DNA of 64,000 bases, taken from assembly GCF_012584445.1 (NCBI RefSeq), contig NZ_JABAHI010000006.1, forward strand, positions 1 to 64,000, written 5' to 3'. This document shows positions 1-64,000 of the stretch, piece after piece. The notes under the pieces were generated by a model. It ran no database searches and had not been told where the DNA came from. It worked only from the letters and a program-made list of their open reading frames with translations. Every line of letters starts with the position of its first letter. The stretch's first letter is position 1. The position numbers were made by a program, and so were the translations under genes. This DNA is from Olsenella sp. KGMB02461 (lineage in GTDB: Bacteria; Actinomycetota; Coriobacteriia; Coriobacteriales; Atopobiaceae).

Positions 1-538
1 CTTCTCTTTCCTTGTGAGAAAGGGGCCACGGTATCCGGTTCTCAAGGTTCGCCGCACCGCCTGTGGTCTGTGCCACCGCGGCGCGAGAAAGAACTATACG
101 CGAGGGAGAGGGTGAGCCAAGCGAGAATTCTCAAATGGGGTTTCCCCACATTTTTCCTTCACAGGCACCATCACAGAGCCAAGATCCTTCTTGCGCCTTG
201 TAGAGGAAACAGAAGCAGCAGCTTCTTTCCAAACCTCAGCGGGCGTAGGGAAAAGAATACCTGCTAGAAGACGTGTTGCTACTTATCCTGAGGGTGAACG
301 GTAGGCATCTGTCGGCAATCGAAAGATTAGAAACTGTGGATCTTCAAATAGGTTTTAAAGGACTACAACTGCTGGTGGCGCCCTCAAACCCAGACACTAG
401 ACACTGCATATTTCTTCCCTCTTCAAAAGGCCCCCAAAGTCCCAAGGCTTGAAGAAAGAGCTTCTCGGCAAGGAAACGCCCCAGCAAATCCAAGGATTCA
501 CCGGGGCGAAAAAGTCGCTACAAGAAACTCGGCGCTTA
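1..538. other. Intergenic/left edge, no supported gene
   Basis: I see no convincing coding sequence in this stretch; the short open frames lack a ribosome binding site and a recognisable protein. It contains a small TGGGG-TTT-CCCCA hairpin at 136-148 followed by a T-rich run, a possible weak terminator, and one copy of the dispersed 9-mer at 462-470, downstream of the stop of the minus-strand hydrolase that ends at 539. Confidence 0.5.
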
Positions 539-1483
539 CTAGAGGTTGGCTGGGGCAGAGAGATAAGCAGCGTCGGCGAACGAGAAGACGTGGTAGGCAG
601 GGTCGTCGTAGGTGGTGTAGCGATAGGTGCCCGTAGCGCTGTCGAAGCCGCCGGTATAAATGGTGTATTCAAAGTCGCCAGACTCCTGACGGCAATAGCC
701 CTTGACCATGGAGACTGCGTTGAGTGTCTTGAAGAGGCGGGTGATGTTGTCGGCGTCAGAGTCTTGGTCGGGATAGCTTGCGTTAAGCAGCGCAACGCGA
801 ACAAAGCGCGAGATGGCAGAGGGGTCGCCCGGAAGACCCATCACCGAGGGGCCCACGCCCAGAGCGGTGAGATGAGCGCTGCGCATGGTGCGCTCAGGCG
901 TCCAGTCGCCGTCCAAGTGAATGTAATTGCGCATGTTGTTGCAGTGGAACTGGAAGTCCGGCTGATTGGTCAACACATCAAAGCCGTCGTCGTAAATCTT
1001 GAGGCCCTCGACGGTTTGCTCGATGACGATGGACTGGCCTTTGTCGGCGACGAACCAATGCAGGTCGGAAGTAGGAAGCGAAGGATCGAAAGCGTCGTTG
1101 GTGATATTGAGGTTTTGGGCAGCTTCCTTCACCTGGGCAACCGTAGTGAACTGGGAGCATATCCAAAGGGGCATCTCGAAACTGGTGACGTTGACCTTGG
1201 AAGGATCGGCATCGTTGTAATGCGCGAAGCCTGCGGCAAAGGAAAGGCCGGCGCAGTAAAGGCCTGCCTCGTTCACGGCATCAAAATAAAGAGGCATGCC
1301 CTTCATGAGCAGCCCCATGCCAATGATGGACGACTGAGCAGCAATAGCGCCCATGTGACGGCTTTGCCAGGTCCAATTTGCAGGCACCAGCAGAGGCTTC
1401 TCGCCAAAAGGAACGCCCCAGTCCAGATTGCGGCCCACATAGAGGTTGTTGTTTTTATCGGTAAAGCGAACGGCTGTGCACAT
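539..1483 (-). CDS. Choloylglycine hydrolase family protein (bile salt hydrolase / penicillin V acylase-like)
   Basis: A 314-residue Ntn hydrolase that should cleave the amide bond of conjugated bile salts or a related acyl amide. The start fits the family: Met1 is followed directly by Cys2, the nucleophile exposed when Met is removed, and AAGGAGC lies upstream. Arg18 and Asp21 are in the GRNLDW motif, Asn173 in LTNQP, and Arg226 in the SRFVR motif after GLPGD. The residue normally Asn82 in bile salt hydrolases (AGLNF) is Ser81 here (AGLSF); penicillin V acylases have Tyr there. No signal peptide is visible, so it is cytoplasmic. The family call is secure; bile salt preference is not proven by sequence. 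Confidence 0.9.
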   Translation of the reverse strand: MCTAVRFTDKNNNLYVGRNLDWGVPFGEKPLLVPANWTWQSRHMGAIAAQSSIIGMGLLMKGMPLYFDAVNEAGLYCAGLSFAAGFAHYNDADPSKVNVTSFEMPLWICSQFTTVAQVKEAAQNLNITNDAFDPSLPTSDLHWFVADKGQSIVIEQTVEGLKIYDDGFDVLTNQPDFQFHCNNMRNYIHLDGDWTPERTMRSAHLTALGVGPSVMGLPGDPSAISRFVRVALLNASYPDQDSDADNITRLFKTLNAVSMVKGYCRQESGDFEYTIYTGGFDSATGTYRYTTYDDPAYHVFSFADAAYLSAPANL

Positions 1484-1705
1484 AGAGACGCTCCTTACAG
1501 GGTGAAAGTGCAGGATATAGAGAGGCGCACTTTGAGGGACGCCTCTCGATGAGGCAAAGCGAAGCTTCGTCTCCCTGGATCCTTCCCCAGAATGATGCTC
1601 GCCCAGAAGAACTTGATGGTTGCAACCAACACTTCACAAAAGCGCTTCCCATGCACAAGTTCTATGGATACTTTCCCAGCTAGTGGACGGCATAGCCGCA
1701 AATGG

Positions 1706-1987
1706 CTACCAACAGTAATTGCGACCGAATTGATCGATAAGCTCGCGCACCTCTTCATCGGAGCAATCCACGCCCAGCTCGCGCAGACGGCCTGGAAGCT
1801 CGCCCTCATGAGCCAAAAGCAGAGAGTCCAGGCGACGCTGATTGGTGCGGGCGCATTTGAGAGCCTCGAAGAAGCTGCGAATGAGGGACTCGGCGCTTAC
1901 CTCTTCTTCGCCGTCCATTTGATCGAGGGCCAAACGAGCCTCATAGGCGACCTCGGAGGATTCGACGGAGAATTCGCGTGCCTTCAT
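1706..1987 (-). CDS. Small protein of unknown function (93 aa)
   Basis: The start is the ATG at 1987 with GAGGTGG upstream; an in-frame GTG at 1996 is less well placed. The product is acidic and predicted helical, with no signal peptide or membrane segment, and ends in Asn-Tyr-Cys-Trp. I recognise no family. It stands alone between the flavin reductase gene and the bile-salt-hydrolase-like gene on the same strand. A faint resemblance of its second half (Gly-Val-Asp-x-Ser-Asp-Glu-Glu) to helical leader-type domains is too weak to name. Confidence 0.5.
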   Translation of the reverse strand: MKAREFSVESSEVAYEARLALDQMDGEEEVSAESLIRSFFEALKCARTNQRRLDSLLLAHEGELPGRLRELGVDCSDEEVRELIDQFGRNYCW

Positions 1988-2304
1988 GAATACCACCTCA
2001 CAAAAGCGGGTTTACTGATGAGCTCCAGCCAGAGGCGCCGCAAATTTGATATCGCAGAGTGTCGATGGAGTGAATGCGACGGGACCTCGGCTGCTCCAGG
2101 TATTCCCACCACACAGGAATTGGGGGACATTGCAAGAGCCCTTCGCAAAAATGCCCCCAAAGCTTGGGATAAACCTCAAATGACCTTGAGAAACAATGAA
2201 AACCGAACCTCATAGCCAGCCTTTAGGAAACCTGCCCGCAAGAGAGCGTCCAACTCCAAAAAAGCCTTGCCGAGAAACCCTTCCGCCGCAGCTGGAACAA
2301 GAAA

Positions 2305-2334
2305 GCCTCCAGCCACTGGAAAGTAGCTGGAGGC
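2305..2334 (-). terminator. Intrinsic terminator after the flavin reductase gene
   Basis: A perfect 9-bp stem, GCCTCCAGC paired with GCTGGAGGC around a 12-base loop. On the minus strand it is followed by TTTCTTGTT. It lies about 30 bases past the stop of the gene ending at 2363. Confidence 0.7.
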
Positions 2335-2362
2335 TCAAGGACGGAATCAGAACGACGGCCGG

Positions 2363-2977
2363 TTAGTCTTCATGATGATGGCAGCAACACTCGTCGCCAT
2401 GCTCGTGGTCGTGATGGCCTCCACAGCCGCACTCGCACTCGCCCTCCTCGTCCTCGGCAAACATCTCTGCCGCCAAGTACATGTGGTCGATGCGCCCCAC
2501 ATAGGAAGTGTGGGGATCGTGCTTGGGGTAGCACTTCTTAGCAAGCTCGGTGTCGATGAAGTCTGCCAGGTCGATATCCTGGGCGTAGAGCTTGTGGCAC
2601 ACCAGCACCAGCTGGGCCTCTTCGAAGGCGACGGATCCATTGCAAGGTTGAGGAGTGAGATGGGTGGCCTGGGCCTTATCGGTATCGCGGCCAGAATGGG
2701 TGCCAATGTAGTCCAGCGCCTCGCGCCACTCCTCGCCAAAGAAGCAGAGGGTGAACTCGTCGGTTTGGTCTAAGAACTGCTTGGTATAGCGCTGCGGACG
2801 CACATAGACAGTGGCTACGTTGGCGCCCCAAAGCGAACCCATCTGCCCGTAGGAAGCGGTCATGGTGTTCCAGGCAGAATCGTTGCCGGCGGTGATGAGC
2901 ATCCAGTCGTCGCCGATCATCTCGAAGGGATTGAACTGAAGGTCTTTGGGATCGATCTCTACAAACTTGTCAGGCAT
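2363..2977 (-). CDS. Flavin reductase-like FMN-binding protein with His/Cys-rich tail
   Basis: A 204-residue protein of the flavin reductase / FMN-binding split-barrel family. The motif around residues 35-60 (Asn-Thr-Met-Thr-Ala-Ser-Tyr-Gly, Gly-Ser-Leu-Trp) is typical of those that reduce or bind flavin in anaerobes. The start is the ATG at 2977 with AAAGGAAGG upstream; the longer open frame has no binding site. The last 30 residues are unusual: a run of Glu/Asp, Cys-Glu-Cys-Gly-Cys, then alternating His, Asp, Cys, ending in His-His-His-Glu-Asp, which looks like a metal-binding tail (Ni, Zn, Cu or Fe). Partner and substrate are unknown. Confidence 0.8.
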   Translation of the reverse strand: MPDKFVEIDPKDLQFNPFEMIGDDWMLITAGNDSAWNTMTASYGQMGSLWGANVATVYVRPQRYTKQFLDQTDEFTLCFFGEEWREALDYIGTHSGRDTDKAQATHLTPQPCNGSVAFEEAQLVLVCHKLYAQDIDLADFIDTELAKKCYPKHDPHTSYVGRIDHMYLAAEMFAEDEEGECECGCGGHHDHEHGDECCCHHHED

Positions 2978-3011
2978 GGGACCTTCCTTTCTGCCGATGT
3001 CGTGCATATAC

Positions 3012-3902
3012 CTACCCCAGCGCCACCGGTCCTTGCTGGCGCATGCGCTTGGCCTCTTTAGGGCACCAGGTGGTGCCTCCATGCTTGGCAGCATAGCCCA
3101 ACCATTCCATCGCCTGAGAGCGGCTGGGGGCGCAAAGCGCCAGATGCAAGGCGAATTCTACCCGCTGGACGGGAGTCACTCTATTGAAGATGCCTTCAAC
3201 TGCTTCAAACACCTGGTCATAGTCTTTGCTGTCTTCCAGCGTGAGGATGTTGGCTAAAGACACCAGCTGGGAAACGCCTTCCACAAAGGTGGGGCTCACT
3301 CCGGAGGAGTCAAGGGCTTGGAGGGCATGGACCTCGTCGATCATAGCGGCAGTGTCGCGCCGGTCATAGGCGCAGTAGGCACGCACTTGGCGGTAGCAAA
3401 ACGCGGCCGATCCCGAGGCCACCTCATGCTCTTGGGCATAGGCATCCATAAGCCGCTGGGCATCATCCCAGCGGCCTTGCCAGCGCAGGCCTCGGCAATA
3501 GTTCCATAGGGCCACCACCAGATCGCGAGGCCACAGGCTCTCGATGTAGGCCAAGTAGCGGTCGGCAAAGGTCCGGGGATCGCAGTCTTCGTCCAACACA
3601 TAAGAGAAGGCGCTGCCCAGTTTTTGGCGTAGGGAAAAGAGTTTTACAAAGCCGATGGCCGCGCCGATAAACGCGCCGTCCACCACCAGGGTGAGCGCCA
3701 GCGGAGCCTCGGGCATCCCGTAGGCAACAAACATGGCGACCACCCCTATGAGGCAACACGCCAACACCAGTGCCCTATAGCGCTGCTCGACCCCTAAGAC
3801 CTGGGATTTCACCCAATCTCGAGCCGACTGTGTGGGGCGATCCCCCAACGTGTGAAAGATAAAGCCTGCAGCATCTTGAGCCTTTGATTTCTTGAGCGGC
3901 AC
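3012..3902 (-). CDS. Membrane protein with helical-repeat cytoplasmic region
   Basis: A 296-residue protein starting at GTG 3902, directly after the TGA of the upstream HAD gene and preceded by AAAGGAG inside it, so the two are translationally coupled. Two hydrophobic segments (about residues 44-64 and 68-88) are followed by a 200-residue soluble region rich in Ala, Arg and aromatic residues, with spacing reminiscent of TPR-like helical hairpins. No catalytic motif is visible and I do not recognise the family. Its stop lies 34 bases before the flavin reductase start, so all three genes may be co-transcribed. Confidence 0.65.
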   Translation of the reverse strand: MPLKKSKAQDAAGFIFHTLGDRPTQSARDWVKSQVLGVEQRYRALVLACCLIGVVAMFVAYGMPEAPLALTLVVDGAFIGAAIGFVKLFSLRQKLGSAFSYVLDEDCDPRTFADRYLAYIESLWPRDLVVALWNYCRGLRWQGRWDDAQRLMDAYAQEHEVASGSAAFCYRQVRAYCAYDRRDTAAMIDEVHALQALDSSGVSPTFVEGVSQLVSLANILTLEDSKDYDQVFEAVEGIFNRVTPVQRVEFALHLALCAPSRSQAMEWLGYAAKHGGTTWCPKEAKRMRQQGPVALG

Positions 3903-4682
3903 TCAAGACTCCTTTCGCGCATAAGCTGCCAGCTCACGCAGGGCGGCAGCCACTGCGTAGTCCTTGCTTTGACCAATAGTGTAGCGGGCGGCAGCCTTGA
4001 CCTTCTCGGACCCGTTGGCCATGGCCACCGAATGGGGAAAGGCGCTCAGGAACTCAAAATCGTTGTCCGAATCGCCAAACACCAGCACTTCCTCGGGAGC
4101 GATCCCCATGCGCTGGGCAAGCTCGAGGGCGCCGTTGGCTTTGGATATGCCATGAGGCAGGATGTCCAGGAGCGCCTGATCGGTCACTGGCATCACAAAA
4201 TCAAACTCGGGGAATCGGGCGCGCAGAACCTCTGCGATCCCCGGCAGCTCCTCGAGCGAGTCGAAATGCAGGTTGGCCTTGGAATAGGCGCTCAAATCCA
4301 GCTGATCCAATTCCTCCAGGCGCTCTTTGCCATAACGCTCTGAGGGACCGTGGAGCGGATCGAACAACGTGAGCTCTGAGAAGCCCTGCTCCGCCACAAA
4401 ATGGCCCAGCCTATTGAGAGCCTCTCCTGGGTAGGTGTGGCGAAAGGCTTCAACCCCGTCGATGAAGCCCAAAGCTCCATTCTCATAGGCGCCGGTGGCA
4501 TAGAGGTCAAGCTGGCTATGGAAGAGATCCGGCAGCATGTTTACGGGACGCCCGGTACAGGGGCCAAAGGCGATGCCAGCGGCCTTGAGCTCGCGAATAG
4601 CCGCCTCGGTATTGGGCGACACCCCTTCTTGGGCGTCAGGGATGAGCGTGCCGTCCAAATCGGTGAGCACAAGCTTGATCAT
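3903..4682 (-). CDS. HAD superfamily phosphatase, Cof/type IIB
   Basis: A 259-residue cytoplasmic phosphatase of the Cof-like HAD subfamily, acting on small phosphorylated metabolites of unknown identity. Motif I is DLDGTL near the N-terminus (nucleophile and acid/base Asp). A TGRP segment follows at motif II, and motif IV is FGDSDND near residue 210. The start is ATG 4682 with AGGAGG seven bases upstream; a longer frame from 4718 lacks support. It sits 38 bases after the glycerol kinase stop, so it may be a distal part of the glycerol operon. Confidence 0.85.
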   Translation of the reverse strand: MIKLVLTDLDGTLIPDAQEGVSPNTEAAIRELKAAGIAFGPCTGRPVNMLPDLFHSQLDLYATGAYENGALGFIDGVEAFRHTYPGEALNRLGHFVAEQGFSELTLFDPLHGPSERYGKERLEELDQLDLSAYSKANLHFDSLEELPGIAEVLRARFPEFDFVMPVTDQALLDILPHGISKANGALELAQRMGIAPEEVLVFGDSDNDFEFLSAFPHSVAMANGSEKVKAAARYTIGQSKDYAVAAALRELAAYARKES

Positions 4683-4720
4683 GAATCCTCCTGGATCGGT
4701 GCGATAGACGCCGGCCATGA

Positions 4721-6286
4721 TTATGCCACGGTATCACCCGAGGGCTTAAATGCACGGCAGGCCTCCACCGCGCAGCGCCAACCAGCATAGGCCTGGGCCA
4801 TGACCTGAGCGGGACGCTGGGGTTCAAAGCGGCGGTCCACCTGAATGGCCAGGTCATCCCAATCCCAAAATCCCACCGCCAAACCCGCCAAAAACGCGGC
4901 GCCCAAGGCAGTGAGCTCATGGACGCAAAAGCGCTCCACTGCAATGCCGCACAGGTCGGACTGAAACTGCAGCAAGAAGTCGTTCACTGCCGCCCCGCCG
5001 TCCACTTTAAGGGTGCCAATCTTTATGCAAGACTCGCGCTCCATGACTTCTAGCACGTCTTTTACCTGGTAGGCCATGGCTTCAAGGGCTGCCCGCACAA
5101 TATGGCCGGAGCCCGTGGAAAAAGTGAGGCCCTCGATAGAGGCGGTAGCCCTCGCATCCCAATAGGGCGTAGCCAGTCCCGTGAAGGCAGGCACCACATA
5201 GACGCCGCCAGAACTCCCGGCCTCTTGTGCGATGGCGCAGGAATCCTCGACGTCGTCGAAGAGATGCAACCTGTCCCTGAGCCACTTCATAAGTGCGCCA
5301 GACACAAAGATGGAGCCCTCCAGCGCATAGGTGACGGTGTCGCCGATTTGCCAGGCGATGGTTGAGAGCAATCCCTGCTCGGAGCGCACGATGGCATCGC
5401 CGGTATTCATCAAGAGAAAACCGCCGGTGCCATAGGTGTTCTTGGTCATCCCTGGCTCCAGGCACAGCTGTCCAAAGAGTGCTGCTTGCTGATCTCCCAC
5501 ACAGGAGCCAATAGGCACCTCTGCCCCAAAGAACGCCCACTGCGCCGTCGTGCCCCGCACTGCCGAGGTAGGAAGAATATCAGGCAGGATCTGCCCTGGA
5601 ATCCCAAAGGCCTCCAAAAGCTCAGGATCCCAGGCAGCGGTCTCAATATTGCACAGCAGCGTGCGAGAGGCGTTGGAGGGGTCGGTGGCGTGCACGCGCC
5701 CGCCCGTAAGCTTCCACACCAGCCAGGTGTCCATGGTGCCAAAGAGCAGCTCGCCCGCCTGGGCCCGCTCCCTTACCCCTGGCAGGTTTTCCAGCATCCA
5801 CAGGATCTTGGAGGCAGAGAAATAAGGGTCTATGCGAAGGCCGGTGCGTTGGCGCACCAACGGCTCGAGGCCCTGAGCCTTCCAGCGGTCGCAGATATCA
5901 GCTGTCTGGCGAGATTGCCACACGATGGCCGGCCCCACCGGAAGCCCCGTCTTGCGATCCCATAAGAGACAGGTCTCTCGCTGGTTGGAGATGCCGATGG
6001 CGCAAATGGCAGCAGGGTCGATGCCGCTCTCGTTCATCACCTGCGCCATAACCGCCATGGTATCCAGCCACACCCCCATGGCGTCCTGCTCCACCCAGCC
6101 CGGTGCAGGATAGCTGAGCGCCCCCTCTTTTTGGGCCAGTGCCACCACCTGTCGATCATGGTCAAACAGGATCGCCCGCGACGACGTAGTGCCATGATCC
6201 AGCGCCAAAAGGTAGGAGGCGCCCGAGGCAGCATGGAGGCTCCCATAGTCCACATGATCATCATTGAGTTGGGCTACGTCACTCAT
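4721..6286 (-). CDS. glpK: Glycerol kinase
   Basis: Phosphorylates glycerol with ATP to sn-glycerol-3-phosphate in the cytoplasm, feeding the oxidoreductases encoded upstream. The phosphate-binding motif DHGTTSSRAILFD is near residue 30, and the FGGY-kinase segment around GDQQAALFGQ and KNTYGTGGF is intact. At 521 residues it has about 25 extra at the N-terminus compared with usual GlpK, because the ATG directly follows the TAG of the DUF1667 gene. The His that HPr phosphorylates in Firmicutes enzymes (in YHFYG) is replaced: the equivalent reads WAFFG. Direct PTS activation is therefore not expected. Confidence 0.96.
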   Translation of the reverse strand: MSDVAQLNDDHVDYGSLHAASGASYLLALDHGTTSSRAILFDHDRQVVALAQKEGALSYPAPGWVEQDAMGVWLDTMAVMAQVMNESGIDPAAICAIGISNQRETCLLWDRKTGLPVGPAIVWQSRQTADICDRWKAQGLEPLVRQRTGLRIDPYFSASKILWMLENLPGVRERAQAGELLFGTMDTWLVWKLTGGRVHATDPSNASRTLLCNIETAAWDPELLEAFGIPGQILPDILPTSAVRGTTAQWAFFGAEVPIGSCVGDQQAALFGQLCLEPGMTKNTYGTGGFLLMNTGDAIVRSEQGLLSTIAWQIGDTVTYALEGSIFVSGALMKWLRDRLHLFDDVEDSCAIAQEAGSSGGVYVVPAFTGLATPYWDARATASIEGLTFSTGSGHIVRAALEAMAYQVKDVLEVMERESCIKIGTLKVDGGAAVNDFLLQFQSDLCGIAVERFCVHELTALGAAFLAGLAVGFWDWDDLAIQVDRRFEPQRPAQVMAQAYAGWRCAVEACRAFKPSGDTVA

Positions 6287-6727
6287 CTAAGCCTTCTTTC
6301 CCACCGACTTGGTAGCGATAAGGGAAGCGCCGGTGCCGAGAAAATCTTCCTCCACCACCTGGCCGATGGATACGGGAGCTCGCACCTCTAACCTCGCCAA
6401 TCCTCGAGCCACATCCATCACCCGGGCTTTTGGCACCTCCGGCACCGTTTTTACCGAGACCACCGGCAACTGACCTCCTGTCACGCGCACCAGCCCTGTG
6501 ACCGTGCGAGAGGGGTTGGCAGCCTCTTTTATGAAATAGGCCTCGCCTCGCGGGCAACCATTGCCTTCGACATGCCACTCCCCTTCTGCCAGCTGCCCTT
6601 GGAGCGCGCACCCCAGCGGGCAACGGATGCAGACAAGCTCTTTGAGCTGCCCTGCGGCATGTTTCTCGACCCATGATCCATCCGAGCGGCAATCCAGCGG
6701 CTGCTTTGGGGCGGTATGACAGCTCAT
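6287..6727 (-). CDS. DUF1667 family Cys-rich protein of the glycerol-3-phosphate operon
   Basis: A 146-residue protein with an N-terminal Cys cluster (CIRCPLGC, then GCPRG about 20 residues later) and a C-terminal beta-rich region. DUF1667 proteins are regularly encoded with GlpA-like and FAD/NAD oxidoreductase subunits in anaerobes. They are thought to be a small iron-sulfur or electron-transfer subunit of an anaerobic glycerol-3-phosphate dehydrogenase. Its ATG overlaps the upstream TGA by four bases (ATGA) and its stop abuts the glpK start. The Cys cluster is observed; the redox role is inferred from context. Confidence 0.88.
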   Translation of the reverse strand: MSCHTAPKQPLDCRSDGSWVEKHAAGQLKELVCIRCPLGCALQGQLAEGEWHVEGNGCPRGEAYFIKEAANPSRTVTGLVRVTGGQLPVVSVKTVPEVPKARVMDVARGLARLEVRAPVSIGQVVEEDFLGTGASLIATKSVGKKA

Positions 6728-8106
6728 GAAGCCTCCTCTACCAAGACAGTAAGGCCGGCCAAGGGCTCTCCTGCTTCTGTGAGCAGTTTCGCTGCAGGAA
6801 TGACGAGGGTTTCCATCTCTGCAGGAACCATGGCTGGTTTCTTGCGGCGAAGCACCTCCACCTGTTCCCCTTGGCGGGTGTGCCCCAGGACCACCAAAGA
6901 GGCGCCTTTAAAGACATTCGTGACCCTAAAGCGTATCTGTGCCGGGCCCTCGAGGCAGCCCATATCAATGGTGGAAGGCACGCTGTAGCGCACACCCGCC
7001 CCTGCCTCTAGGGCGATGGGGGCATAGCCGCTCGGTGTCGCGGCTGCTTCTTGTCCATGTTGGGCAACCGGTTGCCTGTTGGGTTTCTCGGCAGCGGAAA
7101 AGAGAAGGCTCTTGGGTTCGCGCGAGCGACATGCCAGGTAAGCAGCCGCTGCCCGGCCTGCCTGGGCAGCCTCTTCGCTCACATAGTCCACCAGGTCGTG
7201 CACATGCAATACGTTGCCTGCAGCAAAGATGCCGGGTACCGATGTTTCCAGGCTTTGTGTCACTATTGGGCCACCGGTTGTCCTATTAAGAGCCACACCG
7301 GCCTGACGGGAAAGCTCGTTTTCTGGCAGCAGGCCGCAGGAGAGCAAGAGGGTGTCGCATTCCAGGGTGCGCTCAGTGCCCGCAATGGGAGTGCCTGTAC
7401 TGTCTACCTGGGCCAGCGTCACAGCCTCCACCCTCTCCTTGCCCAAAATGCCTACCACTGTGCAAGAGAGCCAAAGGGGGATGTCAAAGTCTTCCAAACA
7501 TTGCACTATATTTCGTTTGAGGCCGCCGGAGTAGGGCATGAGCTCGGCAACGCCTGCCACCTGGGCGCCCTCCAACGTGAGGCGACGCGCCATGATAAGG
7601 CCGATGTCGCCAGAGCCCAAGATGAGCACTTTGCGGCCAGGCATGAAGCCCTCCATATTCACCAGCCGCTGAGCTGTGCCGGCGGTATAGATGCCCGCGG
7701 GCCTATAGCCGGGGATGGAGAGCGCGCCGCGCGGACGCTCCCGGCACCCCATGGCAAGCACTATGGCTCCTGCTTGAACAACCTGCACTCCCTGGGCGCT
7801 GGAAGCCATAATCTCGAGGCCTGGCGTTATATTGAGCACCGTGGTGCCTACTTGATAGTCTATGCCTGCATCTATAAGAGCATCTATATATCGCTCCGCA
7901 TACTCGGGGCCGGTAAGCTCCTCTCCAAAGCGGTGGAGCCCAAAGCCATTGTGGATGCACTGGTTCAAGATGCCGCCCAGGCGCTCGTCGCGCTCGTAGA
8001 TGCAGATGGACTCGACGCCGGCTTCCTGGGCTGCCAGCGCCGCCGCAAGGCCCGCAGGGCCGCCTCCCACAATGGCGAGGTCTACCTGTTGCCTGGCCAA
8101 TGCCAT
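6724..8106 (-). CDS. FAD/NAD(P)-dependent oxidoreductase, GlpB-like partner
   Basis: A 460-residue pyridine nucleotide-disulfide-type flavoprotein. The N-terminal FAD motif is VGGGPAGLAAALAA (residues 14-27). A second dinucleotide motif, LGSGDIGLIMARRL, lies near residue 160, and the FAD-contacting segment PGIFAAGNVLHVHDLVDYV lies near residue 290. The last 100 residues form an extra domain. It probably passes electrons between the GlpA-like subunit and NAD(P) or a quinone/ferredoxin acceptor. It overlaps the GlpA-like gene by one base (TAATG) and the DUF1667 gene by four. No CxxC redox pair typical of disulfide reductases is evident. Confidence 0.9.
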   Translation of the reverse strand: MALARQQVDLAIVGGGPAGLAAALAAQEAGVESICIYERDERLGGILNQCIHNGFGLHRFGEELTGPEYAERYIDALIDAGIDYQVGTTVLNITPGLEIMASSAQGVQVVQAGAIVLAMGCRERPRGALSIPGYRPAGIYTAGTAQRLVNMEGFMPGRKVLILGSGDIGLIMARRLTLEGAQVAGVAELMPYSGGLKRNIVQCLEDFDIPLWLSCTVVGILGKERVEAVTLAQVDSTGTPIAGTERTLECDTLLLSCGLLPENELSRQAGVALNRTTGGPIVTQSLETSVPGIFAAGNVLHVHDLVDYVSEEAAQAGRAAAAYLACRSREPKSLLFSAAEKPNRQPVAQHGQEAAATPSGYAPIALEAGAGVRYSVPSTIDMGCLEGPAQIRFRVTNVFKGASLVVLGHTRQGEQVEVLRRKKPAMVPAEMETLVIPAAKLLTEAGEPLAGLTVLVEEAS

Positions 8107-9653
8107 TACAGCCCCTCCTTCACAGGGCCTGTGATCCAGGGGGCCTCACAGGCATTTTTGCCTATGGCCTCTTGGGGAAGCAAGGCGGCCTGGGCCACCA
8201 GCTCTAGGACGCGAGGAAGGCAAAACCCGCCTTGGCATCGGCCCATACCGGCGCGCACGCGGCGCTTCACCCCATCGGTGGTGGTCACAGGGATCGATCG
8301 CGAGCAGGCATCCAGGATCTCCCCGGCGCTGATCTGCTCGCAGCGACAAACGATCTCGCCGTAGGCAGGATCTGAATCCACCAGCAACGACAGCTGCTCG
8401 ACGGATAGCTCCCGGGTCTTCACAGGTCCCTTGCGCGTGCGTCCTGCCTGTTTGTTGGCAATATAGTGCAAATGGTTTCCTAATAGCTCTTTCATCATGA
8501 GCGCGATGGCAGGAGAGGCGGTAAGCCCGGGTGACTCGATGCCGGCCGCATGCACATAGCCAGGCGCCACTTCGCGGATGACAAACTCGTGGCCTGCCTC
8601 ATGCGCCCTGAGCCCCGCAAAAGACGTGATGGTTGCCTTGAGATCGAGCTCCGGAAAGCTTTGGTGGGCAAGCTGCGCGATAGCGGCCAGCTCGGCTGCC
8701 GAGGTGCAGGTGGCTTCAGGATCGTCTATGTCCACCGCAGTGGGGCCTACCAGCGTGTTCCCATGAGTAGTAGGAGCCACCAGCACGCCCTTGCCCTTGG
8801 GCCCTGGCAGCTGGAAGAGCGTGTGGCGAGGCGCCGGCTCTGCCGATAGGTCCAATAGATAGTAGGATCCGCGCCGAGGGGTTATAGAGAGCCTCTGGTC
8901 GTGGGGGACCCACGGGTTATACAAGTCTGCCGAGAAGACCCCCGCCGCAGCTGCCACGCACCGGCAATAGTAGGCGCCCCGGGCAGTGGCGACGCACCAG
9001 CGGGCTCCCTGCGAGAGCGCCGCCGCTTCCTGAGAAGAGATCTCATCCTGGGCGTTCAGGCGGCGCACCTGCTCCACCGGCTCCGACAGGTGGAACCCGA
9101 CGCCGTTGTCGGCAGCCAACTCAGCCTGGGCCACGCAGAGCAAGAAGGGGTCCACGATACCTGCGGTGGGAGCCCAAAGAGCAGCCACTGCCTCAGGCGA
9201 CACATGAGGCTCCAGGCGGCGGAGGCGCTCTTGGCCTATCACCTCGAGCCCCTCTACCCCGTTGGCGCGGCCGCGGGAGGCCAACTCCTCCAAGCGGGGG
9301 ATGTCGGCTGTATCGAAGGCCAGCACCAGCGAGCCGTTTTGCTCGTAGGGAATGTCTAGGTCGCGGCAGAGCTGCGGCATGAGAGCGGCTCCGGCCACAT
9401 TGAGGCGCGCCATGAGCGAGCCGGGAGCCGCATCGAAGCCTGCGTGGACAATGCCCGAGTTGGCCTTGGACGTGCCGCAGCCCACGTCGGGCTCAGCTTC
9501 GAAAACGGCCACGTTCAGCTGCTCATAGGAGAGCTCTCGCGCGAGAGCGCACCCCACGGCTCCAGCGCCGATAATGGCCACGTCCAGCACGGGGGGTTCA
9601 ACGGCCGAGGGATGGGTTTCTCGGCAAGGCGGGGCGCCAAAAGATGATGTCAT
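8106..9653 (-). CDS. glpA: Anaerobic glycerol-3-phosphate dehydrogenase, GlpA-like
   Basis: First gene of the operon, 515 residues. It contains a DAO-type FAD domain (VAIIGAGAVGCALAREL near residue 25, GTSKANSGIVHAG near 60). Its C-terminal BFD-type [2Fe-2S] domain has Cys in IVCRCEQIS and in RCQGGFCLP. It should oxidise sn-glycerol-3-phosphate to dihydroxyacetone phosphate and pass electrons to the adjacent flavoprotein. The start is ATG 9653 behind GAGAGGGA. The first 20 residues are low in conservation and contain one dispersed 9-mer. Other DAO-family substrates cannot be excluded, but the glpK neighbour argues for glycerol-3-phosphate. Confidence 0.85.
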   Translation of the reverse strand: MTSSFGAPPCRETHPSAVEPPVLDVAIIGAGAVGCALARELSYEQLNVAVFEAEPDVGCGTSKANSGIVHAGFDAAPGSLMARLNVAGAALMPQLCRDLDIPYEQNGSLVLAFDTADIPRLEELASRGRANGVEGLEVIGQERLRRLEPHVSPEAVAALWAPTAGIVDPFLLCVAQAELAADNGVGFHLSEPVEQVRRLNAQDEISSQEAAALSQGARWCVATARGAYYCRCVAAAAGVFSADLYNPWVPHDQRLSITPRRGSYYLLDLSAEPAPRHTLFQLPGPKGKGVLVAPTTHGNTLVGPTAVDIDDPEATCTSAAELAAIAQLAHQSFPELDLKATITSFAGLRAHEAGHEFVIREVAPGYVHAAGIESPGLTASPAIALMMKELLGNHLHYIANKQAGRTRKGPVKTRELSVEQLSLLVDSDPAYGEIVCRCEQISAGEILDACSRSIPVTTTDGVKRRVRAGMGRCQGGFCLPRVLELVAQAALLPQEAIGKNACEAPWITGPVKEGL

Positions 9654-9907
9654 GGGTCCCTCTCTGATGGAAAAACAAATCTAAATGTGAGAATACTTAG
9701 CAGATAGTTTACAGGTAGTTTCAAGAAAACCCACAGCTTTGGCTCAGGATGGGCGGTCAAATTAAGAACTCCCAGCATGGGGCATATTTTGGGTCTATTT
9801 CGAGCATTTGGCCCAATGATGTTTTAGAGGATATAGAAACACCCGCGACACCCAATTGGGATAGAGTGCAATCGACTTGGTAGATGACCTAGAGCGAGGA
9901 GTTGGGC

Positions 9908-12688
9908 GTGGCGCACGTTGAGACACATCCCATCGATCGAGCGATCAATCCAGGTATCGAGGGGGTGGACAAGCGCGCAATGGCCGAGGAGGCGTTGGCG
10001 TTTCTCAAGACCCCTCCAGAGCTGCAGCACAACATCTGGCTCTTCTTGCACCTGGTGCGCACCGTGCTGGAAGAGTGCGATCCCAAGCTGCTGGCGGTGT
10101 TCGACCGCCTGCTGGTAGATTCCATCATCGTCAATATCTCGCCGGATGCCCAAATGCCCGAGGACTATCGGGAGCTCATCGAAGACTTTGACGCCGACTG
10201 CGCCTTTGAAGACGCCATCGAGACCTACGACAACCTCACCACGTCTGAGGCCACGCTGGTGGTGCGCGCCTTCACGGTCTTCTTCCACCTGGCCAACATC
10301 TGCGAGGAGAACTACCGCGTCCATGCCCTGCGCGAGCGCGAGGCCCAGGTGCCCACCACCTCGGCAGAAGATCCGGTGAACGACCTCACCGTGGGCTTCT
10401 ACAACCTCCTGGAGGAGCGCGGCCGCGCCAAGGCTCAGGGCATCTTGAACCGCCTGGAGTTTCGCCCGGTGTTCACCGCCCACCCCACCGAGGCCCGCCG
10501 CAAGGCCATCGCCGGCAAGATCCGCCGCATCTCCGAGCTATTGGAGGAGCGCTCAGGCGCCACCGGCGCCACTCAAGCAGAGATCGACCGCCGCATGCTT
10601 CAGGAAATCTCCTCCATGCTGCGCACCTCCCCCATCTCCCACCGCAAGCCCACGCCGGTGGAAGAGGCCGACACCGTCATCGACATCTTCGACCACACCC
10701 TCTTCGACGTGGTGCCCCAGGTCTACCGTCGCTTCGACGACTGGGAGCTGGGCGACAAGGCCGGCGCCGTGCCGCCCCTCTGCCCCGCCTTCTTCCATCC
10801 CGGCAGCTGGATTGGCTCCGACCGCGACGGCAACCCCAACGTCACCGCCAAGGTGAGCCGCCTGGTGGCCGAGAAATACCGCGTCCATGCCTTGACCCGC
10901 TTGGCTGAGCGCACGGCAGACGTGGGCCGCAACCTCACGCTGGACACCGTCTTCACCAAGCCCTCCAAAGAGCTGTTGAACCTGTGGAACCATCAGGTGG
11001 AGATGAGCGAGGTGCTCACTTCCAAGGCAGCCGGCATGTCCACCCGAGAGACCCACCGCGCCGTCATGCTGGTGATCTCCGAGCGCCTCGCCGCCACAGT
11101 GGCCCGCACGGCAGACATCATGTACAGCTCTCCTGAGGAATACATCGCAGACCTCTTGGTGGTCCAGCGCTCCCTTGCCGAGGCCGGCGCCGCCCGCGAG
11201 GCCTACGGCCCTCTCCAAAAGCTCATCTGGCAGGCCCAAAGCTTTGGGTTCTCCCTGGTAGAGATGGAATTTCGTCAGCACTCCCTGGTGCATGCCCGCG
11301 CCTTGGAAGATATCCGCGAGCATGGCCGCTGGGGCGAGAACGGCGAGCTGGCGCCCATGACCCGCGAAGTGCTGGACACCTTCCGCGCCATCGGCACCAT
11401 CCAGCGCAAGAACGGCGTGGCCGCTGCCAGGCGCTACATCATCTCGTTCACCCAGTGCGCCCAGGACATCGCCAACGTCTACGAGCTGGCACGCCTGGCC
11501 TTCGCCCACGAGAAAGACGTTCCCCAGCTGGATGTCATTCCCCTGTTCGAGCAGGTGACAGACCTCCAAAACGCCGTGGATACCCTAGATGAGATCATCC
11601 AGCTGCCCGACGTTCAGCGTCGCCTGGCCCAAACCGGGCGCCGCATGGAAGTCATGTTGGGCTACTCCGACTCTTCCAAGGACGCCGGCCCCACCACCGC
11701 CACCTTTGTGCTCCATCAGGCCCAGCACGATATCGCTGACTGGGCACGCCGCAATGCCATCGACCTGGTGCTCATGCATGGTCGCGGCGGAGCGGTGGGC
11801 CGCGGCGGCGGCCCGGCCAACCGCGCGGTGCTCTCCCAGCCCAAGGGCTCTGTGAACTGCTGCTTCAAGCTCACCGAGCAGGGCGAGGTCATCTTTGCCC
11901 GCTATGGCAACTCCACCTTGGCCCGCCGCCATATCGAGAGCGTGGCCGGCGCCACCCTCACCCATGCCAGCACCTCGGTGCAAAACATCAACACCGGCGC
12001 CACCCAGCAGTTCGCCCCTATGACCCAGGTGCTTGAGGAAGCCTCCCGCGCCAAGTATGAGGAGCTTCTGGGCACCGACGGCTTTGTGGAATGGTTTGGC
12101 GAGGTCACCCCGCTCACAGAGATTGGCCTGTTGCCCATTGGCTCCCGCCCTGCAAAGCGCGGCCTAGGCGCCAAGTCGCTGGACGACCTGCGCGCCATCC
12201 CCTGGATCTTCTCCTGGTCCCAGGCGCGCATGAACCTGGCCGCCTGGTATGGCCTGGGCACTGCCTGCGAGACCCTGGGCGACTTGGAGCTTTTGCGCAA
12301 GGCCTACGAGACCTGGCCGCTGTTCACCACCTTCATCGACAACATCGAGATGTCTCTGGCCAAGACCGACGAGCGCTTGGCTCGCATGTATTTGGCCCTG
12401 GGCGACCGCGACGACTTGGCCAAGACCGTGCTGGACGAGATGGCTTTGACGCGCTCCTGGGTGCTGCGGATCACCGGCAACGAGTGGCCGCTGCAAAACC
12501 GCCGCGTACTGGGGCCACTGGTGCGCATGCGCCTGCCCTTTGTGAACGTGCTGTCGCTGGCTCAGGTGCGTTCGCTGGAACGCCTGCGCAAGACCGACGG
12601 CCTAAGCGACGAGGAGCGCGCAGAGCTTACGTACCTGATATTGTGCACCGTGAGCGGCGTAGCTGCCGGCCTGCAGAATACAGGCTGA
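9908..12688 (+). CDS. ppc: Phosphoenolpyruvate carboxylase
   Basis: A 926-residue cytoplasmic enzyme that carboxylates phosphoenolpyruvate with bicarbonate to oxaloacetate, an anaplerotic step. All signatures are present: VFTAHPTEARR with the catalytic His, GSDRDGNPNVTAK, LGYSDSSKDAG, the glycine loop HGRGGAVGRGGGP, and the invariant C-terminal QNTG. I choose GTG 9908 because GAGGAG ends seven bases upstream; the in-frame TTG at 9902 sits one base from that site. It is transcribed divergently from glpA across 254 bases and is closed by a strong hairpin. No phosphorylatable N-terminal Ser of the plant type is seen. Confidence 0.97.
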   Translation: MAHVETHPIDRAINPGIEGVDKRAMAEEALAFLKTPPELQHNIWLFLHLVRTVLEECDPKLLAVFDRLLVDSIIVNISPDAQMPEDYRELIEDFDADCAFEDAIETYDNLTTSEATLVVRAFTVFFHLANICEENYRVHALREREAQVPTTSAEDPVNDLTVGFYNLLEERGRAKAQGILNRLEFRPVFTAHPTEARRKAIAGKIRRISELLEERSGATGATQAEIDRRMLQEISSMLRTSPISHRKPTPVEEADTVIDIFDHTLFDVVPQVYRRFDDWELGDKAGAVPPLCPAFFHPGSWIGSDRDGNPNVTAKVSRLVAEKYRVHALTRLAERTADVGRNLTLDTVFTKPSKELLNLWNHQVEMSEVLTSKAAGMSTRETHRAVMLVISERLAATVARTADIMYSSPEEYIADLLVVQRSLAEAGAAREAYGPLQKLIWQAQSFGFSLVEMEFRQHSLVHARALEDIREHGRWGENGELAPMTREVLDTFRAIGTIQRKNGVAAARRYIISFTQCAQDIANVYELARLAFAHEKDVPQLDVIPLFEQVTDLQNAVDTLDEIIQLPDVQRRLAQTGRRMEVMLGYSDSSKDAGPTTATFVLHQAQHDIADWARRNAIDLVLMHGRGGAVGRGGGPANRAVLSQPKGSVNCCFKLTEQGEVIFARYGNSTLARRHIESVAGATLTHASTSVQNINTGATQQFAPMTQVLEEASRAKYEELLGTDGFVEWFGEVTPLTEIGLLPIGSRPAKRGLGAKSLDDLRAIPWIFSWSQARMNLAAWYGLGTACETLGDLELLRKAYETWPLFTTFIDNIEMSLAKTDERLARMYLALGDRDDLAKTVLDEMALTRSWVLRITGNEWPLQNRRVLGPLVRMRLPFVNVLSLAQVRSLERLRKTDGLSDEERAELTYLILCTVSGVAAGLQNTG

Positions 12689-12763
12689 TAAAGGCGGGGA
12701 CGCTGCAGCATTACAGGATTCGTAGCGCGCGGTATTATATTCTTCTAGGTTCCCTCTAGAAAT

Positions 12764-12816
12764 ATGCTCCATTAGTTACATTGTATTGTAGCTAATGGAG
12801 CATTATTATATTTTTA
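12764..12816 (+). terminator. Intrinsic terminator of ppc
   Basis: ATGCTCCATTAG-T-TACA pairs with TGTA-G-CTAATGGAGCAT around the loop TTGTAT, a 17-bp stem with one T-G wobble. A T-run follows at 12811-12815. It lies 75 bases after the ppc stop. Confidence 0.85.
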
Positions 12817-12837
12817 CCTATCTAATTTACTTATATC

Positions 12838-12855
12838 GCTACATTATATTGTAGC
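12838..12855. repeat. Second hairpin sharing sequence with the ppc terminator
   Basis: GCTACA-TTATAT-TGTAGC forms a 6-bp stem. The segment ACATTATATTGTAGC nearly repeats ACATTGTATTGTAGC of the ppc terminator, so the two hairpins look like a local duplication. Confidence 0.5.
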
Positions 12856-13182
12856 AATCGTAGCTATTTCTTAGAGGGACCCAGAGGCATGTCCAAGGCC
12901 CCACGCAGAGTCACATCCACATCCCACACACTCACAAACATCCTCAAGCCACGACCTCTCGCACAGCCGATAAGAACTCTGCCACATGCTCGGAGGGGTG
13001 CGGTGAGTGCAGCCAAGGTCGCTAAGGCTTGCATCCCAAGGCGGTGGCCACATCAAACGCTCTGGCCTCTATGACAGGCTGCGCCAAGCAGCTCACCGCC
13101 GATGAGATCTTCCAAATCTTGGTGGAGTGCCGATAAGCTTTTATCATCGACAAGTTTTGCGTCTCACGTGAAAGGAGCGCCT

Positions 13183-13845
13183 ATGCCTGCTTCTCTTGAT
13201 CGCCGCGAGTTAGTAAAGATTCTGGGCGGGGTCCTGGCCGCGCTTCCCGTGTCCAACATGCTGGCAGGTTGCTCCAACAATGCAACCGCAGGCTCCAGCG
13301 CCGCCGATAGCGCTGGAAACTCCTCTGAAAGCGATGCTGCAGCCTCCAACTCTGGCAACGGCTCCAAGACGCTGGTGGCGTTCTTCTCGGCAACGGGACA
13401 TACCCACGCCGTCGCTCAAGCCGCCGCAGACGCATTGGATGCAGATCTCTTTGAGATCACCCTTGCGGCGCCCTACGGCAACGAGGACCTCGATTACAAC
13501 AACCCCGATAGCCGGGTCTCCAAAGAACACGAGGATGAGTCGCTGCGCACGTTGGAGTTGGCTCGCACCACGCCGGAACATTTTGAGAACTACGACACCG
13601 TGCTTTTGGGCTACCCCATTTGGTGGGGCATTTCGGCTTGGCCTACTAACGACTTTGCCTCGGGCAACGACTTTACCGGTAAGCGTGTAGTGCCGTTTTG
13701 CACCTCTGCCTCGTCACCCATTGGCCAAAGCGGCTCCAACTCGGCCGAGCTTGCTGGTACTGGTACCTGGGAGGAAGGCACGCGCTTCCCCTCAAGCACC
13801 TCTGCAGACGAGGTTGCCGACTGGGCCGTGAGCTTGAGTCAATAG
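13183..13845 (+). CDS. Tat-type lipoprotein flavodoxin
   Basis: A 220-residue exported flavodoxin. The N-terminus has a twin-arginine-like motif (DRRELVK), a short hydrophobic stretch and a lipobox LAGC with the lipidated Cys near residue 28, then a Ser/Asn/Ala-rich linker. The flavodoxin fold follows: the phosphate loop is FFSATGHTHAVA and a later strand is YDTVLLGYPIWWG, as in the WrbA/flavodoxin_4 type. It likely carries FMN outside the membrane as an electron carrier. The start is ATG 13183 with AAAGGAG six bases upstream; the longer frame from 13102 would bury the signal. Confidence 0.88.
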   Translation: MPASLDRRELVKILGGVLAALPVSNMLAGCSNNATAGSSAADSAGNSSESDAAASNSGNGSKTLVAFFSATGHTHAVAQAAADALDADLFEITLAAPYGNEDLDYNNPDSRVSKEHEDESLRTLELARTTPEHFENYDTVLLGYPIWWGISAWPTNDFASGNDFTGKRVVPFCTSASSPIGQSGSNSAELAGTGTWEEGTRFPSSTSADEVADWAVSLSQ

Positions 13846-13944
13846 GTGTTGGGACATAGGGTGCTTCGCTCGAGGTCGCGATAAGAGCCGAGAGTTGGAG
13901 CCGCAGGGGAAGGCGAGTCAGTCCGCGTTGCCCTCAGCCGCCAA

Positions 13945-14676
13945 TTAAAAATCTCTGGCCTCGTAGAACTTCGCTGCCAGTTGGGCGGTAAGCGCCAACA
14001 CCGCAAGTCCCACGCACACGATGGCAAAGCACGCCAGAATGAGCACCCAGCCTTGGGCAAACAACCCATCCAGCACGCCGCCCAGCGATGCCACCAGGGC
14101 GTCTAGCGGCGAGTTGTCCATCATGCCAAAGGCGGACAGCACGATCAGGGGCACCAAAGTGACCAGCAAAAGGATGAAGGGCAGCTGTTGGGTAGTCTTG
14201 GTCATTCCCAGCTTGAAGCCCACGGCCAAAAGGATGCCCAACATCACGCAGCCTACCAGCAAGATCAGAGAAGACGACAGCGCCATGACGCCTAGGTTCT
14301 CGGTGGTAAGGGCAAAGGCGGCGGCTTGCTCGGCAGGCAGGTCCAGGCTGGAAGCCACCAGCCCCACCGCCACGCAGATAACTGCGCCCAGGAGCGCAGC
14401 CAGAAGCCCTACCGCTGCCGCAATGCAGTAGCGGGCATAGACCACTTCGCGCCGAGAGATGGGCATGACCAGGCGTGCGCACTCCCACCCATGGGAATCG
14501 TTGGTGAGGCCGGTCTGAGCGCAGCCAATGAGAAGAATCGTGCCCATCATGCCAGGCACAGGCGCCATGCTTTGAAGCGCCACCATCTCAAAGACCGTGA
14601 TCACCAGGGCGATGCGGAAGGTGCGCATCAAATAGTCGCGATAGACCCTAAGATCTACCAAGAGGGCAGGTTTCAT
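13945..14676 (-). CDS. ABC-2 type transporter permease
   Basis: A 243-residue integral membrane protein with about six hydrophobic helices, including segments near residues 20-55, 85-110, 128-150, 165-185 and 212-235. A basic motif, PISRREVVYARY, near residue 72 is typical of ABC-2 permeases coupled to bacitracin/antibiotic-type ATPases. It is the last gene of the gntR-ABC-permease operon, and its ATG directly follows the TAA of the ATPase gene. Substrate unknown; export or stress response is suggested by the YtrA-like regulator. Confidence 0.82.
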   Translation of the reverse strand: MKPALLVDLRVYRDYLMRTFRIALVITVFEMVALQSMAPVPGMMGTILLIGCAQTGLTNDSHGWECARLVMPISRREVVYARYCIAAAVGLLAALLGAVICVAVGLVASSLDLPAEQAAAFALTTENLGVMALSSSLILLVGCVMLGILLAVGFKLGMTKTTQQLPFILLLVTLVPLIVLSAFGMMDNSPLDALVASLGGVLDGLFAQGWVLILACFAIVCVGLAVLALTAQLAAKFYEARDF

Positions 14677-15582
14677 TTATCGGTCGCCGCCTTTGAATAA
14701 AAGAGTCATGTACTCATCAATGCTTAACGGGTTGCAGGGGATCTGGGGGAAGCTCTCTTGGAACGCGAAGCGATCGGGTACCCAAAGATCCCAGGACATA
14801 CCCTTATGAAGCTGCCGCCAGGCATCGGGGTCGATGATCCCTGCCGCTTGCACCCGCTCCAGATCCGAGGTGCGGCAGTGCGCCACGCCCATCTCGTCGG
14901 TGATGGTTTCGCGAGCCAGGTCGAAGACGATGGCGCCGTCGTCGATGCATACCACGCGGTCGGCGATGTGTTCCAGGTCAGAGGTGATGTGGCTGCTCAT
15001 CAAGATGCCGCGCTCGCCATCTGACACATAGTCGCGAAGCACCTCGAGGATCTCGTCTCGAGCTATGGGGTCGAGCCCCGCCGTAGCCTCATCCAACACC
15101 AGCACTCGCGAGTCGTGGCTCAAGGCCATGGCCAGCTGCAGGCGCATGCCCATGCCGCGGGAGAGGTCCTCGACCTTTTTATCCTTATCAAGGCCGGCCT
15201 CGCGAGCAAGCTCCCAAAAACGTGGGGCATCCCAGGTCTCATAGGCATAGGATCCTATGGCAGAAACGTCGGCCACCGTGAGGCTGCCGGGATAAGGGGT
15301 GCTGTCAAATACCACCCCCAGATGCTCTTTGGCGCCATTTCCTTGGACGCTTCCCAGCAGCGAACTGGGACAGGATAACACCTGCGCTTCTCCCCCATCG
15401 AGCTTGATGAGTCCCAACAGCGCCTTCAAGGTAGTGGTCTTGCCGGCTCCGTTCTTGCCGATAAACCCCACCACCTCGCCCGGGGCCACTTCCAAGCTCA
15501 CGGCTTTAAGGGAAAAGTCTTCGTAGTATTTTGTGAGCCCACGCGCCAGGATAAGAGGGGCGGTGAGATCAGGGGTTGCCAT
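14677..15582 (-). CDS. ABC transporter ATP-binding protein
   Basis: A 301-residue ATPase. Walker A is GKNGAGKTTT (about residues 42-51), the signature is LSRGMGMRLQLAMAL near residue 140, Walker B is VLVLDEATAGLD near 160, and the switch His is in SSHITSD. The C-terminal 90 residues form an accessory region seen in YtrB-like ATPases. It pairs with the adjacent permease and is probably repressed by the upstream GntR protein. The substrate cannot be told from sequence. Confidence 0.92.
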   Translation of the reverse strand: MATPDLTAPLILARGLTKYYEDFSLKAVSLEVAPGEVVGFIGKNGAGKTTTLKALLGLIKLDGGEAQVLSCPSSLLGSVQGNGAKEHLGVVFDSTPYPGSLTVADVSAIGSYAYETWDAPRFWELAREAGLDKDKKVEDLSRGMGMRLQLAMALSHDSRVLVLDEATAGLDPIARDEILEVLRDYVSDGERGILMSSHITSDLEHIADRVVCIDDGAIVFDLARETITDEMGVAHCRTSDLERVQAAGIIDPDAWRQLHKGMSWDLWVPDRFAFQESFPQIPCNPLSIDEYMTLLFKGGDR

Positions 15583-15611
15583 GGTTGGAATCCTTTCCTT
15601 ACAAATAGAGG

Positions 15612-15980
15612 CTAGTCCATAACGAGCGAAAGCATTTCATCTATCTCTTCGTTGGCAAGCCCCAGCGAGCGAGCCTTTTCCACCGCCTGGCCAAGGAGTT
15701 CCTCCACCTCGCGCAGTTGTTCCTCGCGCAAAAGCTCGCTGTTGCCGCCAGCCACAAAGCTGCCTTTGCCAGGCATGGTGGTGATGAAGCCGGTGGCTTC
15801 CAGATCTGCGTAGGCGCGTTTGGTGGTGATGGCGCTCACTCGCAGGCTGTTGGCCAGCGACCGGATGGAGGGCAGCTGCTCGCCTTCTTCAAGGTCGCCG
15901 GTCATGATGGCGGTTTTTATCTGCTCGCAAATCTGCTCGTAGATTGGCTTGCCGCTGGAGTTTGAAATCACCAGTTCCAA
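15612..15980 (-). CDS. GntR family regulator, YtrA-like
   Basis: A 122-residue repressor. A winged helix-turn-helix (PIYEQICEQIK, then LPSIRSLANSLRVSAIT) is followed by a short helical tail of about 45 residues with no large effector domain, as in the YtrA subfamily. The start is TTG 15980, preceded by GAAAGGA at seven bases, which gives the normal family length; the ORF extends upstream through promoter sequence. It heads an operon with the ABC ATPase and permease, the usual YtrA target, and an inverted repeat lies 113 bases upstream. Confidence 0.88.
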   Translation of the reverse strand: MELVISNSSGKPIYEQICEQIKTAIMTGDLEEGEQLPSIRSLANSLRVSAITTKRAYADLEATGFITTMPGKGSFVAGGNSELLREEQLREVEELLGQAVEKARSLGLANEEIDEMLSLVMD

Positions 15981-16092
15981 GTGAGTGTCCTTTCTGTGCT
16001 GCTTCGCCCGGCGTCCCTGGCGAAGCCCGCTGCGCCCAAGCGTCCTTGTTCGCAGCCCGAGGATTCCAAACGTCTCTGGGCACCTCGTTGAG

Positions 16093-16123
16093 CATACTGT
16101 GTATACCCGATAAGTACAGTATG
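16093..16123. promoter_or_regulatory. Inverted repeat, likely GntR/YtrA operator
   Basis: CATACTGT and ACAGTATG form perfect 8-base arms separated by 15 bases, with further GTATAC and GTAC symmetry inside. It sits upstream of the gntR start at 15980, where an autoregulatory operator would be expected. Binding is inferred from position and symmetry only. Confidence 0.5.
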
Positions 16124-16173
16124 TACAGATCACCATCGCTTTGCAAGAGCTTTTTAAAGAAACCCGGCACTCC

Positions 16174-16267
16174 AGAGCATGCCGCCGACACCCATGGCGC
16201 CACCATCACCGTGGACTCCCGCCTCAATGAAGGTTCGCTCTTTACCGTTCATTTTCCTTTAAGCTAG
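16174..16267 (+). pseudogene. 3' remnant of a sensor histidine kinase
   Basis: About 30 codons before the TAG at 16265 read like the end of a HATPase_c domain: His-Ala-Ala-Asp-Thr-His-Gly-Ala, TITVDSRLNEGS, then FTVHFPL. This matches the usual G-T-I-x-V-x-S-x-x-G-x-G-S-x-F-T-V-x-L-P ending of histidine kinases. No catalytic core, phosphoacceptor region or start precedes it; upstream is the gntR promoter. It appears to be a deletion relic. Confidence 0.6.
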
Positions 16268-16310
16268 GAGCATATCGCGCTTTTGACTTCACGCCCGCCA
16301 GGAGGCAGCC

Positions 16311-16811
16311 ATGACCCAGTCCTACCCTATGCAAATGAAGCATCGCGAACTCTCCCGCCAAGAGGCCTTTGAGATTTTGGAAGAGGGCGAGTTTGCCACC
16401 ATCTCCACCGTAGACCCCGACGGCACCCCCTACGGCGTCCCGGCTTCCTACGTGATGATGGACGAGAAGCTCTACATTCACACCGGCAAGCGCCCCGGCC
16501 ACAAGATCGATGACTTCACCCATGACAGCCGCGTATGCGTCTCTGTGGCCTCAGAGCTGGAACCCATCTACGAGGACACCTTCTTCACCACCCGCTTCGC
16601 CTCCGCCATCGCCACCGGCCGCATCTCGCGGATAGAAGATCGAGTAACCATCAAACAGGTGCTCGCGAAACTCTGCATGAAGTACTGCCCGCAGTTCAAA
16701 AAGGAGATTGGCGGCGCCATCGAGCGCGAGCTGGACGTCACCGATATCTGGGTGGTGGAATTCGACGAGGTGCGCGGCAAAGCGGGACGACGATTGAAGA
16801 GGCAGTCTTAG
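16311..16811 (+). CDS. Pyridoxamine 5'-phosphate oxidase family protein (NimA-like)
   Basis: A 166-residue FMN-binding split-barrel protein. The N-terminal half has the family pattern: a short helix (REAFEILEEG in style), FATISTVDPDGTPYGVP, then SYVMMDEKLYIHTGKRPGHK. Relatives include nitroimidazole resistance proteins and flavin-dependent reductases; the substrate is unknown. A paralogue with the same layout lies at 25460-25960. The start is ATG 16311 behind CAGGAGGC. Confidence 0.85.
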   Translation: MTQSYPMQMKHRELSRQEAFEILEEGEFATISTVDPDGTPYGVPASYVMMDEKLYIHTGKRPGHKIDDFTHDSRVCVSVASELEPIYEDTFFTTRFASAIATGRISRIEDRVTIKQVLAKLCMKYCPQFKKEIGGAIERELDVTDIWVVEFDEVRGKAGRRLKRQS

Positions 16812-16840
16812 CCGAGAAACCCCGGCAACCGGCAGCAGAA

Positions 16841-16877
16841 AACGTCCAGTAGAAGCTAGATGCTCCTACTGGACGTT
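16841..16877 (-). terminator. Terminator between convergent genes
   Basis: AACGTCCAGTAG and CTACTGGACGTT form a 12-bp perfect stem around a 13-base loop. The run TTTTC follows on the minus strand, so it chiefly ends the surface-protein gene at 16912. It may also serve the plus-strand gene ending at 16811. Confidence 0.7.
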
Positions 16878-16911
16878 GAACTAATCATGGACATCGTGCA
16901 AAACTCATTAA

Positions 16912-19494
16912 CTATATTACCTTGACTTTGCAGTATCTTTTGAAGCCACCGATATTGCATATTATATTGGCTTCACCCGGTTTACATGCTGTAACGGCTC
17001 CAGTATCTAAGTCCACTTCAGCCACTTGCCATGCACTGCTAGTCCAAGTTGGCGAGGTCATGTTCAATAGTTCTGCTCCCGAGTTCTCCAGTTCGTCAAT
17101 ATCGTTATCTTGGGTCAAATGATAGGTTTGCCCAACGCGTAAAGTCAAATCTGAATTAGAGATTCTCAAAGGGTAAGGCATAATCTCACATTTTCCTATA
17201 CTTACATTTGGCCGAATGACTTCCCATGTGTGCCCCGATATACCACATACCTCTACTCTTCCAGAAAGCACTTCCAATGTTGCTGGTCCAGGATTCTCAG
17301 ACCATCCATCTATTGACCCGCAAAACTCAGCTCCGCCGCATAGCTGGTCATCCTCATAGCCACCAGTTTCTCTTACGAGGGTGTCTTCAGTGGCACAGTA
17401 TTCGATCGTGCCATAAGATTCTGCCGCACTTACTGTGATGCTTTGCCCGGCATACAGATAAAATGGCTTTGCCAAATGCTCAGTGGCCAAGATCCCAGGC
17501 TCTGGATCTTCAATCCATTCTATCTCACTCCCGTATCCCTCATCTTCTGGCTCAACGAAATAGCCTCCTTCGACCTTGTTCTCATCGCCTGCATCACCAG
17601 GGTTGGGCTTCTCAGGGTCAGGCTCCTCTGGCTCAGGCTTATCCTCCGACTTAACATAGGTACACTTGTCCACCAACTTGCCATCCTCAAAGTGCAGTTT
17701 TGCATGCATTGGCGAGTTTTTCTCTGTCCATATTTTTTTGTTCCAAGATAGGTGGGCTTTTTTTAGCCAATCAGTATGTTTTCCAACAGTAATGTCAGCA
17801 ACTAGATCAACATTGAGATTTGAACATATCATACCGTTCTCACGTATGTCGACCATGCCGGGTGAAAGTTGTGGGCCGGCTTTGCCCATCATGTCCGCGA
17901 CTTCAACTTTTAGCACCTTATAAGTCGCATCAATACCTAGCTGAATACTAACTTTACCTTCAAGCTTCGCATCGACATCCATTTGATTTGCCAAACTATC
18001 ATTGACAACTTTATTACCATTGTATTTTATGCCGAGATACGAGTTGGATTTGGCGGAAATCTTCGCCTTCCCTGAGATGGAAGGAACCAGATAAATATCT
18101 ACAATCACCTTGCCTACGGGCTTCACGGGAAATGGAATGTGACCTAGAGGGATTTCGACCTCGTTTTTAATAGCCAACGACCCCTCGAGTTCTTCCTCTC
18201 CTCCTACTCCAACCTTAAAATCCTTAACTCCGTGCTTCCAGTCCCACTTAAATTTATACTTCACATAGGGCCGATAGGAAACAGTAAAATCTCCGCTGCC
18301 ATATTGCCCAATCTTCTTATCTAATTTGAACTTTAGCTTGCCTAGATCATACTCATCTTTTTTACTGTCTTCATCTTTCCAGCTGCTGCTGCCATCACCA
18401 CCGGAGTCACCACGTGCTGGGGCTTTCTTGAGCTCTGACATGGGAGCTTCATCTGCATTCGCCAGCTCGACGTCTTCCGCCAATTCGATTTGATCAGCAG
18501 AAACTTCCGACACTGTCTCGTCGATGTCGATATCCTCCACTGCAAAGGCCAAGTTATCGGCAGAGGTCACTGTCACGACGGTAACACCAGCGCCTTTGGA
18601 CACCGATGTAACGGTACCCATCAGTGCATCAAGCTCGTCATCTGCAATCTCAAGGACAATCTTGTCGCCAATCTGCACCTCCCTGCCGGAAGTGTTCTGC
18701 GCGTCGGTAAAGCTGTAGGTGCCCTCATCCTCTTCATAGCCCTTGATCACGATCACGTCGTTGCGGTAAACGACACCATCGCTGTCACCAGGGTTCTCGG
18801 GCAAGCTGCAAGTCACACTGACAGACACATACTCGGTCTTTCCATTGACACTGAGCTCGAAGCTCGCTGATGCTGGCTCAGCCTCCTTGGCCATAGCCGG
18901 GGTAACCGTAAAGCATGAGATGCCGAAGGAAAGGCCGAGCACAAGCATCACTGAGAAAAGTTGTCCTATTTTTCCTTTTTTGGCAAGTACGACCACCAAC
19001 GCCCCTGAGATCACCAACACACCCGAGGACATGACTACAAAGGCTGTGCCTTGGACACGGTCGCCGGTCTCAGGCACCACCGTCTTTGAATTGGTGCCGT
19101 AGCTGACTGGGGTCACTGTGTTCGCAGTCTCGCCACCGGCAGGGGCGAGAGCCACCACCTCTAGACTGACGGTCTTGGTCTCGCCAGGGGCGATGTCGCC
19201 CAACTCGTCAGCGAGCACTTGTCCATCCATCTCCTTGAGGGAGTCAGGCAACGTGACGTGATATGCTGAGGCGCTGGCAACATCCGATCCTGTGTTCTTA
19301 ACGGTCACGGTGATGAAGACCGTATCCCCTTCATAATACTCACCCCTGTCGGCAGTCAGAGTCACCTCCAAAGGTGTAGCCGCCTCAGCGAAGGCACTCT
19401 TGGGTGTCGCCGCTACCACTGCCATGAACAAAAGTACGAGGGTCGCTAGTTTAACCACTAAGACCCAACTCATAGGTTTTTGTCGTCTGGCCAT
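16912..19494 (-). CDS. Large surface protein with internal sorting-type signal and second signal sequence
   Basis: 860 residues. Residues 1-36 form a signal peptide (cleavage after Ala-Phe-Ala). Residues 40-135 look like a CARDB/DUF11-type beta-sandwich. Then comes VPETGD at 140-145, a hydrophobic helix (about 150-170) and KKGK: a complete sortase-type signal, but internal. A second signal-like segment follows (178-197, ending Ala-Met-Ala at 202). The rest is exported-type: an acidic region, Lys/Tyr-rich beta strands, a Pro/Glu linker near 620, and a C-terminal Big2-like domain ending in CKVKVI. No anchor lies at the true C-terminus. It may be a hairpin-anchored protein or a natural fusion of two secreted proteins. 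Function unknown. Confidence 0.75.
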   Translation of the reverse strand: MARRQKPMSWVLVVKLATLVLLFMAVVAATPKSAFAEAATPLEVTLTADRGEYYEGDTVFITVTVKNTGSDVASASAYHVTLPDSLKEMDGQVLADELGDIAPGETKTVSLEVVALAPAGGETANTVTPVSYGTNSKTVVPETGDRVQGTAFVVMSSGVLVISGALVVVLAKKGKIGQLFSVMLVLGLSFGISCFTVTPAMAKEAEPASASFELSVNGKTEYVSVSVTCSLPENPGDSDGVVYRNDVIVIKGYEEDEGTYSFTDAQNTSGREVQIGDKIVLEIADDELDALMGTVTSVSKGAGVTVVTVTSADNLAFAVEDIDIDETVSEVSADQIELAEDVELANADEAPMSELKKAPARGDSGGDGSSSWKDEDSKKDEYDLGKLKFKLDKKIGQYGSGDFTVSYRPYVKYKFKWDWKHGVKDFKVGVGGEEELEGSLAIKNEVEIPLGHIPFPVKPVGKVIVDIYLVPSISGKAKISAKSNSYLGIKYNGNKVVNDSLANQMDVDAKLEGKVSIQLGIDATYKVLKVEVADMMGKAGPQLSPGMVDIRENGMICSNLNVDLVADITVGKHTDWLKKAHLSWNKKIWTEKNSPMHAKLHFEDGKLVDKCTYVKSEDKPEPEEPDPEKPNPGDAGDENKVEGGYFVEPEDEGYGSEIEWIEDPEPGILATEHLAKPFYLYAGQSITVSAAESYGTIEYCATEDTLVRETGGYEDDQLCGGAEFCGSIDGWSENPGPATLEVLSGRVEVCGISGHTWEVIRPNVSIGKCEIMPYPLRISNSDLTLRVGQTYHLTQDNDIDELENSGAELLNMTSPTWTSSAWQVAEVDLDTGAVTACKPGEANIICNIGGFKRYCKVKVI

Positions 19495-19692
19495 CTCATC
19501 TCCGTTTCACACCAAGATTCCTTGCTCTGGGATCCTTGCGCGTAGGTAAAGACTCCCCTATTTAAATTGCCTCAAGCCTGACAATCACTTCCTTGGATAA
19601 ATCATTACTCATCTAGTTTCATATCTAAATAAGCAAGAATCTTCTCCTTTACCGGACGACGCTCTGGCCCATGTCTTATAGACACGGCTGGA

Positions 19693-20403
19693 TTACCTGA
19701 ACACCACATCGTCTCCCAGGCAGGAGTCTTCTGACTGTGCAGGGGCTTCCTGTGAAGAACCTTGCTGAGACTGTGGTGCGCTCTTGGCGGCTTGACCCTC
19801 AGCGGCAGCCTGCTCGGCAGCCCGTTGCTCAGCTTCCGCCTGCTCAGCTGCAGCTTGTTCCGCAGCGGCTTTCTCAGCGGCTGCCTGCTCAGCGGCAGCC
19901 TGCTCAGCTGCTGCTTGAACCAGCTTTTGCTCATCTTCCAAGGTGGAAATATCCGTGCCTTCATCATCCTGATAGACCAGATAAGCAAGGCCATCAGAAA
20001 GCTGGAGAACGCCCGATTCGATCTTGGAGAGGTCCAATCTGTGGAGCACGTACTCACTCCCCTCCACGGTAAGCGAGACGTCATAGGTGCAGTCTGCTAC
20101 AGGCAGCCCTAGTTCGAAGGTCTCGTTAGATTCGATGGGACCTTCTGAACCTAGCAAGTCATCACAAAAGGCTTCGTCCTGAGAACCTTTGAACGCCATG
20201 GAAGTAATGGCTGCGTCCATGGCGTTGGTAAGCTGCACTTTCATCTGGGTGCCCTGAGTGTCCCCCACTTGACGTACTACTGCTTCCGCCTGACTCTCAG
20301 GCTCGACTGTCGATTGAGGTGTCGACACTCCGCAGGCAGCCATCCAAGGAGTTGCAAGCACCAAGACCAGCATGTAACCCACCATTTTGATCTTCCTGTT
20401 CAT
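19693..20403 (-). CDS. Lipoprotein with Ala-Ala-Ala-Glu-Gln repeats
   Basis: 236 residues. A lipoprotein signal (MAAC, Cys near residue 24) precedes a 130-residue globular domain. About nine imperfect copies of the pentapeptide AAAEQ (roughly residues 163-205) then probably form a single long helix or coiled coil. The tail is Ser/Gln-rich with a Cys and no membrane anchor. The repeats are encoded by 15-base units, prone to length change. Family not recognised; the surface location follows from the lipobox. Confidence 0.75.
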   Translation of the reverse strand: MNRKIKMVGYMLVLVLATPWMAACGVSTPQSTVEPESQAEAVVRQVGDTQGTQMKVQLTNAMDAAITSMAFKGSQDEAFCDDLLGSEGPIESNETFELGLPVADCTYDVSLTVEGSEYVLHRLDLSKIESGVLQLSDGLAYLVYQDDEGTDISTLEDEQKLVQAAAEQAAAEQAAAEKAAAEQAAAEQAEAEQRAAEQAAAEGQAAKSAPQSQQGSSQEAPAQSEDSCLGDDVVFR

Positions 20404-20489
20404 GAAACGTCCTCTCTATCAAATTCGATTTCTTGCAATTGATGACGCCTGGGTTGCATAGGCGCAAAAACCAAAGTAGCTGGCTTGAT

Positions 20490-21980
20490 CTAAGGCACGA
20501 CGACACTACACCCCTTGAGCTCCAGGGTCTGAGATCTATAAGTCACCGCTAGACTGATGGACTGGCCGGGTGCCACTGCGCTTTTAGAAACATTTGCTAC
20601 AAAGCCATAGTCTGAGCCGGGCTCACCTTCCTCTTCATCTGCAAGGATGGTGTACCAGAAGGCTTCGCGCCACTCAGTATTTAAAGGACCTGCGAGCCCT
20701 AGATACACGGACTCGCTCCCTTGTCCCCAATCGTTTGGCAGTCTTCCAGAGATGCGCCAGTAGGGTCCGTTGTCCTCTATCTGCACGGACACATCTGCAT
20801 TCTGACTGCCATCCATCACTAAAGCCCTGCGGGGTGCCTCCATAATGGGTGGCGTCGTGGCGAAGAAGGAGAGATGACGTTCTGCCCTCTCCACCAGGAC
20901 TGCGGTAGCCCCTTCCCGGGAGACTGCCCCCAAGTCGTAGGGTACAAGCTTTGAGAAGAAGGCCTGGTGATAGGCAGTGGCCAAGAACGGCACCAATGCA
21001 TTGCCAAAGGAATCTCGATAGGCCACCAGCGACCCTGACATTCCTTTGTCCTGCGAATGAGTGGCTATGGTTGCATCAGTGGCAACCGCACCTTTAACCC
21101 AGTCGAACCGTCGAGCCTGTTCATACACCTCCACGGGTTCGGGAGTACGACCAACCGGATAGAGCATAGCCTCCAGATCACCCACAAAATTGGTGTCTTG
21201 GCTCACGGCGCCCGTCGAATAGTCCAGATGAGATTGTGCGAGTTTCTCAGCAATAGCACAAAAACCCAGATAAGCACCTTGGGTGTTCCAATGGCTGTCA
21301 GTTTTGAGGTAGAGTTCGCTCTTGGAATCACCAAGCACTTGGAAGAGGTCCACATACTGGACACCGCGATCATCCAAGCGCTCCTTGAGGCGGTCCCAGT
21401 TGCCAGCACCCTCACCGGGCAAATAATAGTAAGGCATGTACCTGCCGTAGAGCGAGTTCTTATTGGGTGCCACCGCGAGCACGAACCGGGCACCCTGAGA
21501 CTCCACATACTCCTGCATCAATGCGAGATTGAAGGCGGCGTTATCCAAAGCTCGGTCTGAGAGCGGATTTGAGTGCTGATAGTCTGCCAAGGTCCCCCCA
21601 TAAAAGAGATAGCCTTCCCTCCCAACGATCACCTGGGTGGTTGGAGAGGTAACCAGAAGACTCGACTGCAGGTAGGAGTTCACCGTGATAAGCTGCTGCC
21701 GAAAGGCAAAATGGTCGTTGAACCAGTCACCCCACTGGGCTAGAAAACCCACATTGGCATGGCCGTCCAGCACCGGCTGAGGGTATTCATGTAGCTCCTG
21801 CAGCTCCAACGACTCATCTTGTGGCGCCAGGGGCATACACAAAAAAAGAGACGCGCACAGCAGGAGCACGCAGGCGACAAAAAGCACCGACGCTGCCTGT
21901 GCCAGTTTGGAGGGCAGAGCCGTTCCAGACAGATCGTCATGACTGTCTTGGATTGCTTTGAAGTGTTTCGGACAGCTCAC
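20490..21980 (-). CDS. AlgJ/AlgX-like SGNH hydrolase-family acetylation protein
   Basis: 496 residues. An N-terminal membrane segment (about residues 28-52) anchors an extracytoplasmic SGNH-like domain. The Asp-His pair is in KTDSHWNTQGAY (near 225) and the Ser nucleophile in YRDSFGNAL (near 320). The C-terminal 110 residues form a beta-rich extra domain. AlgJ/AlgX-type proteins move acetyl groups onto exported polysaccharide with an AlgI-like MBOAT partner, which is the next gene upstream (stop at 21997, 17 bases away). The start is GTG 21980 behind GGAGG. The target glycan is unknown. Confidence 0.85.
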   Translation of the reverse strand: MSCPKHFKAIQDSHDDLSGTALPSKLAQAASVLFVACVLLLCASLFLCMPLAPQDESLELQELHEYPQPVLDGHANVGFLAQWGDWFNDHFAFRQQLITVNSYLQSSLLVTSPTTQVIVGREGYLFYGGTLADYQHSNPLSDRALDNAAFNLALMQEYVESQGARFVLAVAPNKNSLYGRYMPYYYLPGEGAGNWDRLKERLDDRGVQYVDLFQVLGDSKSELYLKTDSHWNTQGAYLGFCAIAEKLAQSHLDYSTGAVSQDTNFVGDLEAMLYPVGRTPEPVEVYEQARRFDWVKGAVATDATIATHSQDKGMSGSLVAYRDSFGNALVPFLATAYHQAFFSKLVPYDLGAVSREGATAVLVERAERHLSFFATTPPIMEAPRRALVMDGSQNADVSVQIEDNGPYWRISGRLPNDWGQGSESVYLGLAGPLNTEWREAFWYTILADEEEGEPGSDYGFVANVSKSAVAPGQSISLAVTYRSQTLELKGCSVVVP

Positions 21981-21996
21981 ATCAACCTCCTATCCA

Positions 21997-23397
21997 TCAG
22001 AACCTGAAATAAATGAATGGGTTGTAGGCACCGCTGGAAAGCACGGTGATGGAGAAAACCATCAACACTAAAGCTCCTCCATAGGAGGCTATCTGCCAAG
22101 CCGATTGTACTTTTGATGTCTTAGCTTCAATCAGATGGGACATCCACTGGGTAACCGGAGCACTGAAAGCCAAGCCCAATACCAGCGAACCCAAAAACAT
22201 GGGGGTAAGCGGTGTCATGAACACCAGCATGACAGACGGAGAGAAGTCCCAGGTCCATAGCATATGGGAGATTACCTCGCCTGCCTGAGCCAGGGTGTCA
22301 GCCCTGAAAAGCACGAACGCCAGACAGACCACCAGCAAGCAGTAAAGGTGGCTGAGCCATCTGGGCAGCTTCTTCACGGGAACGGCCTGCTCAAGCATGA
22401 GAAAGCCGCCATGGATAAGGCCCCACAACACGAAAGTCCAACTGGCTCCATGCCAAAGGCCGCAGAGAACAAACACCGTGAGCTTGTTAAGCATTGTGCG
22501 AGCATGGCCGCGACGGTTCCCACCCAAGGGAATGTATAAATACTCTTTGAACCACGTGGAAAGCGAGATGTGCCATCTGTGCCAGAACTCTTGGATAGAA
22601 GTAGCTACATAGGGGTAATTAAAGTTCTCTTTAAAATGAAAGCCGAACATGTGCCCCAGTCCGATGGCCATGTCACTGTAACCCGAGAAGTCGAAATAGA
22701 TTTGCAGCATGTAGGCAATGGCTGCCATCCAAGCCGCCAGAGCGTTGAGACGTGTGGGATCTGAAAAGTAATAGTCGACTGCCACTGCCATAGCGTTGGC
22801 TATGAGGACCTTCTTTGCCAATCCAACACAGAAGCGCCTGAGTCCCAGCGCAACCCCCTCTGGGGTAGTACTACGATTCCGAAGCTCTTGGGTGATGTCG
22901 TGGTATTTCACGATAGGACCTGCGATGAGCTGGGGAAAGAACGAAACGTACAGAAGCACGACAGCAAAGTTCTTTTCGGCAGCCACTTCGCCTCGATAAA
23001 CATCGATAACGTAGGAGAGCGCCTGGAAGGTAAAGAACGAAATGCCAATAGGCAATGCTAGTCCCAAGGGAGGTATAGACATACCCAAAAACATATTGGC
23101 ACCATCAATGAACATATCGGCGTATTTAAAGATGCCAAGGATGCCGAGGTTTCCCACAACCGCCATCGCCAAGAATAACCTGCGATGCGATCTGCGGCTG
23201 ATAGCCAAACCCGCAAGCCAGTTGCAAAGCGTGGAGGCAATCATGAGCAGCACGTAGACCGGCTCTCCATAACTGTAGAACAGCAGGCTGGCTACTAATA
23301 GCAGCGCATTTTTAGCAGCCATTCTCGGGAAAGCCTGATGAAGCAGGAACACCATTGGGAGGAAGACACTTAGAAATACCAGGGAGCTGAAGACCAT
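21997..23397 (-). CDS. MBOAT O-acyltransferase, AlgI-like
   Basis: 466 residues with about eleven hydrophobic helices. The family core is clear: FWHRWHISLSTWFKEYLYIP near residue 275, followed by LWHGASWTFVLWGLIHG near 318 with the catalytic His. AlgI-like MBOAT proteins carry acetyl groups across the membrane for O-acetylation of extracellular polysaccharide or peptidoglycan. The AlgJ-like gene follows on the same transcript. No polysaccharide synthase lies nearby, so the acceptor is open. Confidence 0.92.
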   Translation of the reverse strand: MVFSSLVFLSVFLPMVFLLHQAFPRMAAKNALLLVASLLFYSYGEPVYVLLMIASTLCNWLAGLAISRRSHRRLFLAMAVVGNLGILGIFKYADMFIDGANMFLGMSIPPLGLALPIGISFFTFQALSYVIDVYRGEVAAEKNFAVVLLYVSFFPQLIAGPIVKYHDITQELRNRSTTPEGVALGLRRFCVGLAKKVLIANAMAVAVDYYFSDPTRLNALAAWMAAIAYMLQIYFDFSGYSDMAIGLGHMFGFHFKENFNYPYVATSIQEFWHRWHISLSTWFKEYLYIPLGGNRRGHARTMLNKLTVFVLCGLWHGASWTFVLWGLIHGGFLMLEQAVPVKKLPRWLSHLYCLLVVCLAFVLFRADTLAQAGEVISHMLWTWDFSPSVMLVFMTPLTPMFLGSLVLGLAFSAPVTQWMSHLIEAKTSKVQSAWQIASYGGALVLMVFSITVLSSGAYNPFIYFRF

Positions 23398-23472
23398 GGC
23401 TGAGTATTATTCCTTTGCATTGGTTGTCGTGAAACGCTGTCATTGGTGCGTTTGGCCTATAGAGAACAGGCT

Positions 23473-25173
23473 TCAGCGAAGGTAGTAAATCGGTGCTGTG
23501 GCATAGGTTGTCATGTAGAAGTTGCGATTTGGATATGCATGCTGCATGTCAGGGTCAACCACATAGGTCTGTCCATTGAGGTAGAGTTCCGTCCACCCAT
23601 GGACCGCAGGGCCTCGACTAAGCATCACCGAGCCAGCATGGACATCGATACTGTAGCCCAGGCCTCTAGCGAGCCAACAGAAGAGAGACGCATAGCGGTA
23701 GCAGTTGCCCCTACCATTGCGGTACATCTCCAATGCGAAGGGGCCCGACCAATCTCCTGTGGGGTTCGTTGAGCCTTTTTGATAAGGAAAGCTGGCAACG
23801 TAGTCATAAGCACGCTTAAGAGCCCCGTCAGTATGTCCTCCGAGCTTTGTGACGATGATGGACTCCATTGTGTCGTGAAGCTCGCTGTTTGCATAATTGT
23901 CCATGGCGCCGCTAGGCTTGAGATAATACCAACGCCCTTCCTCGTGGACCCATTGGCCGGCACGCATTGCGCCGGAGTCTTCCAGAAGGTACCAAACGCC
24001 GCCCACACGCTGCCAACCGGTGGCCATGGCGCCACTGGGATACAGGTAATACCAGTGACTACCGACCCATACCCAACCGGTGGCCATGGCGCCGCTGCCT
24101 GTCAGGTAATACCAGGTATCACCCAGCTTGAGCCAACCGGTGGCCATGGCACCACTTTCCGTCAGGTAGTACCAATGACTGCCATCCCATACCCAACCGG
24201 TGGCCATGGCGCCACTGGGATACAGGTAATACCAGTGACTACCGACCCATACCCAACCGGTGGCCATGGCGCCGCTGCCTGTCAGGTAATACCAGGTATC
24301 ACCCAGCTTGAGCCAACCGGTGGCCATGGCACCACTTTCCGTCAGGTAGTACCAATGACTGCCATCCCATACCCAACCGGTGGCCATGGCGCCACTGGGA
24401 TACAGGTAATACCAAATGTCCCCCAGTCTCGCCCATCCGGTACGCATCCAGCCCGCACCGTCGAAAAGATACCAAGTTCCTTGTATCTTCTCCCAGCCAC
24501 CTGAAGTATAGGTGCCGTTGTCATGGCGATACCACCAACGATTCCCGGACTTCATCCAGGCGCCTTTCTGCCCCAACACTCCCACCGAGGCCCGCTCGGC
24601 CTCTGCCCGATCGAACCCTTGTGATATCAAATAGACCTCAATTGCCGCATGAGTATCACCCTTGTGCCCCACATACTCCCCTTTGTGAAGCGCAGCCGCC
24701 ATAGCAGTGGCCTGGCTGTTCCAATCAATCTTCAAGGAATCCACTGCAGCTGTGGCCAAAGCCACTTCAGTATCCTGCGGCTTCAATGCGGCAATGAGCC
24801 CCGATTTTGAATAGGGCCTTGCAGCAAGCAGCTCCGTAGCCTTTTGAGTGTACTGAGTCATAAGTTCTGTCTCAGTAGGCTGCTGAGGTTTGGGGTCTTG
24901 AGGAGTAGGATCTACCTCTTCAGGTATGGTTACCGAAGGGTCATCTGACTCTTCAGGATTTTTTCCTAAAGCCCCAAGATCATCCGCGTTTTCTTGTGAG
25001 CCCTCCTTGTGTTCCGCATCAACAGTTTGAAAGGAGGCGCCAGATGACACTTCTTGATCCGCAGCAGTGGTCTCGCGCGCGAGCAGCGGTGTTGGAATAA
25101 ATAAGACGGCAACCAGTAGAAAAGCAAAGAATCTTTTTGAGTTTCCGTTTTGGACCATTCGCCGCATGCTCAT
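23473..25173 (-). CDS. Secreted repeat protein: Ltp-like domain, cell-wall-binding repeats, transglutaminase-like domain
   Basis: 566 residues. A signal peptide (about 1-33) is followed by an acidic Pro-rich linker and an Ltp-type helical segment (PYSKSGLIAAL ... KIDWNSQATAMAAAL, near 120-160). About eleven 20-residue cell-wall-binding repeats follow (GWxxxGxxWYYLxxSGAMAT, near 205-425). The C-terminal transglutaminase-like domain has Cys in GNCYRYA, His in VHGWTE and Asp in VVDPD. The repeats suggest non-covalent attachment to wall polymers; the last domain may be protease- or amidase-like. Three repeats are exactly duplicated in the DNA, and the promoter contains an 11-base G tract, so both length and expression may vary. 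Confidence 0.88.
   Translation of the reverse strand: MSMRRMVQNGNSKRFFAFLLVAVLFIPTPLLARETTAADQEVSSGASFQTVDAEHKEGSQENADDLGALGKNPEESDDPSVTIPEEVDPTPQDPKPQQPTETELMTQYTQKATELLAARPYSKSGLIAALKPQDTEVALATAAVDSLKIDWNSQATAMAAALHKGEYVGHKGDTHAAIEVYLISQGFDRAEAERASVGVLGQKGAWMKSGNRWWYRHDNGTYTSGGWEKIQGTWYLFDGAGWMRTGWARLGDIWYYLYPSGAMATGWVWDGSHWYYLTESGAMATGWLKLGDTWYYLTGSGAMATGWVWVGSHWYYLYPSGAMATGWVWDGSHWYYLTESGAMATGWLKLGDTWYYLTGSGAMATGWVWVGSHWYYLYPSGAMATGWQRVGGVWYLLEDSGAMRAGQWVHEEGRWYYLKPSGAMDNYANSELHDTMESIIVTKLGGHTDGALKRAYDYVASFPYQKGSTNPTGDWSGPFALEMYRNGRGNCYRYASLFCWLARGLGYSIDVHAGSVMLSRGPAVHGWTELYLNGQTYVVDPDMQHAYPNRNFYMTTYATAPIYYLR
24013..24414. repeat. Tandem 180-bp duplication within the repeat gene
   Basis: Bases 24013-24234 and 24193-24414 are identical over 222 bases, a tandem duplication of a 180-bp unit encoding three 20-residue repeats (GWVWD, GWLKL and GWVWV types). 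Perfect identity at silent positions indicates a recent event. Confidence 0.9.
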
Positions 25174-25239
25174 GACGCCCTCGTTTCATATCGATGTTTA
25201 GTGAATCGAAAGAAAATCCCCTAAATAAAAACACCCTGA

Positions 25240-25266
25240 AAGTTACCCCCCCCCCCGCATTGTCAA
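25240..25266 (-). promoter_or_regulatory. Promoter with poly-G tract in the spacer
   Basis: On the minus strand a perfect -35 box TTGACA (25266-25261) is followed by ATGC, a run of 11 G (25256-25246) and TAACTT (25245-25240) as a candidate -10. The spacer is 15 bp; two more G would give the optimal 17. This is the arrangement by which slippage in homopolymer tracts switches promoters of surface genes elsewhere. The start codon of the downstream gene is 67 bases away. The -10 assignment is tentative. Confidence 0.6.
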
Positions 25267-25358
25267 TGGCTTACAGATTTCGTTTTTGCATAGCCATTTG
25301 TACTAGGTGATGCGTCATATTGTAAAGTTAATGAATTGAATACTGCTAATTCGCATTT

Positions 25359-25381
25359 GGTACTTGCTCTCAGCAAGTACC
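25359..25381. promoter_or_regulatory. Perfect inverted repeat upstream of the NimA-like gene
   Basis: GGTACTTGCT-CTC-AGCAAGTACC has 10-base perfect arms and a 3-base loop. It lies 79 bases upstream of the ATG at 25460 and has no T-run, so an operator is more likely than a terminator. Confidence 0.5.
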
Positions 25382-25459
25382 ATGAGTTCCAATTGGCGAG
25401 ATGCTGTTTGTCTCTTGCTATCATTCACATTGACAATCGGCTATAGAAGGAGGCACTCT

Positions 25460-25960
25460 ATGAACCGGCCGCGTCCCATGCAGCGCAGAGACCGTGAGCT
25501 TTCCCGCGAAGACACTATTGAGATTCTGGAGGCCGGGGGATTCGCCTCCCTTGCCACAGTCGATGCAGATGGCGCTCCCTACGTGATTCCCCTCTCCTAT
25601 GTGATGATGGACGGAAAACTCTATGTGCACACCGGTACCGCCCATGGCCACTTTTATGAGAATGTGATCCGCGACAATCGGGTGTGCTTGACGGTGGTTG
25701 GCGAAGATGCGCCCATTCAGAGGCCTGGCTACGGCGCCACCCGCTTTGCCTCTGTAGTGGCTGCTGGTCGCATCTATAACGTGGACGACCCCGTTCTCTT
25801 CAAGCAAGCCCTGGCAAGATTGGCTCGAAAGTACTGGCCCAAGTTGAGGAAAGAAGTGGGATCTATTATCAACAATCAGCTGGACGTCACTGCCGTGTGG
25901 GCCATTGAGCTCGATGAGGTGAGGGGTAAAGAGCGCCACCGCGACGAGGATGTCCTTTAA
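25460..25960 (+). CDS. Pyridoxamine 5'-phosphate oxidase family protein (NimA-like), paralogue
   Basis: A 166-residue split-barrel flavoprotein closely matching the layout of the protein at 16311-16811: ELSREDTIEILEAG, FASLATVDADGAPYVIPLSYV, MMDGKLYVHTG, and a C-terminal VWAIELDEVRGK. The start is ATG 25460, with AAGGAGG seven bases upstream; the longer frame from 25364 starts inside an inverted repeat. It is divergent from the repeat-protein gene. Substrate unknown. Confidence 0.86.
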   Translation: MNRPRPMQRRDRELSREDTIEILEAGGFASLATVDADGAPYVIPLSYVMMDGKLYVHTGTAHGHFYENVIRDNRVCLTVVGEDAPIQRPGYGATRFASVVAAGRIYNVDDPVLFKQALARLARKYWPKLRKEVGSIINNQLDVTAVWAIELDEVRGKERHRDEDVL

Positions 25961-26107
25961 AAAGACGGCCCTCTGGCTTAAAATGATGAACGTGCAACTG
26001 AGCGCAGCCTTCGCTCCGTCAGGCCAACGATGGGCGAGTGACGCCGCGCCACCCGTCGCAGGCCTCACTCCCCTTCCCAACGGGTGGAAAGGCAGGTCCT
26101 AGAAGCT

Positions 26108-27118
26108 ATGGACGAGCGCTATTGTGGGGAGAGTTTCTCGGCAAATCCAGAAAAACGATTTGACCTTCCATTCACAGGCATCGCATCGTTTATGAAAGCG
26201 CGCATTTGTCCCGCGCTGGATGAGTTATCAAATCTGAAGCCCGATGTAGCCATTTTGGGATTCCCCTACGATCTGGGAACCAGCGCACGCAGCGGGGCGC
26301 GCATGGGGCCTCGGGCGGTGCGCGAGGCCTCGACGGTCTATGCAGACGGATTATGCGGGCTTTACGATCCGGTGCTTGACGCCACTTTCCTGGACAAGGG
26401 ACAAGTGATCGTGGACTGCGGCGATGTGGACGTGAGCCCCAGCGAAAGCGAGCAGAGCTTTGCAAATCTGCAGGAAGCAGTGGGCCGCATTGTGGATGTT
26501 GGCGCCATACCCATGGTGATAGGCGGCGATCATGCCACACCCATTCCCATTCTGCGAGCCCTAGGGCCTGGCGAGGATCTTTGTGTAGTGCAGATCGATG
26601 CCCACCTGGACTGGACGGATAGCTATGGCGGGCTTAAAGAAAGCCATAGCTCGCCTATGCGGCGTGCCTCAGAGCTGCCCTGGGTTGCCTCGATGATCCA
26701 GATTGGACTGAGAGGTTTAGGGAGCTCAGGGCCTCAGGCATTCAAAGACGCCAGGGATTGGGGAAGCATCCTTGTGCCAGCTCCAGAGGTAAGGTCTCAG
26801 GGCGTCGAAGCCGTATGCGCAAAGATTCCCGATGCTCCCCGCTACTATGTCACGGTGGATATCGACGGGTTGGACCCCTCCCTTTGCCCGGGGACGGGAT
26901 CGCCGCAGCCAGGCGGCCTGCTCTATGAGGAAGTACGGGAGATCATCAGGGCTGTGTGCGAAAAAGGGCCTCTGGCAGGCTTCGATGTGTGCGAAGTAGC
27001 ACCGCCTTACGACTGGGCGAACCAGACCTCGCTCTATGCCGCCCAGCTTATGCTAGATGCCATTTGCTTTGCCACTTTTGAGAAGGAAAACAGTTCAAAT
27101 CACTTGACTAAACTATAA
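26108..27118 (+). CDS. Ureohydrolase family protein (agmatinase/arginase/formimidoylglutamase-like)
   Basis: 336 residues. All metal-binding motifs of the Mn-dependent ureohydrolase family are present: GGDHATP, IDAHLDW and VDIDGLDPSLCPGTG followed by PQPGG. Members hydrolyse guanidino or amidino groups (agmatine, arginine, guanidinobutyrate, formiminoglutamate) and release urea or formamide; the substrate is not decidable here. I prefer ATG 26108, with GGAAAGGCAGG upstream, over GTG 26084, which has none. The gene is followed at once by the phased palindrome array and then carAB, so it sits in an arginine/pyrimidine nitrogen context. Confidence 0.88.
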   Translation: MDERYCGESFSANPEKRFDLPFTGIASFMKARICPALDELSNLKPDVAILGFPYDLGTSARSGARMGPRAVREASTVYADGLCGLYDPVLDATFLDKGQVIVDCGDVDVSPSESEQSFANLQEAVGRIVDVGAIPMVIGGDHATPIPILRALGPGEDLCVVQIDAHLDWTDSYGGLKESHSSPMRRASELPWVASMIQIGLRGLGSSGPQAFKDARDWGSILVPAPEVRSQGVEAVCAKIPDAPRYYVTVDIDGLDPSLCPGTGSPQPGGLLYEEVREIIRAVCEKGPLAGFDVCEVAPPYDWANQTSLYAAQLMLDAICFATFEKENSSNHLTKL

Positions 27119-27128
27119 GTACACCCCC

Positions 27129-27393
27129 GTTCTTCTAGACACTCTAAAAGAACAACCAGAGAGAGCAGCTGTTCTCCTAGGCACTCTAAAAGAACAGTTA
27201 TGTGATCCCTCCGTTCTCCTAGGCACTCTAAAAGAACAGTTATGTGATCCCTCCGTTCTTCTAGGCAGCTAAATAGAACCTATTCTGTTCTTTTTAGCTG
27301 CCTAGGAGTCATTGCCGCTTGAAAAGCGTTCTATTTGGAATCTAATAGCCATCACCACTTTGCAAGTTGTTCTCTTAGGTGCCCATCTAGAAC
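27129..27393. repeat. Array of 25-bp imperfect palindromes at 42-bp spacing
   Basis: Four units start at 27129, 27171, 27213 and 27255, exactly 42 bases apart. The consensus is GTTCTYYTAG-N5-CTARRAGAAC, a near-palindrome. The 17-base spacers after units 2 and 3 are identical. A reversed half-matching copy starts at 27287, a weak one at 27328 and a clearer one at 27369, spaced 41 bases. 42 bp is four turns of B-DNA, so units 1-4 face the same side of the helix, as in cooperative operator arrays. It begins 11 bases after the ureohydrolase stop and lies about 445 bases before carA. Spacers are too short and too alike for CRISPR. Confidence 0.75.
27261..27305. other. Long hairpin at the end of the palindrome array
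   Basis: Two 19-base arms (27261-27279 and 27287-27305) pair with one mismatch around a 7-base loop, joining the fourth array unit and the reversed copy. The loop-side arm contains a T-run, so it could end transcription of the ureohydrolase gene or form a cruciform. Confidence 0.55.
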
Positions 27394-27837
27394 ATCGAGA
27401 TTGGCAGCTCAGGAGGCCTCGCCACAGAAGGGGTCTCAAGATTGCCCCCTGTCAGCGAATGAATTCTGTGCCTACGGCGTAATTCCGCCAACTGTTGGGG
27501 AGAACTGCCCATTCAGTCGTGCCATTGTCTATGACCTTGCTGCATCGAGCAGCTCACGTCCACTGTGATAGGAATCTCCGGTGCCACCCGCAGCAACGAT
27601 CTCATCTTAGATATACCACTCAATCCTTCCTCATCTACCTGTGTATATTCCATTGGACTTACTGCGAGCAATGGACGTTATCATCGGTAGTTATATCTAT
27701 ATACATGCATATTTTTACGGCTACGTATCAATATCCCATCTGGCTAAAGTGCCATCAATTAAGGGTCTTAGAATCTCTCCACACAACCGTCTTTTAAAGG
27801 GCTGCGGGACAGCTCCAAAGATAAGGAGATGATTCTT
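27394..27837. other. Upstream region of carAB
   Basis: A gene-free stretch of about 440 bases. It becomes AT-rich toward carA (27690-27760), where the promoter and any leader should lie. I could not identify a PyrR, ArgR or other named regulatory element, and the short open frames are not convincing. Confidence 0.4.
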
Positions 27838-29113
27838 GTGAATCCTTTGGCATGCTCAGAGCCCATGGAACCAGCGTTGTTGGCGCTGGAAAACGGGCAG
27901 GTATTTGAGGGTTTCAGCGCAGGAGCGCCAGGCACCGGCTTTGGCGAAGTGGTCTTCAACACTTCGATGATCGGCTATCAGGAGATCATCACCGATCCTT
28001 CCTATGCAGGCCAGCTGGTGTGCTTCACCTACCCGCAGATTGGCAACTACGGCGTCAACGCACTGGACGGGCAGGCGGCGCATCCCGCTCTTGCAGGCAT
28101 TATCGTGAACGATCTGGTGCGCCAGCCTAGCCACTGGCTTTCGGCCATGGCACTACCTGACTACCTTATGCAAGAGGGCATCGTGGCCATCGAAGGCATC
28201 GACACCCGCGCGCTTACGCTCACCCTTCGCGAAACCGGCGCTCAGCGAGGCGCCATTTCCACCCAAATACTTGATGCTGCCGAGCTCTTGGAGCTGGTGC
28301 GCCAAAGCGCCCCTATTGGCGAGAAGAACCTGGTAGGCGAGGTGTCCTGCTCGGCGCCTTATGAAGTCGAGGCCTCCCCGCTCCCATGGCCCAAGACCGC
28401 GCCCCACGACCTCAAGCGTGTGGTGGCCTACGATTGCGGAGAAAAACGCACCATCTTGACCAGGCTCATAAGTGCTGGCTGCGAGCTCACTGTAGTGCCC
28501 TGGGATACCCCCGCATCTCAGGTGCTCGCCTTAGAGCCTGACGGGGTATTCTTCTCGAACGGCCCGGGAGACCCCCAAAGCGTGCCTCAAGTGGTAGAGG
28601 CAGCCGCAAAGCTTATGGGGCGCGTTCCTGTCTTTGGCATCTGCCTGGGCAATCAGGTGATGTCGCTGGCTGCCGGCGCCTCCATAGAGAAGCTGCTCTA
28701 CGGCCATCATGGCGGCAACGAGCCGGTGATGAACCTGCTTACGGGCCGGTGCGAGGTCACCTCTCAAAACCACAACTACGGCCCGGTGTTTTCCAGCTTT
28801 GGGCCCCTTATCCCGGAGCTTTCTGGGGGCATCCAAGAGCATCAGGACGATTTGCGCTTCTGGGCGCGATGCCACGTGGCGCCAGTGGCGCTCAACCCGC
28901 GATTCGGCCGCGTGCGGCTCACCCATGTGAATCTTAACGACGGCACCTGCGAGGGCATTCAGTTCTTGGACATACCGGCGTTTTCCATGCAGTATCACCC
29001 CGAGGCCGCCCCGGGCCCTCATGACGCCGCCTATGCCTTCAAAGCCTTTAGAGCCTTGATGGACAACGATCCTCACTACCTGAATGCCCATCAAGAGAAG
29101 GCAGGGATGCTCT

Positions 29114-29121
<8 letters not shown>
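27838..29121 (+). CDS. carA: Carbamoyl phosphate synthase, small (glutaminase) subunit
   Basis: 427 residues. It hydrolyses glutamine and channels ammonia to CarB for carbamoyl phosphate, the precursor of pyrimidines and arginine. The N-terminal CPSase_sm domain has [17 protein letters not shown]. The class I amidotransferase domain has nucleophile Cys in FGICLGNQ and His/Glu in [15 protein letters not shown] 27838 is nine bases from AAGGAG; the ATG at 27829 directly abuts that site and is less likely. It overlaps carB by eight bases. Confidence 0.95.
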
Positions 29122-32344
<3,223 letters not shown>

Positions 32345-32455
32345 GGATTGCCGAGAAACTCCTGCCACCAGGGATTGGGACTTTTGCAGGATCTGAGGGA
32401 AGGTGCTGATAGGAAGACACTCTCTTCAAACAACTCAACGTTGGCGAATGATAAA

Positions 32456-32488
32456 GAAGGGCCCGATTGCACAACAGCCGGGCCCTTC
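32456..32488. terminator. Terminator between carB and the toxin gene
   Basis: GAAGGGCCCG and CGGGCCCTTC form a 10-bp stem with a 13-base loop. It lies 16 bases past the minus-strand toxin stop, with TTTAT following on that strand. It may also stop carAB transcription from the other side. Confidence 0.75.
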
Positions 32489-32504
32489 CCCATAAACGTA
32501 CTAA

Positions 32505-32783
32505 CTACGGCAGGTTTTTATATACATCGCGCCTATGGGCGATTCGAATAACCTCGATAATCAGGATCTCATCCTGAAGCTGCCCTAGGATTCGATAACG
32601 CCCCACACGCCATCGCCACGCGCCCTTACGCCCTTTGATCTTCTTTGCGTTTTCTAAAGCACAAGGGTTCTCACAGTTATTCAAATTTCGATCTATCCAA
32701 GCGCTAATTCGCTTTCGCTGGTCTATGGGCAATCCCTGGAGCTCTTTGAGGGCACCTTTTGAAATCTCAACCTGCCAGCTCAT
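32505..32783 (-). CDS. RelE/ParE family toxin
   Basis: 92 residues, basic. The RelE fold pattern is visible: an N-terminal strand and helix (VEISKGALKELQGLP), a helix with DRNLNN, then the beta-sheet GAWRWRVGRYRILGQLQ and IIEVIRIAHRRDVYK with conserved Arg and His near the C-terminus. RelE-type toxins cleave mRNA on the ribosome. It overlaps the upstream antitoxin gene by four bases (ATGA), so both are made together. Confidence 0.88.
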   Translation of the reverse strand: MSWQVEISKGALKELQGLPIDQRKRISAWIDRNLNNCENPCALENAKKIKGRKGAWRWRVGRYRILGQLQDEILIIEVIRIAHRRDVYKNLP

Positions 32784-33007
32784 TCTGTCGCCAATAATGT
32801 CTTACGAGCCTCATCCCAAGAAACATACTCACCGGTATCGTGAGCGCAAAACTCGTCAAACGCTAACTGGTCTTCATAATCTTCAGCAGCCTCAAGAGCA
32901 GCCTCGCGAACCGTCTCTGAAAAAGTCTTTCCTAAAAACGTCGCATAGGACTGGATAACCGATCGCTCATCATCGCTAAAGCGGATGGTTGAAGAGGTCA
33001 TAGCCAT
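32780..33007 (-). CDS. RelB-like antitoxin (ribbon-helix-helix)
   Basis: 75 residues, acidic. The N-terminal STIRFSDDERSVIQSYA is a ribbon-helix-helix DNA-binding pattern; the C-terminal half (YEDQLAFDEFCAHDTGEYVSW) should wrap the toxin. The start is ATG 33007 behind AAGGAGC, not the longer frame. Its promoter carries a palindrome that the antitoxin or the complex likely binds. Confidence 0.86.
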   Translation of the reverse strand: MAMTSSTIRFSDDERSVIQSYATFLGKTFSETVREAALEAAEDYEDQLAFDEFCAHDTGEYVSWDEARKTLLATE

Positions 33008-33021
33008 AAGTGCTCCTTGAA

Positions 33022-33069
33022 CGCAATGCAATGTATTGCGATTATATGACGGTGTCAGCTAAATCTCAA
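33022..33069 (-). promoter_or_regulatory. Promoter and operator of the toxin-antitoxin operon
   Basis: On the minus strand TTGAGA (33069-33064) and TATAAT (33046-33041) are separated by exactly 17 bases. Just downstream lies the palindrome CGCAATGCAATGTATTGCG (33022-33040), covering the expected transcription start and ending 14 bases before the antitoxin ATG. This is the usual autorepression layout. Confidence 0.75.
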
Positions 33070-33148
33070 TAAGGATCTAGAGGCACAAGATTCACAAGGA
33101 TATATATTATCTTCTGTACTAATAGTTTTTGAGAACGACATTGGGAAA

Positions 33149-33175
33149 GGCGGTTAGAGATAATCTCCAACCGCC
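33149..33175. terminator. Terminator downstream of the ECF component gene
   Basis: GGCGGTT-A-GAGA and TCTC-C-AACCGCC pair around TAA, with one A-C mismatch. On the minus strand TTTCCC follows; it lies 36 bases beyond the stop at 33212. Confidence 0.6.
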
Positions 33176-33211
33176 CCTTCTTTATCCCAGAAAGTGCTCT
33201 ACATTCAATGG

Positions 33212-33793
33212 CTAGGCGTCCAATAGGCCCTCTTCACCTTGCTGGGCCGCCTTGCGGTCAAGCATCATAATGATTAGAGGAGTGAGTGCCCATTGGCACA
33301 CCAGGCCAGGAAGTCCTGCCAATGTAGTGCTCCAGAGGATAGCCAGTGCTGCACCCGGGAGCATGGCACTCAAGGCACAAAGAGCAAAAGTTCGAACTAG
33401 ACGGCCAACGATCTGAGCAGCAATCACCTTGAGGAGCACGGGACACTTAGCGCTGCGCACCAGACCGGCTACGAGGCCATAGGCGCCCAGCTCAAGCACC
33501 ATAAAGGGAAGCATGGGGATTCCAGGCATGCCCGAGAGCGCAAAGGAAACCAGAGGGCTCAATAGGCCGGCTGCGCAACCTGCCCAGGGACCCGCCAATA
33601 GTCCCACCACCAAAATAGGCAGATGCATGGGCAGAAGCATCTCGCCCAAACCAGTACCTACGCCCATCATCGCCCCGGCCCAGTGAACGATCTGAGGAAG
33701 CACCACGGCACTGGCTACCGCCAATGCTCCAGCTGCTGCCTGTACACGGATCTTTGGCAGTGGACGTTCTAGTACAGAAATCGCTGCGTTCAT
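33212..33793 (-). CDS. ECF transporter S component-like membrane protein
   Basis: 193 residues with about six hydrophobic helices. The run MHLPILVVGLLAGPWAGCAAG, followed by PLVSFALSGMP and a Glu-Leu-Gly-Ala-Tyr-Gly motif, fits substrate-binding (S) components of energy-coupling-factor vitamin transporters. No ATPase or T component is adjacent, so it would share an ECF module encoded elsewhere. The vitamin or metal is unknown. The start is ATG 33793 with GAAAGG upstream; the longer frame lacks support. Confidence 0.75.
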   Translation of the reverse strand: MNAAISVLERPLPKIRVQAAAGALAVASAVVLPQIVHWAGAMMGVGTGLGEMLLPMHLPILVVGLLAGPWAGCAAGLLSPLVSFALSGMPGIPMLPFMVLELGAYGLVAGLVRSAKCPVLLKVIAAQIVGRLVRTFALCALSAMLPGAALAILWSTTLAGLPGLVCQWALTPLIIMMLDRKAAQQGEEGLLDA

Positions 33794-33881
33794 AGATTTA
33801 CCTTTCGACAGTCCAAGAAGCCCGGGGCATGGGGGGTTGGGGCTTCTCGGCAGGAATGGGTCTTTTGAAACCGTTAAAACT

Positions 33882-34769
33882 TTAAAACTCCACCTCGACC
33901 AGCTCATAGTCTTTGGAGCCGTAGCCAAGGCGCGCCGCGTCGTCGATGGTCTTGGTGCCATGGCGGGAGTCGATGCGCTCCAAAAGATGGTCGCGGCCAG
34001 GATCGGCGGAGTTCTTCACCGCATCGATGCACGCCTGGTCGATGGCTACGGGATCCAGCGAGGCAAAGACGCCGATGTCGCCCATGCAGGGGTCCTCGGC
34101 CTTGGCGCAGCAGTCGCAGTCTACCGAGAGGTTGCAGGCAACATTGACATAGGCCAAGTGGTTTCCAAAGTGATTCACCACGGTCTCGGCGGCTTCTGCC
34201 ATGCCCTCAAGAAAATCGTCTTGGTCTGCCACGTGGTCCCAGAACGTGTATTGATCGAGGCTCTCCCCTGCCGAGTGAATGTTCACTTTGCCGGCGGTGG
34301 AGGCGCAGCCAATGGAAAGCTGCTTGAGTGCTCCGCCATAGCCGCCCATGGGATGGCCCTTGAAGTGAGAGAACACCAGCATGGACGCATAGTTGGCCAT
34401 ATGCTCGCCCATGTAGTTCTTCTTGAGGATGCGGCCGTTCTCGATGGGCAGCACCAGGTCGTTGCCGTCAGCATCCATGATGTCCACGGCAAAGTGCTCG
34501 GACCAGCCGTGCTCTGCCATGAGCCTCTCGTGCTTGGCTGTAGTGTTGCGGGCACCGTTATAGGCGGTATTGCATTCGACGATAGTGCCGTCCACCTCAT
34601 GTACCAGAGGGGCCACATACTCAGGACGCAGATAGTTTTGGTTGCCCTCCTCGCCGGAGTGAATCTTTACTGCCACCTTGCCAGGCAGATCTGCCTCCAG
34701 CTTTTTGTAAAGCGCCAAGATAGTTTCTGGTGTGATAGTTTTTGTGAAGTACACCACCGGTTTGTCCAT
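33882..34769 (-). CDS. DUF362 domain protein
   Basis: 295 residues. The DUF362 pattern is clear: VAVKIHSGEEGNQNYLRP, VECNTAYNGAR, and FSHFKGHPMGGYGGALKQLSIG. Cys residues in VDCDCCAKAEDPCMGDIG near residue 215 resemble a metal or iron-sulfur site. DUF362 proteins are common in anaerobes and often fused to ferredoxin domains; biochemical function is not established. It is a single gene with 231 gene-free bases upstream. Confidence 0.85.
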   Translation of the reverse strand: MDKPVVYFTKTITPETILALYKKLEADLPGKVAVKIHSGEEGNQNYLRPEYVAPLVHEVDGTIVECNTAYNGARNTTAKHERLMAEHGWSEHFAVDIMDADGNDLVLPIENGRILKKNYMGEHMANYASMLVFSHFKGHPMGGYGGALKQLSIGCASTAGKVNIHSAGESLDQYTFWDHVADQDDFLEGMAEAAETVVNHFGNHLAYVNVACNLSVDCDCCAKAEDPCMGDIGVFASLDPVAIDQACIDAVKNSADPGRDHLLERIDSRHGTKTIDDAARLGYGSKDYELVEVEF

Positions 34770-34915
34770 GAGCCACGCTCCTTAGATTGCATTGCGCACT
34801 AACTGAATATCTACTGAAATAAATAATAAGGGATATTTAGGGTCACGACTCGCTGGTCCCCAAATTATTGAGGCATTGCACTGCACACAGCCGTGGTGCT
34901 GGCAATGGCTTGGAT

Positions 34916-34936
34916 CATTGCGTGTTATTCGCAATG
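34916..34936. other. Inverted repeat in the DUF362 upstream region
   Basis: CATTGCG-TGTTATT-CGCAATG has 7-base perfect arms. The half-site resembles the CGCAAT half-site of the toxin-antitoxin operator about 1.9 kb away; whether they are related is unknown. Confidence 0.35.
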
Positions 34937-35001
34937 AACACATTCAAGTTCGCTACAGCGCATAAGCAAACTGCTCTTGAGCAGCGTCTGCAATCCAGTC
35001 C

Positions 35002-35525
35002 TTACAGCTTGATCCTATAACGCCTCATCAATTTGCCGTCCTCCTCAAACGCCCCCATAAGGACTCCCCCATTACGTACGATGGTTTTGACCGAAGCGGC
35101 ATTGTTCGCCCGGCAAACCATCATGACTTCAGAAAAGCCGCGCTTCCGGTATTCCTCAAGAGCAAGCCCTATCATGGCCGTTCCATAACCTTTTTCGCGA
35201 TCAGCCGGGCGCACGCCGTTGCCAATGTGGCCGCATCCTTCGAGAGATATGCTCGGCAAGGGGAACCGCAGCTGGACAGCTCCTACCAAGCGGTTTCTAT
35301 CCATATCCATACAGAACCTTGTATGGCTTCCGCACGGCCTCGAACCGGATCGGCTTCCTCATCTAAATTCTTTTTATATTGGTCGAAATCCTCCAGAGAG
35401 CATTTCCACAGCACACGCGGTGATGGATCGCCATGCGCCTGCGAAATCTCGGCCCCCCACTCATCAAGCATGTCTTGGAGTGCGTCTTTGTGGGCTTCCT
35501 CCAAAGCAATGAGCTTCAAGTTCAT
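35002..35525 (-). pseudogene. GNAT acetyltransferase split by a frameshift
   Basis: The first part (start 35525, MNLKLIALEEAHKDAL) matches the N-terminal third of a GNAT acetyltransferase and runs into a stop at 35283. The second part is in the next frame from about 35310: RLVGAVQLRF, HIGNGVRPADREKGYGTAM (the acetyl-CoA-binding Arg/Gly loop) and RNGGVLMG to the stop at 35002. Joined, they would form a normal enzyme of about 170 residues. The shift falls in the short repeat TGGATATGGATA, suggesting slippage. It could be a true pseudogene, a sequencing error or, less likely, programmed frameshifting. Confidence 0.75.
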
Positions 35526-35646
35526 GATTCTCCCATCAGCCGCCGATCACGTCACGAACCGTGATACATGACAACCAACCTGAGACTGCCTGGCAGCGCC
35601 GTATCGTCCCCATGAAACGCGACATCCTTGCTCGCCGCCGCCTCCT

Positions 35647-36333
35647 TCATTCCACGATGAGGCCAAGCTGACGAGCAAACAATGCCGCCTGATAGACATC
35701 CATCTTTGAGCCAAACAGTTCATCAAGCCCAGGAGAGACGACAAGACCCTCGATTTGCGACGTTGTAAAATCGATGCCAGTAAATTTAACGTGCACGCAC
35801 TCTGCTGCGATAAGCTTGCATTCATTAATGGATACTAACTTGAAATCACCCTCACTCAGAGTAGCCTCTGAGAGATTGGTTTCTCGCAGGAGCACATTGC
35901 GCCAACGCGCCTGGTAAAAAGATGCGAGACTGCAATCCGTCCTCTGTATGGTCACTTCTCTCAGCAAGCCACGGACAAACGATGCACCCAGGCACTTCGA
36001 GGCCTCAATGACACATCGCTCGAACACAGCCCTCTCAAACGACCCGTTGGAAAAGTCGCAGTTTTTGAACCGCACGTCCTTGAAGTAGGCTCCGGTAAAG
36101 TCGCACTTCCTGAAGCTGCAGCAGGAAACCGCCGAATTCGCGACTTCAATCCCAGAGAAATCCTCCTCTTCGAATGTCGCTCCTTCTAAAGCCGCTCCTA
36201 CCAACGGCTCTTCACGAGCCCCAAAAAGATCGTAGGGGCGACAGGGCACTGCAGCCCTCACTCGCGGCGCCATGGGATCGCGCTTCGCTTTGCCCTTCTC
36301 AAACGCCTCTTGCGCGAGTCGCTGTCTAAACAT
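35647..36333 (-). CDS. Pentapeptide-repeat protein
   Basis: 228 residues. Between about residues 45 and 190 the sequence follows the five-residue repeat A(D/N)(L/F)xx: ALEGATFEEEDFSG, CSFRKCDFTGAYFKDVRF, KNCDFSNGSFERAVFERC and more. This forms a right-handed quadrilateral beta-helix. Some members mimic DNA and protect gyrase, but many have unknown roles, and no resistance assignment is possible. It has no signal peptide, so it is cytoplasmic. Confidence 0.86.
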   Translation of the reverse strand: MFRQRLAQEAFEKGKAKRDPMAPRVRAAVPCRPYDLFGAREEPLVGAALEGATFEEEDFSGIEVANSAVSCCSFRKCDFTGAYFKDVRFKNCDFSNGSFERAVFERCVIEASKCLGASFVRGLLREVTIQRTDCSLASFYQARWRNVLLRETNLSEATLSEGDFKLVSINECKLIAAECVHVKFTGIDFTTSQIEGLVVSPGLDELFGSKMDVYQAALFARQLGLIVE

Positions 36334-36589
36334 GGCCCTCCCTCTCGCTCAGATCCCCCAATATGCCATGGATCACCAAGCAGCTCAACCGGTCAGTGCG
36401 AGAGAAGACCCATCTTGAAGGGCCCCTACCGAGAAAGGCTGCCCCCAAAGATCGCGCCCAAAACTGTCATGGTAGACCTGCGTAGCAAGGCACTGTAATT
36501 ACTTATCATCAGCCAATGCCTCACCTTGTCGGACATTTCACATAACGCATGCGATCGGTCACGGGCGTCCAATGTGAAGCCAGCTTGCT

Positions 36590-36630
36590 CGAGGAAAGAA
36601 AAAGCTCGGAGCCACCTGTGGCTCCGAGCT
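36590..36630 (-). terminator. Terminator of the initiator tRNA gene
   Basis: AGCTCGGAGCCAC and GTGGCTCCGAGCT form a perfect 13-bp stem (36603-36630). On the minus strand it is followed by a T-rich run (TTTTTCTTTCC). It begins 8 bases after the tRNA 3' end. Confidence 0.85.
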
Positions 36631-36637
36631 GAACTTT

Positions 36638-36714
<77 letters not shown>

Positions 36715-36869
36715 CTATTTGGGTGCGCTTCTGCGCAAGTAAAGAGATTACGCTGCCAGCGCCCTTTTGTCAAAGAGAACCTCCCGCTGTGAAGCCATCT
36801 CCACATGAATGGAATTGAACCAAACACGGAGGCAGCCTTTCTCGGCAAGGAAAAGAAAGCCTATGCGCG

Positions 36870-37577
36870 CTATTCTGCCCCCAAGACCTTGGGCACTGAG
36901 CCAAAGCCCACGCCGGCGCGATCCATGCCCAAATCAATGAGCTCGAAGAAGCGCTCTCGACTGCGAATGCAGCCAGATCCCTTGACTTTGATCTTGCCAT
37001 CGGCGGCCTTGAGCATGAGGGAGACCACCTCAGGTGTGGCACCCTTTTGGGGGCCTCCGGTGTAGAAGCCCGTGGATGACTTCACATAGTCTGCGCCGGC
37101 CTCGATAGCACACTCAACGCCTAAGGCGATCTGCTCGGGGGCAAGGGCGTCTGTCTCAAGGATGACCTTGAGGATGGCTCCGTTATCATGGGCTACCGCA
37201 CATACCGCCTGAATGTCGTCTATCACATAAGCTTTGTCGCCCGCGCGGAGCATGCCGTAGTTTGCCACCATGTCCATGTCAGAGGGCTTGACGCTCTCGA
37301 AGACCTCCACTGCTTGGGCCACTTTGGACGCAGTGGAGCTCTGGCCAAAGGGGAAGTCGCAGGTGGCATCGATGCCCGTTTGAGTGCCCTCCACCATGGA
37401 AGCCAGCAGCTCGAGATAGCAGGGGTTCACACAAATGGTGTTCACCCCCAAATCAATGCCCTGTTGGGCGTACTTTTTGACGTCTTCCTCTGTGAACTCG
37501 GGTTTCAAGATGGCGGAGTCGATATAACGGGCCAGCTGGGCTTGCGTCATATCTTTGGCAGGCACAGGAGGTTTCAT
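36870..37577 (-). CDS. deoC: Deoxyribose-phosphate aldolase
   Basis: 235 residues. It cleaves 2-deoxyribose 5-phosphate to glyceraldehyde 3-phosphate and acetaldehyde, salvaging carbon from deoxynucleosides. The Schiff-base Lys is in DYVKSSTGF and the second active-site Lys in KVKGSGCIRS; ILKVILETD is also conserved. The start is ATG 37577 with GGGAGC upstream; the ORF extension upstream overlaps no known domain. The gene stands alone, without other deo genes nearby. Confidence 0.95.
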   Translation of the reverse strand: MKPPVPAKDMTQAQLARYIDSAILKPEFTEEDVKKYAQQGIDLGVNTICVNPCYLELLASMVEGTQTGIDATCDFPFGQSSTASKVAQAVEVFESVKPSDMDMVANYGMLRAGDKAYVIDDIQAVCAVAHDNGAILKVILETDALAPEQIALGVECAIEAGADYVKSSTGFYTGGPQKGATPEVVSLMLKAADGKIKVKGSGCIRSRERFFELIDLGMDRAGVGFGSVPKVLGAE

Positions 37578-37609
37578 GGGCAGCTCCCTAAGCAAGTGGA
37601 TTGGCCAAC

Positions 37610-37927
37610 TTAGCCCATTGTATCCGGAGTCCAAAAGCCAAAACGGGCATCTTCTTCGCACACCGACTGGACGAGCTCCTCATAGCCGGTGAGCGCGTCA
37701 AACGGGGCAAACTGCTTTGCGCGGTCTGGCAGAGGGGCACAGCTTCGCGGCCCGTCGCGCGATTGACGAGCCAGAATGTCTTCCAGGATTTGACGGCGAT
37801 GGCAGCGTTCCTGCTCTGAGGGAGCCGCATCTAGAAGAGCCTGGATTTCTTCCGGTGACAAAAGGGATGCCTGTTGGTGATGGAAGGCCTTCTCGGCAGG
37901 TGTAGAGAAAGGCGCATCTCTACTCAT
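37610..37927 (-). CDS. YolD-like small protein downstream of the Y-family polymerase
   Basis: 105 residues. The motif PLPDRAKQFAPFDALTGYEEL is typical of short proteins encoded with Y-family polymerases (YolD-like). It overlaps the polymerase gene by eight bases, so it is probably co-translated and SOS-induced. The role in translesion synthesis is inferred from this association. Confidence 0.7.
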   Translation of the reverse strand: MSRDAPFSTPAEKAFHHQQASLLSPEEIQALLDAAPSEQERCHRRQILEDILARQSRDGPRSCAPLPDRAKQFAPFDALTGYEELVQSVCEEDARFGFWTPDTMG

Positions 37928-39296
37928 GATGACCGCCTACTTGATGGGCGCGCATGCGAGCGGTGCCCTCGGGCAGGAGGCTCGAGGCATGAAGGAGCGC
38001 GTCTTTGCCGTAGCGTTGGCGCACAGAAGCCCAGGTTTTTGCAAGGCTGCGCTGGCGCTCTTGAGCTGCTACATCGTCAAAAAGGGCGGCTTGCAGGTTG
38101 GATGTGGAAGTAAGGCGCCCCAAGCAGATCATGATGCGGCGTATGGGCACATCGCGAAAGGTGGTCTTCTCGAAGCAACCCAAGATGCGCGCCTTGAGGA
38201 TGGCAGGCAGATCGCACGGCGTGGGCAGACGCTTGGAGGAGCCGGTATGGCCCAGGTCGTAGCGGGTGACCCCGGGTGGAACAAGCGCACGGATGCGCGG
38301 TGGCATAGTGGCTACGTTGGCGCTATAGCCCACGAAGAGCGAGATCTCCCGAGCGGCCAGGTTTTGGCTCGCCAAGTCGAGCAGGACTTCATCGGCCATC
38401 TCTGACACCACAGTGGCTGCCTCGCTAAAGCTGTAGTCGCGCATAAGGACCTGTCCGCAGGAAAGCGAGCGGCTCTTGGGGCGGATGGAGCGCATGCCTT
38501 GAAGCGTGGCATTCTCAAGGCCCCAGGCGTGATCGATAAGGTACTCCCCCACCTTGCCAAACTCTCGGCGCACTACTTGAGGATCAAGGGCGCAAATGCC
38601 CGCCAAGTCATAGACCCCGCGCTTGGCAAGCCGCCGGGCAGTGCCGCCAGAGATCATCCAGATGTCTGTGATAGGCCTATGGAACCAAAGGCGCTGGCGA
38701 AAGCCGTGTTCATCGAGCTCCGCAATGCCGTCCGGCTCATGCTTGGCCAACACGTCTAGGGCTGCTTTGGCCACAAAGGCGTTGGGGCCTATACCGGCAG
38801 TGGCAGCAATGCCCGTCTCGCGGTAGACGGCGTCTATAAGATCGCGGGCAAGCTGGCGCGGCGCCTCTGCGTAGTAGTCCAAATAAGCGGTGGCGTCTAT
38901 AAAGACCTCGTCCACGGAGTAGACGTGGATATCTGCCGGATCTATGTAGCGACGGTAGATGGCCACGATGCGCGCCGACACCCCCATGTAGTAGGCCATG
39001 CGGGGTTTGGCCACGATGTAGTTCATGGCGGAGGGAATCTGCCCTACCCGGCAACGGTTTTTGACCCCGGCAGCCTTCATGGCAGGGGTGATGGCCAGGC
39101 AAATGGTATTGCGAGAACGTTCTGGATCTGCCACCACCAAGTTGGTGGTAAAGGGGTCGTAGCCGCGAGCTGCACACTCAGCCGAGGCATAGAAGCTCTT
39201 GAGGTCGATACAAATAAAGGTGCGGGGGCTTGTATGACCGCCCTTCAGGCCCCTGGGCACAGGCTTTACAGCAATACGTTGTGGCTGCACCCCCAT
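37920..39296 (-). CDS. Y-family DNA polymerase (UvrX/DinB-like)
   Basis: 458 residues. The first catalytic motif is CIDLKSFYASAE and the second YSVDEVFIDAT, carrying the metal-binding Asp and Glu residues. A helix-hairpin-helix region (ISGGTARRLAKRGVYDLAG) and a little-finger domain follow. It should copy damaged DNA with low fidelity. I use ATG 39296, with TAGGAGGA upstream; the longer frame would cross the promoter. A LexA-type box lies 23 bases upstream. Confidence 0.92.
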   Translation of the reverse strand: MGVQPQRIAVKPVPRGLKGGHTSPRTFICIDLKSFYASAECAARGYDPFTTNLVVADPERSRNTICLAITPAMKAAGVKNRCRVGQIPSAMNYIVAKPRMAYYMGVSARIVAIYRRYIDPADIHVYSVDEVFIDATAYLDYYAEAPRQLARDLIDAVYRETGIAATAGIGPNAFVAKAALDVLAKHEPDGIAELDEHGFRQRLWFHRPITDIWMISGGTARRLAKRGVYDLAGICALDPQVVRREFGKVGEYLIDHAWGLENATLQGMRSIRPKSRSLSCGQVLMRDYSFSEAATVVSEMADEVLLDLASQNLAAREISLFVGYSANVATMPPRIRALVPPGVTRYDLGHTGSSKRLPTPCDLPAILKARILGCFEKTTFRDVPIRRIMICLGRLTSTSNLQAALFDDVAAQERQRSLAKTWASVRQRYGKDALLHASSLLPEGTARMRAHQVGGHHE

Positions 39297-39318
39297 AGAT
39301 CCTCCTACGCCTCTACAC

Positions 39319-39343
39319 GAACATTTGTTCCTATTATAGAGAC
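39319..39343 (-). promoter_or_regulatory. SOS (LexA) box and -10 of the polymerase gene
   Basis: GAACATTTGTTC (39319-39330) is a perfect GAAC-N4-GTTC palindrome, the Gram-positive/actinobacterial LexA site. On the minus strand a TATAAT lies three bases upstream of it, so bound LexA would cover the transcription start. Confidence 0.8.
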
Positions 39344-39424
39344 CTGCAGACAAATAGCCACCACTTTTTAGAAAGGGTATTTTAGAGAGGTCCACGCAAA
39401 GCTTACGGGCAAAGGAGTCCTCTG

Positions 39425-40285
39425 ATGAGCCTTCCCCAAGTTGCCTTTTTCGACATAGACGGCACGCTCATAGACAGCAATCCGGAGATCTATGCGCAGG
39501 CTCAAACGCCGGGAGCCCCAAAAGAGCTCGTGGAGAGCGTCTTCTTGCCCTCTCCCCGTGTGAGGGATGCCTTGGAGCGCTTCCTGGCTGCGGGTAACCT
39601 CGCCTTTTTGTGCTCGGGGCGGCCGCCAGAGGGGCTCCAGATGCTTTTGGGGGCCATACCTTTTTCTGGTTATATTGCCCTGGCAGGTGCCTATGCCCAA
39701 CTAGGAGACACCCCTTTGCTGGAATCTGAGGGCCTTTTTGAAAGGCTTATCCCAGCGCTAGACGCCTTTGAAACCTACGACGTAGCGGTGCTCTTCGAGG
39801 GGCCTCGAGGATCCGCGGTGTATAGGCGCACCCCCAACCATGCACCCCTAGGCATGGATATCGAGGTTATCGAAGATGCCCAAGAGCTAAAAGAGTGCGG
39901 GGACCAGCTCACGCTGGTGAAAGCCTTTTGGACGGCCGAGGAAGACGAGCGGCTGGATCCTGTACGCGAAGAGCTGAATCGCCTCTATAGGATCAGCGAT
40001 TTAGGAGTGGGTGGCTCAGAGCTCACCTTGCCAGAGTTCTCCAAAGGCACCGCCATGGAAGTTGTGCTGGACGCCATAGGTCCTCATGGGACGGTCTACG
40101 GCTTTGGCGATTCAGAAAACGACATCTCCATGTTGGAGGCCGCCGAGGTAGCAGTGGTCATGGACAACGCCACCGATGCTATAAAAGCCTACGGTGACAT
40201 TATTGCCCCTGCCGTTACCCAAGATGGGGTGGCCCAGGTGCTGGATGCCATCATGCAGGGAAATAAAATGCCGCACCTCGATTAG
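39425..40285 (+). CDS. HAD superfamily phosphatase, Cof-type
   Basis: 286 residues. Motif I is FDIDGTLIDSN, motif II is LCSGRPPEG, and motif IV is GFGDSENDISMLE; a C2-type cap lies between. It should hydrolyse a small phosphate ester of unknown identity. The start is ATG 39425 with AAGGAG upstream. It is divergent from the SOS polymerase gene across 128 bases. Confidence 0.88.
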   Translation: MSLPQVAFFDIDGTLIDSNPEIYAQAQTPGAPKELVESVFLPSPRVRDALERFLAAGNLAFLCSGRPPEGLQMLLGAIPFSGYIALAGAYAQLGDTPLLESEGLFERLIPALDAFETYDVAVLFEGPRGSAVYRRTPNHAPLGMDIEVIEDAQELKECGDQLTLVKAFWTAEEDERLDPVREELNRLYRISDLGVGGSELTLPEFSKGTAMEVVLDAIGPHGTVYGFGDSENDISMLEAAEVAVVMDNATDAIKAYGDIIAPAVTQDGVAQVLDAIMQGNKMPHLD

Positions 40286-40366
40286 AGACACGGCATCCAA
40301 GAGGCATATTATTTGCAATCACTCGATCGGCACCCATAGCAAGAACCAGGTTTTCGCACAACAGCC

Positions 40367-41503
40367 CTACTGCTTGATCTCCAGCAGCTTCTTGCGCAGG
40401 TCGTCTTCCATGGCGGCCAACTCGCGCTCGGCCTCGGCGCGCTTCTGGCGCCCCTCCTGCTGGATCTGCATGACCTCGTCGAAGGTTTGGATGAGATTCT
40501 CGTTGGTGTGCTTGAGGGTCTCGATGTCGACGATGCCGCGCTCGTTTTCGCGTGCGATCTGAGCTGTGGTGGTCTTGAGCTTCTCGGAATTCTTGCGCAA
40601 AAGCTCGTTGGTCATGTCGGTCACGGCAGTTTGGGCGCGCACCGCAGCGTCGGCATTGGCAATGCCCAGCGCCAGCACCATCTGCGACTTCCAGAGAGGG
40701 ATGGTGTTCACGATGGTGGTTTGGATCTTTTCCACCATGAGCATCTCGTTGTTTTGCACGAAGCGAATCTGAGGCGCCGTCTGCATGGCGATGGTGCGCG
40801 TGAGTTCCAGATCCGAGAGCTTCTTCTCAAATCGGTCGATAGACGAGGTGAGCTTTTGCACCGCCTCGGCATCCTCTGTGCGGCCAGAGGCCAACGCCTT
40901 GGCCTTGAGCTCCTCAAGATCCTTCTCCTTGACCTGGGCAAGACGCTTCTTGCCCGCCAGGATGTACATGGTGAGCTCTTTGTAATAGGTGAGGTTCAAG
41001 TCGTAGAGCTTGTCCAAGATCTTGGTGTCCTTCATCAAAGAGATCTGCTGCTCCTGAAGGCTCGCCACGATCTTGTTGACGTTGTTCTCGGCCTTGTCGT
41101 ATTTGTTCTTGAGGTTCTCCACCTTGTTGGCGCCTCGGCGAAAGAAGCCCAAGAAGCCCTTCTCGTCTTCTACCTCAAAGCCGCGCAGCTCGCCTACCAC
41201 GCCCGTGATAAGGTCGCCCACCTCGTCCAGGTCTTTGGTACGCACCTTCTCTAAAGCGGTTTGTGAGAAATCCGCCATCTTCTTCTGGGCGCCTGAGCCA
41301 TAGGTGAGCACCTGGGAGGCGTTGGTGACGTCTATTTGGCGAGAGAACTCGTCTACCTGGGCTTTCTCTGCATCGGAGAGCAGGTCCTCTGCAGTGGCAA
41401 CCAGCGCGTCGGGCTTCTCTTCTACCAGAGTTGGCTTGACCTCGACCTCGTCTACCTGGGTGAGGGTGAGCTGGGGAACGTCGTCAAAGTTAAGATCATC
41501 CAT
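40367..41503 (-). CDS. TelA/toxic anion resistance family protein
   Basis: 378 residues, predicted almost all-helical with long coiled coils. Family features include ADFSQTALEKVRTKDLDEVG, a middle region ending ALGIANADAAVRAQ and a C-terminal Glu/Arg-rich coiled coil. TelA-like proteins are linked to tellurite and envelope-antibiotic tolerance; the mechanism is unknown. It follows the XpaC-like gene by 82 bases, the usual xpaC-telA pairing. The start is ATG 41503 with AGGAGC upstream. Confidence 0.88.
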   Translation of the reverse strand: MDDLNFDDVPQLTLTQVDEVEVKPTLVEEKPDALVATAEDLLSDAEKAQVDEFSRQIDVTNASQVLTYGSGAQKKMADFSQTALEKVRTKDLDEVGDLITGVVGELRGFEVEDEKGFLGFFRRGANKVENLKNKYDKAENNVNKIVASLQEQQISLMKDTKILDKLYDLNLTYYKELTMYILAGKKRLAQVKEKDLEELKAKALASGRTEDAEAVQKLTSSIDRFEKKLSDLELTRTIAMQTAPQIRFVQNNEMLMVEKIQTTIVNTIPLWKSQMVLALGIANADAAVRAQTAVTDMTNELLRKNSEKLKTTTAQIARENERGIVDIETLKHTNENLIQTFDEVMQIQQEGRQKRAEAERELAAMEDDLRKKLLEIKQ

Positions 41504-41585
41504 AAGAGCTCCTAGAGTATCCAGTGGACCCAATAGCGATACGTGCGTTCAAACAGGCAGTGCCCTGGGCGAGCACCCAGCCTGG

Positions 41586-43040
41586 TTAAGACTCCTGGGG
41601 GACTTCAGAGCCATTGCCAGAAGAGCTATGCTGCTTGCGGAGGAGCCCCTGCTGTTTGAGCACATCTTGAAGCACCGAAGCATCAGCGGAGACATCCCAG
41701 GCCATGTCGCGAAAGAGACCGTCTAACAGGTTCTCGTAAGCCTCGGTGAGCATATCGAGCGTGCGAGAGATCTCTTGGCGAGAGGAGGTGATGTTGGCCC
41801 CCTGCACGGGCTGCTCCTCTAGTTTGTCATAGGCATCCAGCAATTTGACAGTGGTAGGCAGATAGTAGGTATTGAGCATAGAGATGTCATCGGCAGTCTC
41901 GGGATGGGTGCCCACATAGTCATAGATGCGCTCCACGATGGATATGATGGCATCTACTTTAGAACTGATAGCCGGATCGTCGATGTCGACTTTTGCCGCA
42001 GAGATCTGCGCCGCATAGGCGTCCCCAGCAGCCACAAGCTTTGCCACCTCAGGAGCCACCTGGCGCGGCGGCTTTTGAGACGTTGTCGAAGCAGGCTGCG
42101 ACGAAGCCGTTGCAGCGGCTCGTGGATCAACAGGGGTATTGGCTTTCTCCACGCGCTCCACCTTGGCCTCTACTGGAATGCCGGCCTCACGCGCCTTTTG
42201 GTCTTGCTCCAAGAACTCCTCGTAAGCACTGCGGGAGAGGATGTATTCGCGATCTGTGTCCACCAGGTAGGTGTCACACAAAAGGCCGCGGCTAATAAGC
42301 ATCGTCAAGTCTTCGTGCACCTCTGCCACAGGCAGATCCAGCTGATCTGCCAGCTCTTCCACCGGATAACGGTCGAAGATGCCTACCACAGAGCGGTACC
42401 CCTGATAGCGCTTGGAAAGCCGCACGCGCCTGTAGCCTGCCACGGTGACCCTCAGGCACAGGATGAACAACACCAAAAAGAGCACCAGCGAAGCAATGCC
42501 AGCGGCGCCTAGATACTCCACCTCGACCAGGGCGGTAATACAAGACAAGAGCATGCCAAAGCTGAAGAATCCGCCTAGGATCTCCATGGTGTAGCCAGAG
42601 GCAGAGAGGCCTACCCCGTTCTTGTAGCGCCGGGAAAGCAGCTTTCGCTCCTGGGCAGCCGTAAGGGTGCCTCTGCCTGCAGCAGGTCTCGAGGCTTTGC
42701 GCTTAGGAGGCTGAGGGGAGCCAGGCTTGATTGTGGCCTCGGGCTTTGCGGGGGCGCCAGGCTTTCTTGTGGCGGCGGGGCTTGCAGGCCCCTGCGAATT
42801 GGCTTGAGCTGAAGCGGCCATAGACTGAGCGGCTTTGCCTACCGCCTCTCCCACCTGCGATCCTGTGGTGCGAGCCATCTGTTTGGCCGCGTCTACCGTA
42901 GCGCCCACCGCGTCGCGCAGCCGAGCGAAATCCTCGCTGCTCACAGCCTGCTGGATTGCCTGAGAGAACTCGTCAGCGGCCTGCGCAAGAGGGTCTTCTG
43001 CGCGCCCTGGGCGGTTCTTGTTCTTAGGGTCCTGTGCCAT
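41586..43040 (-). CDS. XpaC-like membrane protein
   Basis: 484 residues. An Ala/Pro/Lys-rich N-terminal 130 residues are followed by two membrane helices (about 150-172 and 178-200). A winged-helix-like stretch (YPVEELADQLDLPVAEVHEDL) comes next. The C-terminal XpaC-type helical domain reads MLNTYYLPTTVKLLDAY, then NLLDGLFRDMAWDVSADASV. XpaC was named for a phosphatase phenotype, but its role is uncertain. With TelA it probably forms an envelope-stress module. A 16-bp palindrome lies 35 bases upstream. Confidence 0.8.
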   Translation of the reverse strand: MAQDPKNKNRPGRAEDPLAQAADEFSQAIQQAVSSEDFARLRDAVGATVDAAKQMARTTGSQVGEAVGKAAQSMAASAQANSQGPASPAATRKPGAPAKPEATIKPGSPQPPKRKASRPAAGRGTLTAAQERKLLSRRYKNGVGLSASGYTMEILGGFFSFGMLLSCITALVEVEYLGAAGIASLVLFLVLFILCLRVTVAGYRRVRLSKRYQGYRSVVGIFDRYPVEELADQLDLPVAEVHEDLTMLISRGLLCDTYLVDTDREYILSRSAYEEFLEQDQKAREAGIPVEAKVERVEKANTPVDPRAAATASSQPASTTSQKPPRQVAPEVAKLVAAGDAYAAQISAAKVDIDDPAISSKVDAIISIVERIYDYVGTHPETADDISMLNTYYLPTTVKLLDAYDKLEEQPVQGANITSSRQEISRTLDMLTEAYENLLDGLFRDMAWDVSADASVLQDVLKQQGLLRKQHSSSGNGSEVPQES

Positions 43041-43074
43041 TGAGCTGCCCGTCCTTGCGAAATGAGGTTTGCGG

Positions 43075-43090
43075 TATCCCCGCGGGGATA
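43075..43090. promoter_or_regulatory. 16-bp perfect palindrome upstream of the XpaC-like gene
   Basis: TATCCCCGCGGGGATA is perfectly symmetrical and lies in the 5' region of the gene starting at 43040. It is a candidate operator; the regulator is unknown. Confidence 0.5.
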
Positions 43091-43260
43091 GATATGAGTC
43101 GAGTATTGATTCTACTCTATGGGCTTCGTCTCCCCGCCCTTGTCAGCAGGCTTTCATGAATCTAGGAATCGTGAGCGCGACCCATCCTCTTAGAGGCTCT
43201 CTAAAGTGGCTATCCTAGAAAACGCATGCAGCCTCTCGTAGGAAGAACAGGATTGGTCCC

Positions 43261-43959
43261 ATGGTGATTCTTGGTGCATTGGTGAATGGGCTGGCTACCG
43301 TGGCCGGCGGCCTCATTGGCCTTTGCGGACGCTCCTTTGTCTCTCAGGAACTGGGAGACTTTTTAATGAGCGGATTGGGTCTCTGCGTCATCTTGGTGGG
43401 CATCGACGGCATGCTGGGCGACACCAGCATTCTTGTGGTCATCGCCTCCATGGTCATAGGCAGCCTTGTAGGCTATGCCATCGATCTGGATGGCCTCATC
43501 ACCAGGCTAGGCCAAGCCATCCAGTCCAAGCTTACTTCGAAGTTCTCTGGATCTGCCAAGCTTGGCCGCTTCTCCGAGGGCTTTGTAGCCGCCACGCTCT
43601 TCATTTGCGTAGGCTCCATGGCAGTGGTGGGATCGCTTCAGAGCGGTCTCCAGCTGGATCACTCGACCCTTTTTGCCAAAGCCGTCATAGACATGGTGGT
43701 AGTTGCGGTGATGGCCGCCACCCTAGGTATTGGGGTGCCCTTCTCGGGCATTTGCGTCTTTTTCTATGAGGCTGCACTGAGTTTGGCGGCCTCGGCGCTC
43801 TCTCCCCTGCTCACCGAGCCTGTCATTGGCGCCATGACCACTACGGGCTCTCTGCTGCTCTTGGCAGTGGGGCTCAACATGTTGGACATCACCCACATCA
43901 AAGTGGCCAACATGCTGCCGGCAGCCTTCGCCCCCCTGCTGTTTATCCCGTGGCTGTAG
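43261..43959 (+). CDS. DUF554 membrane protein
   Basis: 232 residues with about six to seven membrane helices. The DUF554 pattern is evident: GALVNGLATVAGGLIGL at the N-terminus, GDTSILVVIASMVIGSLVGYAIDLDG, and the later GRFSEGFVAATLFICVGSMA. It is thought to be a transporter-like protein, with no substrate known. The start ATG 43261 directly follows a weak upstream region. It is convergent with the TM2 gene. Confidence 0.88.
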   Translation: MVILGALVNGLATVAGGLIGLCGRSFVSQELGDFLMSGLGLCVILVGIDGMLGDTSILVVIASMVIGSLVGYAIDLDGLITRLGQAIQSKLTSKFSGSAKLGRFSEGFVAATLFICVGSMAVVGSLQSGLQLDHSTLFAKAVIDMVVVAVMAATLGIGVPFSGICVFFYEAALSLAASALSPLLTEPVIGAMTTTGSLLLLAVGLNMLDITHIKVANMLPAAFAPLLFIPWL

Positions 43960-43969
43960 AGGCGGGTCC

Positions 43970-44335
43970 TCAGAGCCAGCGGCGACGCTCTTCGAGATAA
44001 TCTCGGACAAACTGCTCTTCGCTGCGGCTCGCGTAGATAACCCCTTCAATTGCCGAGAAAAGCACCGCCACGACCAGAGGCAGCCAGCTGTCTATCACAA
44101 AGGCCGCAGCCAGGGAAGTGAGGGTGAGCGTAATGTGCACGCAGCCTTCTGCCAGGTGCCCCAAATAGAACTTATGGACTCCCAACGCGCCTAAAAAGAT
44201 GGCTAGAAGCGATGCCTTCTGACGACAGGTGAGGGAATCTTCCTTTTGAGGGGCTTCTAAAAACGAAGGTCCGTCAACAGCGGGTTGGAACGGCAATACC
44301 TGTGCGGGCTGATGGTGGTACTTCCGCTGTGCCAT
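43970..44335 (-). CDS. TM2 domain protein
   Basis: 121 residues. The conserved TM2 hairpin is seen at about residues 40-95: ASLLAIFLGALGVHKFYLGHLAEG, then a second helix. A charged C-terminus (EEQFVRDYLEERRRW) follows. Function unknown; these proteins occur in many Gram-positives. The stop is 10 bases from the stop of the DUF554 gene. Confidence 0.85.
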   Translation of the reverse strand: MAQRKYHHQPAQVLPFQPAVDGPSFLEAPQKEDSLTCRQKASLLAIFLGALGVHKFYLGHLAEGCVHITLTLTSLAAAFVIDSWLPLVVAVLFSAIEGVIYASRSEEQFVRDYLEERRRWL

Positions 44336-44479
44336 AGGCCCACCTTCCTCGCCAAAGGCTGCTCAGTCAAGGCTGCCCAGTCGCTCATATTGATGGATTT
44401 AGAACTAATATTACTGTAAGCGAGCTGAATTGTGCACCCTCAAAATCGGAGAAGGCCAAAATGCTCTGCACGATTTAGA

Positions 44480-44508
44480 GGCCCATGGCGCTTCTTGCGC
44501 CATGGGCC
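44480..44508. terminator. Hairpin downstream of the small acidic protein gene
   Basis: GGCCCATGGCGC and GCGCCATGGGCC form a perfect 12-bp stem with loop TTCTT, 36 bases past the stop at 44545. No clear T-run follows on the minus strand. Confidence 0.55.
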
Positions 44509-44544
44509 CTGTCAAAGGGTTCTCCATTGCAAAGCAAGCCCTGC

Positions 44545-44817
44545 CTAGCGCTTCTCCGGAGCCTCCTCTGCCAGGATCTCTTGACGAGCGATCTCTGCAT
44601 CTCTTGCCACATACTCTGCAGCGGCCTCATCGCTGGTCAGAGCGCCAGACTCATAGCCTAAAGAAGAGCCAAGCAGGCCCTCGATCTGCCCATCTTCTTG
44701 ATCCAGATTGGCATCTGCAGAAGAGGAGTCGCTGCCTTGGTCAGACACCGGGCCTACTGTCTGATCGCAGGGGTCGAACTCTTTGCCGCGGTAAGGCGTA
44801 TCTTTCTCAAACTTCAT
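44545..44817 (-). CDS. Small acidic protein of unknown function
   Basis: 90 residues, rich in Glu, Asp, Ser and Ala, with no hydrophobic helix, probably partly disordered. Only a weak binding site (GGACAG) precedes the ATG. It follows the membrane protein gene at 44859 by 41 bases on the same strand, so it is probably its operon partner. I recognise no family. Confidence 0.5.
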   Translation of the reverse strand: MKFEKDTPYRGKEFDPCDQTVGPVSDQGSDSSSADANLDQEDGQIEGLLGSSLGYESGALTSDEAAAEYVARDAEIARQEILAEEAPEKR

Positions 44818-44858
44818 GGTCTGTCCAATCGATTAAACCCTAGGGGATGGAAATGGCG

Positions 44859-45563
44859 CTAACGCAGGCGAGGAGTGCCTTTGGTACGCTTGGAATCCCG
44901 AGATGTTTTGCGGGCGCCTTCGCGGGGATGAGCCACAGCCACGCTTCCTGTGCCGACCGCCATAGCATAGGCCGGCTGAGCGGCGCCCTCACCAGAGACC
45001 TCTAACTCCTCGACCTGGGCTTCGCCGGCCGATTCCTCTGGCAAAGCAACATCCACTGACGTCTCAGGCAGCGGCAAAGGCCCTAAAGGCCCAGACAGGC
45101 GCCTCTCCAGCTTCCAGAAACGCGCAGGGATAGAAGGCAGCACCGAGGGATCGTAGCCCTTTACGCCAGCCCCCGCCAAAACCAGCGCTAAAGGCGGCGC
45201 CACGATGGCAACAAGGATCAGTGCCGGGCTGCCATGGAAACACTCCGCTACAGAAACAGCGACAAGCACCGCCAGCGACCAGAGTAAGCCCAAGGGCAGA
45301 ATGCCCAGCTGTTGAAGATCGCCTGTAGGCAGCGACCAGCAAAAGAGCGTTGCCCCTACGCACAGCACGATGGCCCAAAACAGCGTCACTACTTTGCCGG
45401 CATGCGCCAACCGATAGGGACCATAGACAGGTATCAGTATTTTCAAGGGATTCTCGCCAGCACGGGCCAGCACCAGGCCCCCGCCTATAAAGCACAGGAT
45501 GCTGCCAACAATGGCCGCTGCACCTAATATCCCCATAGCTGCCGAGAAGAGATGGGCATTCAC
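44859..45563 (-). CDS. Small multi-spanning membrane protein (DUF5684-like)
   Basis: 234 residues. Four hydrophobic helices occupy about residues 8-32, 58-76, 88-108 and 112-132. The loop between the first two carries GENPLKILIPVYGPYRLAHAGK, reminiscent of DUF5684-type signal-peptidase-like proteins but without catalytic residues. The last 95 residues are a charged cytoplasmic tail ending in basic residues. Function unknown. Confidence 0.6.
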   Translation of the reverse strand: MNAHLFSAAMGILGAAAIVGSILCFIGGGLVLARAGENPLKILIPVYGPYRLAHAGKVVTLFWAIVLCVGATLFCWSLPTGDLQQLGILPLGLLWSLAVLVAVSVAECFHGSPALILVAIVAPPLALVLAGAGVKGYDPSVLPSIPARFWKLERRLSGPLGPLPLPETSVDVALPEESAGEAQVEELEVSGEGAAQPAYAMAVGTGSVAVAHPREGARKTSRDSKRTKGTPRLR

Positions 45564-46009
45564 ACGCAGGTCCTTTCCCCGTCAAAAACCTTGAGGATAG
45601 ATACCCGCCGGTAGTCTCCCCTTTACCAAAGTTGCAGCTCAGACGTCGCTCTATACAAAAGCCGACCATAAAAGAAAGGAAGTTGAAGGCGCCTTCGAAC
45701 CGTTGGCGAAGCCACGGCCACCGCTGGGCTTATATGTATGGTTTTCGATATATTCTGAAGGCTTGTTGAAGCGATAATCTTAAATATATATAGGCGGCAT
45801 CAGCACTGTCCGTACATTTATTCTGCAATTGTTTACAGGTGGGATATTCCTCTATTTTCCTAAATCTTCCCAGTTCAATAAGGTACGTGGTCGTCCTATG
45901 AACAAATATTTGGCAGCTTATGGAGTTGGAAGTTGAGGCCCATTACCGCCTGGCTTTATCAGATTATAGATACCGGTACGTAGTGGGACTAGCCAAAAGG
46001 GGTGGCCCT
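45564..46009. other. Intergenic region, AT-rich, divergent promoters
   Basis: About 445 bases between divergent genes without a convincing ORF. It contains a perfect 12-bp palindrome GAAGGCGCCTTC (45685-45696) and AT-rich blocks near 45740-45800 and 45820-45880 where promoters are likely. I see no RNA gene. Confidence 0.4.
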
Positions 46010-46453
46010 ATGATGCGACAAGCTGCTGGAAAAGCGCGCATTGCCCTCGCCGGCATCGCCGCGGTGGCTGCCGCTGCTTTTCTTATCACCACATTCAGCC
46101 AAAGCCCTGCCAAGCCTACGGTCACTGTGCAACTGCCGGCTAATGAGGCGGCGGGCTACACCTGGGTATGCGCTGTGCAACCCAAGGGATCCTTTGTGAC
46201 GTTGGAAGAGTCCTACGCTTCCGACGACGCCAGCGACCCTGCATGCGGCGGCATCCAAACCTTCGTGCTTCAAAGCCAGCTGGAGGGTGACTCCTCTGTC
46301 TCCTTCGCGTGCTTGGATGCCGGCGGCAACATCGACTCCACCGCCACCTACGAGTTTGAGACGGTGGACGCCACTATCGTGTCGCGGGATACCAAGGCGC
46401 AGATCTCTGAGAAGCTGCTGGCTCCCTTCCAAGACGAGGCTCAGGAGTCTTAG
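46010..46453 (+). CDS. Exported chagasin-like (inhibitor I42-type) protein
   Basis: 147 residues. An N-terminal hydrophobic signal or anchor (about residues 8-28) is followed by a compact domain with the chagasin-type pattern: LPANEAAGYTW (equivalent of the NPTTGYxW loop), then GGIQTFVLQSQLEGDSSVSF. Such proteins inhibit papain-like cysteine proteases, but the match is partial, so the function is tentative. ATG 46010 (or 46013) is preceded by AAAAGGGG. A strong terminator follows. Confidence 0.6.
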   Translation: MMRQAAGKARIALAGIAAVAAAAFLITTFSQSPAKPTVTVQLPANEAAGYTWVCAVQPKGSFVTLEESYASDDASDPACGGIQTFVLQSQLEGDSSVSFACLDAGGNIDSTATYEFETVDATIVSRDTKAQISEKLLAPFQDEAQES

Positions 46454-46496
46454 CCTGAAAAAGTGCGCTCTCGCACGCCCAGCCCAGATGCTGCAC

Positions 46497-46544
46497 CCTA
46501 AGGTGCAGGCCCTCACTCAGAAGGCCTGCACCTTAGGCTTTGTT
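46497..46544 (+). terminator. Strong intrinsic terminator
   Basis: CCTAAGGTGCAGGCC pairs perfectly with GGCCTGCACCTTAGG (15 bp) around an 11-base loop, followed by CTTTGTT. It ends the chagasin-like gene and separates it from convergent pepT. Confidence 0.9.
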
Positions 46545-46574
46545 GCGCGCAGAACCAACCTGCATGCAAAACCC

Positions 46575-47855
46575 TCAGCTCGCCGCAGGCCTCTCCGCCA
46601 AGAGGGCGCAGAGGCTTTGGAGAATGTCCACAGTGACCTCCAGGCTGCGCACTGGGATGAACTCTCGGACCGAGTGCGCCAGGTATCCGCCGGTGGCGAT
46701 GTTGGGGCACAGCAAGCCGCGAAAGGTGAGCTGGGCGCCGTCGGTGCCACCGCGCACCGGCACGCAGCGAGGCTCGACGCCCTGCTGGCGGTTGGCCATC
46801 AAGGCGGCATCGATCAAGAACTCCGAGCCCTTGAAATGCTCGGCCATGTTGCGGTACTGGGGCTTCACCGCCACCTGCACGCGGGCCTTTCCCTCCCGCT
46901 CGTTGATCATGGAAGCTGCGTCTTGAAGGAGCTTCAGGCGGCGCTCGAAGCCCACGGCATCAAAGTCGCGAATGAGGTAGTGGGCCTTCACCTGGGCCGG
47001 CGTGCCCTCGATAGAGTGGCAATGGAAGTAGCCCTCGCGGCCTTCTGTATGCTCCGGGCGCTCGGCGGCCGGCAGCATAGAGTCCAGGTCGCGCCAGAGG
47101 CTGATGGCGTTGACCATGCGATCTTTGGCAGCCCCAGGATGCACCATGACCCCCTCGATGGTCACCAGCGCGTCTGCTGCCGAGAAGCATTCGTAATTGA
47201 TCTCGCCCAACTGCTCGCCGTCCACCGTAAAGGCATAGGCGGCGCCAAAGTCTTCCAGATTCAAGAGGGCGGCTCCGTGGCCTATCTCCTCGTCGGGCAC
47301 GAAGGCCACCGCCAGCGGAGGATGCGGAAGGCGGGGGTCTTTTTGGTAGCGGGCCAGAAGCGCCATGATCTCGGCCACTCCAGCCTTGTCGTCTGCCGAT
47401 AAAAGCGTGGTGCCGTCGCTGGTCACGATGGGTTGCCCCGCCATCTGGGCCAGGTCGGGCACAGAATCTGCCGTGACGCGCACCCTGCGGCCGTCCACCT
47501 CGCCCATCACCAGGTCGCCGCCCTCATAGGCCACGATCTGGGGCTTCACCCCATGAGCAGGAGCATCCGATGTGGAATCGATGTGGGCGATGAGGCCCAG
47601 GCGCGGAGCCTGGGCCGCCTCTGGCGACCCGTCGAGCTTGGCGGTCACATAGCCGTGTCCGTCCACCTTGACGTCCTTGGCGCCCAGCTCCTCCAGCTCC
47701 TTGCCGAGAAGCGCCGCCATCGCCAACTCCTCTTCATTGGAGGGGGTGGTCTCTTCTCGGTCAGGATTGCTGGGAGAGTCTACCTGCACATAGCGAAAGA
47801 AGCGCTTGACCACGTCGCTTATGTCGGGGCTTTGGGCCACCTGGGATGCGTCCAT
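46575..47855 (-). CDS. pepT: Tripeptide aminopeptidase (peptidase T)
   Basis: 426 residues, cytoplasmic M20 metallopeptidase releasing the N-terminal residue of tripeptides. Zinc-ligand motifs: LIAHIDSTSDAP (His, Asp), LLSADDKAGVAEI (bridging Asp), and PDEEIGHGA (catalytic and ligand Glu). A later region gives the dimerisation domain. The start is ATG 47855 behind GAGGAGG; the longer frame would begin inside the preceding terminator hairpin. Two dispersed 9-mers lie inside the gene. Confidence 0.93.
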   Translation of the reverse strand: MDASQVAQSPDISDVVKRFFRYVQVDSPSNPDREETTPSNEEELAMAALLGKELEELGAKDVKVDGHGYVTAKLDGSPEAAQAPRLGLIAHIDSTSDAPAHGVKPQIVAYEGGDLVMGEVDGRRVRVTADSVPDLAQMAGQPIVTSDGTTLLSADDKAGVAEIMALLARYQKDPRLPHPPLAVAFVPDEEIGHGAALLNLEDFGAAYAFTVDGEQLGEINYECFSAADALVTIEGVMVHPGAAKDRMVNAISLWRDLDSMLPAAERPEHTEGREGYFHCHSIEGTPAQVKAHYLIRDFDAVGFERRLKLLQDAASMINEREGKARVQVAVKPQYRNMAEHFKGSEFLIDAALMANRQQGVEPRCVPVRGGTDGAQLTFRGLLCPNIATGGYLAHSVREFIPVRSLEVTVDILQSLCALLAERPAAS

Positions 47856-47877
47856 CACGCAAACCTCCTCATCAAGG

Positions 47878-47905
47878 AAGGCCCGCCTCATGCGAGGCGG
47901 GCCTT
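47878..47905 (-). terminator. Terminator between pspA and pepT
   Basis: AAGGCCCGCCTC and GAGGCGGGCCTT form a perfect 12-bp stem with loop ATGC, 50 bases past the pspA stop. The T content after it is low (CCTTGA). Confidence 0.7.
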
Positions 47906-47954
47906 GCTGTCTCATGCTATGAGAAGTGTAAGCCTTACGGGCTCAGGGGCCGGC

Positions 47955-48635
47955 TTAAAGGCCCATCTCCTTTTTAAGGGCAGCCAGCTCGTCATCCACC
48001 GCCGCCGAAGCGCCGGAGGCCGCGTACTTCTCTTCCAGGCTGGTGACGGGATCCTCGGGCTGGGCGTCCAGCTCTTCCATGGCCTCGCTCTTGTCCAGCA
48101 TGGCGTCGGTCTTGGCCTCCATGCGCTCGAAGGCAGAGATGGCGCTCTCGGCGCGATCGGCGCCGCCGGTCATCTTGGAGACCTTCTCCTTGGTCTTGGC
48201 CACAGCCGCCTTGGCCTTGATGGTGTCGCGGCGCCCCTTCAAGGTATTGATGTCGTTTACCAGCTTGTCGTGCATCTGGCGCATCTTTTGGGCGTTCTCA
48301 TGAGCCGCCTCATAGGCCATCAGGGCGCCTTCGTTTTTACCTACCAGCTCCTGCTTCTTGGCCAAAAAGGCGCGGGCGTCGTCCTCGTTGCCTGCCGCCA
48401 GAGCCTTGCGGGCCAGCCCGTCGTACTTGTCGATCTGCGCCTGGTTCTCATCCACCATGCGGCGGCAGCGCTTCTCCTCGGCCATGACGCCCGCGGTGGC
48501 GTCTTTGACCTCGGCCAGGCTCTCGGTAAGGTCGCGCAGATACTGGTCTACCATCTTGGAAGGATCCTCAGCGCGATCCAAAAGCTCGTTGACGTTGGCC
48601 TTCACGATGGTGCTAAAACGATCGAGGATTCCCAT
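47955..48635 (-). CDS. PspA/IM30 family protein
   Basis: 226 residues, nearly all coiled coil. The N-terminus MGILDRFSTIVKANVNELLDRAEDPSKM is the family hallmark, including the amphipathic helix that binds stressed membranes. These ESCRT-III-like proteins coat and repair the cytoplasmic membrane. It lies downstream of the TPM-domain gene (74 bases), and the nearby XpaC/TelA pair fits a shared envelope-stress theme. Confidence 0.92.
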   Translation of the reverse strand: MGILDRFSTIVKANVNELLDRAEDPSKMVDQYLRDLTESLAEVKDATAGVMAEEKRCRRMVDENQAQIDKYDGLARKALAAGNEDDARAFLAKKQELVGKNEGALMAYEAAHENAQKMRQMHDKLVNDINTLKGRRDTIKAKAAVAKTKEKVSKMTGGADRAESAISAFERMEAKTDAMLDKSEAMEELDAQPEDPVTSLEEKYAASGASAAVDDELAALKKEMGL

Positions 48636-48709
48636 GGCGAGACTCCCTTCCCGGCTCTTGCGAGCCTTAAGAAAACTGGACCTGTCCTAGGTCTACCCGT
48701 GCAACTTGG

Positions 48710-49879
48710 CTACTCCGAAGGTCCCTTGTCAGTGTACTTTTTCTCCAGATCCTCCAGCTCTTGGTCCCCAAAGGTTTCGAGCGGCTGGTTGAGCAGGTCG
48801 TCGAGGCGCTTCTGCTCGGCCTGGCGCTTTTTTTCACGATTCTTGTGCGCGCCGTAAAGAGTGACGGCTACTGCCAGCACGACTATGGCCACGGCTCCCA
48901 CAATGAGCGGGCGCTTGGCCTCGGCAGGGTCTGCCATGATCTCTTGGGCTGTCTCAGAAAAGGCCTTCGAGAAGATCTCTTCCTCGCTCAACGATTGATT
49001 GGCGTAGGCAGCGTCGAGATTCTTGGCTAACACAGAGACCGCCTCGTCGTCCATGACGCTTCTGGCAGCAGAGCCCACGCAGTAGCCGCAGTTGTAGCCT
49101 CCGGAGCCGTTGTCGCAAAACACCAGCACAAAGTGGCCCTCATCATCGAAGTTCTGTGCGTAGACCTCCTCTGCCGTCTGGGTGAGCTCGGCGGTGGAGG
49201 TGGTGTCGCCGTTGGGCAGGATGTAGACATAGGGCATCACGCCGGTCTCATCTGCAAAGGCGCGAAGACCGGTCTCCAGCACAGCGGCGTTATGGATCCA
49301 GTCGCCATCCAGATCGTTGTAATAGGGCGTGATTTGCGCCGTGCCAGCCGGCAGTTTCTCCCGCTGGTGGGTGGAGCTGACACTGGCATAGACCCCCGAT
49401 CCAGCGCCATCGCCGGATCCGGTGCAACCAAAGGCCGAGAAGAGCGCCCATGCCAAAAGGGCCGCGCACAAAAGGATGAACAGCGTGCCGCATCCGCATC
49501 CGCCGGTGCTCTCTTGGGGTGCGGCGGGTGGCGTAGAGCCAGCATCAGGATTCGAGGAAGCGGCAGGAGCTGGCTGAGAACTCGAGGCAGTGGCGGTTCT
49601 TTTGCTGTTGTTGCCCATGGAGCTTCCCAGCATGGAGCCTAAGAAGCCACCCATAAAGCTGCCGCCTCTATAGCGGCGGCGAGGGTAACCCATAGGCGGG
49701 CCGCCAAACCCGCCCAGAGGCCCAAATCCGGGGCCAAAGCCGCCGTGGGAGCCAGAGCTTGGCCGTGCGCTGCGGCCGCCTGAGCGCGACCCTCCAGAAA
49801 AGCCGCCAGAGGAGCGGCCGCCACCGGAGAAGCCGCCGCCTCCCCCTCCGCCTGATCCTGCACCGCTCGACCTGCCCAT
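48710..49879 (-). CDS. TPM domain membrane protein with Gly-rich N-terminus
   Basis: 389 residues. The first 75 are Gly/Ser/Arg-rich and low in complexity; a membrane helix lies near 128-148 after a GCGCG motif. A TPM-type extracytoplasmic domain follows: IHNAAVLETGLRAFADETG, YVYILPNG, HFVLVFCDNG and YCVGSAARSVMDDEA. A second helix (about 318-338) is followed by a charged tail. TPM domains are found in photosystem-repair and membrane-maintenance proteins. Placing the Gly-rich region N-terminally is the reverse of most TPM proteins. Confidence 0.8.
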   Translation of the reverse strand: MGRSSGAGSGGGGGGGFSGGGRSSGGFSGGSRSGGRSARPSSGSHGGFGPGFGPLGGFGGPPMGYPRRRYRGGSFMGGFLGSMLGSSMGNNSKRTATASSSQPAPAASSNPDAGSTPPAAPQESTGGCGCGTLFILLCAALLAWALFSAFGCTGSGDGAGSGVYASVSSTHQREKLPAGTAQITPYYNDLDGDWIHNAAVLETGLRAFADETGVMPYVYILPNGDTTSTAELTQTAEEVYAQNFDDEGHFVLVFCDNGSGGYNCGYCVGSAARSVMDDEAVSVLAKNLDAAYANQSLSEEEIFSKAFSETAQEIMADPAEAKRPLIVGAVAIVVLAVAVTLYGAHKNREKKRQAEQKRLDDLLNQPLETFGDQELEDLEKKYTDKGPSE

Positions 49880-49898
49880 AGGGACCTCCCATCGTTTG

Positions 49899-51161
49899 CT
49901 AGATGAAAGTGTACCCGAGTGCCGGCAAAGCTTCAGATGGGCGCGCAGAACCAGCCGGGCGCCCGGTCCCTGTGGACGAGAGGATCCTCTGGAGCACCCC
50001 GTCCCAGGAGAGGGCGGTGGCGTCTAGGACAGGCGAAGGATCAGCCAGGGAGGCCGCGATCTTCTCGGCAAGGCGAACCTCGAAAGCCGGGAGGTCTGAG
50101 GGCTTGGGCTTGTCCACGTCGGCGATGGCAGGGGGCGCCACCCAGCGCACCGACGCCTTGGGCAGCCCTGAGGAAAGCCAGGGGCGGATGCCGGGAAGGT
50201 CGGTGAGCACCGCCTTGCAGCCGCAGGCCAAAGCCTCCACCGCCACCAACGGGAGCCCCTCGAAAAACGAGGGGAGCACAAAGGTGCTCGCAGCTCGATA
50301 CTCCTGGGCGAGATGCCCTGGATCCAGGCGCCCAAGAAACTCCACCGGGGTCGCAAGGCGCGCTGCCTGGGCGCGGATGGCGTCGCACTGGGCCTGGGCG
50401 CTGCCCCAGCCCCCGGCCAGGCGCAGCCGGGAGGGCGCCTCCCCTTGACGCTCCAGCCGAGCCACCGCGTTCAAGAGCGACGGGACGCCTTTGGCGCCGC
50501 AGATCTTTCCTACGAACAGCAGCGACCTGGAACGCCGCGGGCTCGCAGCATCGGCATAGAACACCTCTGGGTCATAGCCCACGCCCACCGTAGCGATCTG
50601 GGACCGATCCACCGGGAGCACCTGGGCGATCTCTTGCGCCTGAGCCTCATGAAGGGCGCAGATGCCGTCCAGGGACCGCGCTGCGTCGGCGATCTTTTGC
50701 CTGCCAAGGCCGTGTTGTTGGAGCTGGCGCAAGTCGGTGGAATGGCTGATGCCCACCACCGGCACCCCGCTCACGCATCTGCGCACCACCGCCATGAGCA
50801 GGTAAAGGTGGTGGCAAATGACGATGTCGGGCCTGAACAGCGCCACCGCCGAACGCACCGTCTCAGAGAACTCCCGCTCGAAGGCCTGCTCCATAGCGGG
50901 AGTGAGATCGCGGTAGCGGGTGGCCGGATAAGGCATGACGTCGCTCATGCCGCATACATGAAACGGCAGTCTCTCGGTGCAAAAGCGCACGGGAAAGGTT
51001 CGGGCAGCTGCAGGCAGGGCGTCCAGGGGGTCGCCGTCGTCGATGCCGCAGACCACCGCTGCGCTGTGCCCGGCGGCCAGCTGGCTTCGCACCAGGGCGG
51101 CCAAGTAGGTGCCGCTGCCGGTAGAGTCGGGCTTTTGGGCCGAGACGTTGAGGATGCGCAT
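49899..51161 (-). CDS. Glycosyltransferase family 4 protein
   Basis: 420 residues, GT-B fold. The C-terminal donor-binding half has LLFVGKICGAKGVPSLLNA, EFLGRLDPGHLAQEYRAAS and the EX7E motif in PSFFEGLPLVAVEALACG. The N-terminal half begins MRILNVSAQKPDSTGSGTYL, typical of GT4. It should transfer a sugar from a nucleotide donor to a glycan or lipid. It is unexpected at the end of a molybdenum cofactor operon, starting 3 bases after the mogA stop, so it is probably co-transcribed. Confidence 0.9.
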   Translation of the reverse strand: MRILNVSAQKPDSTGSGTYLAALVRSQLAAGHSAAVVCGIDDGDPLDALPAAARTFPVRFCTERLPFHVCGMSDVMPYPATRYRDLTPAMEQAFEREFSETVRSAVALFRPDIVICHHLYLLMAVVRRCVSGVPVVGISHSTDLRQLQQHGLGRQKIADAARSLDGICALHEAQAQEIAQVLPVDRSQIATVGVGYDPEVFYADAASPRRSRSLLFVGKICGAKGVPSLLNAVARLERQGEAPSRLRLAGGWGSAQAQCDAIRAQAARLATPVEFLGRLDPGHLAQEYRAASTFVLPSFFEGLPLVAVEALACGCKAVLTDLPGIRPWLSSGLPKASVRWVAPPAIADVDKPKPSDLPAFEVRLAEKIAASLADPSPVLDATALSWDGVLQRILSSTGTGRPAGSARPSEALPALGYTFI

Positions 51162-51164
51162 GGC

Positions 51165-51680
51165 TTAGGCCTCCGCGCAGTCTGCGGGGCCTCCCCGCAG
51201 CATGGCAAGCCCATGGGCAAGCGCGCCCGTCACGGCAGAGAGGTTCTCCACCGCCGCCCGAGGGCTTCCAGGGACGTTGACGATGAGCGTGCGCCCGCAG
51301 ATGCCCGCCACCTCCCGCGACAGGCATCCGTGAGGCGTCTTTGCCAGAGACACCGCGCGCATGGCCTCCGGGATGCCGGGGCAGAGTCGCTCCACCACTG
51401 AGAGCGTGGCCTCGGGAGTGAGGTCTCGAGGCGAGAAGCCTGTGCCGCCCACAGTCACCACCAGGGCCACGTCTTGGGCCACATAGGCACGGAGCGCCTC
51501 TGCCACCGGTCCGATGCCGTCAGGCACAAGGTCGGCGGCTGCCACGCGAAAGCCCTTCTCGGCAAGGAGCGCCTCCACTGCCGGGCCGCTGGCGTCTGCG
51601 CGCTCTCCCTGAAAGCCTCGGTCGGACACTGTGAGGACGGCGGCGCTGAACGGGGTGTCACTGGTGGAAGCCTGAGCCAT
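51165..51680 (-). CDS. mogA: Molybdopterin adenylyltransferase, MogA/MoaB type
   Basis: 171 residues. Motifs for adenylylating molybdopterin are present: VLTVSDRGFQGERADASGP and TVGGTGFSPRDLTPEAT, with LIVNVPGSPRAAVEN near the end. It activates molybdopterin for molybdate insertion by a MoeA-type protein, the upstream gene. MogA and MoaB differ little in sequence, so the symbol is provisional. Confidence 0.88.
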   Translation of the reverse strand: MAQASTSDTPFSAAVLTVSDRGFQGERADASGPAVEALLAEKGFRVAAADLVPDGIGPVAEALRAYVAQDVALVVTVGGTGFSPRDLTPEATLSVVERLCPGIPEAMRAVSLAKTPHGCLSREVAGICGRTLIVNVPGSPRAAVENLSAVTGALAHGLAMLRGGPADCAEA

Positions 51681-51722
51681 GGAGGCTCCTTTCTCGACGC
51701 ACTTTGGACAAGGCCAGCCGCA

Positions 51723-52754
51723 TCAACGGCCAAAGGGGCAATGGGGGTAGGTGCAAGGCGTGCAGCGCAGGCAGAGCCCGCCCTCTCCCAGCTCGATGAA
51801 GTCTTGGCGCGTCAGAGGCACCCGAGCCGCCAGGCGAGGCAGCATCAAATCGAAGATCGTGGCATCTGCATACATGACGCAGCCAGGGAGGCCCACCACA
51901 GGGGTCCCGTCGTCGAAGTACGCAAGGCACATCATGGCGCCGGGCAGCACCGGAGCGCCGTAGGTCACCACCTGAGCGCCGCTGCGGCGGATGGCGCCGG
52001 GGGTGTTGTCGTCGGGATCCACCGACATGCCGCCCGTGCACACCACCAGGTCTGCCCCGGCTTCCTTGGCGTCCAAGATGGCGGCGCAGACGTCTTCGAT
52101 GTCGTCGCCGGGGGTAGCCACGGAGACGGTCTCGATGCCGAAGGCCGCCAGCTTTGACCGGACCACAGGGGTGAAGCGGTCCTGGATCAGCCCCGAGGCC
52201 ACCTCGGAGCCGGTGGCGATGACGGCTGCCGTCTTCACCGAGAAAGGCCTCACCTCCAGCAGGGGATCGCCGGCTGCCGCGGCCTCTGCCGCCTCGAGGA
52301 CCGAAGCATCCACTGCCAAGGGGATCACGCGGGTGCCCGCCACGGCATCGCCCGCAGCCACCGCGAAGTTGCCGCGACGGGTGGCCACCATGACCTCGGG
52401 TACCGAGTTCACCGCCCTAAGCCGCGCAGAGTCCACCAGCAACACGCCGTCTTGGGCAGCCGAAAGGCCGATCTTGCCTTCGCTGGGATCGCCGTCGCGA
52501 GAAACCCCAGGGCCCGCACAGAGGGCAGCCAGACGCTCGGCAGCCTCGTTTTCGTGGAGCATGCCCGGCTCCATCTCCCAGACGTAGAGCGAGCGCTTGC
52601 CCATGGAGAGCAGCACCGGGACGTCCTCTTGGGCCACCACATGGCCCTTGCGAAACCTGGGGCCTTTGTAGCGGTCGGGCCCCTCGGGGATGATTTGGGT
52701 CATATCATGGACGAGGATATGGCCTACGGCCTGCTCGGTTGGAATCTGCTTCAT
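51723..52754 (-). CDS. Molybdopterin-binding protein (MoeA-related) with Cys-rich tail
   Basis: 343 residues. The C-terminal half holds the MoCF-binding domain: VIATGSEVASGLIQD, TPGDDIEDVCAAI, and TGGMSVDPDDNTPGAI. The tail CLRCTPCTYPHCPFGR has four Cys, suggesting a metal site. The N-terminal half is unlike canonical MoeA, as in a group of molybdopterin-binding proteins encoded with selenium-dependent hydroxylase genes. It likely acts in late cofactor assembly. ATG 52754 is preceded by GAGGACGAG. Confidence 0.85.
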   Translation of the reverse strand: MKQIPTEQAVGHILVHDMTQIIPEGPDRYKGPRFRKGHVVAQEDVPVLLSMGKRSLYVWEMEPGMLHENEAAERLAALCAGPGVSRDGDPSEGKIGLSAAQDGVLLVDSARLRAVNSVPEVMVATRRGNFAVAAGDAVAGTRVIPLAVDASVLEAAEAAAAGDPLLEVRPFSVKTAAVIATGSEVASGLIQDRFTPVVRSKLAAFGIETVSVATPGDDIEDVCAAILDAKEAGADLVVCTGGMSVDPDDNTPGAIRRSGAQVVTYGAPVLPGAMMCLAYFDDGTPVVGLPGCVMYADATIFDLMLPRLAARVPLTRQDFIELGEGGLCLRCTPCTYPHCPFGR

Positions 52755-52770
52755 GAGGCTCGTCCTCTCC

Positions 52771-53217
52771 CTAGATCTCGATGACGGAGACTTCGTCTCC
52801 GGGACGCACCGCGCCCGATCGCACCACCACGGCAAAGATGCCGTCGGTAGGCATGACGCACATGCCTACCGTGCGACGTATCTCGCAGTCGTTATGGCAG
52901 GTCTTGCCAATCTGGGTCACCGCCACTACCGCATCGCCCACCTTGAGCAATGTGCCCACAGGCAACTCGTAGAGGGCCAGCCCTTGGGTGAGGATATTCT
53001 CGGCAAAGTCGCCGGCGCCAAGGGTAAAACCATGGTCCCGCATGCGGTCCACCGACTCATCGGGCAGCAGGCTCACCTGCCTGTGCCAAGGGCCTGCATG
53101 GGCGTCCCCTTGCACACCGGCGCCTACCACCAGCTCGATGGAGTCTTGAGGCGCCTTGCGGGTGCCCTTTTTAGTGCTGACGCTCGTGGCTACCACGGTT
53201 CCCAACAGGTCGCTCAT
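52771..53217 (-). CDS. MOSC domain protein
   Basis: 148 residues. The MOSC fold is visible: GVQGDAHAGPWHRQVSLL, GDFAENILTQGLAL, and a conserved Cys in TQIGKTCHNDC. MOSC domains bind or transfer sulfur in molybdenum cofactor maturation. Its ATG overlaps the moaC stop by four bases (ATGA). The longer frame into moaC is a shadow. Confidence 0.9.
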   Translation of the reverse strand: MSDLLGTVVATSVSTKKGTRKAPQDSIELVVGAGVQGDAHAGPWHRQVSLLPDESVDRMRDHGFTLGAGDFAENILTQGLALYELPVGTLLKVGDAVVAVTQIGKTCHNDCEIRRTVGMCVMPTDGIFAVVVRSGAVRPGDEVSVIEI

Positions 53218-53693
53218 CGGCCTTCCTCCCTGATAAAATGCCCGCTCTTGCCGCCGTCCTTCTCGAGGAGGCGCACATTGTCTATGACCATGTCTCGCTG
53301 GTGGGCCTTGCACATGTCGTAGATGGCGAGCCCTGCCACCGAGGCCGCGCAGAGCGCCTCCATCTCGACCCCGGTCTCGCCGCGGCAGCTGCAGACAGCC
53401 TCGATTGCGATGCCGTCGTCTTCCAAGACAAAGGAGATGTCTACGCCGGTGAGCGCCACCGGATGGCACATGGGGACCATCTCCCAGCAATGCTTGGCGG
53501 CCTGGATGCCTGCCACCTGGGCCACGGCGAGCACGTCGCCCTTCTTGGCGCCTCCAGTGCGCACCAGCTCCAAGGTGGAGGAGGCCATGAGCACCTTCCC
53601 GGCGGCTCGTGCGCGCCTGAAGGTGGCGTCTTTGGCAGAGACGTCCACCATGCGGGCGCGCCCCTGCGGGTTAATGTGAGTGAGATCCTCCAT
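53214..53693 (-). CDS. moaC: Cyclic pyranopterin monophosphate synthase
   Basis: 159 residues. It acts after MoaA in converting GTP to cyclic pyranopterin monophosphate. Conserved motifs: MVDVSAKDATFRRARA, MVPMCHPVALTGVDI and LEKDGGKSGHF, with the active-site Lys residues. It follows moaA by three bases and overlaps the MOSC gene. Confidence 0.96.
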   Translation of the reverse strand: MEDLTHINPQGRARMVDVSAKDATFRRARAAGKVLMASSTLELVRTGGAKKGDVLAVAQVAGIQAAKHCWEMVPMCHPVALTGVDISFVLEDDGIAIEAVCSCRGETGVEMEALCAASVAGLAIYDMCKAHQRDMVIDNVRLLEKDGGKSGHFIREEGR

Positions 53694-53696
53694 AGG

Positions 53697-54647
53697 TCAA
53701 CCTCCGATGGCGTTCATCGATCGAGTGCTTTGGCTTGCATGCTGGGCGTCCATGGTGTGGCGCTCCGGCTTGCGGGCAATCTCTGCGGCAATGGCATCCA
53801 CCAGCTGATGAGGCTCCAATCCTCTCAGCGGCACCTCCCTGGCCGAATGCAGGCAGGCCTTGAGCATGCCGTCCGAAGTGACCCGGATGCGGTTGCACGC
53901 CGAGCAGAACTTATGGCTCATGGGCCGGATGAGCCCCACAGTCCCTGCCCATCCAGGCGCAGAGAAGGTCTCGCTCACCCCGTCGGCGCCCACGAATGCC
54001 AGCTCGGGAAGCTCTTGAAGCACCCGCTCGGCAGGCACAAAGGAGGCCTGAGGCCAGCGGGCCGCCTCGCCGATGGGCATGAGCTCGATGAAGCGTACCG
54101 AGGAGGCCGCGCCTTCTTTGGCCAGATGCGCCAAAGGCACGATGTCGGCCTCGTTGACGCCACCCATGAGCACTGCGTTCACCTTAATGGGCCCAAGGCC
54201 CGCCTCCCGGGCGGCAGCCAGCCCATCCAATGCGTCTTCTAGGCTCCCCGTGCGCGTGATCGCGTGGTAGCGCTGCGGGTCCAAAGAGTCCAGGCTCACG
54301 TTCACCCGGTCAAGCCCGGCCTCTGCCAGGGCTTGAGCCTTAGGCGCAAGCAGGGTGGCGTTGGTGGTCATGGCCACTTCTTGGATGCCCTGGATGTCGT
54401 GGATGAGGCTCACCAACCTCTCTACGCCCAGGCGAGCCAAAGGCTCGCCGCCGGTAATGCGTACCTTGGTGACTCCTAAGCGCGCACAGGCCTCGACTAC
54501 GGCGGCCATCTCCTCAAGGCTCATGACCTCTGAGTGGCAGACCTTCTTCACGCCGGCAGCGGGCATGCAATAGCGGCAACGGCAGTTGCAGCGATCTGTC
54601 ACTGAAAGGCGCAGGTAGGTGATGGAGCGACCGGTTTCATCGATCAT
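53697..54647 (-). CDS. moaA: GTP 3',8-cyclase
   Basis: 316 residues. A radical SAM enzyme that starts molybdopterin synthesis from GTP. The N-terminal cluster is TDRCNCRCRYCMPA. The C-terminal second cluster has FCSACNRIRVTSDGMLKACL, and the protein ends in the essential Gly-Gly. The start overlaps the end of modC by 11 bases. Confidence 0.97.
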   Translation of the reverse strand: MIDETGRSITYLRLSVTDRCNCRCRYCMPAAGVKKVCHSEVMSLEEMAAVVEACARLGVTKVRITGGEPLARLGVERLVSLIHDIQGIQEVAMTTNATLLAPKAQALAEAGLDRVNVSLDSLDPQRYHAITRTGSLEDALDGLAAAREAGLGPIKVNAVLMGGVNEADIVPLAHLAKEGAASSVRFIELMPIGEAARWPQASFVPAERVLQELPELAFVGADGVSETFSAPGWAGTVGLIRPMSHKFCSACNRIRVTSDGMLKACLHSAREVPLRGLEPHQLVDAIAAEIARKPERHTMDAQHASQSTRSMNAIGG

Positions 54648-55737
54648 TGGCCACCGCCTCCGTCAGCCTTGGGCGCCGATCGTCTGTGAGGGGCATCACA
54701 TGCTCGGGCGCGATATATAAAGTGAGCGAATGGGGGTCGCCCAGGGCAGCCCACCTGTCCTTATCGAGCTCGTAGCGGATCTTCCCTCCCCCTTTGGTGG
54801 ACAGCATCACGATGGTGGAAAAGGTGCTGTCGATGACCCGATCCACCGTGCAAGGGATGGGGTTCTTGTGGCCTGCAACCGTGAAGTAGTGGGCGCGCAG
54901 CCCCACATAGGCAGTGGACCCATCCGCCTTCTCTTCGCATTCCAAAGTGACGCCCCAATCCTCGCAGGCCACTCGATGAGGCCCTGCGGCCCGAGCAGCC
55001 GAGATGTTCTTGCAGCCGGAGATGACAGCCGCCGCCCGGGTCCCAGGCTCTTCGAAGAAGCGCCCAGTAGGCACTGCCGCATCTGACAGGCCGTGGTCGA
55101 TGGCGCACACTTGGTCGCAGAGGCGATAGACCTCGTCGCGGTCATGGCTCACATAGACGGCGCCCCCAGGAAAACTTTTGAGGGTGTCCGCGAGCGCCAT
55201 CTCCAAAGTCCAACGCAAGTGGCCGTCCAATGCCGAGAAAGGCTCATCCAGCAGCACAAGCGCTGGTCTGCTGGCAAGCATGCGCGCCAAGGCTACCCGC
55301 TGCTGCTGGCCGCCAGACAGCTCGGAAGGGCGGCGATCCTCTAGGCCATCGAGCTCCATGGCAGCCAACTGGGCCTTGGCAGCCTCGCGGCGGCGCGCAC
55401 GAGCGGCAGGGCCCCGCAAGCCTGGGGTAGGCACGGCGCACATGACATTTTGAAGCACCGACATAGTGGGGAACAGCGCGTAGTTCTGGAAGAGATACCC
55501 CACATGGCGCTCTTGAGGCGGCAGGTTGATTTTGGCATCTGAGTCAAAGAGCACGCGGCCGTCGAGCACGATGCGCCCCTCATCTGGACGCACAGTGCCG
55601 GCAATGCAGCCTAAAGTGAGGGACTTGCCGCAGCCCGAGGGGCCTAGAAGCGCCAACACACCGTCGCCTTCCAGCCTGAAGGCGACGTCCAGCTTAAACG
55701 AGCCTAGATCCTTTTTTACCGCAACATCCAACGCCAT
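54637..55737 (-). CDS. modC: Molybdate ABC transporter ATP-binding protein
   Basis: 366 residues. Walker A GPSGCGKS, Q-loop LFQNYALFP, signature LSGGQQQR, Walker B LVLLDEPFSALD and switch YVSHDRDE are all present. The C-terminal 130 residues form a TOBE-like regulatory domain. It powers molybdate (or tungstate) uptake with ModB and ModA, encoded just upstream with 3- and 12-base gaps. Confidence 0.93.
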   Translation of the reverse strand: MALDVAVKKDLGSFKLDVAFRLEGDGVLALLGPSGCGKSLTLGCIAGTVRPDEGRIVLDGRVLFDSDAKINLPPQERHVGYLFQNYALFPTMSVLQNVMCAVPTPGLRGPAARARRREAAKAQLAAMELDGLEDRRPSELSGGQQQRVALARMLASRPALVLLDEPFSALDGHLRWTLEMALADTLKSFPGGAVYVSHDRDEVYRLCDQVCAIDHGLSDAAVPTGRFFEEPGTRAAAVISGCKNISAARAAGPHRVACEDWGVTLECEEKADGSTAYVGLRAHYFTVAGHKNPIPCTVDRVIDSTFSTIVMLSTKGGGKIRYELDKDRWAALGDPHSLTLYIAPEHVMPLTDDRRPRLTEAVANDR

Positions 55738-55740
55738 GGG

Positions 55741-56412
55741 CTACGCCGCCTTCCGAAAGCGAGCGCGCCGCTCGAACAGGTTCATAGCCATGAGCACCAC
55801 GGCAGAAATGGCAAGGTTCACCAGCACCCACTGGAGGGCCCCAACATCATCGCCTGTGCGCCAAAGCTGGTAGACCGTAGTGGAGATGGTGGCCGTTTGA
55901 TTAGGGATATAGCCTGCCGCCATGGAGGTGGCGCCGTACTCGCCCAGTGCGCGGGCAAAAGCAAGCACGGCGCCCGCCACGATGCCAGACGCACAGGCGG
56001 GAAGCTTGACGCGCCAAAACACCCAGGCGTTGGACTTTCCCAGCGTACGGCCGGCTTGTGCAAGCCGCTCGTCAAACCCCTCGAATGCTCCCCGCGCCGT
56101 GCGATACATGAGCGGGAAGCTCACTACCACCGTTGCGAAGACCGCCGAGTACCAGGTCATCACGAGCCGCAGGTCAAAGGTGTCGAGCATCCATTCCCCC
56201 AGAGGACGCCTGGGCCCCAAAACCAACAAGAGCAGATAGCCCACTACGGTGGGAGGCAACACCAGAGGAAGGGTAAGCACCACGTCCAGGACTCCCTTGA
56301 GCCAGCGCGGGGCGCGAGCCACCACGTCGGCCAAGCCAATGCCGAGAAAGAACACCACCGCCGTCGCGATGGCGGCTATGCGCAGGGAGTTGAGCAGGGG
56401 GAAGAGGTCCAT
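55741..56412 (-). CDS. modB: Molybdate ABC transporter permease
   Basis: 223 residues with about five to six membrane helices. The characteristic LPLVLPPTVVGYLLLLVLG and the EAA-type loop region near AGRTLGKSNAWVFWRVKLP identify ModB. It forms the membrane channel for molybdate. The start is ATG 56412, 12 bases after the modA stop. Confidence 0.94.
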   Translation of the reverse strand: MDLFPLLNSLRIAAIATAVVFFLGIGLADVVARAPRWLKGVLDVVLTLPLVLPPTVVGYLLLLVLGPRRPLGEWMLDTFDLRLVMTWYSAVFATVVVSFPLMYRTARGAFEGFDERLAQAGRTLGKSNAWVFWRVKLPACASGIVAGAVLAFARALGEYGATSMAAGYIPNQTATISTTVYQLWRTGDDVGALQWVLVNLAISAVVLMAMNLFERRARFRKAA

Positions 56413-56424
56413 GGCGCGCCTTTC

Positions 56425-57297
56425 CTACTCGGCTAGAGGCGTGAAGCCCACAGCCTCGAACTCGGCGGCTGCCTTGGGGCCGCGGCAGAACTCCAAGAAT
56501 TTTTTGGCCTCATCCAAGTGCGCAGCCCCCTTGATGGCGGCGGCAGGATATACCACCTTGCCGCACATCTCCTCGGTAGCCTCCGCCACAGAGTCAAGCC
56601 CTGCGGAGAACGCATCGGTGGCGTAGACGATGCCGCAGCTCACTGCAGCCTCGCTCACCTGGGTAGTCACCTCTTTGACGTTGGATCCATAGGTGATGGA
56701 TCCGGCATCGGCCAGAGTCTTCTCATCGAGGTTGAGATAGGCAAGGATCTTCTGGGTGTATTGGCCCACGGGCACATCCTCATTGCCCATGGCGAGCACG
56801 ATGTCGCCCGCGGATAGTTTTTGCGCCATGTCTTCAAAGGAATTCACCGAGGCCGGGTTGCCGTCTGGCACCACGAGCACCACCTTGTTCTCCAATAAGT
56901 CGAAACGGGTGTCGGGTTCCACTAGGTCGAGACCCTCAGCATTGCCCTCGTTGCCCGCCTCCAGCTGGTTCATCTGCTTTTGAGCGGCAGAGATGAACAC
57001 GTCGCAGGGAGCGCCCTCTTGAATCTGGGTCTTGAGGGTGCCCGAAGAATCGAAGTTGAAGCTGGGCTCAGAGGAGCTCTCCTCGGCAAAAAGCTCGCCG
57101 ATCTTGGTCAAAGACTCGGTAAGGGACGCAGCGGCAAAGACGACCAACTCCTGCTTGGGATTGTCTTGAGCCCCTTGTTTGGAGTCGGTTTGGGCATCGT
57201 TTGCGTGCTCTGGCTGGGAATTTCCGCAACCGGCAAGGACACCGGCTGCTGCGGCAGAGGCAGTGGCACAGAAGGCGCGACGAGACACAGGTTTCAT
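56425..57297 (-). CDS. modA: Molybdate-binding lipoprotein
   Basis: 290 residues. A twin-Arg-containing signal (SRRAFC) with lipobox LAGC (Cys near residue 24) and an acidic linker precede the binding domain. The domain has VVFAAASLTESLTKIGELF, FNFDSSGTLKTQIQEGAP and VALVVPDGN-type motifs of oxyanion-binding ModA. It captures molybdate outside the membrane for ModBC. First of the mod genes, 62 bases after xdhC. Confidence 0.95.
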   Translation of the reverse strand: MKPVSRRAFCATASAAAAGVLAGCGNSQPEHANDAQTDSKQGAQDNPKQELVVFAAASLTESLTKIGELFAEESSSEPSFNFDSSGTLKTQIQEGAPCDVFISAAQKQMNQLEAGNEGNAEGLDLVEPDTRFDLLENKVVLVVPDGNPASVNSFEDMAQKLSAGDIVLAMGNEDVPVGQYTQKILAYLNLDEKTLADAGSITYGSNVKEVTTQVSEAAVSCGIVYATDAFSAGLDSVAEATEEMCGKVVYPAAAIKGAAHLDEAKKFLEFCRGPKAAAEFEAVGFTPLAE

Positions 57298-57359
57298 AGG
57301 ATTCCCTTTTCTTGTGTGGCCCTGACCCCTATGGCACAGGCCGAAAAACGAATGGATGT

Positions 57360-58370
57360 CTACTGTTGGTAATGGGTGCCACCGGCTCGATGGCGGACCA
57401 TCTGGGCCACCACCGATACGGCAATCTCGGCTGGCGTGACAGCGCCGATGTCATCGCCGATGGGCAGATGAAGGGCCGCCACCTCGGCAGGCGAAATCCC
57501 CGCACGCGCAAGCTCCGCGTCGAACAAGGCACGCTTGGATCGGCTGCCGATGCAACCCACATAGGTGGGATGGCGGGTCATGGCAGCTTTGAGCACGTCG
57601 AGGTCTGCCACATGGCCATGGGTCATGACCACCACATAGTCGCTGGGGCCTATGGGCAGGCTTTGAGCCAGCGGGACAAAGTCGCCACAGCGCACCGCGC
57701 GAGCCAGCGGAAACCTCTCTGGCCGCGCAAGCTCCGGGCGATCGTCGGCCACTTCGCACACAAACCCCACCGCGGCCAGTGCGGGCACCAAGGCCGCCGA
57801 GACATGGCCGGCGCCAAAGATATAGACCACCGGCTCTGCCACCGGCTCTTCAACGTAGATGCGGGCGTCTGGGTACCAGCGGGTGGCATTGGCCCCTGGG
57901 ATGCATGGCCCTGCCATCTCGGGCTCCTGGCTGCGCACCGCGAGGGTTGCCGGGCCTTGCTCGGGCCAATGGGCCTCCAGCCATAGCTGTGCCCCCTCGT
58001 CGAAGGCGTCGAGCAGCTGGGCGAGAAAGACAGAGTCTGAAGGGGCCAGCCGATGGATGCCTATCAAGGCATCGCCCCCGCATGCCATATGCGTGATGGA
58101 GTGGGTGTACCAGGTGAGGTCATCGGTTGGCCCCGTGCCGCTGGCGGCTGCCAGGCAACGTTCTTGTGCCATAGCCTCGACCTTGCCTCCGCCCACAGTG
58201 CCCACAAAAACGCCGTCGTCCACCAAGGCCATGGCAGCCGAGGCCTCGCGAGGCATGGACCCGCGGCAGGACAGCACCGCCGCCAGGACCGTTGGCGCCC
58301 CTTGGGCAAAGGAACGGGCGACTCGCTCCACAAAGCGAGGGTCGCGCAGGGTGCCGGTGAAATCTGCCAT
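57360..58370 (-). CDS. xdhC: XdhC/CoxI family molybdenum cofactor maturation protein
   Basis: 336 residues. The N-terminal XdhC/CoxI domain contains VLSCRGSMPREASAAMAL and GTVGGGKVEAMAQ. The C-terminal Rossmann domain starts VYIFGAGHVSAAL, with YVGCIGSRSKRALF and a late GDDIGAVTPAEIAVSVVA. It binds and sulfurates the cofactor before insertion into xanthine-dehydrogenase-type hydroxylases. ATG 58370 has its AGGAGG inside the end of yqeB. No hydroxylase structural gene is in this window. Confidence 0.93.
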   Translation of the reverse strand: MADFTGTLRDPRFVERVARSFAQGAPTVLAAVLSCRGSMPREASAAMALVDDGVFVGTVGGGKVEAMAQERCLAAASGTGPTDDLTWYTHSITHMACGGDALIGIHRLAPSDSVFLAQLLDAFDEGAQLWLEAHWPEQGPATLAVRSQEPEMAGPCIPGANATRWYPDARIYVEEPVAEPVVYIFGAGHVSAALVPALAAVGFVCEVADDRPELARPERFPLARAVRCGDFVPLAQSLPIGPSDYVVVMTHGHVADLDVLKAAMTRHPTYVGCIGSRSKRALFDAELARAGISPAEVAALHLPIGDDIGAVTPAEIAVSVVAQMVRHRAGGTHYQQ

Positions 58371-58371
58371 C

Positions 58372-59178
58372 TTAGGCCTCCTGTGTTTCACGAGGGAATG
58401 CACGGAAGTGTTCCACTGCCTCCAACACGCCGCCCGCCACGGCCCTGGCTTTATCGGAGACCGAGAAGCAATGGGAGACCTCGCAACGAGGGTCGATGTC
58501 GCCGGACTTCATCCCGCGGGTCACCCTCAGGCCATCTTGAAGAAGGCCGCGCAAGACGCCATCGATAGTGGCGACAAGCGGGACGCCGTCCACCGTGGCC
58601 ACCACATCGCCCGCGGACACCACGTCGCCTATAGCACGCACGCCCAGAAAGGCGCCGTCGGCAGGTGCGCGGAGCACGCGCTCTGTGGTGTATCCGCCTA
58701 TATTTCCCGGAATGCCCGTATTGGGCGCAGGCGAGCCCTGATAATACACGCGGCCCAAGTCATGGCCACGCTGGGTCTCCACGGCGGCATCCACGTCTAT
58801 TGAGGCGGTGAAGCCGGGGCCCACTCCCACCACGATGGGGGCCATGGAGCGTGTGGTGCCCAAGTTGCGCTTGGCGAGGATGGCATCTACCAGGGCATCC
58901 GGCGCCAGATCCGGGACAAAGCGGCCGTCAGGGTCCACCATCACCGCCACGTTGCCCGCGGCCAACGCCTCAAACGCGCTTTTGGGCCCGTCGACCGCCA
59001 CACCGCGTATGTCCTCCACGGTAGCCTCCCCTAGACGCACTGCCTCAGAAAAGCACACCGACCGCCTCACAGAAGTGGGCTCTGCAACGTCGAGCATGAC
59101 CACATCCATACCCGCACGACTGAGTCGCACTGCACATCCTGAGGCAAGGTCGCCGGCGCCGCGTATACAGACGAGCAT
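58372..59178 (-). CDS. yqeB: YqeB family selenium-dependent molybdenum hydroxylase system protein
   Basis: 268 residues. The N-terminus MLVCIRGAGDLASGCAVRL is a Rossmann-type start characteristic of YqeB/EF2563 proteins; GVGPGFTASIDVDAAVETQRGH and GIPGNIGGYTTERVLRAP are also conserved. This family travels with yqeC, yedF and selD and is linked to maturation of selenium-dependent molybdenum hydroxylases; the reaction is unknown. ATG 59178 is preceded by GAAAGGGG. Confidence 0.92.
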   Translation of the reverse strand: MLVCIRGAGDLASGCAVRLSRAGMDVVMLDVAEPTSVRRSVCFSEAVRLGEATVEDIRGVAVDGPKSAFEALAAGNVAVMVDPDGRFVPDLAPDALVDAILAKRNLGTTRSMAPIVVGVGPGFTASIDVDAAVETQRGHDLGRVYYQGSPAPNTGIPGNIGGYTTERVLRAPADGAFLGVRAIGDVVSAGDVVATVDGVPLVATIDGVLRGLLQDGLRVTRGMKSGDIDPRCEVSHCFSVSDKARAVAGGVLEAVEHFRAFPRETQEA

Positions 59179-59313
59179 GAAGCCCCTTTCTTTTCGTTGT
59201 AGCAACGAACGACCAACGCTTGCAAGAACAATCCCCAGGTTGCTTTCCTCCCCCATCGTGGCGAAGGCAAACCGTCAGACCTTCTGGCACCCAGGAATGA
59301 GCGCGATGACACG

Positions 59314-59922
59314 CTAAACGGTGACGACCCCTGACTGCCCTGAGAGAATCTGCGCGATCTCATAGAGATTGGTGACAGAGCCCACCGCAAGAGCGTCTCT
59401 CAGATGATGGAAGTCCAGGCATGTACCGCAGGTAAGGATGGCGCACCCTCGACGTTCCAGTGCACGGATGTCTTCCACCGTGTCGCTCCCCTGGCAGGTA
59501 AGGCGAGCGCCGTCGTTGAAAAACAGGCAGCACGCAGGCACTTTTTCCTGCTGAGATAGTGCATAGATGAGGCCTTTTACCAGGATATGGCCCAATTCAG
59601 GGTTGCCTTGGCCCATGGAAGCAGAGCCAAAGGCAAAAATTGCCGGTCCGCTGGCAGGGATGTCACACAGCCCCTCTGCCTCTTGATCTGGCGAACCCAC
59701 CTCGACAACGCCCTGAGGCACCAACGTCATAAGGGTGTAGCCGCCCTTAGCCCTCACCTGAAGGGAGCAGCCCTTCTCGGCAGCCAAACGAGTGAGGTTT
59801 CCCTGGGCGGTCTCATCGTCCACGAGCACTTCCAAGACCTCGCCGGCTGGAAGGTCTTTGAGAGCTTGGAGGGTCATGATGACAGGCTTGGGACAGGTGA
59901 TGCCACGGGCGTCGATCTGCAT
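59314..59922 (-). CDS. yedF: YedF selenium metabolism protein (TusA-like plus DsrE-like domains)
   Basis: 202 residues. The N-terminal TusA/SirA-like domain has DARGITCPKPVIMTLQAL with the Cys-Pro-x-Pro motif. The C-terminal DsrE-like domain contains VPACCLFFNDGARLTCQGSDT and CAILTCGTCLDFHHL, with several Cys. It is proposed to carry selenium or sulfur for the labile selenium cofactor. The start is ATG 59922 with AAAGGAG upstream. A ModE-like palindrome lies in the promoter region shared with yqeC. Confidence 0.93.
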   Translation of the reverse strand: MQIDARGITCPKPVIMTLQALKDLPAGEVLEVLVDDETAQGNLTRLAAEKGCSLQVRAKGGYTLMTLVPQGVVEVGSPDQEAEGLCDIPASGPAIFAFGSASMGQGNPELGHILVKGLIYALSQQEKVPACCLFFNDGARLTCQGSDTVEDIRALERRGCAILTCGTCLDFHHLRDALAVGSVTNLYEIAQILSGQSGVVTV

Positions 59923-59945
59923 GAGAGCTCCTTTGCCAATGGGGT

Positions 59946-59973
59946 ATCGTTGTATATATGAATACTTAACGAT
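59946..59973. promoter_or_regulatory. ModE-like operator between yedF and yqeC
   Basis: ATCGTTGTATA-TATGAA-TACTTAACGAT has 11-6-11 architecture, the layout of the E. coli ModE site (ATCG-TATATA, spacer, TATATAACGAT type). Eight of eleven arm positions are symmetric. It lies 24 bases from the yedF start and 68 from yqeC, so it could control both. A ModE-type DNA-binding domain is encoded 3 kb away. Confidence 0.6.
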
Positions 59974-60040
59974 GGCTGGAAATGACCCAGTCCCTCCGTA
60001 TCTTTCAAGAACCCTACCAGACTCTAAGTGAGGGGGCCAA

Positions 60041-60724
60041 ATGAATATTCTTGACTTTCTCCAAACGGCACCCAGTAGCACCTATGTGGCGGGGAGCGGG
60101 GGAAAGACCTCGTTGATAGCCCATCTGGCAAGGGTTCTGCCAGGCACCTGCGTGCTGACGACCACCACTCGGGTGCTCCCTTTCGAGGGGATCCCCTTGC
60201 TGGGCGATGCGGACCCCAACCAAGTGGCCTTGGCGCTCAGGAGCCATCGGGCGGTGTGCGTGGGGGCGCCGGCAGACCAGGGCAAGCTGGCTGAGCCTTC
60301 CTGCGGGGTGGAGGCGCTCGCCTCGGCAGCTGACTACCTGCTGGTGGAAGCCGACGGCTCCAAGCGCCTCCCCCTCAAGGCCCACGAGCGCTTCGAGCCA
60401 GCGATTCCCTCTCACGCCCAATCGCGCGTGCTGGTAGTAGGCGCCTCTGGCTTTGATCGGCCCATCGCCCAGGCAGTGCACCGGCCCCACATCTTTTGCA
60501 GCCTCACGGGCAGCTCCTTAGAGGATGCGGCCACCCCCGAGCTTGTGGCGCGGGCAGTGGCGGCTGAGGCTCTGGCAGACGCGGTCTTGGTGAATCAGGT
60601 GGACCCCCATGACCGAGCCGCCCTCGAAGCTTCCCAAAGGTTTGCCGCAGCCCTTCGCAAAGCAGGCTTTAGAGGACGGCTGGGCGCAGGCTCGGTCCTG
60701 GCCGATTGGGCCATGGAGCTGTGA
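60041..60724 (+). CDS. yqeC: YqeC selenium cofactor biosynthesis protein
   Basis: 227 residues. A nucleotide-binding loop, YVAGSGGKTSLIAHLA (about residues 15-30), is followed by VLTTTTRVLPFEG and the family signature YLLVEADGSKRLPLKAHERFEP split across positions 105-125. YqeC is required for selenium-dependent molybdenum hydroxylases and is thought to be a kinase-like enzyme, reaction unknown. It is the only plus-strand gene in this cluster and diverges from yedF. GAGGGGG precedes the ATG. Confidence 0.93.
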   Translation: MNILDFLQTAPSSTYVAGSGGKTSLIAHLARVLPGTCVLTTTTRVLPFEGIPLLGDADPNQVALALRSHRAVCVGAPADQGKLAEPSCGVEALASAADYLLVEADGSKRLPLKAHERFEPAIPSHAQSRVLVVGASGFDRPIAQAVHRPHIFCSLTGSSLEDAATPELVARAVAAEALADAVLVNQVDPHDRAALEASQRFAAALRKAGFRGRLGAGSVLADWAMEL

Positions 60725-60895
60725 CCTTCCGGCCATCGCGAAACCGCGATCCTTAAAAGCTCGATCACCTGGGCACCCGCCAAAAAGCCCCATGCTGCCC
60801 AAGACTGAACCGCCCCCCTTGGACTTTGGCCCTTTATCCAAGATTGGAAGACGCATCCACAGGAAGCATGAGGCCTAGGGGCGGGCGTGAGGGCA

Positions 60896-61279
60896 CTAGA
60901 CCCTGGCTACAGCCTTGATCTCGACTTTTGCGCCCTTGGGAAGCGCCACTACCTGGAAAGCCGCGCGTGCCGGGAAGGGCTCGGAGAAGAACTCGGCATA
61001 GACTTCGTTCATGGCGCCGAACTCGGCGATGTCGGTGAGCAGGACGGTGGTCTCTACTACGTCCGCCATAGAGGCGCCGGCCTCGGCCAGGATGTGCTTG
61101 ATGTTGGTGAGGCTCTGACGGGTCTGGCTGGCGATGTCGTCGCCGGCAAATTCGCCGGTGGCAGGGTCGATAGGCAGCTGGCCCGACACGTTGATCGACA
61201 GGCCTTCAGCTGCCACAGCCTGGCTGTAAGGGCCGATGGCGGCAGGGGCGTTGGTGCTGGTGATGGCGCGGTTGTTCAT
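60896..61279 (-). CDS. ridA: RidA family reactive intermediate deaminase
   Basis: 127 residues. The RidA core is complete: AIGPYSQAV at the N-terminus, VSGQLPIDPATGEF, and the active-site Arg in PARAAFQVVALPKGAKVEIKA. RidA hydrolyses reactive enamine/imine intermediates to ketoacids and ammonia. Position after the hydantoinase gene suggests use in purine or amino acid breakdown (diaminopropionate-type intermediates). 92 bases separate it from hyuA and include one dispersed 9-mer. Confidence 0.93.
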   Translation of the reverse strand: MNNRAITSTNAPAAIGPYSQAVAAEGLSINVSGQLPIDPATGEFAGDDIASQTRQSLTNIKHILAEAGASMADVVETTVLLTDIAEFGAMNEVYAEFFSEPFPARAAFQVVALPKGAKVEIKAVARV

Positions 61280-61371
61280 GAGGTTCTCCTAACGTTGTCT
61301 CACCCGCCAGAAAGCGGGGCAGTGACCCATGGGATAGCGAGGCTGCCGAGAAGATCGGCAACCAGTGAGTG

Positions 61372-62778
61372 TTAAGGGATATCTGGCCCGTCATCGACGC
61401 GCCGAGGCTCGCAGCCCGGATGGCGATGCACGTAACGGCCTGGTTTTGAGCCGGTAGGCTCGCCCTTCTCGGCAGCCAGCTGCCCGTTGACAAAGACGAA
61501 GCGCGGCATGCCTTGGGCCTCGAAGCCCTCGTAGGGGGTATAGTCCACGGCCTGATGCTGGTTTTTCACCGAGATGACCCACTCCACGGACGGGTCCCAG
61601 ACGCAGATGTCGGCATCGGATCCCGCAGCCAGGCGCCCCTTTTGAGGATACATGCCAAAGACTCGAGCCGGGTTCTCGCTCATCAGGCGGCAGAGATCCT
61701 CGGGGCCCAGCTCATTGGCGAAGAGCGTGTGGATAAGGGCTGGACGGTGCTCAACCCCTGGACCGCCGTTGGGGATCTGACGGAAATCGTTGAGCCCGCG
61801 ATCCTTTTGGCCAAAAAGGTTGAAGGAGCAATGGTCGGTGGCAAGCGTGTCGATGGCGCCCTGCACCAGGGCTTCCTGAAGCACCAGCCGATCCTTGGGC
61901 TTTCGCGGCGGCGGGCTCATCACGTACTTCGCACCCTGGAAGTCAGGCTCCAAGAAGCACGTGTCATCAAGCAAAAGATACTGAGGGCACGACTCCACGC
62001 ATACATCGACGCCGCGGGCCTTGGCCGCCTCGATGGCCTCGAGCCCCAACGCCGTGGAAAGATGCACCACGTTGACCCTCGCTCCGGAGAGCTCGGCCAA
62101 ATAGAGCAGCCGGGAGATCGCCTCGGCCTCGCAGATGGAAGGCCTGCTCATAGGATGACCTTCAGGCCCGGTGATGCCAGCTTCGAAAACGCGTTTCTGG
62201 AGGCTGTCTACCAAGTCGCCGTTCTCACAGTGCACGCAAAGGATTCCGCCGGCCGGCTTGATCGTCTCAAGGACGTCGAGCATCTGGTCGTCGGTGAGAC
62301 GGAGGTGGTCATAGGCGAAGTAGGTCTTGAACGAAGTGACGCCAGCCTCGAACATGGCGGGGATGTCGGCCTTGGTCTGCTCGTTCCACTCGGCGATGGC
62401 CATATGAAAGCCGTAATTGGCGGTGCAGGTGCCATCAGCGCGGCGATGCCACTCAGCCAAGGCCTCAGGCATCGTGGTGCCGCGGTCTTGAGTGGCGTAG
62501 TCCACGATGGTGGTAGTGCCTCCACAGGCAGCGGCTCGAGTGCCCGTCTCGAAGGAATCGGCGGTCCAATCCATGCCGGTCCAGCATTGCATATGGGTGT
62601 GAGCATCGATGAAGCCCGGATAGACATAGCAGCCCGAAGCATCAAAGACTTCCTCATACCCCTCCCGAGAAGAAACGCCGCCGGGAACCACGCTGGCGAT
62701 GGTGTCACCCTCGATAACGAGGTCGCCGCTGACGAGACCGGCTGGGGTGACAAGGATGCCGTTGGCGATGAGTTTCAT
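61372..62778 (-). CDS. hyuA: Hydantoinase/dihydropyrimidinase family amidohydrolase
   Basis: 468 residues. Metal-binding motifs: GFIDAHTHMQ (His-x-His type), carboxylated Lys in TSFKTYFAYD, ligand His in CVHCENGD and NVVHLST, and Asp in LATDHCSFN. It opens cyclic amides such as hydantoins, dihydropyrimidines or purine breakdown products. In E. coli the related ssnA/hyuA genes sit with ygeW, ygfJ, yqeB and yqeC, as here. The start is ATG 62778; AAGGAGG lies 12 bases upstream within the tail of the preceding gene. The exact substrate is unknown. Confidence 0.9.
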   Translation of the reverse strand: MKLIANGILVTPAGLVSGDLVIEGDTIASVVPGGVSSREGYEEVFDASGCYVYPGFIDAHTHMQCWTGMDWTADSFETGTRAAACGGTTTIVDYATQDRGTTMPEALAEWHRRADGTCTANYGFHMAIAEWNEQTKADIPAMFEAGVTSFKTYFAYDHLRLTDDQMLDVLETIKPAGGILCVHCENGDLVDSLQKRVFEAGITGPEGHPMSRPSICEAEAISRLLYLAELSGARVNVVHLSTALGLEAIEAAKARGVDVCVESCPQYLLLDDTCFLEPDFQGAKYVMSPPPRKPKDRLVLQEALVQGAIDTLATDHCSFNLFGQKDRGLNDFRQIPNGGPGVEHRPALIHTLFANELGPEDLCRLMSENPARVFGMYPQKGRLAAGSDADICVWDPSVEWVISVKNQHQAVDYTPYEGFEAQGMPRFVFVNGQLAAEKGEPTGSKPGRYVHRHPGCEPRRVDDGPDIP

Positions 62779-62795
62779 AATGCGCTTGTCCTCCT

Positions 62796-63719
62796 TCACG
62801 AACGAGTGTCAAGGCGCCGAAGCTGTTCAGGCGTGTCGATGTCTGCCACAGAGGCAGGACTGGCCGCCTCTACCAAGATCACGCGACTGGCTATATCCGG
62901 GCGCGATTCGATGAGAGACGCCCCGCCCCTGTCGCCTTGCAGCCCTTCCAGCGCGCTCAAGAGGTCGCGGGGCCAGAGCACAGGATTGGCCGCCCGCCCT
63001 CTGGCAGCCAGCCGCACGACCGCTGTGGGGTGAGTGCGATGGGCAGCCACCAGCGCTTCTACGTCTGCCTGTGACAGCTGAGGCTGATCGCCGCACACAA
63101 ACAGGCAGCCCGCAGCGTCTCCTATGGCCCCAAGCCCTGCCTTCACCGAGTCTGAGATGTCAGGGCCTGCAGGAGCCACGCATCGATACCCTGCTGCCTC
63201 TGCCAGCTCGGCCACAGGGCCGGGAGCGGCGGCCACCACAGTGTCCAGAAGGCCGCCAGGCAGCGCCGCAAGGGTGTGTTCCAGCACGGGCTTGCCGTCG
63301 AGTTGAGCCAGAAGCTTCTGGGACCCAAATCGCGTGGCACGCCCGTTGGCCAGCACCACGCAGGCACAGCGAGGCACCTCGAGTAGGCCTTCGAAACAGG
63401 TAGAGAACGCAGCCTCTGCAGCTTGCTCGCAGACAGCTTCGAAATCCTGATAGCGAGTGAGGAAGTCGAGCCCCTGAGGCGTGAGCTCCGATGAGCCGCC
63501 GTCAGCCCCGCCGATGCGGCGGGTCAAAAGAGGGAAGCCCAGCGCAGACTCCGCATTCTTGATTATGCGATTGGCCTTGGAATAGCTCATGCTCATCTCA
63601 CGGGAGACGGCTGAGAGGCTTCCCAATCGGGCGACTCCTTCCAAGAGCCTCTGGGGGCCAGGGCCAAAGAAACGGGCTCCATCGTTATCAAGGATCGACG
63701 CGTGTACTGACGGCCTCAT
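62796..63719 (-). CDS. ModE-type HTH fused to MocA/YgfJ-like nucleotidyltransferase
   Basis: 307 residues in two parts. Residues 20-92 match the ModE winged-helix domain: LLEGVARLGSLSAVSREM, SYSKANRIIKNAE, and the GGADGGSSELT wing. Residues 118-307 are a MobA/MocA-like NTP transferase: VVLANGRATRFGSQKLL, then LFVCGDQPQLSQADVEAL and a late LQGDRGGASLI. The enzyme half should attach CMP to molybdopterin. The Mop sensor domain of true ModE is absent, so the protein may couple cofactor status to transcription. ATG 63719 follows GAGGGGAGAG. Stop to hyuA start is 17 bases. Confidence 0.85.
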   Translation of the reverse strand: MRPSVHASILDNDGARFFGPGPQRLLEGVARLGSLSAVSREMSMSYSKANRIIKNAESALGFPLLTRRIGGADGGSSELTPQGLDFLTRYQDFEAVCEQAAEAAFSTCFEGLLEVPRCACVVLANGRATRFGSQKLLAQLDGKPVLEHTLAALPGGLLDTVVAAAPGPVAELAEAAGYRCVAPAGPDISDSVKAGLGAIGDAAGCLFVCGDQPQLSQADVEALVAAHRTHPTAVVRLAARGRAANPVLWPRDLLSALEGLQGDRGGASLIESRPDIASRVILVEAASPASVADIDTPEQLRRLDTRS

Positions 63720-63756
63720 CTCTCTCCCCTCGTCGGTCAGGCCGGATCCATCGACT

Positions 63757-63792
63757 GCGGGCCGGGCACGCAAACGCACGCACCCGGCCCGC
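63757..63792 (-). terminator. Hairpin between ygeW and the ModE-MocA gene
   Basis: GCGGGCCGGG and CCCGGCCCGC form a perfect 10-bp stem with a 16-base loop. No T-run follows on the minus strand; it may attenuate transcription rather than stop it. Confidence 0.5.
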
Positions 63793-63837
63793 CTAGACTT
63801 CAAACGACCTCAGATCACACAGGTGTATGAACCCAGT

Positions 63838-64000
63838 TTACTTCTCCTGGAAGAGGCGGGGCTTATCGGCAGCATCGAGGGCGCGCAGGGTGGCCTGAGG
63901 GTCCTTGCACTTGGCCAAGAAGATCATGGCTGCGATGGCATAGGGCTTGTAGCTGGCCTCCTTGTACATGCCTACACGATGGGCCTCGAAGACCTCGTTG
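63838..64000 (-). CDS. ygeW: Knotted carbamoyltransferase YgeW, C-terminal fragment (cut by window edge)
   Basis: 54 C-terminal codons ending in TAA at 63838; the start lies beyond the window. The reading Asn-Glu-Val-Phe-Glu, YKEASYKPYAIAAMIF and LAKCKDP matches, from memory of the family, the end of E. coli YgeW (VFEKYRI, YKEASWKPYIIAAMI). YgeW is a carbamoyltransferase paralogue of the purine-degradation region, which fits its neighbours hyuA, mocA-like, yqeB and yqeC. Confidence 0.8.
   Translation of the reverse strand, partial: NEVFEAHRVGMYKEASYKPYAIAAMIFLAKCKDPQATLRALDAADKPRLFQEK

Follow-up and report, generated by a model that had tools for sequence, protein, structure and literature searches.

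In Olsenella sp. KGMB02461, a G11 tract lies between the −35 and −10 elements of a putative sigma-70-type promoter upstream of a gene for a secreted wall-binding protein, and we consider it likely that this protein is phase-variable through slippage-driven changes in the length of the promoter spacer. From the sequence we infer both the length change at this locus and its effect on transcription. The features concerned, within the window (the whole 64-kb stretch of DNA that was analysed), are as follows.

25261–25266, minus strand: −35 element TTGACA, perfect consensus (direct reading)
25246–25256, minus strand: G11 tract within the 15-bp spacer ATGC-G11 (direct reading)
25240–25245, minus strand: −10 element TAACTT, of the TANNNT form (direct reading; G8 followed by TANNNT is over-represented in the family)
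25174–25239, minus strand: presumed 5′ leader of 66 nt with ribosome-binding site GAGGG (direct reading)
23473–25173, minus strand: gene for the 566-aa secreted wall-binding protein, with signal peptide, choline-binding-type repeats and C-terminal transglutaminase-like domain (translation and domain search)
21997–23397, minus strand: MBOAT acyltransferase, DltB-like (TIGR04091, 148 bits, below the cut-off of 375; possibly same transcript)
20490–21980, minus strand: SGNH/AlgX-like acyltransferase (ALGX, DHHW; domain search; possibly same transcript)
19693–20403, minus strand: small secreted protein resembling a lipoprotein, its C-terminal half rich in Ala and Glu (translation; possibly same transcript)
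16912–19494, minus strand: 860-aa surface-type protein with DUF11/CARDB-like domain (weak match near the cut-off; transcript membership uncertain)
16810–25468, no strand: lower-GC island of 8.66 kb (GC 51.6%; flanks 60.7 and 58.6%)

Promoter and downstream gene

Read 5′ to 3′ on the minus strand, TTGACA (25266–25261) is followed by ATGC, eleven G residues (25256–25246; C11 on the plus strand) and TAACTT (25245–25240), confirming the layout and the 15-bp spacer given in a preliminary description of this region. The −10 element agrees with TATAAT at three of six positions, satisfying the TANNNT form, and is weak by E. coli standards. No other G/C run in the window exceeds 6, and the ATG start codon at 25173 is preceded by GAGGG. 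A coding-frame switch of the Bifidobacterium breve pilus type was rejected, as the tract ends 72 nt upstream of this ATG.

The 566-aa product contains a hydrophobic N-terminal signal followed by eight choline-binding-type repeats (Choline_bind_1/3, E 1e-52 and 1e-45) and a transglutaminase-like domain (Transglut_core, E 2e-11), bearing out the earlier description of a wall-binding repeat protein; by sequence search, the C-terminal domain had no relative in the PDB. The signal peptide and wall-binding repeats place the protein, by prediction, at the cell surface. The locus combines a homopolymer between −35 and −10 with a predicted surface product, as do porA, fetA and opc, for which spacer homopolymer length has been proposed to alter sigma-factor binding (PMC2791445).

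By the mechanism that we propose, replication slippage at the poly-G that forms most of the spacer would add or remove G residues and alter the spacing of the two boxes and their relative helical phase, which would change RNA polymerase binding and could produce heritable, reversible expression states of the wall-binding protein. The optimal sigma-70 spacer is 17 bp, which corresponds to G13 at this promoter. Since G11 gives a spacer of 15 bp, the assembled genome probably carries a weak or OFF allele. The arithmetic of the preliminary description, that two more G residues would give 17 bp, is right, although the commonest spacer at related sites in assemblies is 19 bp.

Recurrence of the arrangement in Coriobacteriales

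Across 397 genomes of the order, which are related and not fully independent, a search for TTGACA, 0 to 12 nt, G8 and TANNNT returned 27 matches, spread over 22 genomes, and none for the reversed pattern, making a chance origin of the target arrangement unlikely. Among 140 genomes of the family, TTGACA was followed by G8 within 10 nt at ten places versus one for the reversed pattern, and five of the ten passed straight into TANNNT, where 1/64 would be expected for each (~2e-7). G8TANNNT itself occurred 38 times in the family versus 4 reversed and versus 13 for the composition-matched control G8ATNNNT (p 6e-4); as the matched control yields a third as many, about one-third of these weaker matches may be due to chance. 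Upstream of 37 of the family tracts, a perfect TTGACA was found five times versus 0.16 expected by shuffling, and matches at 5 or more of its 6 positions ten times versus 2.8 expected. Outside the order, the motif was present in 3 of about 361 genomes sampled from the phylum. Its poly-C version is rarer than the poly-G version, with one site in the genome under study, and the general motif had 27 matches in viral contigs.

The spacers of the 27 order-wide sites were all 15–20 bp long although the pattern allowed 8–20 bp (~1e-9 under a uniform model), with six of 15 bp, none of 16 bp, three each of 17 and 18 bp, twelve of 19 bp and three of 20 bp; an additional site (L060) had a 23-bp spacer. 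Lengths at these loci (L139–L164) peak at 19 and 15 bp with few at 17 bp, and the modal 19-bp spacer comes with G10 across unrelated genera. The 19-bp excess may mean that assemblies mostly catch OFF alleles, or that G-rich spacers favour a longer distance. At 17 of the 27 sites, and at none of 12 control tracts, the next gene encoded a signal-peptide-like or membrane N-terminus (19 of 81 among ordinary genes). Many of the genes downstream of the motif encode long repetitive wall or surface proteins.

Four family matches were rejected as promoter sites. The tract lies in coding sequence at L063 and L067, and L067 (genome G131) consists of tandem cassettes 97–98% identical, each with G9 or G10 inside the open reading frame, an arrangement suggestive of a repeat array that recombines or switches frame. 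At L098 and L112 (genomes G122 and G036), a G9 run occupies signal-peptide codons of a surface protein, where its effect would be translational if anything, likely representing a translational switch in the same family.

By pattern search, the Olsenella genome itself (2.19 Mb in 13 contigs) contains six G/C runs of at least 9, two of them 11 long, and TTGACA lies directly upstream in the right orientation of two of the six (~5e-4 by chance). The second such promoter (G000:C10:136161) reads TTGACA-C9-ATTCAGA-TATTTT with a 16-bp spacer and precedes a gene for a membrane-anchored protein with FIVAR-like matches; a search of this genome for another site with TTGACA, at least six G and TANNNT gave none. 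At this second promoter (L040:5995-6022; G000:C10:136161-136188), TTGACA and its inverse (CATTGACA ... TGTCAATG) bracket the C9 tract and the −10 element as a short inverted repeat.

These counts bear directly on whether G11 could be a chance homopolymer in a real promoter that is not phase-variable. At a GC content of 59%, some G runs as long as this are expected from base composition alone, a promoter with a 15-bp spacer may retain weak activity, and the target tract is known from one allele; however, the oriented TTGACA before two of the six long runs and the recurrence of the arrangement across the order, where control patterns gave zero or nearly so, make this explanation unlikely in our judgement. 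The phase-variable surface-protein reading, which the preliminary description had drawn from one site by analogy, gains support from the same order-wide contrast of 27 versus 0.

Tract lengths and mismatch repair

Tract lengths ranged from G8 to G21 overall, as read from assemblies, which can miscount homopolymers. At the second promoter, the sister species G001 has C7 and a 14-bp spacer versus C9 and 16 bp in the genome under study; across the 1025 bases aligned for promoter and gene, the two differ by 8 substitutions. One genome (G086) contains two copies of a single promoter (L092 and L109) with G16 and G21 and flanks 98.7% identical over 371 bp; the sequences behind the two copies diverge shortly past the start codon. 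At a promoter shared by species G214 and G215, the tract is G9 in the former and G10 in the latter; genomes G236 and G238 both have exactly G10. The C9/C7 and G16/G21 differences at sibling sites, together with the secreted or membrane products, further strengthen the case for phase variation. For the target tract itself, no second allele was found in G001, where the gene is missing, a flank-pattern search of viral contigs gave 0 matches, and a genome-contig scan for the locus returned only two distant PNPOx relatives.

The same lengths weigh on a second explanation, in which the tract is an invariant structural element, forming a stiff spacer of A-like DNA that is selected for its geometry and not for variability. 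The modal 19-bp spacer with G10 in unrelated genera, off the sigma-70 optimum of 17 bp, and the exact G10 in both G236 and G238 would fit such an element, but a fixed element would hold its length, so that the G8–G21 range and the differences between near-identical copies count against it, and we regard it as quite improbable. Least probable of the three is that the true promoter lies elsewhere and the tract acts as an operator or forms part of the control region of the divergently transcribed PNPOx gene: the 286-bp intergenic region does serve two divergent genes and the candidate start position is a predicted one, but no better minus-strand promoter lies nearby (no other sigma-70-like match with a 16–18-bp spacer was found on the minus strand just upstream of the gene), and the tract adjoins TANNNT after a perfect TTGACA, as at 26 other sites.

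Slippage at the spacer, the reading that we prefer, would be raised at such tracts by missing mismatch repair. Neither MutL nor NucS was found above the curated cut-offs in the Olsenella genome and 20 relatives, while control genomes gave matches, suggesting that these 21 genomes lack a known mismatch-repair system.

The lower-GC island and comparison with known systems

The wall-binding protein gene belongs to the lower-GC island (16810–25468), which sits between two PNPOx paralogues and carries the MBOAT/AlgX-like pair and three secreted proteins. The island is missing from the sister genome G001 of the same genus, where its flanks are 77 bp apart. Between 25173 and 16912, five successive genes all lie on the minus strand, separated by gaps of 75, 16, 86 and 198 bp, and the target promoter may drive the island including the MBOAT/AlgX-like genes, which would then possibly be switched along with the wall-binding protein. 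A weak promoter-like match before the MBOAT gene (TTCACG-16-AATAAT, 23433–23406) makes a single transcript uncertain. MBOAT and SGNH-type pairs acylate cell-surface polymers in other bacteria; should the island genes be transcribed together, changes in the tract would switch a surface-modification module rather than a single protein. The small lipoprotein-like protein (19693–20403) had no Pfam match.

The mechanism is of a known kind, while its lineage and extent look new. As in Neisseria opc, porA and fetA, a poly-C or poly-G tract separates the −35 and −10 elements upstream of a surface-protein gene, but here the hosts are Gram-positive Coriobacteriales, the predicted product is a wall-binding transglutaminase-like protein with a possible acyltransferase operon, and the spacers cluster at 15 and 19 bp. 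In the gut actinomycetote Bifidobacterium breve, G11/G12 slippage likewise controls a surface structure, the sortase pili, by switching the reading frame from tracts inside coding sequence; the same paper mentions unpublished G-tracts in promoter spacers (PMC9187656). A study on Gardnerella, which belongs to another order, places most G/C tracts upstream of ORFs, many of them for surface proteins that carry FIVAR-type or comparable domains, with lengths of 9 and 10 that vary between colonies; there, the tracts are described by their position relative to ORFs (PMC11287997). Within the same order as the target, the Eggerthella lenta capsule undergoes surface phase variation by DNA inversion instead of slippage (PMC13174815).

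Open-access literature on the order together with phase variation or homopolymers returned only Eggerthella inversions and retroelements, an absence that is no proof, and the order-wide set of such promoters, which no paper found there describes, looks new. Taking these observations together, we lean, by a modest degree, towards a broader proposal, that Coriobacteriales use a hitherto undescribed order-wide set of poly-G/poly-C spacer promoters to switch secreted and wall proteins stochastically, favoured by the absence of MutSL-type and NucS repair, and that such control extends here to an entire acquired surface island with its polymer-acylation pair. Were this correct, the order of Lancefieldella and its relatives, a major lineage of the gut and mouth, would diversify its surface within clonal populations via promoter slippage, with effects on adhesion, immune recognition and phage sensitivity. 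Its reference genomes would then represent frozen ON or OFF states, making expression predictions from single genomes unreliable for such genes.

Beyond the island, an intergenic repeat element with TTCTCCTAGG-type inverted units occurs at 27122–27238 in the window and at three other places in the genome (G000:C12:1252936, 1130629 and 1281526); it is also present in G001, and one copy adjoins a G10 run.
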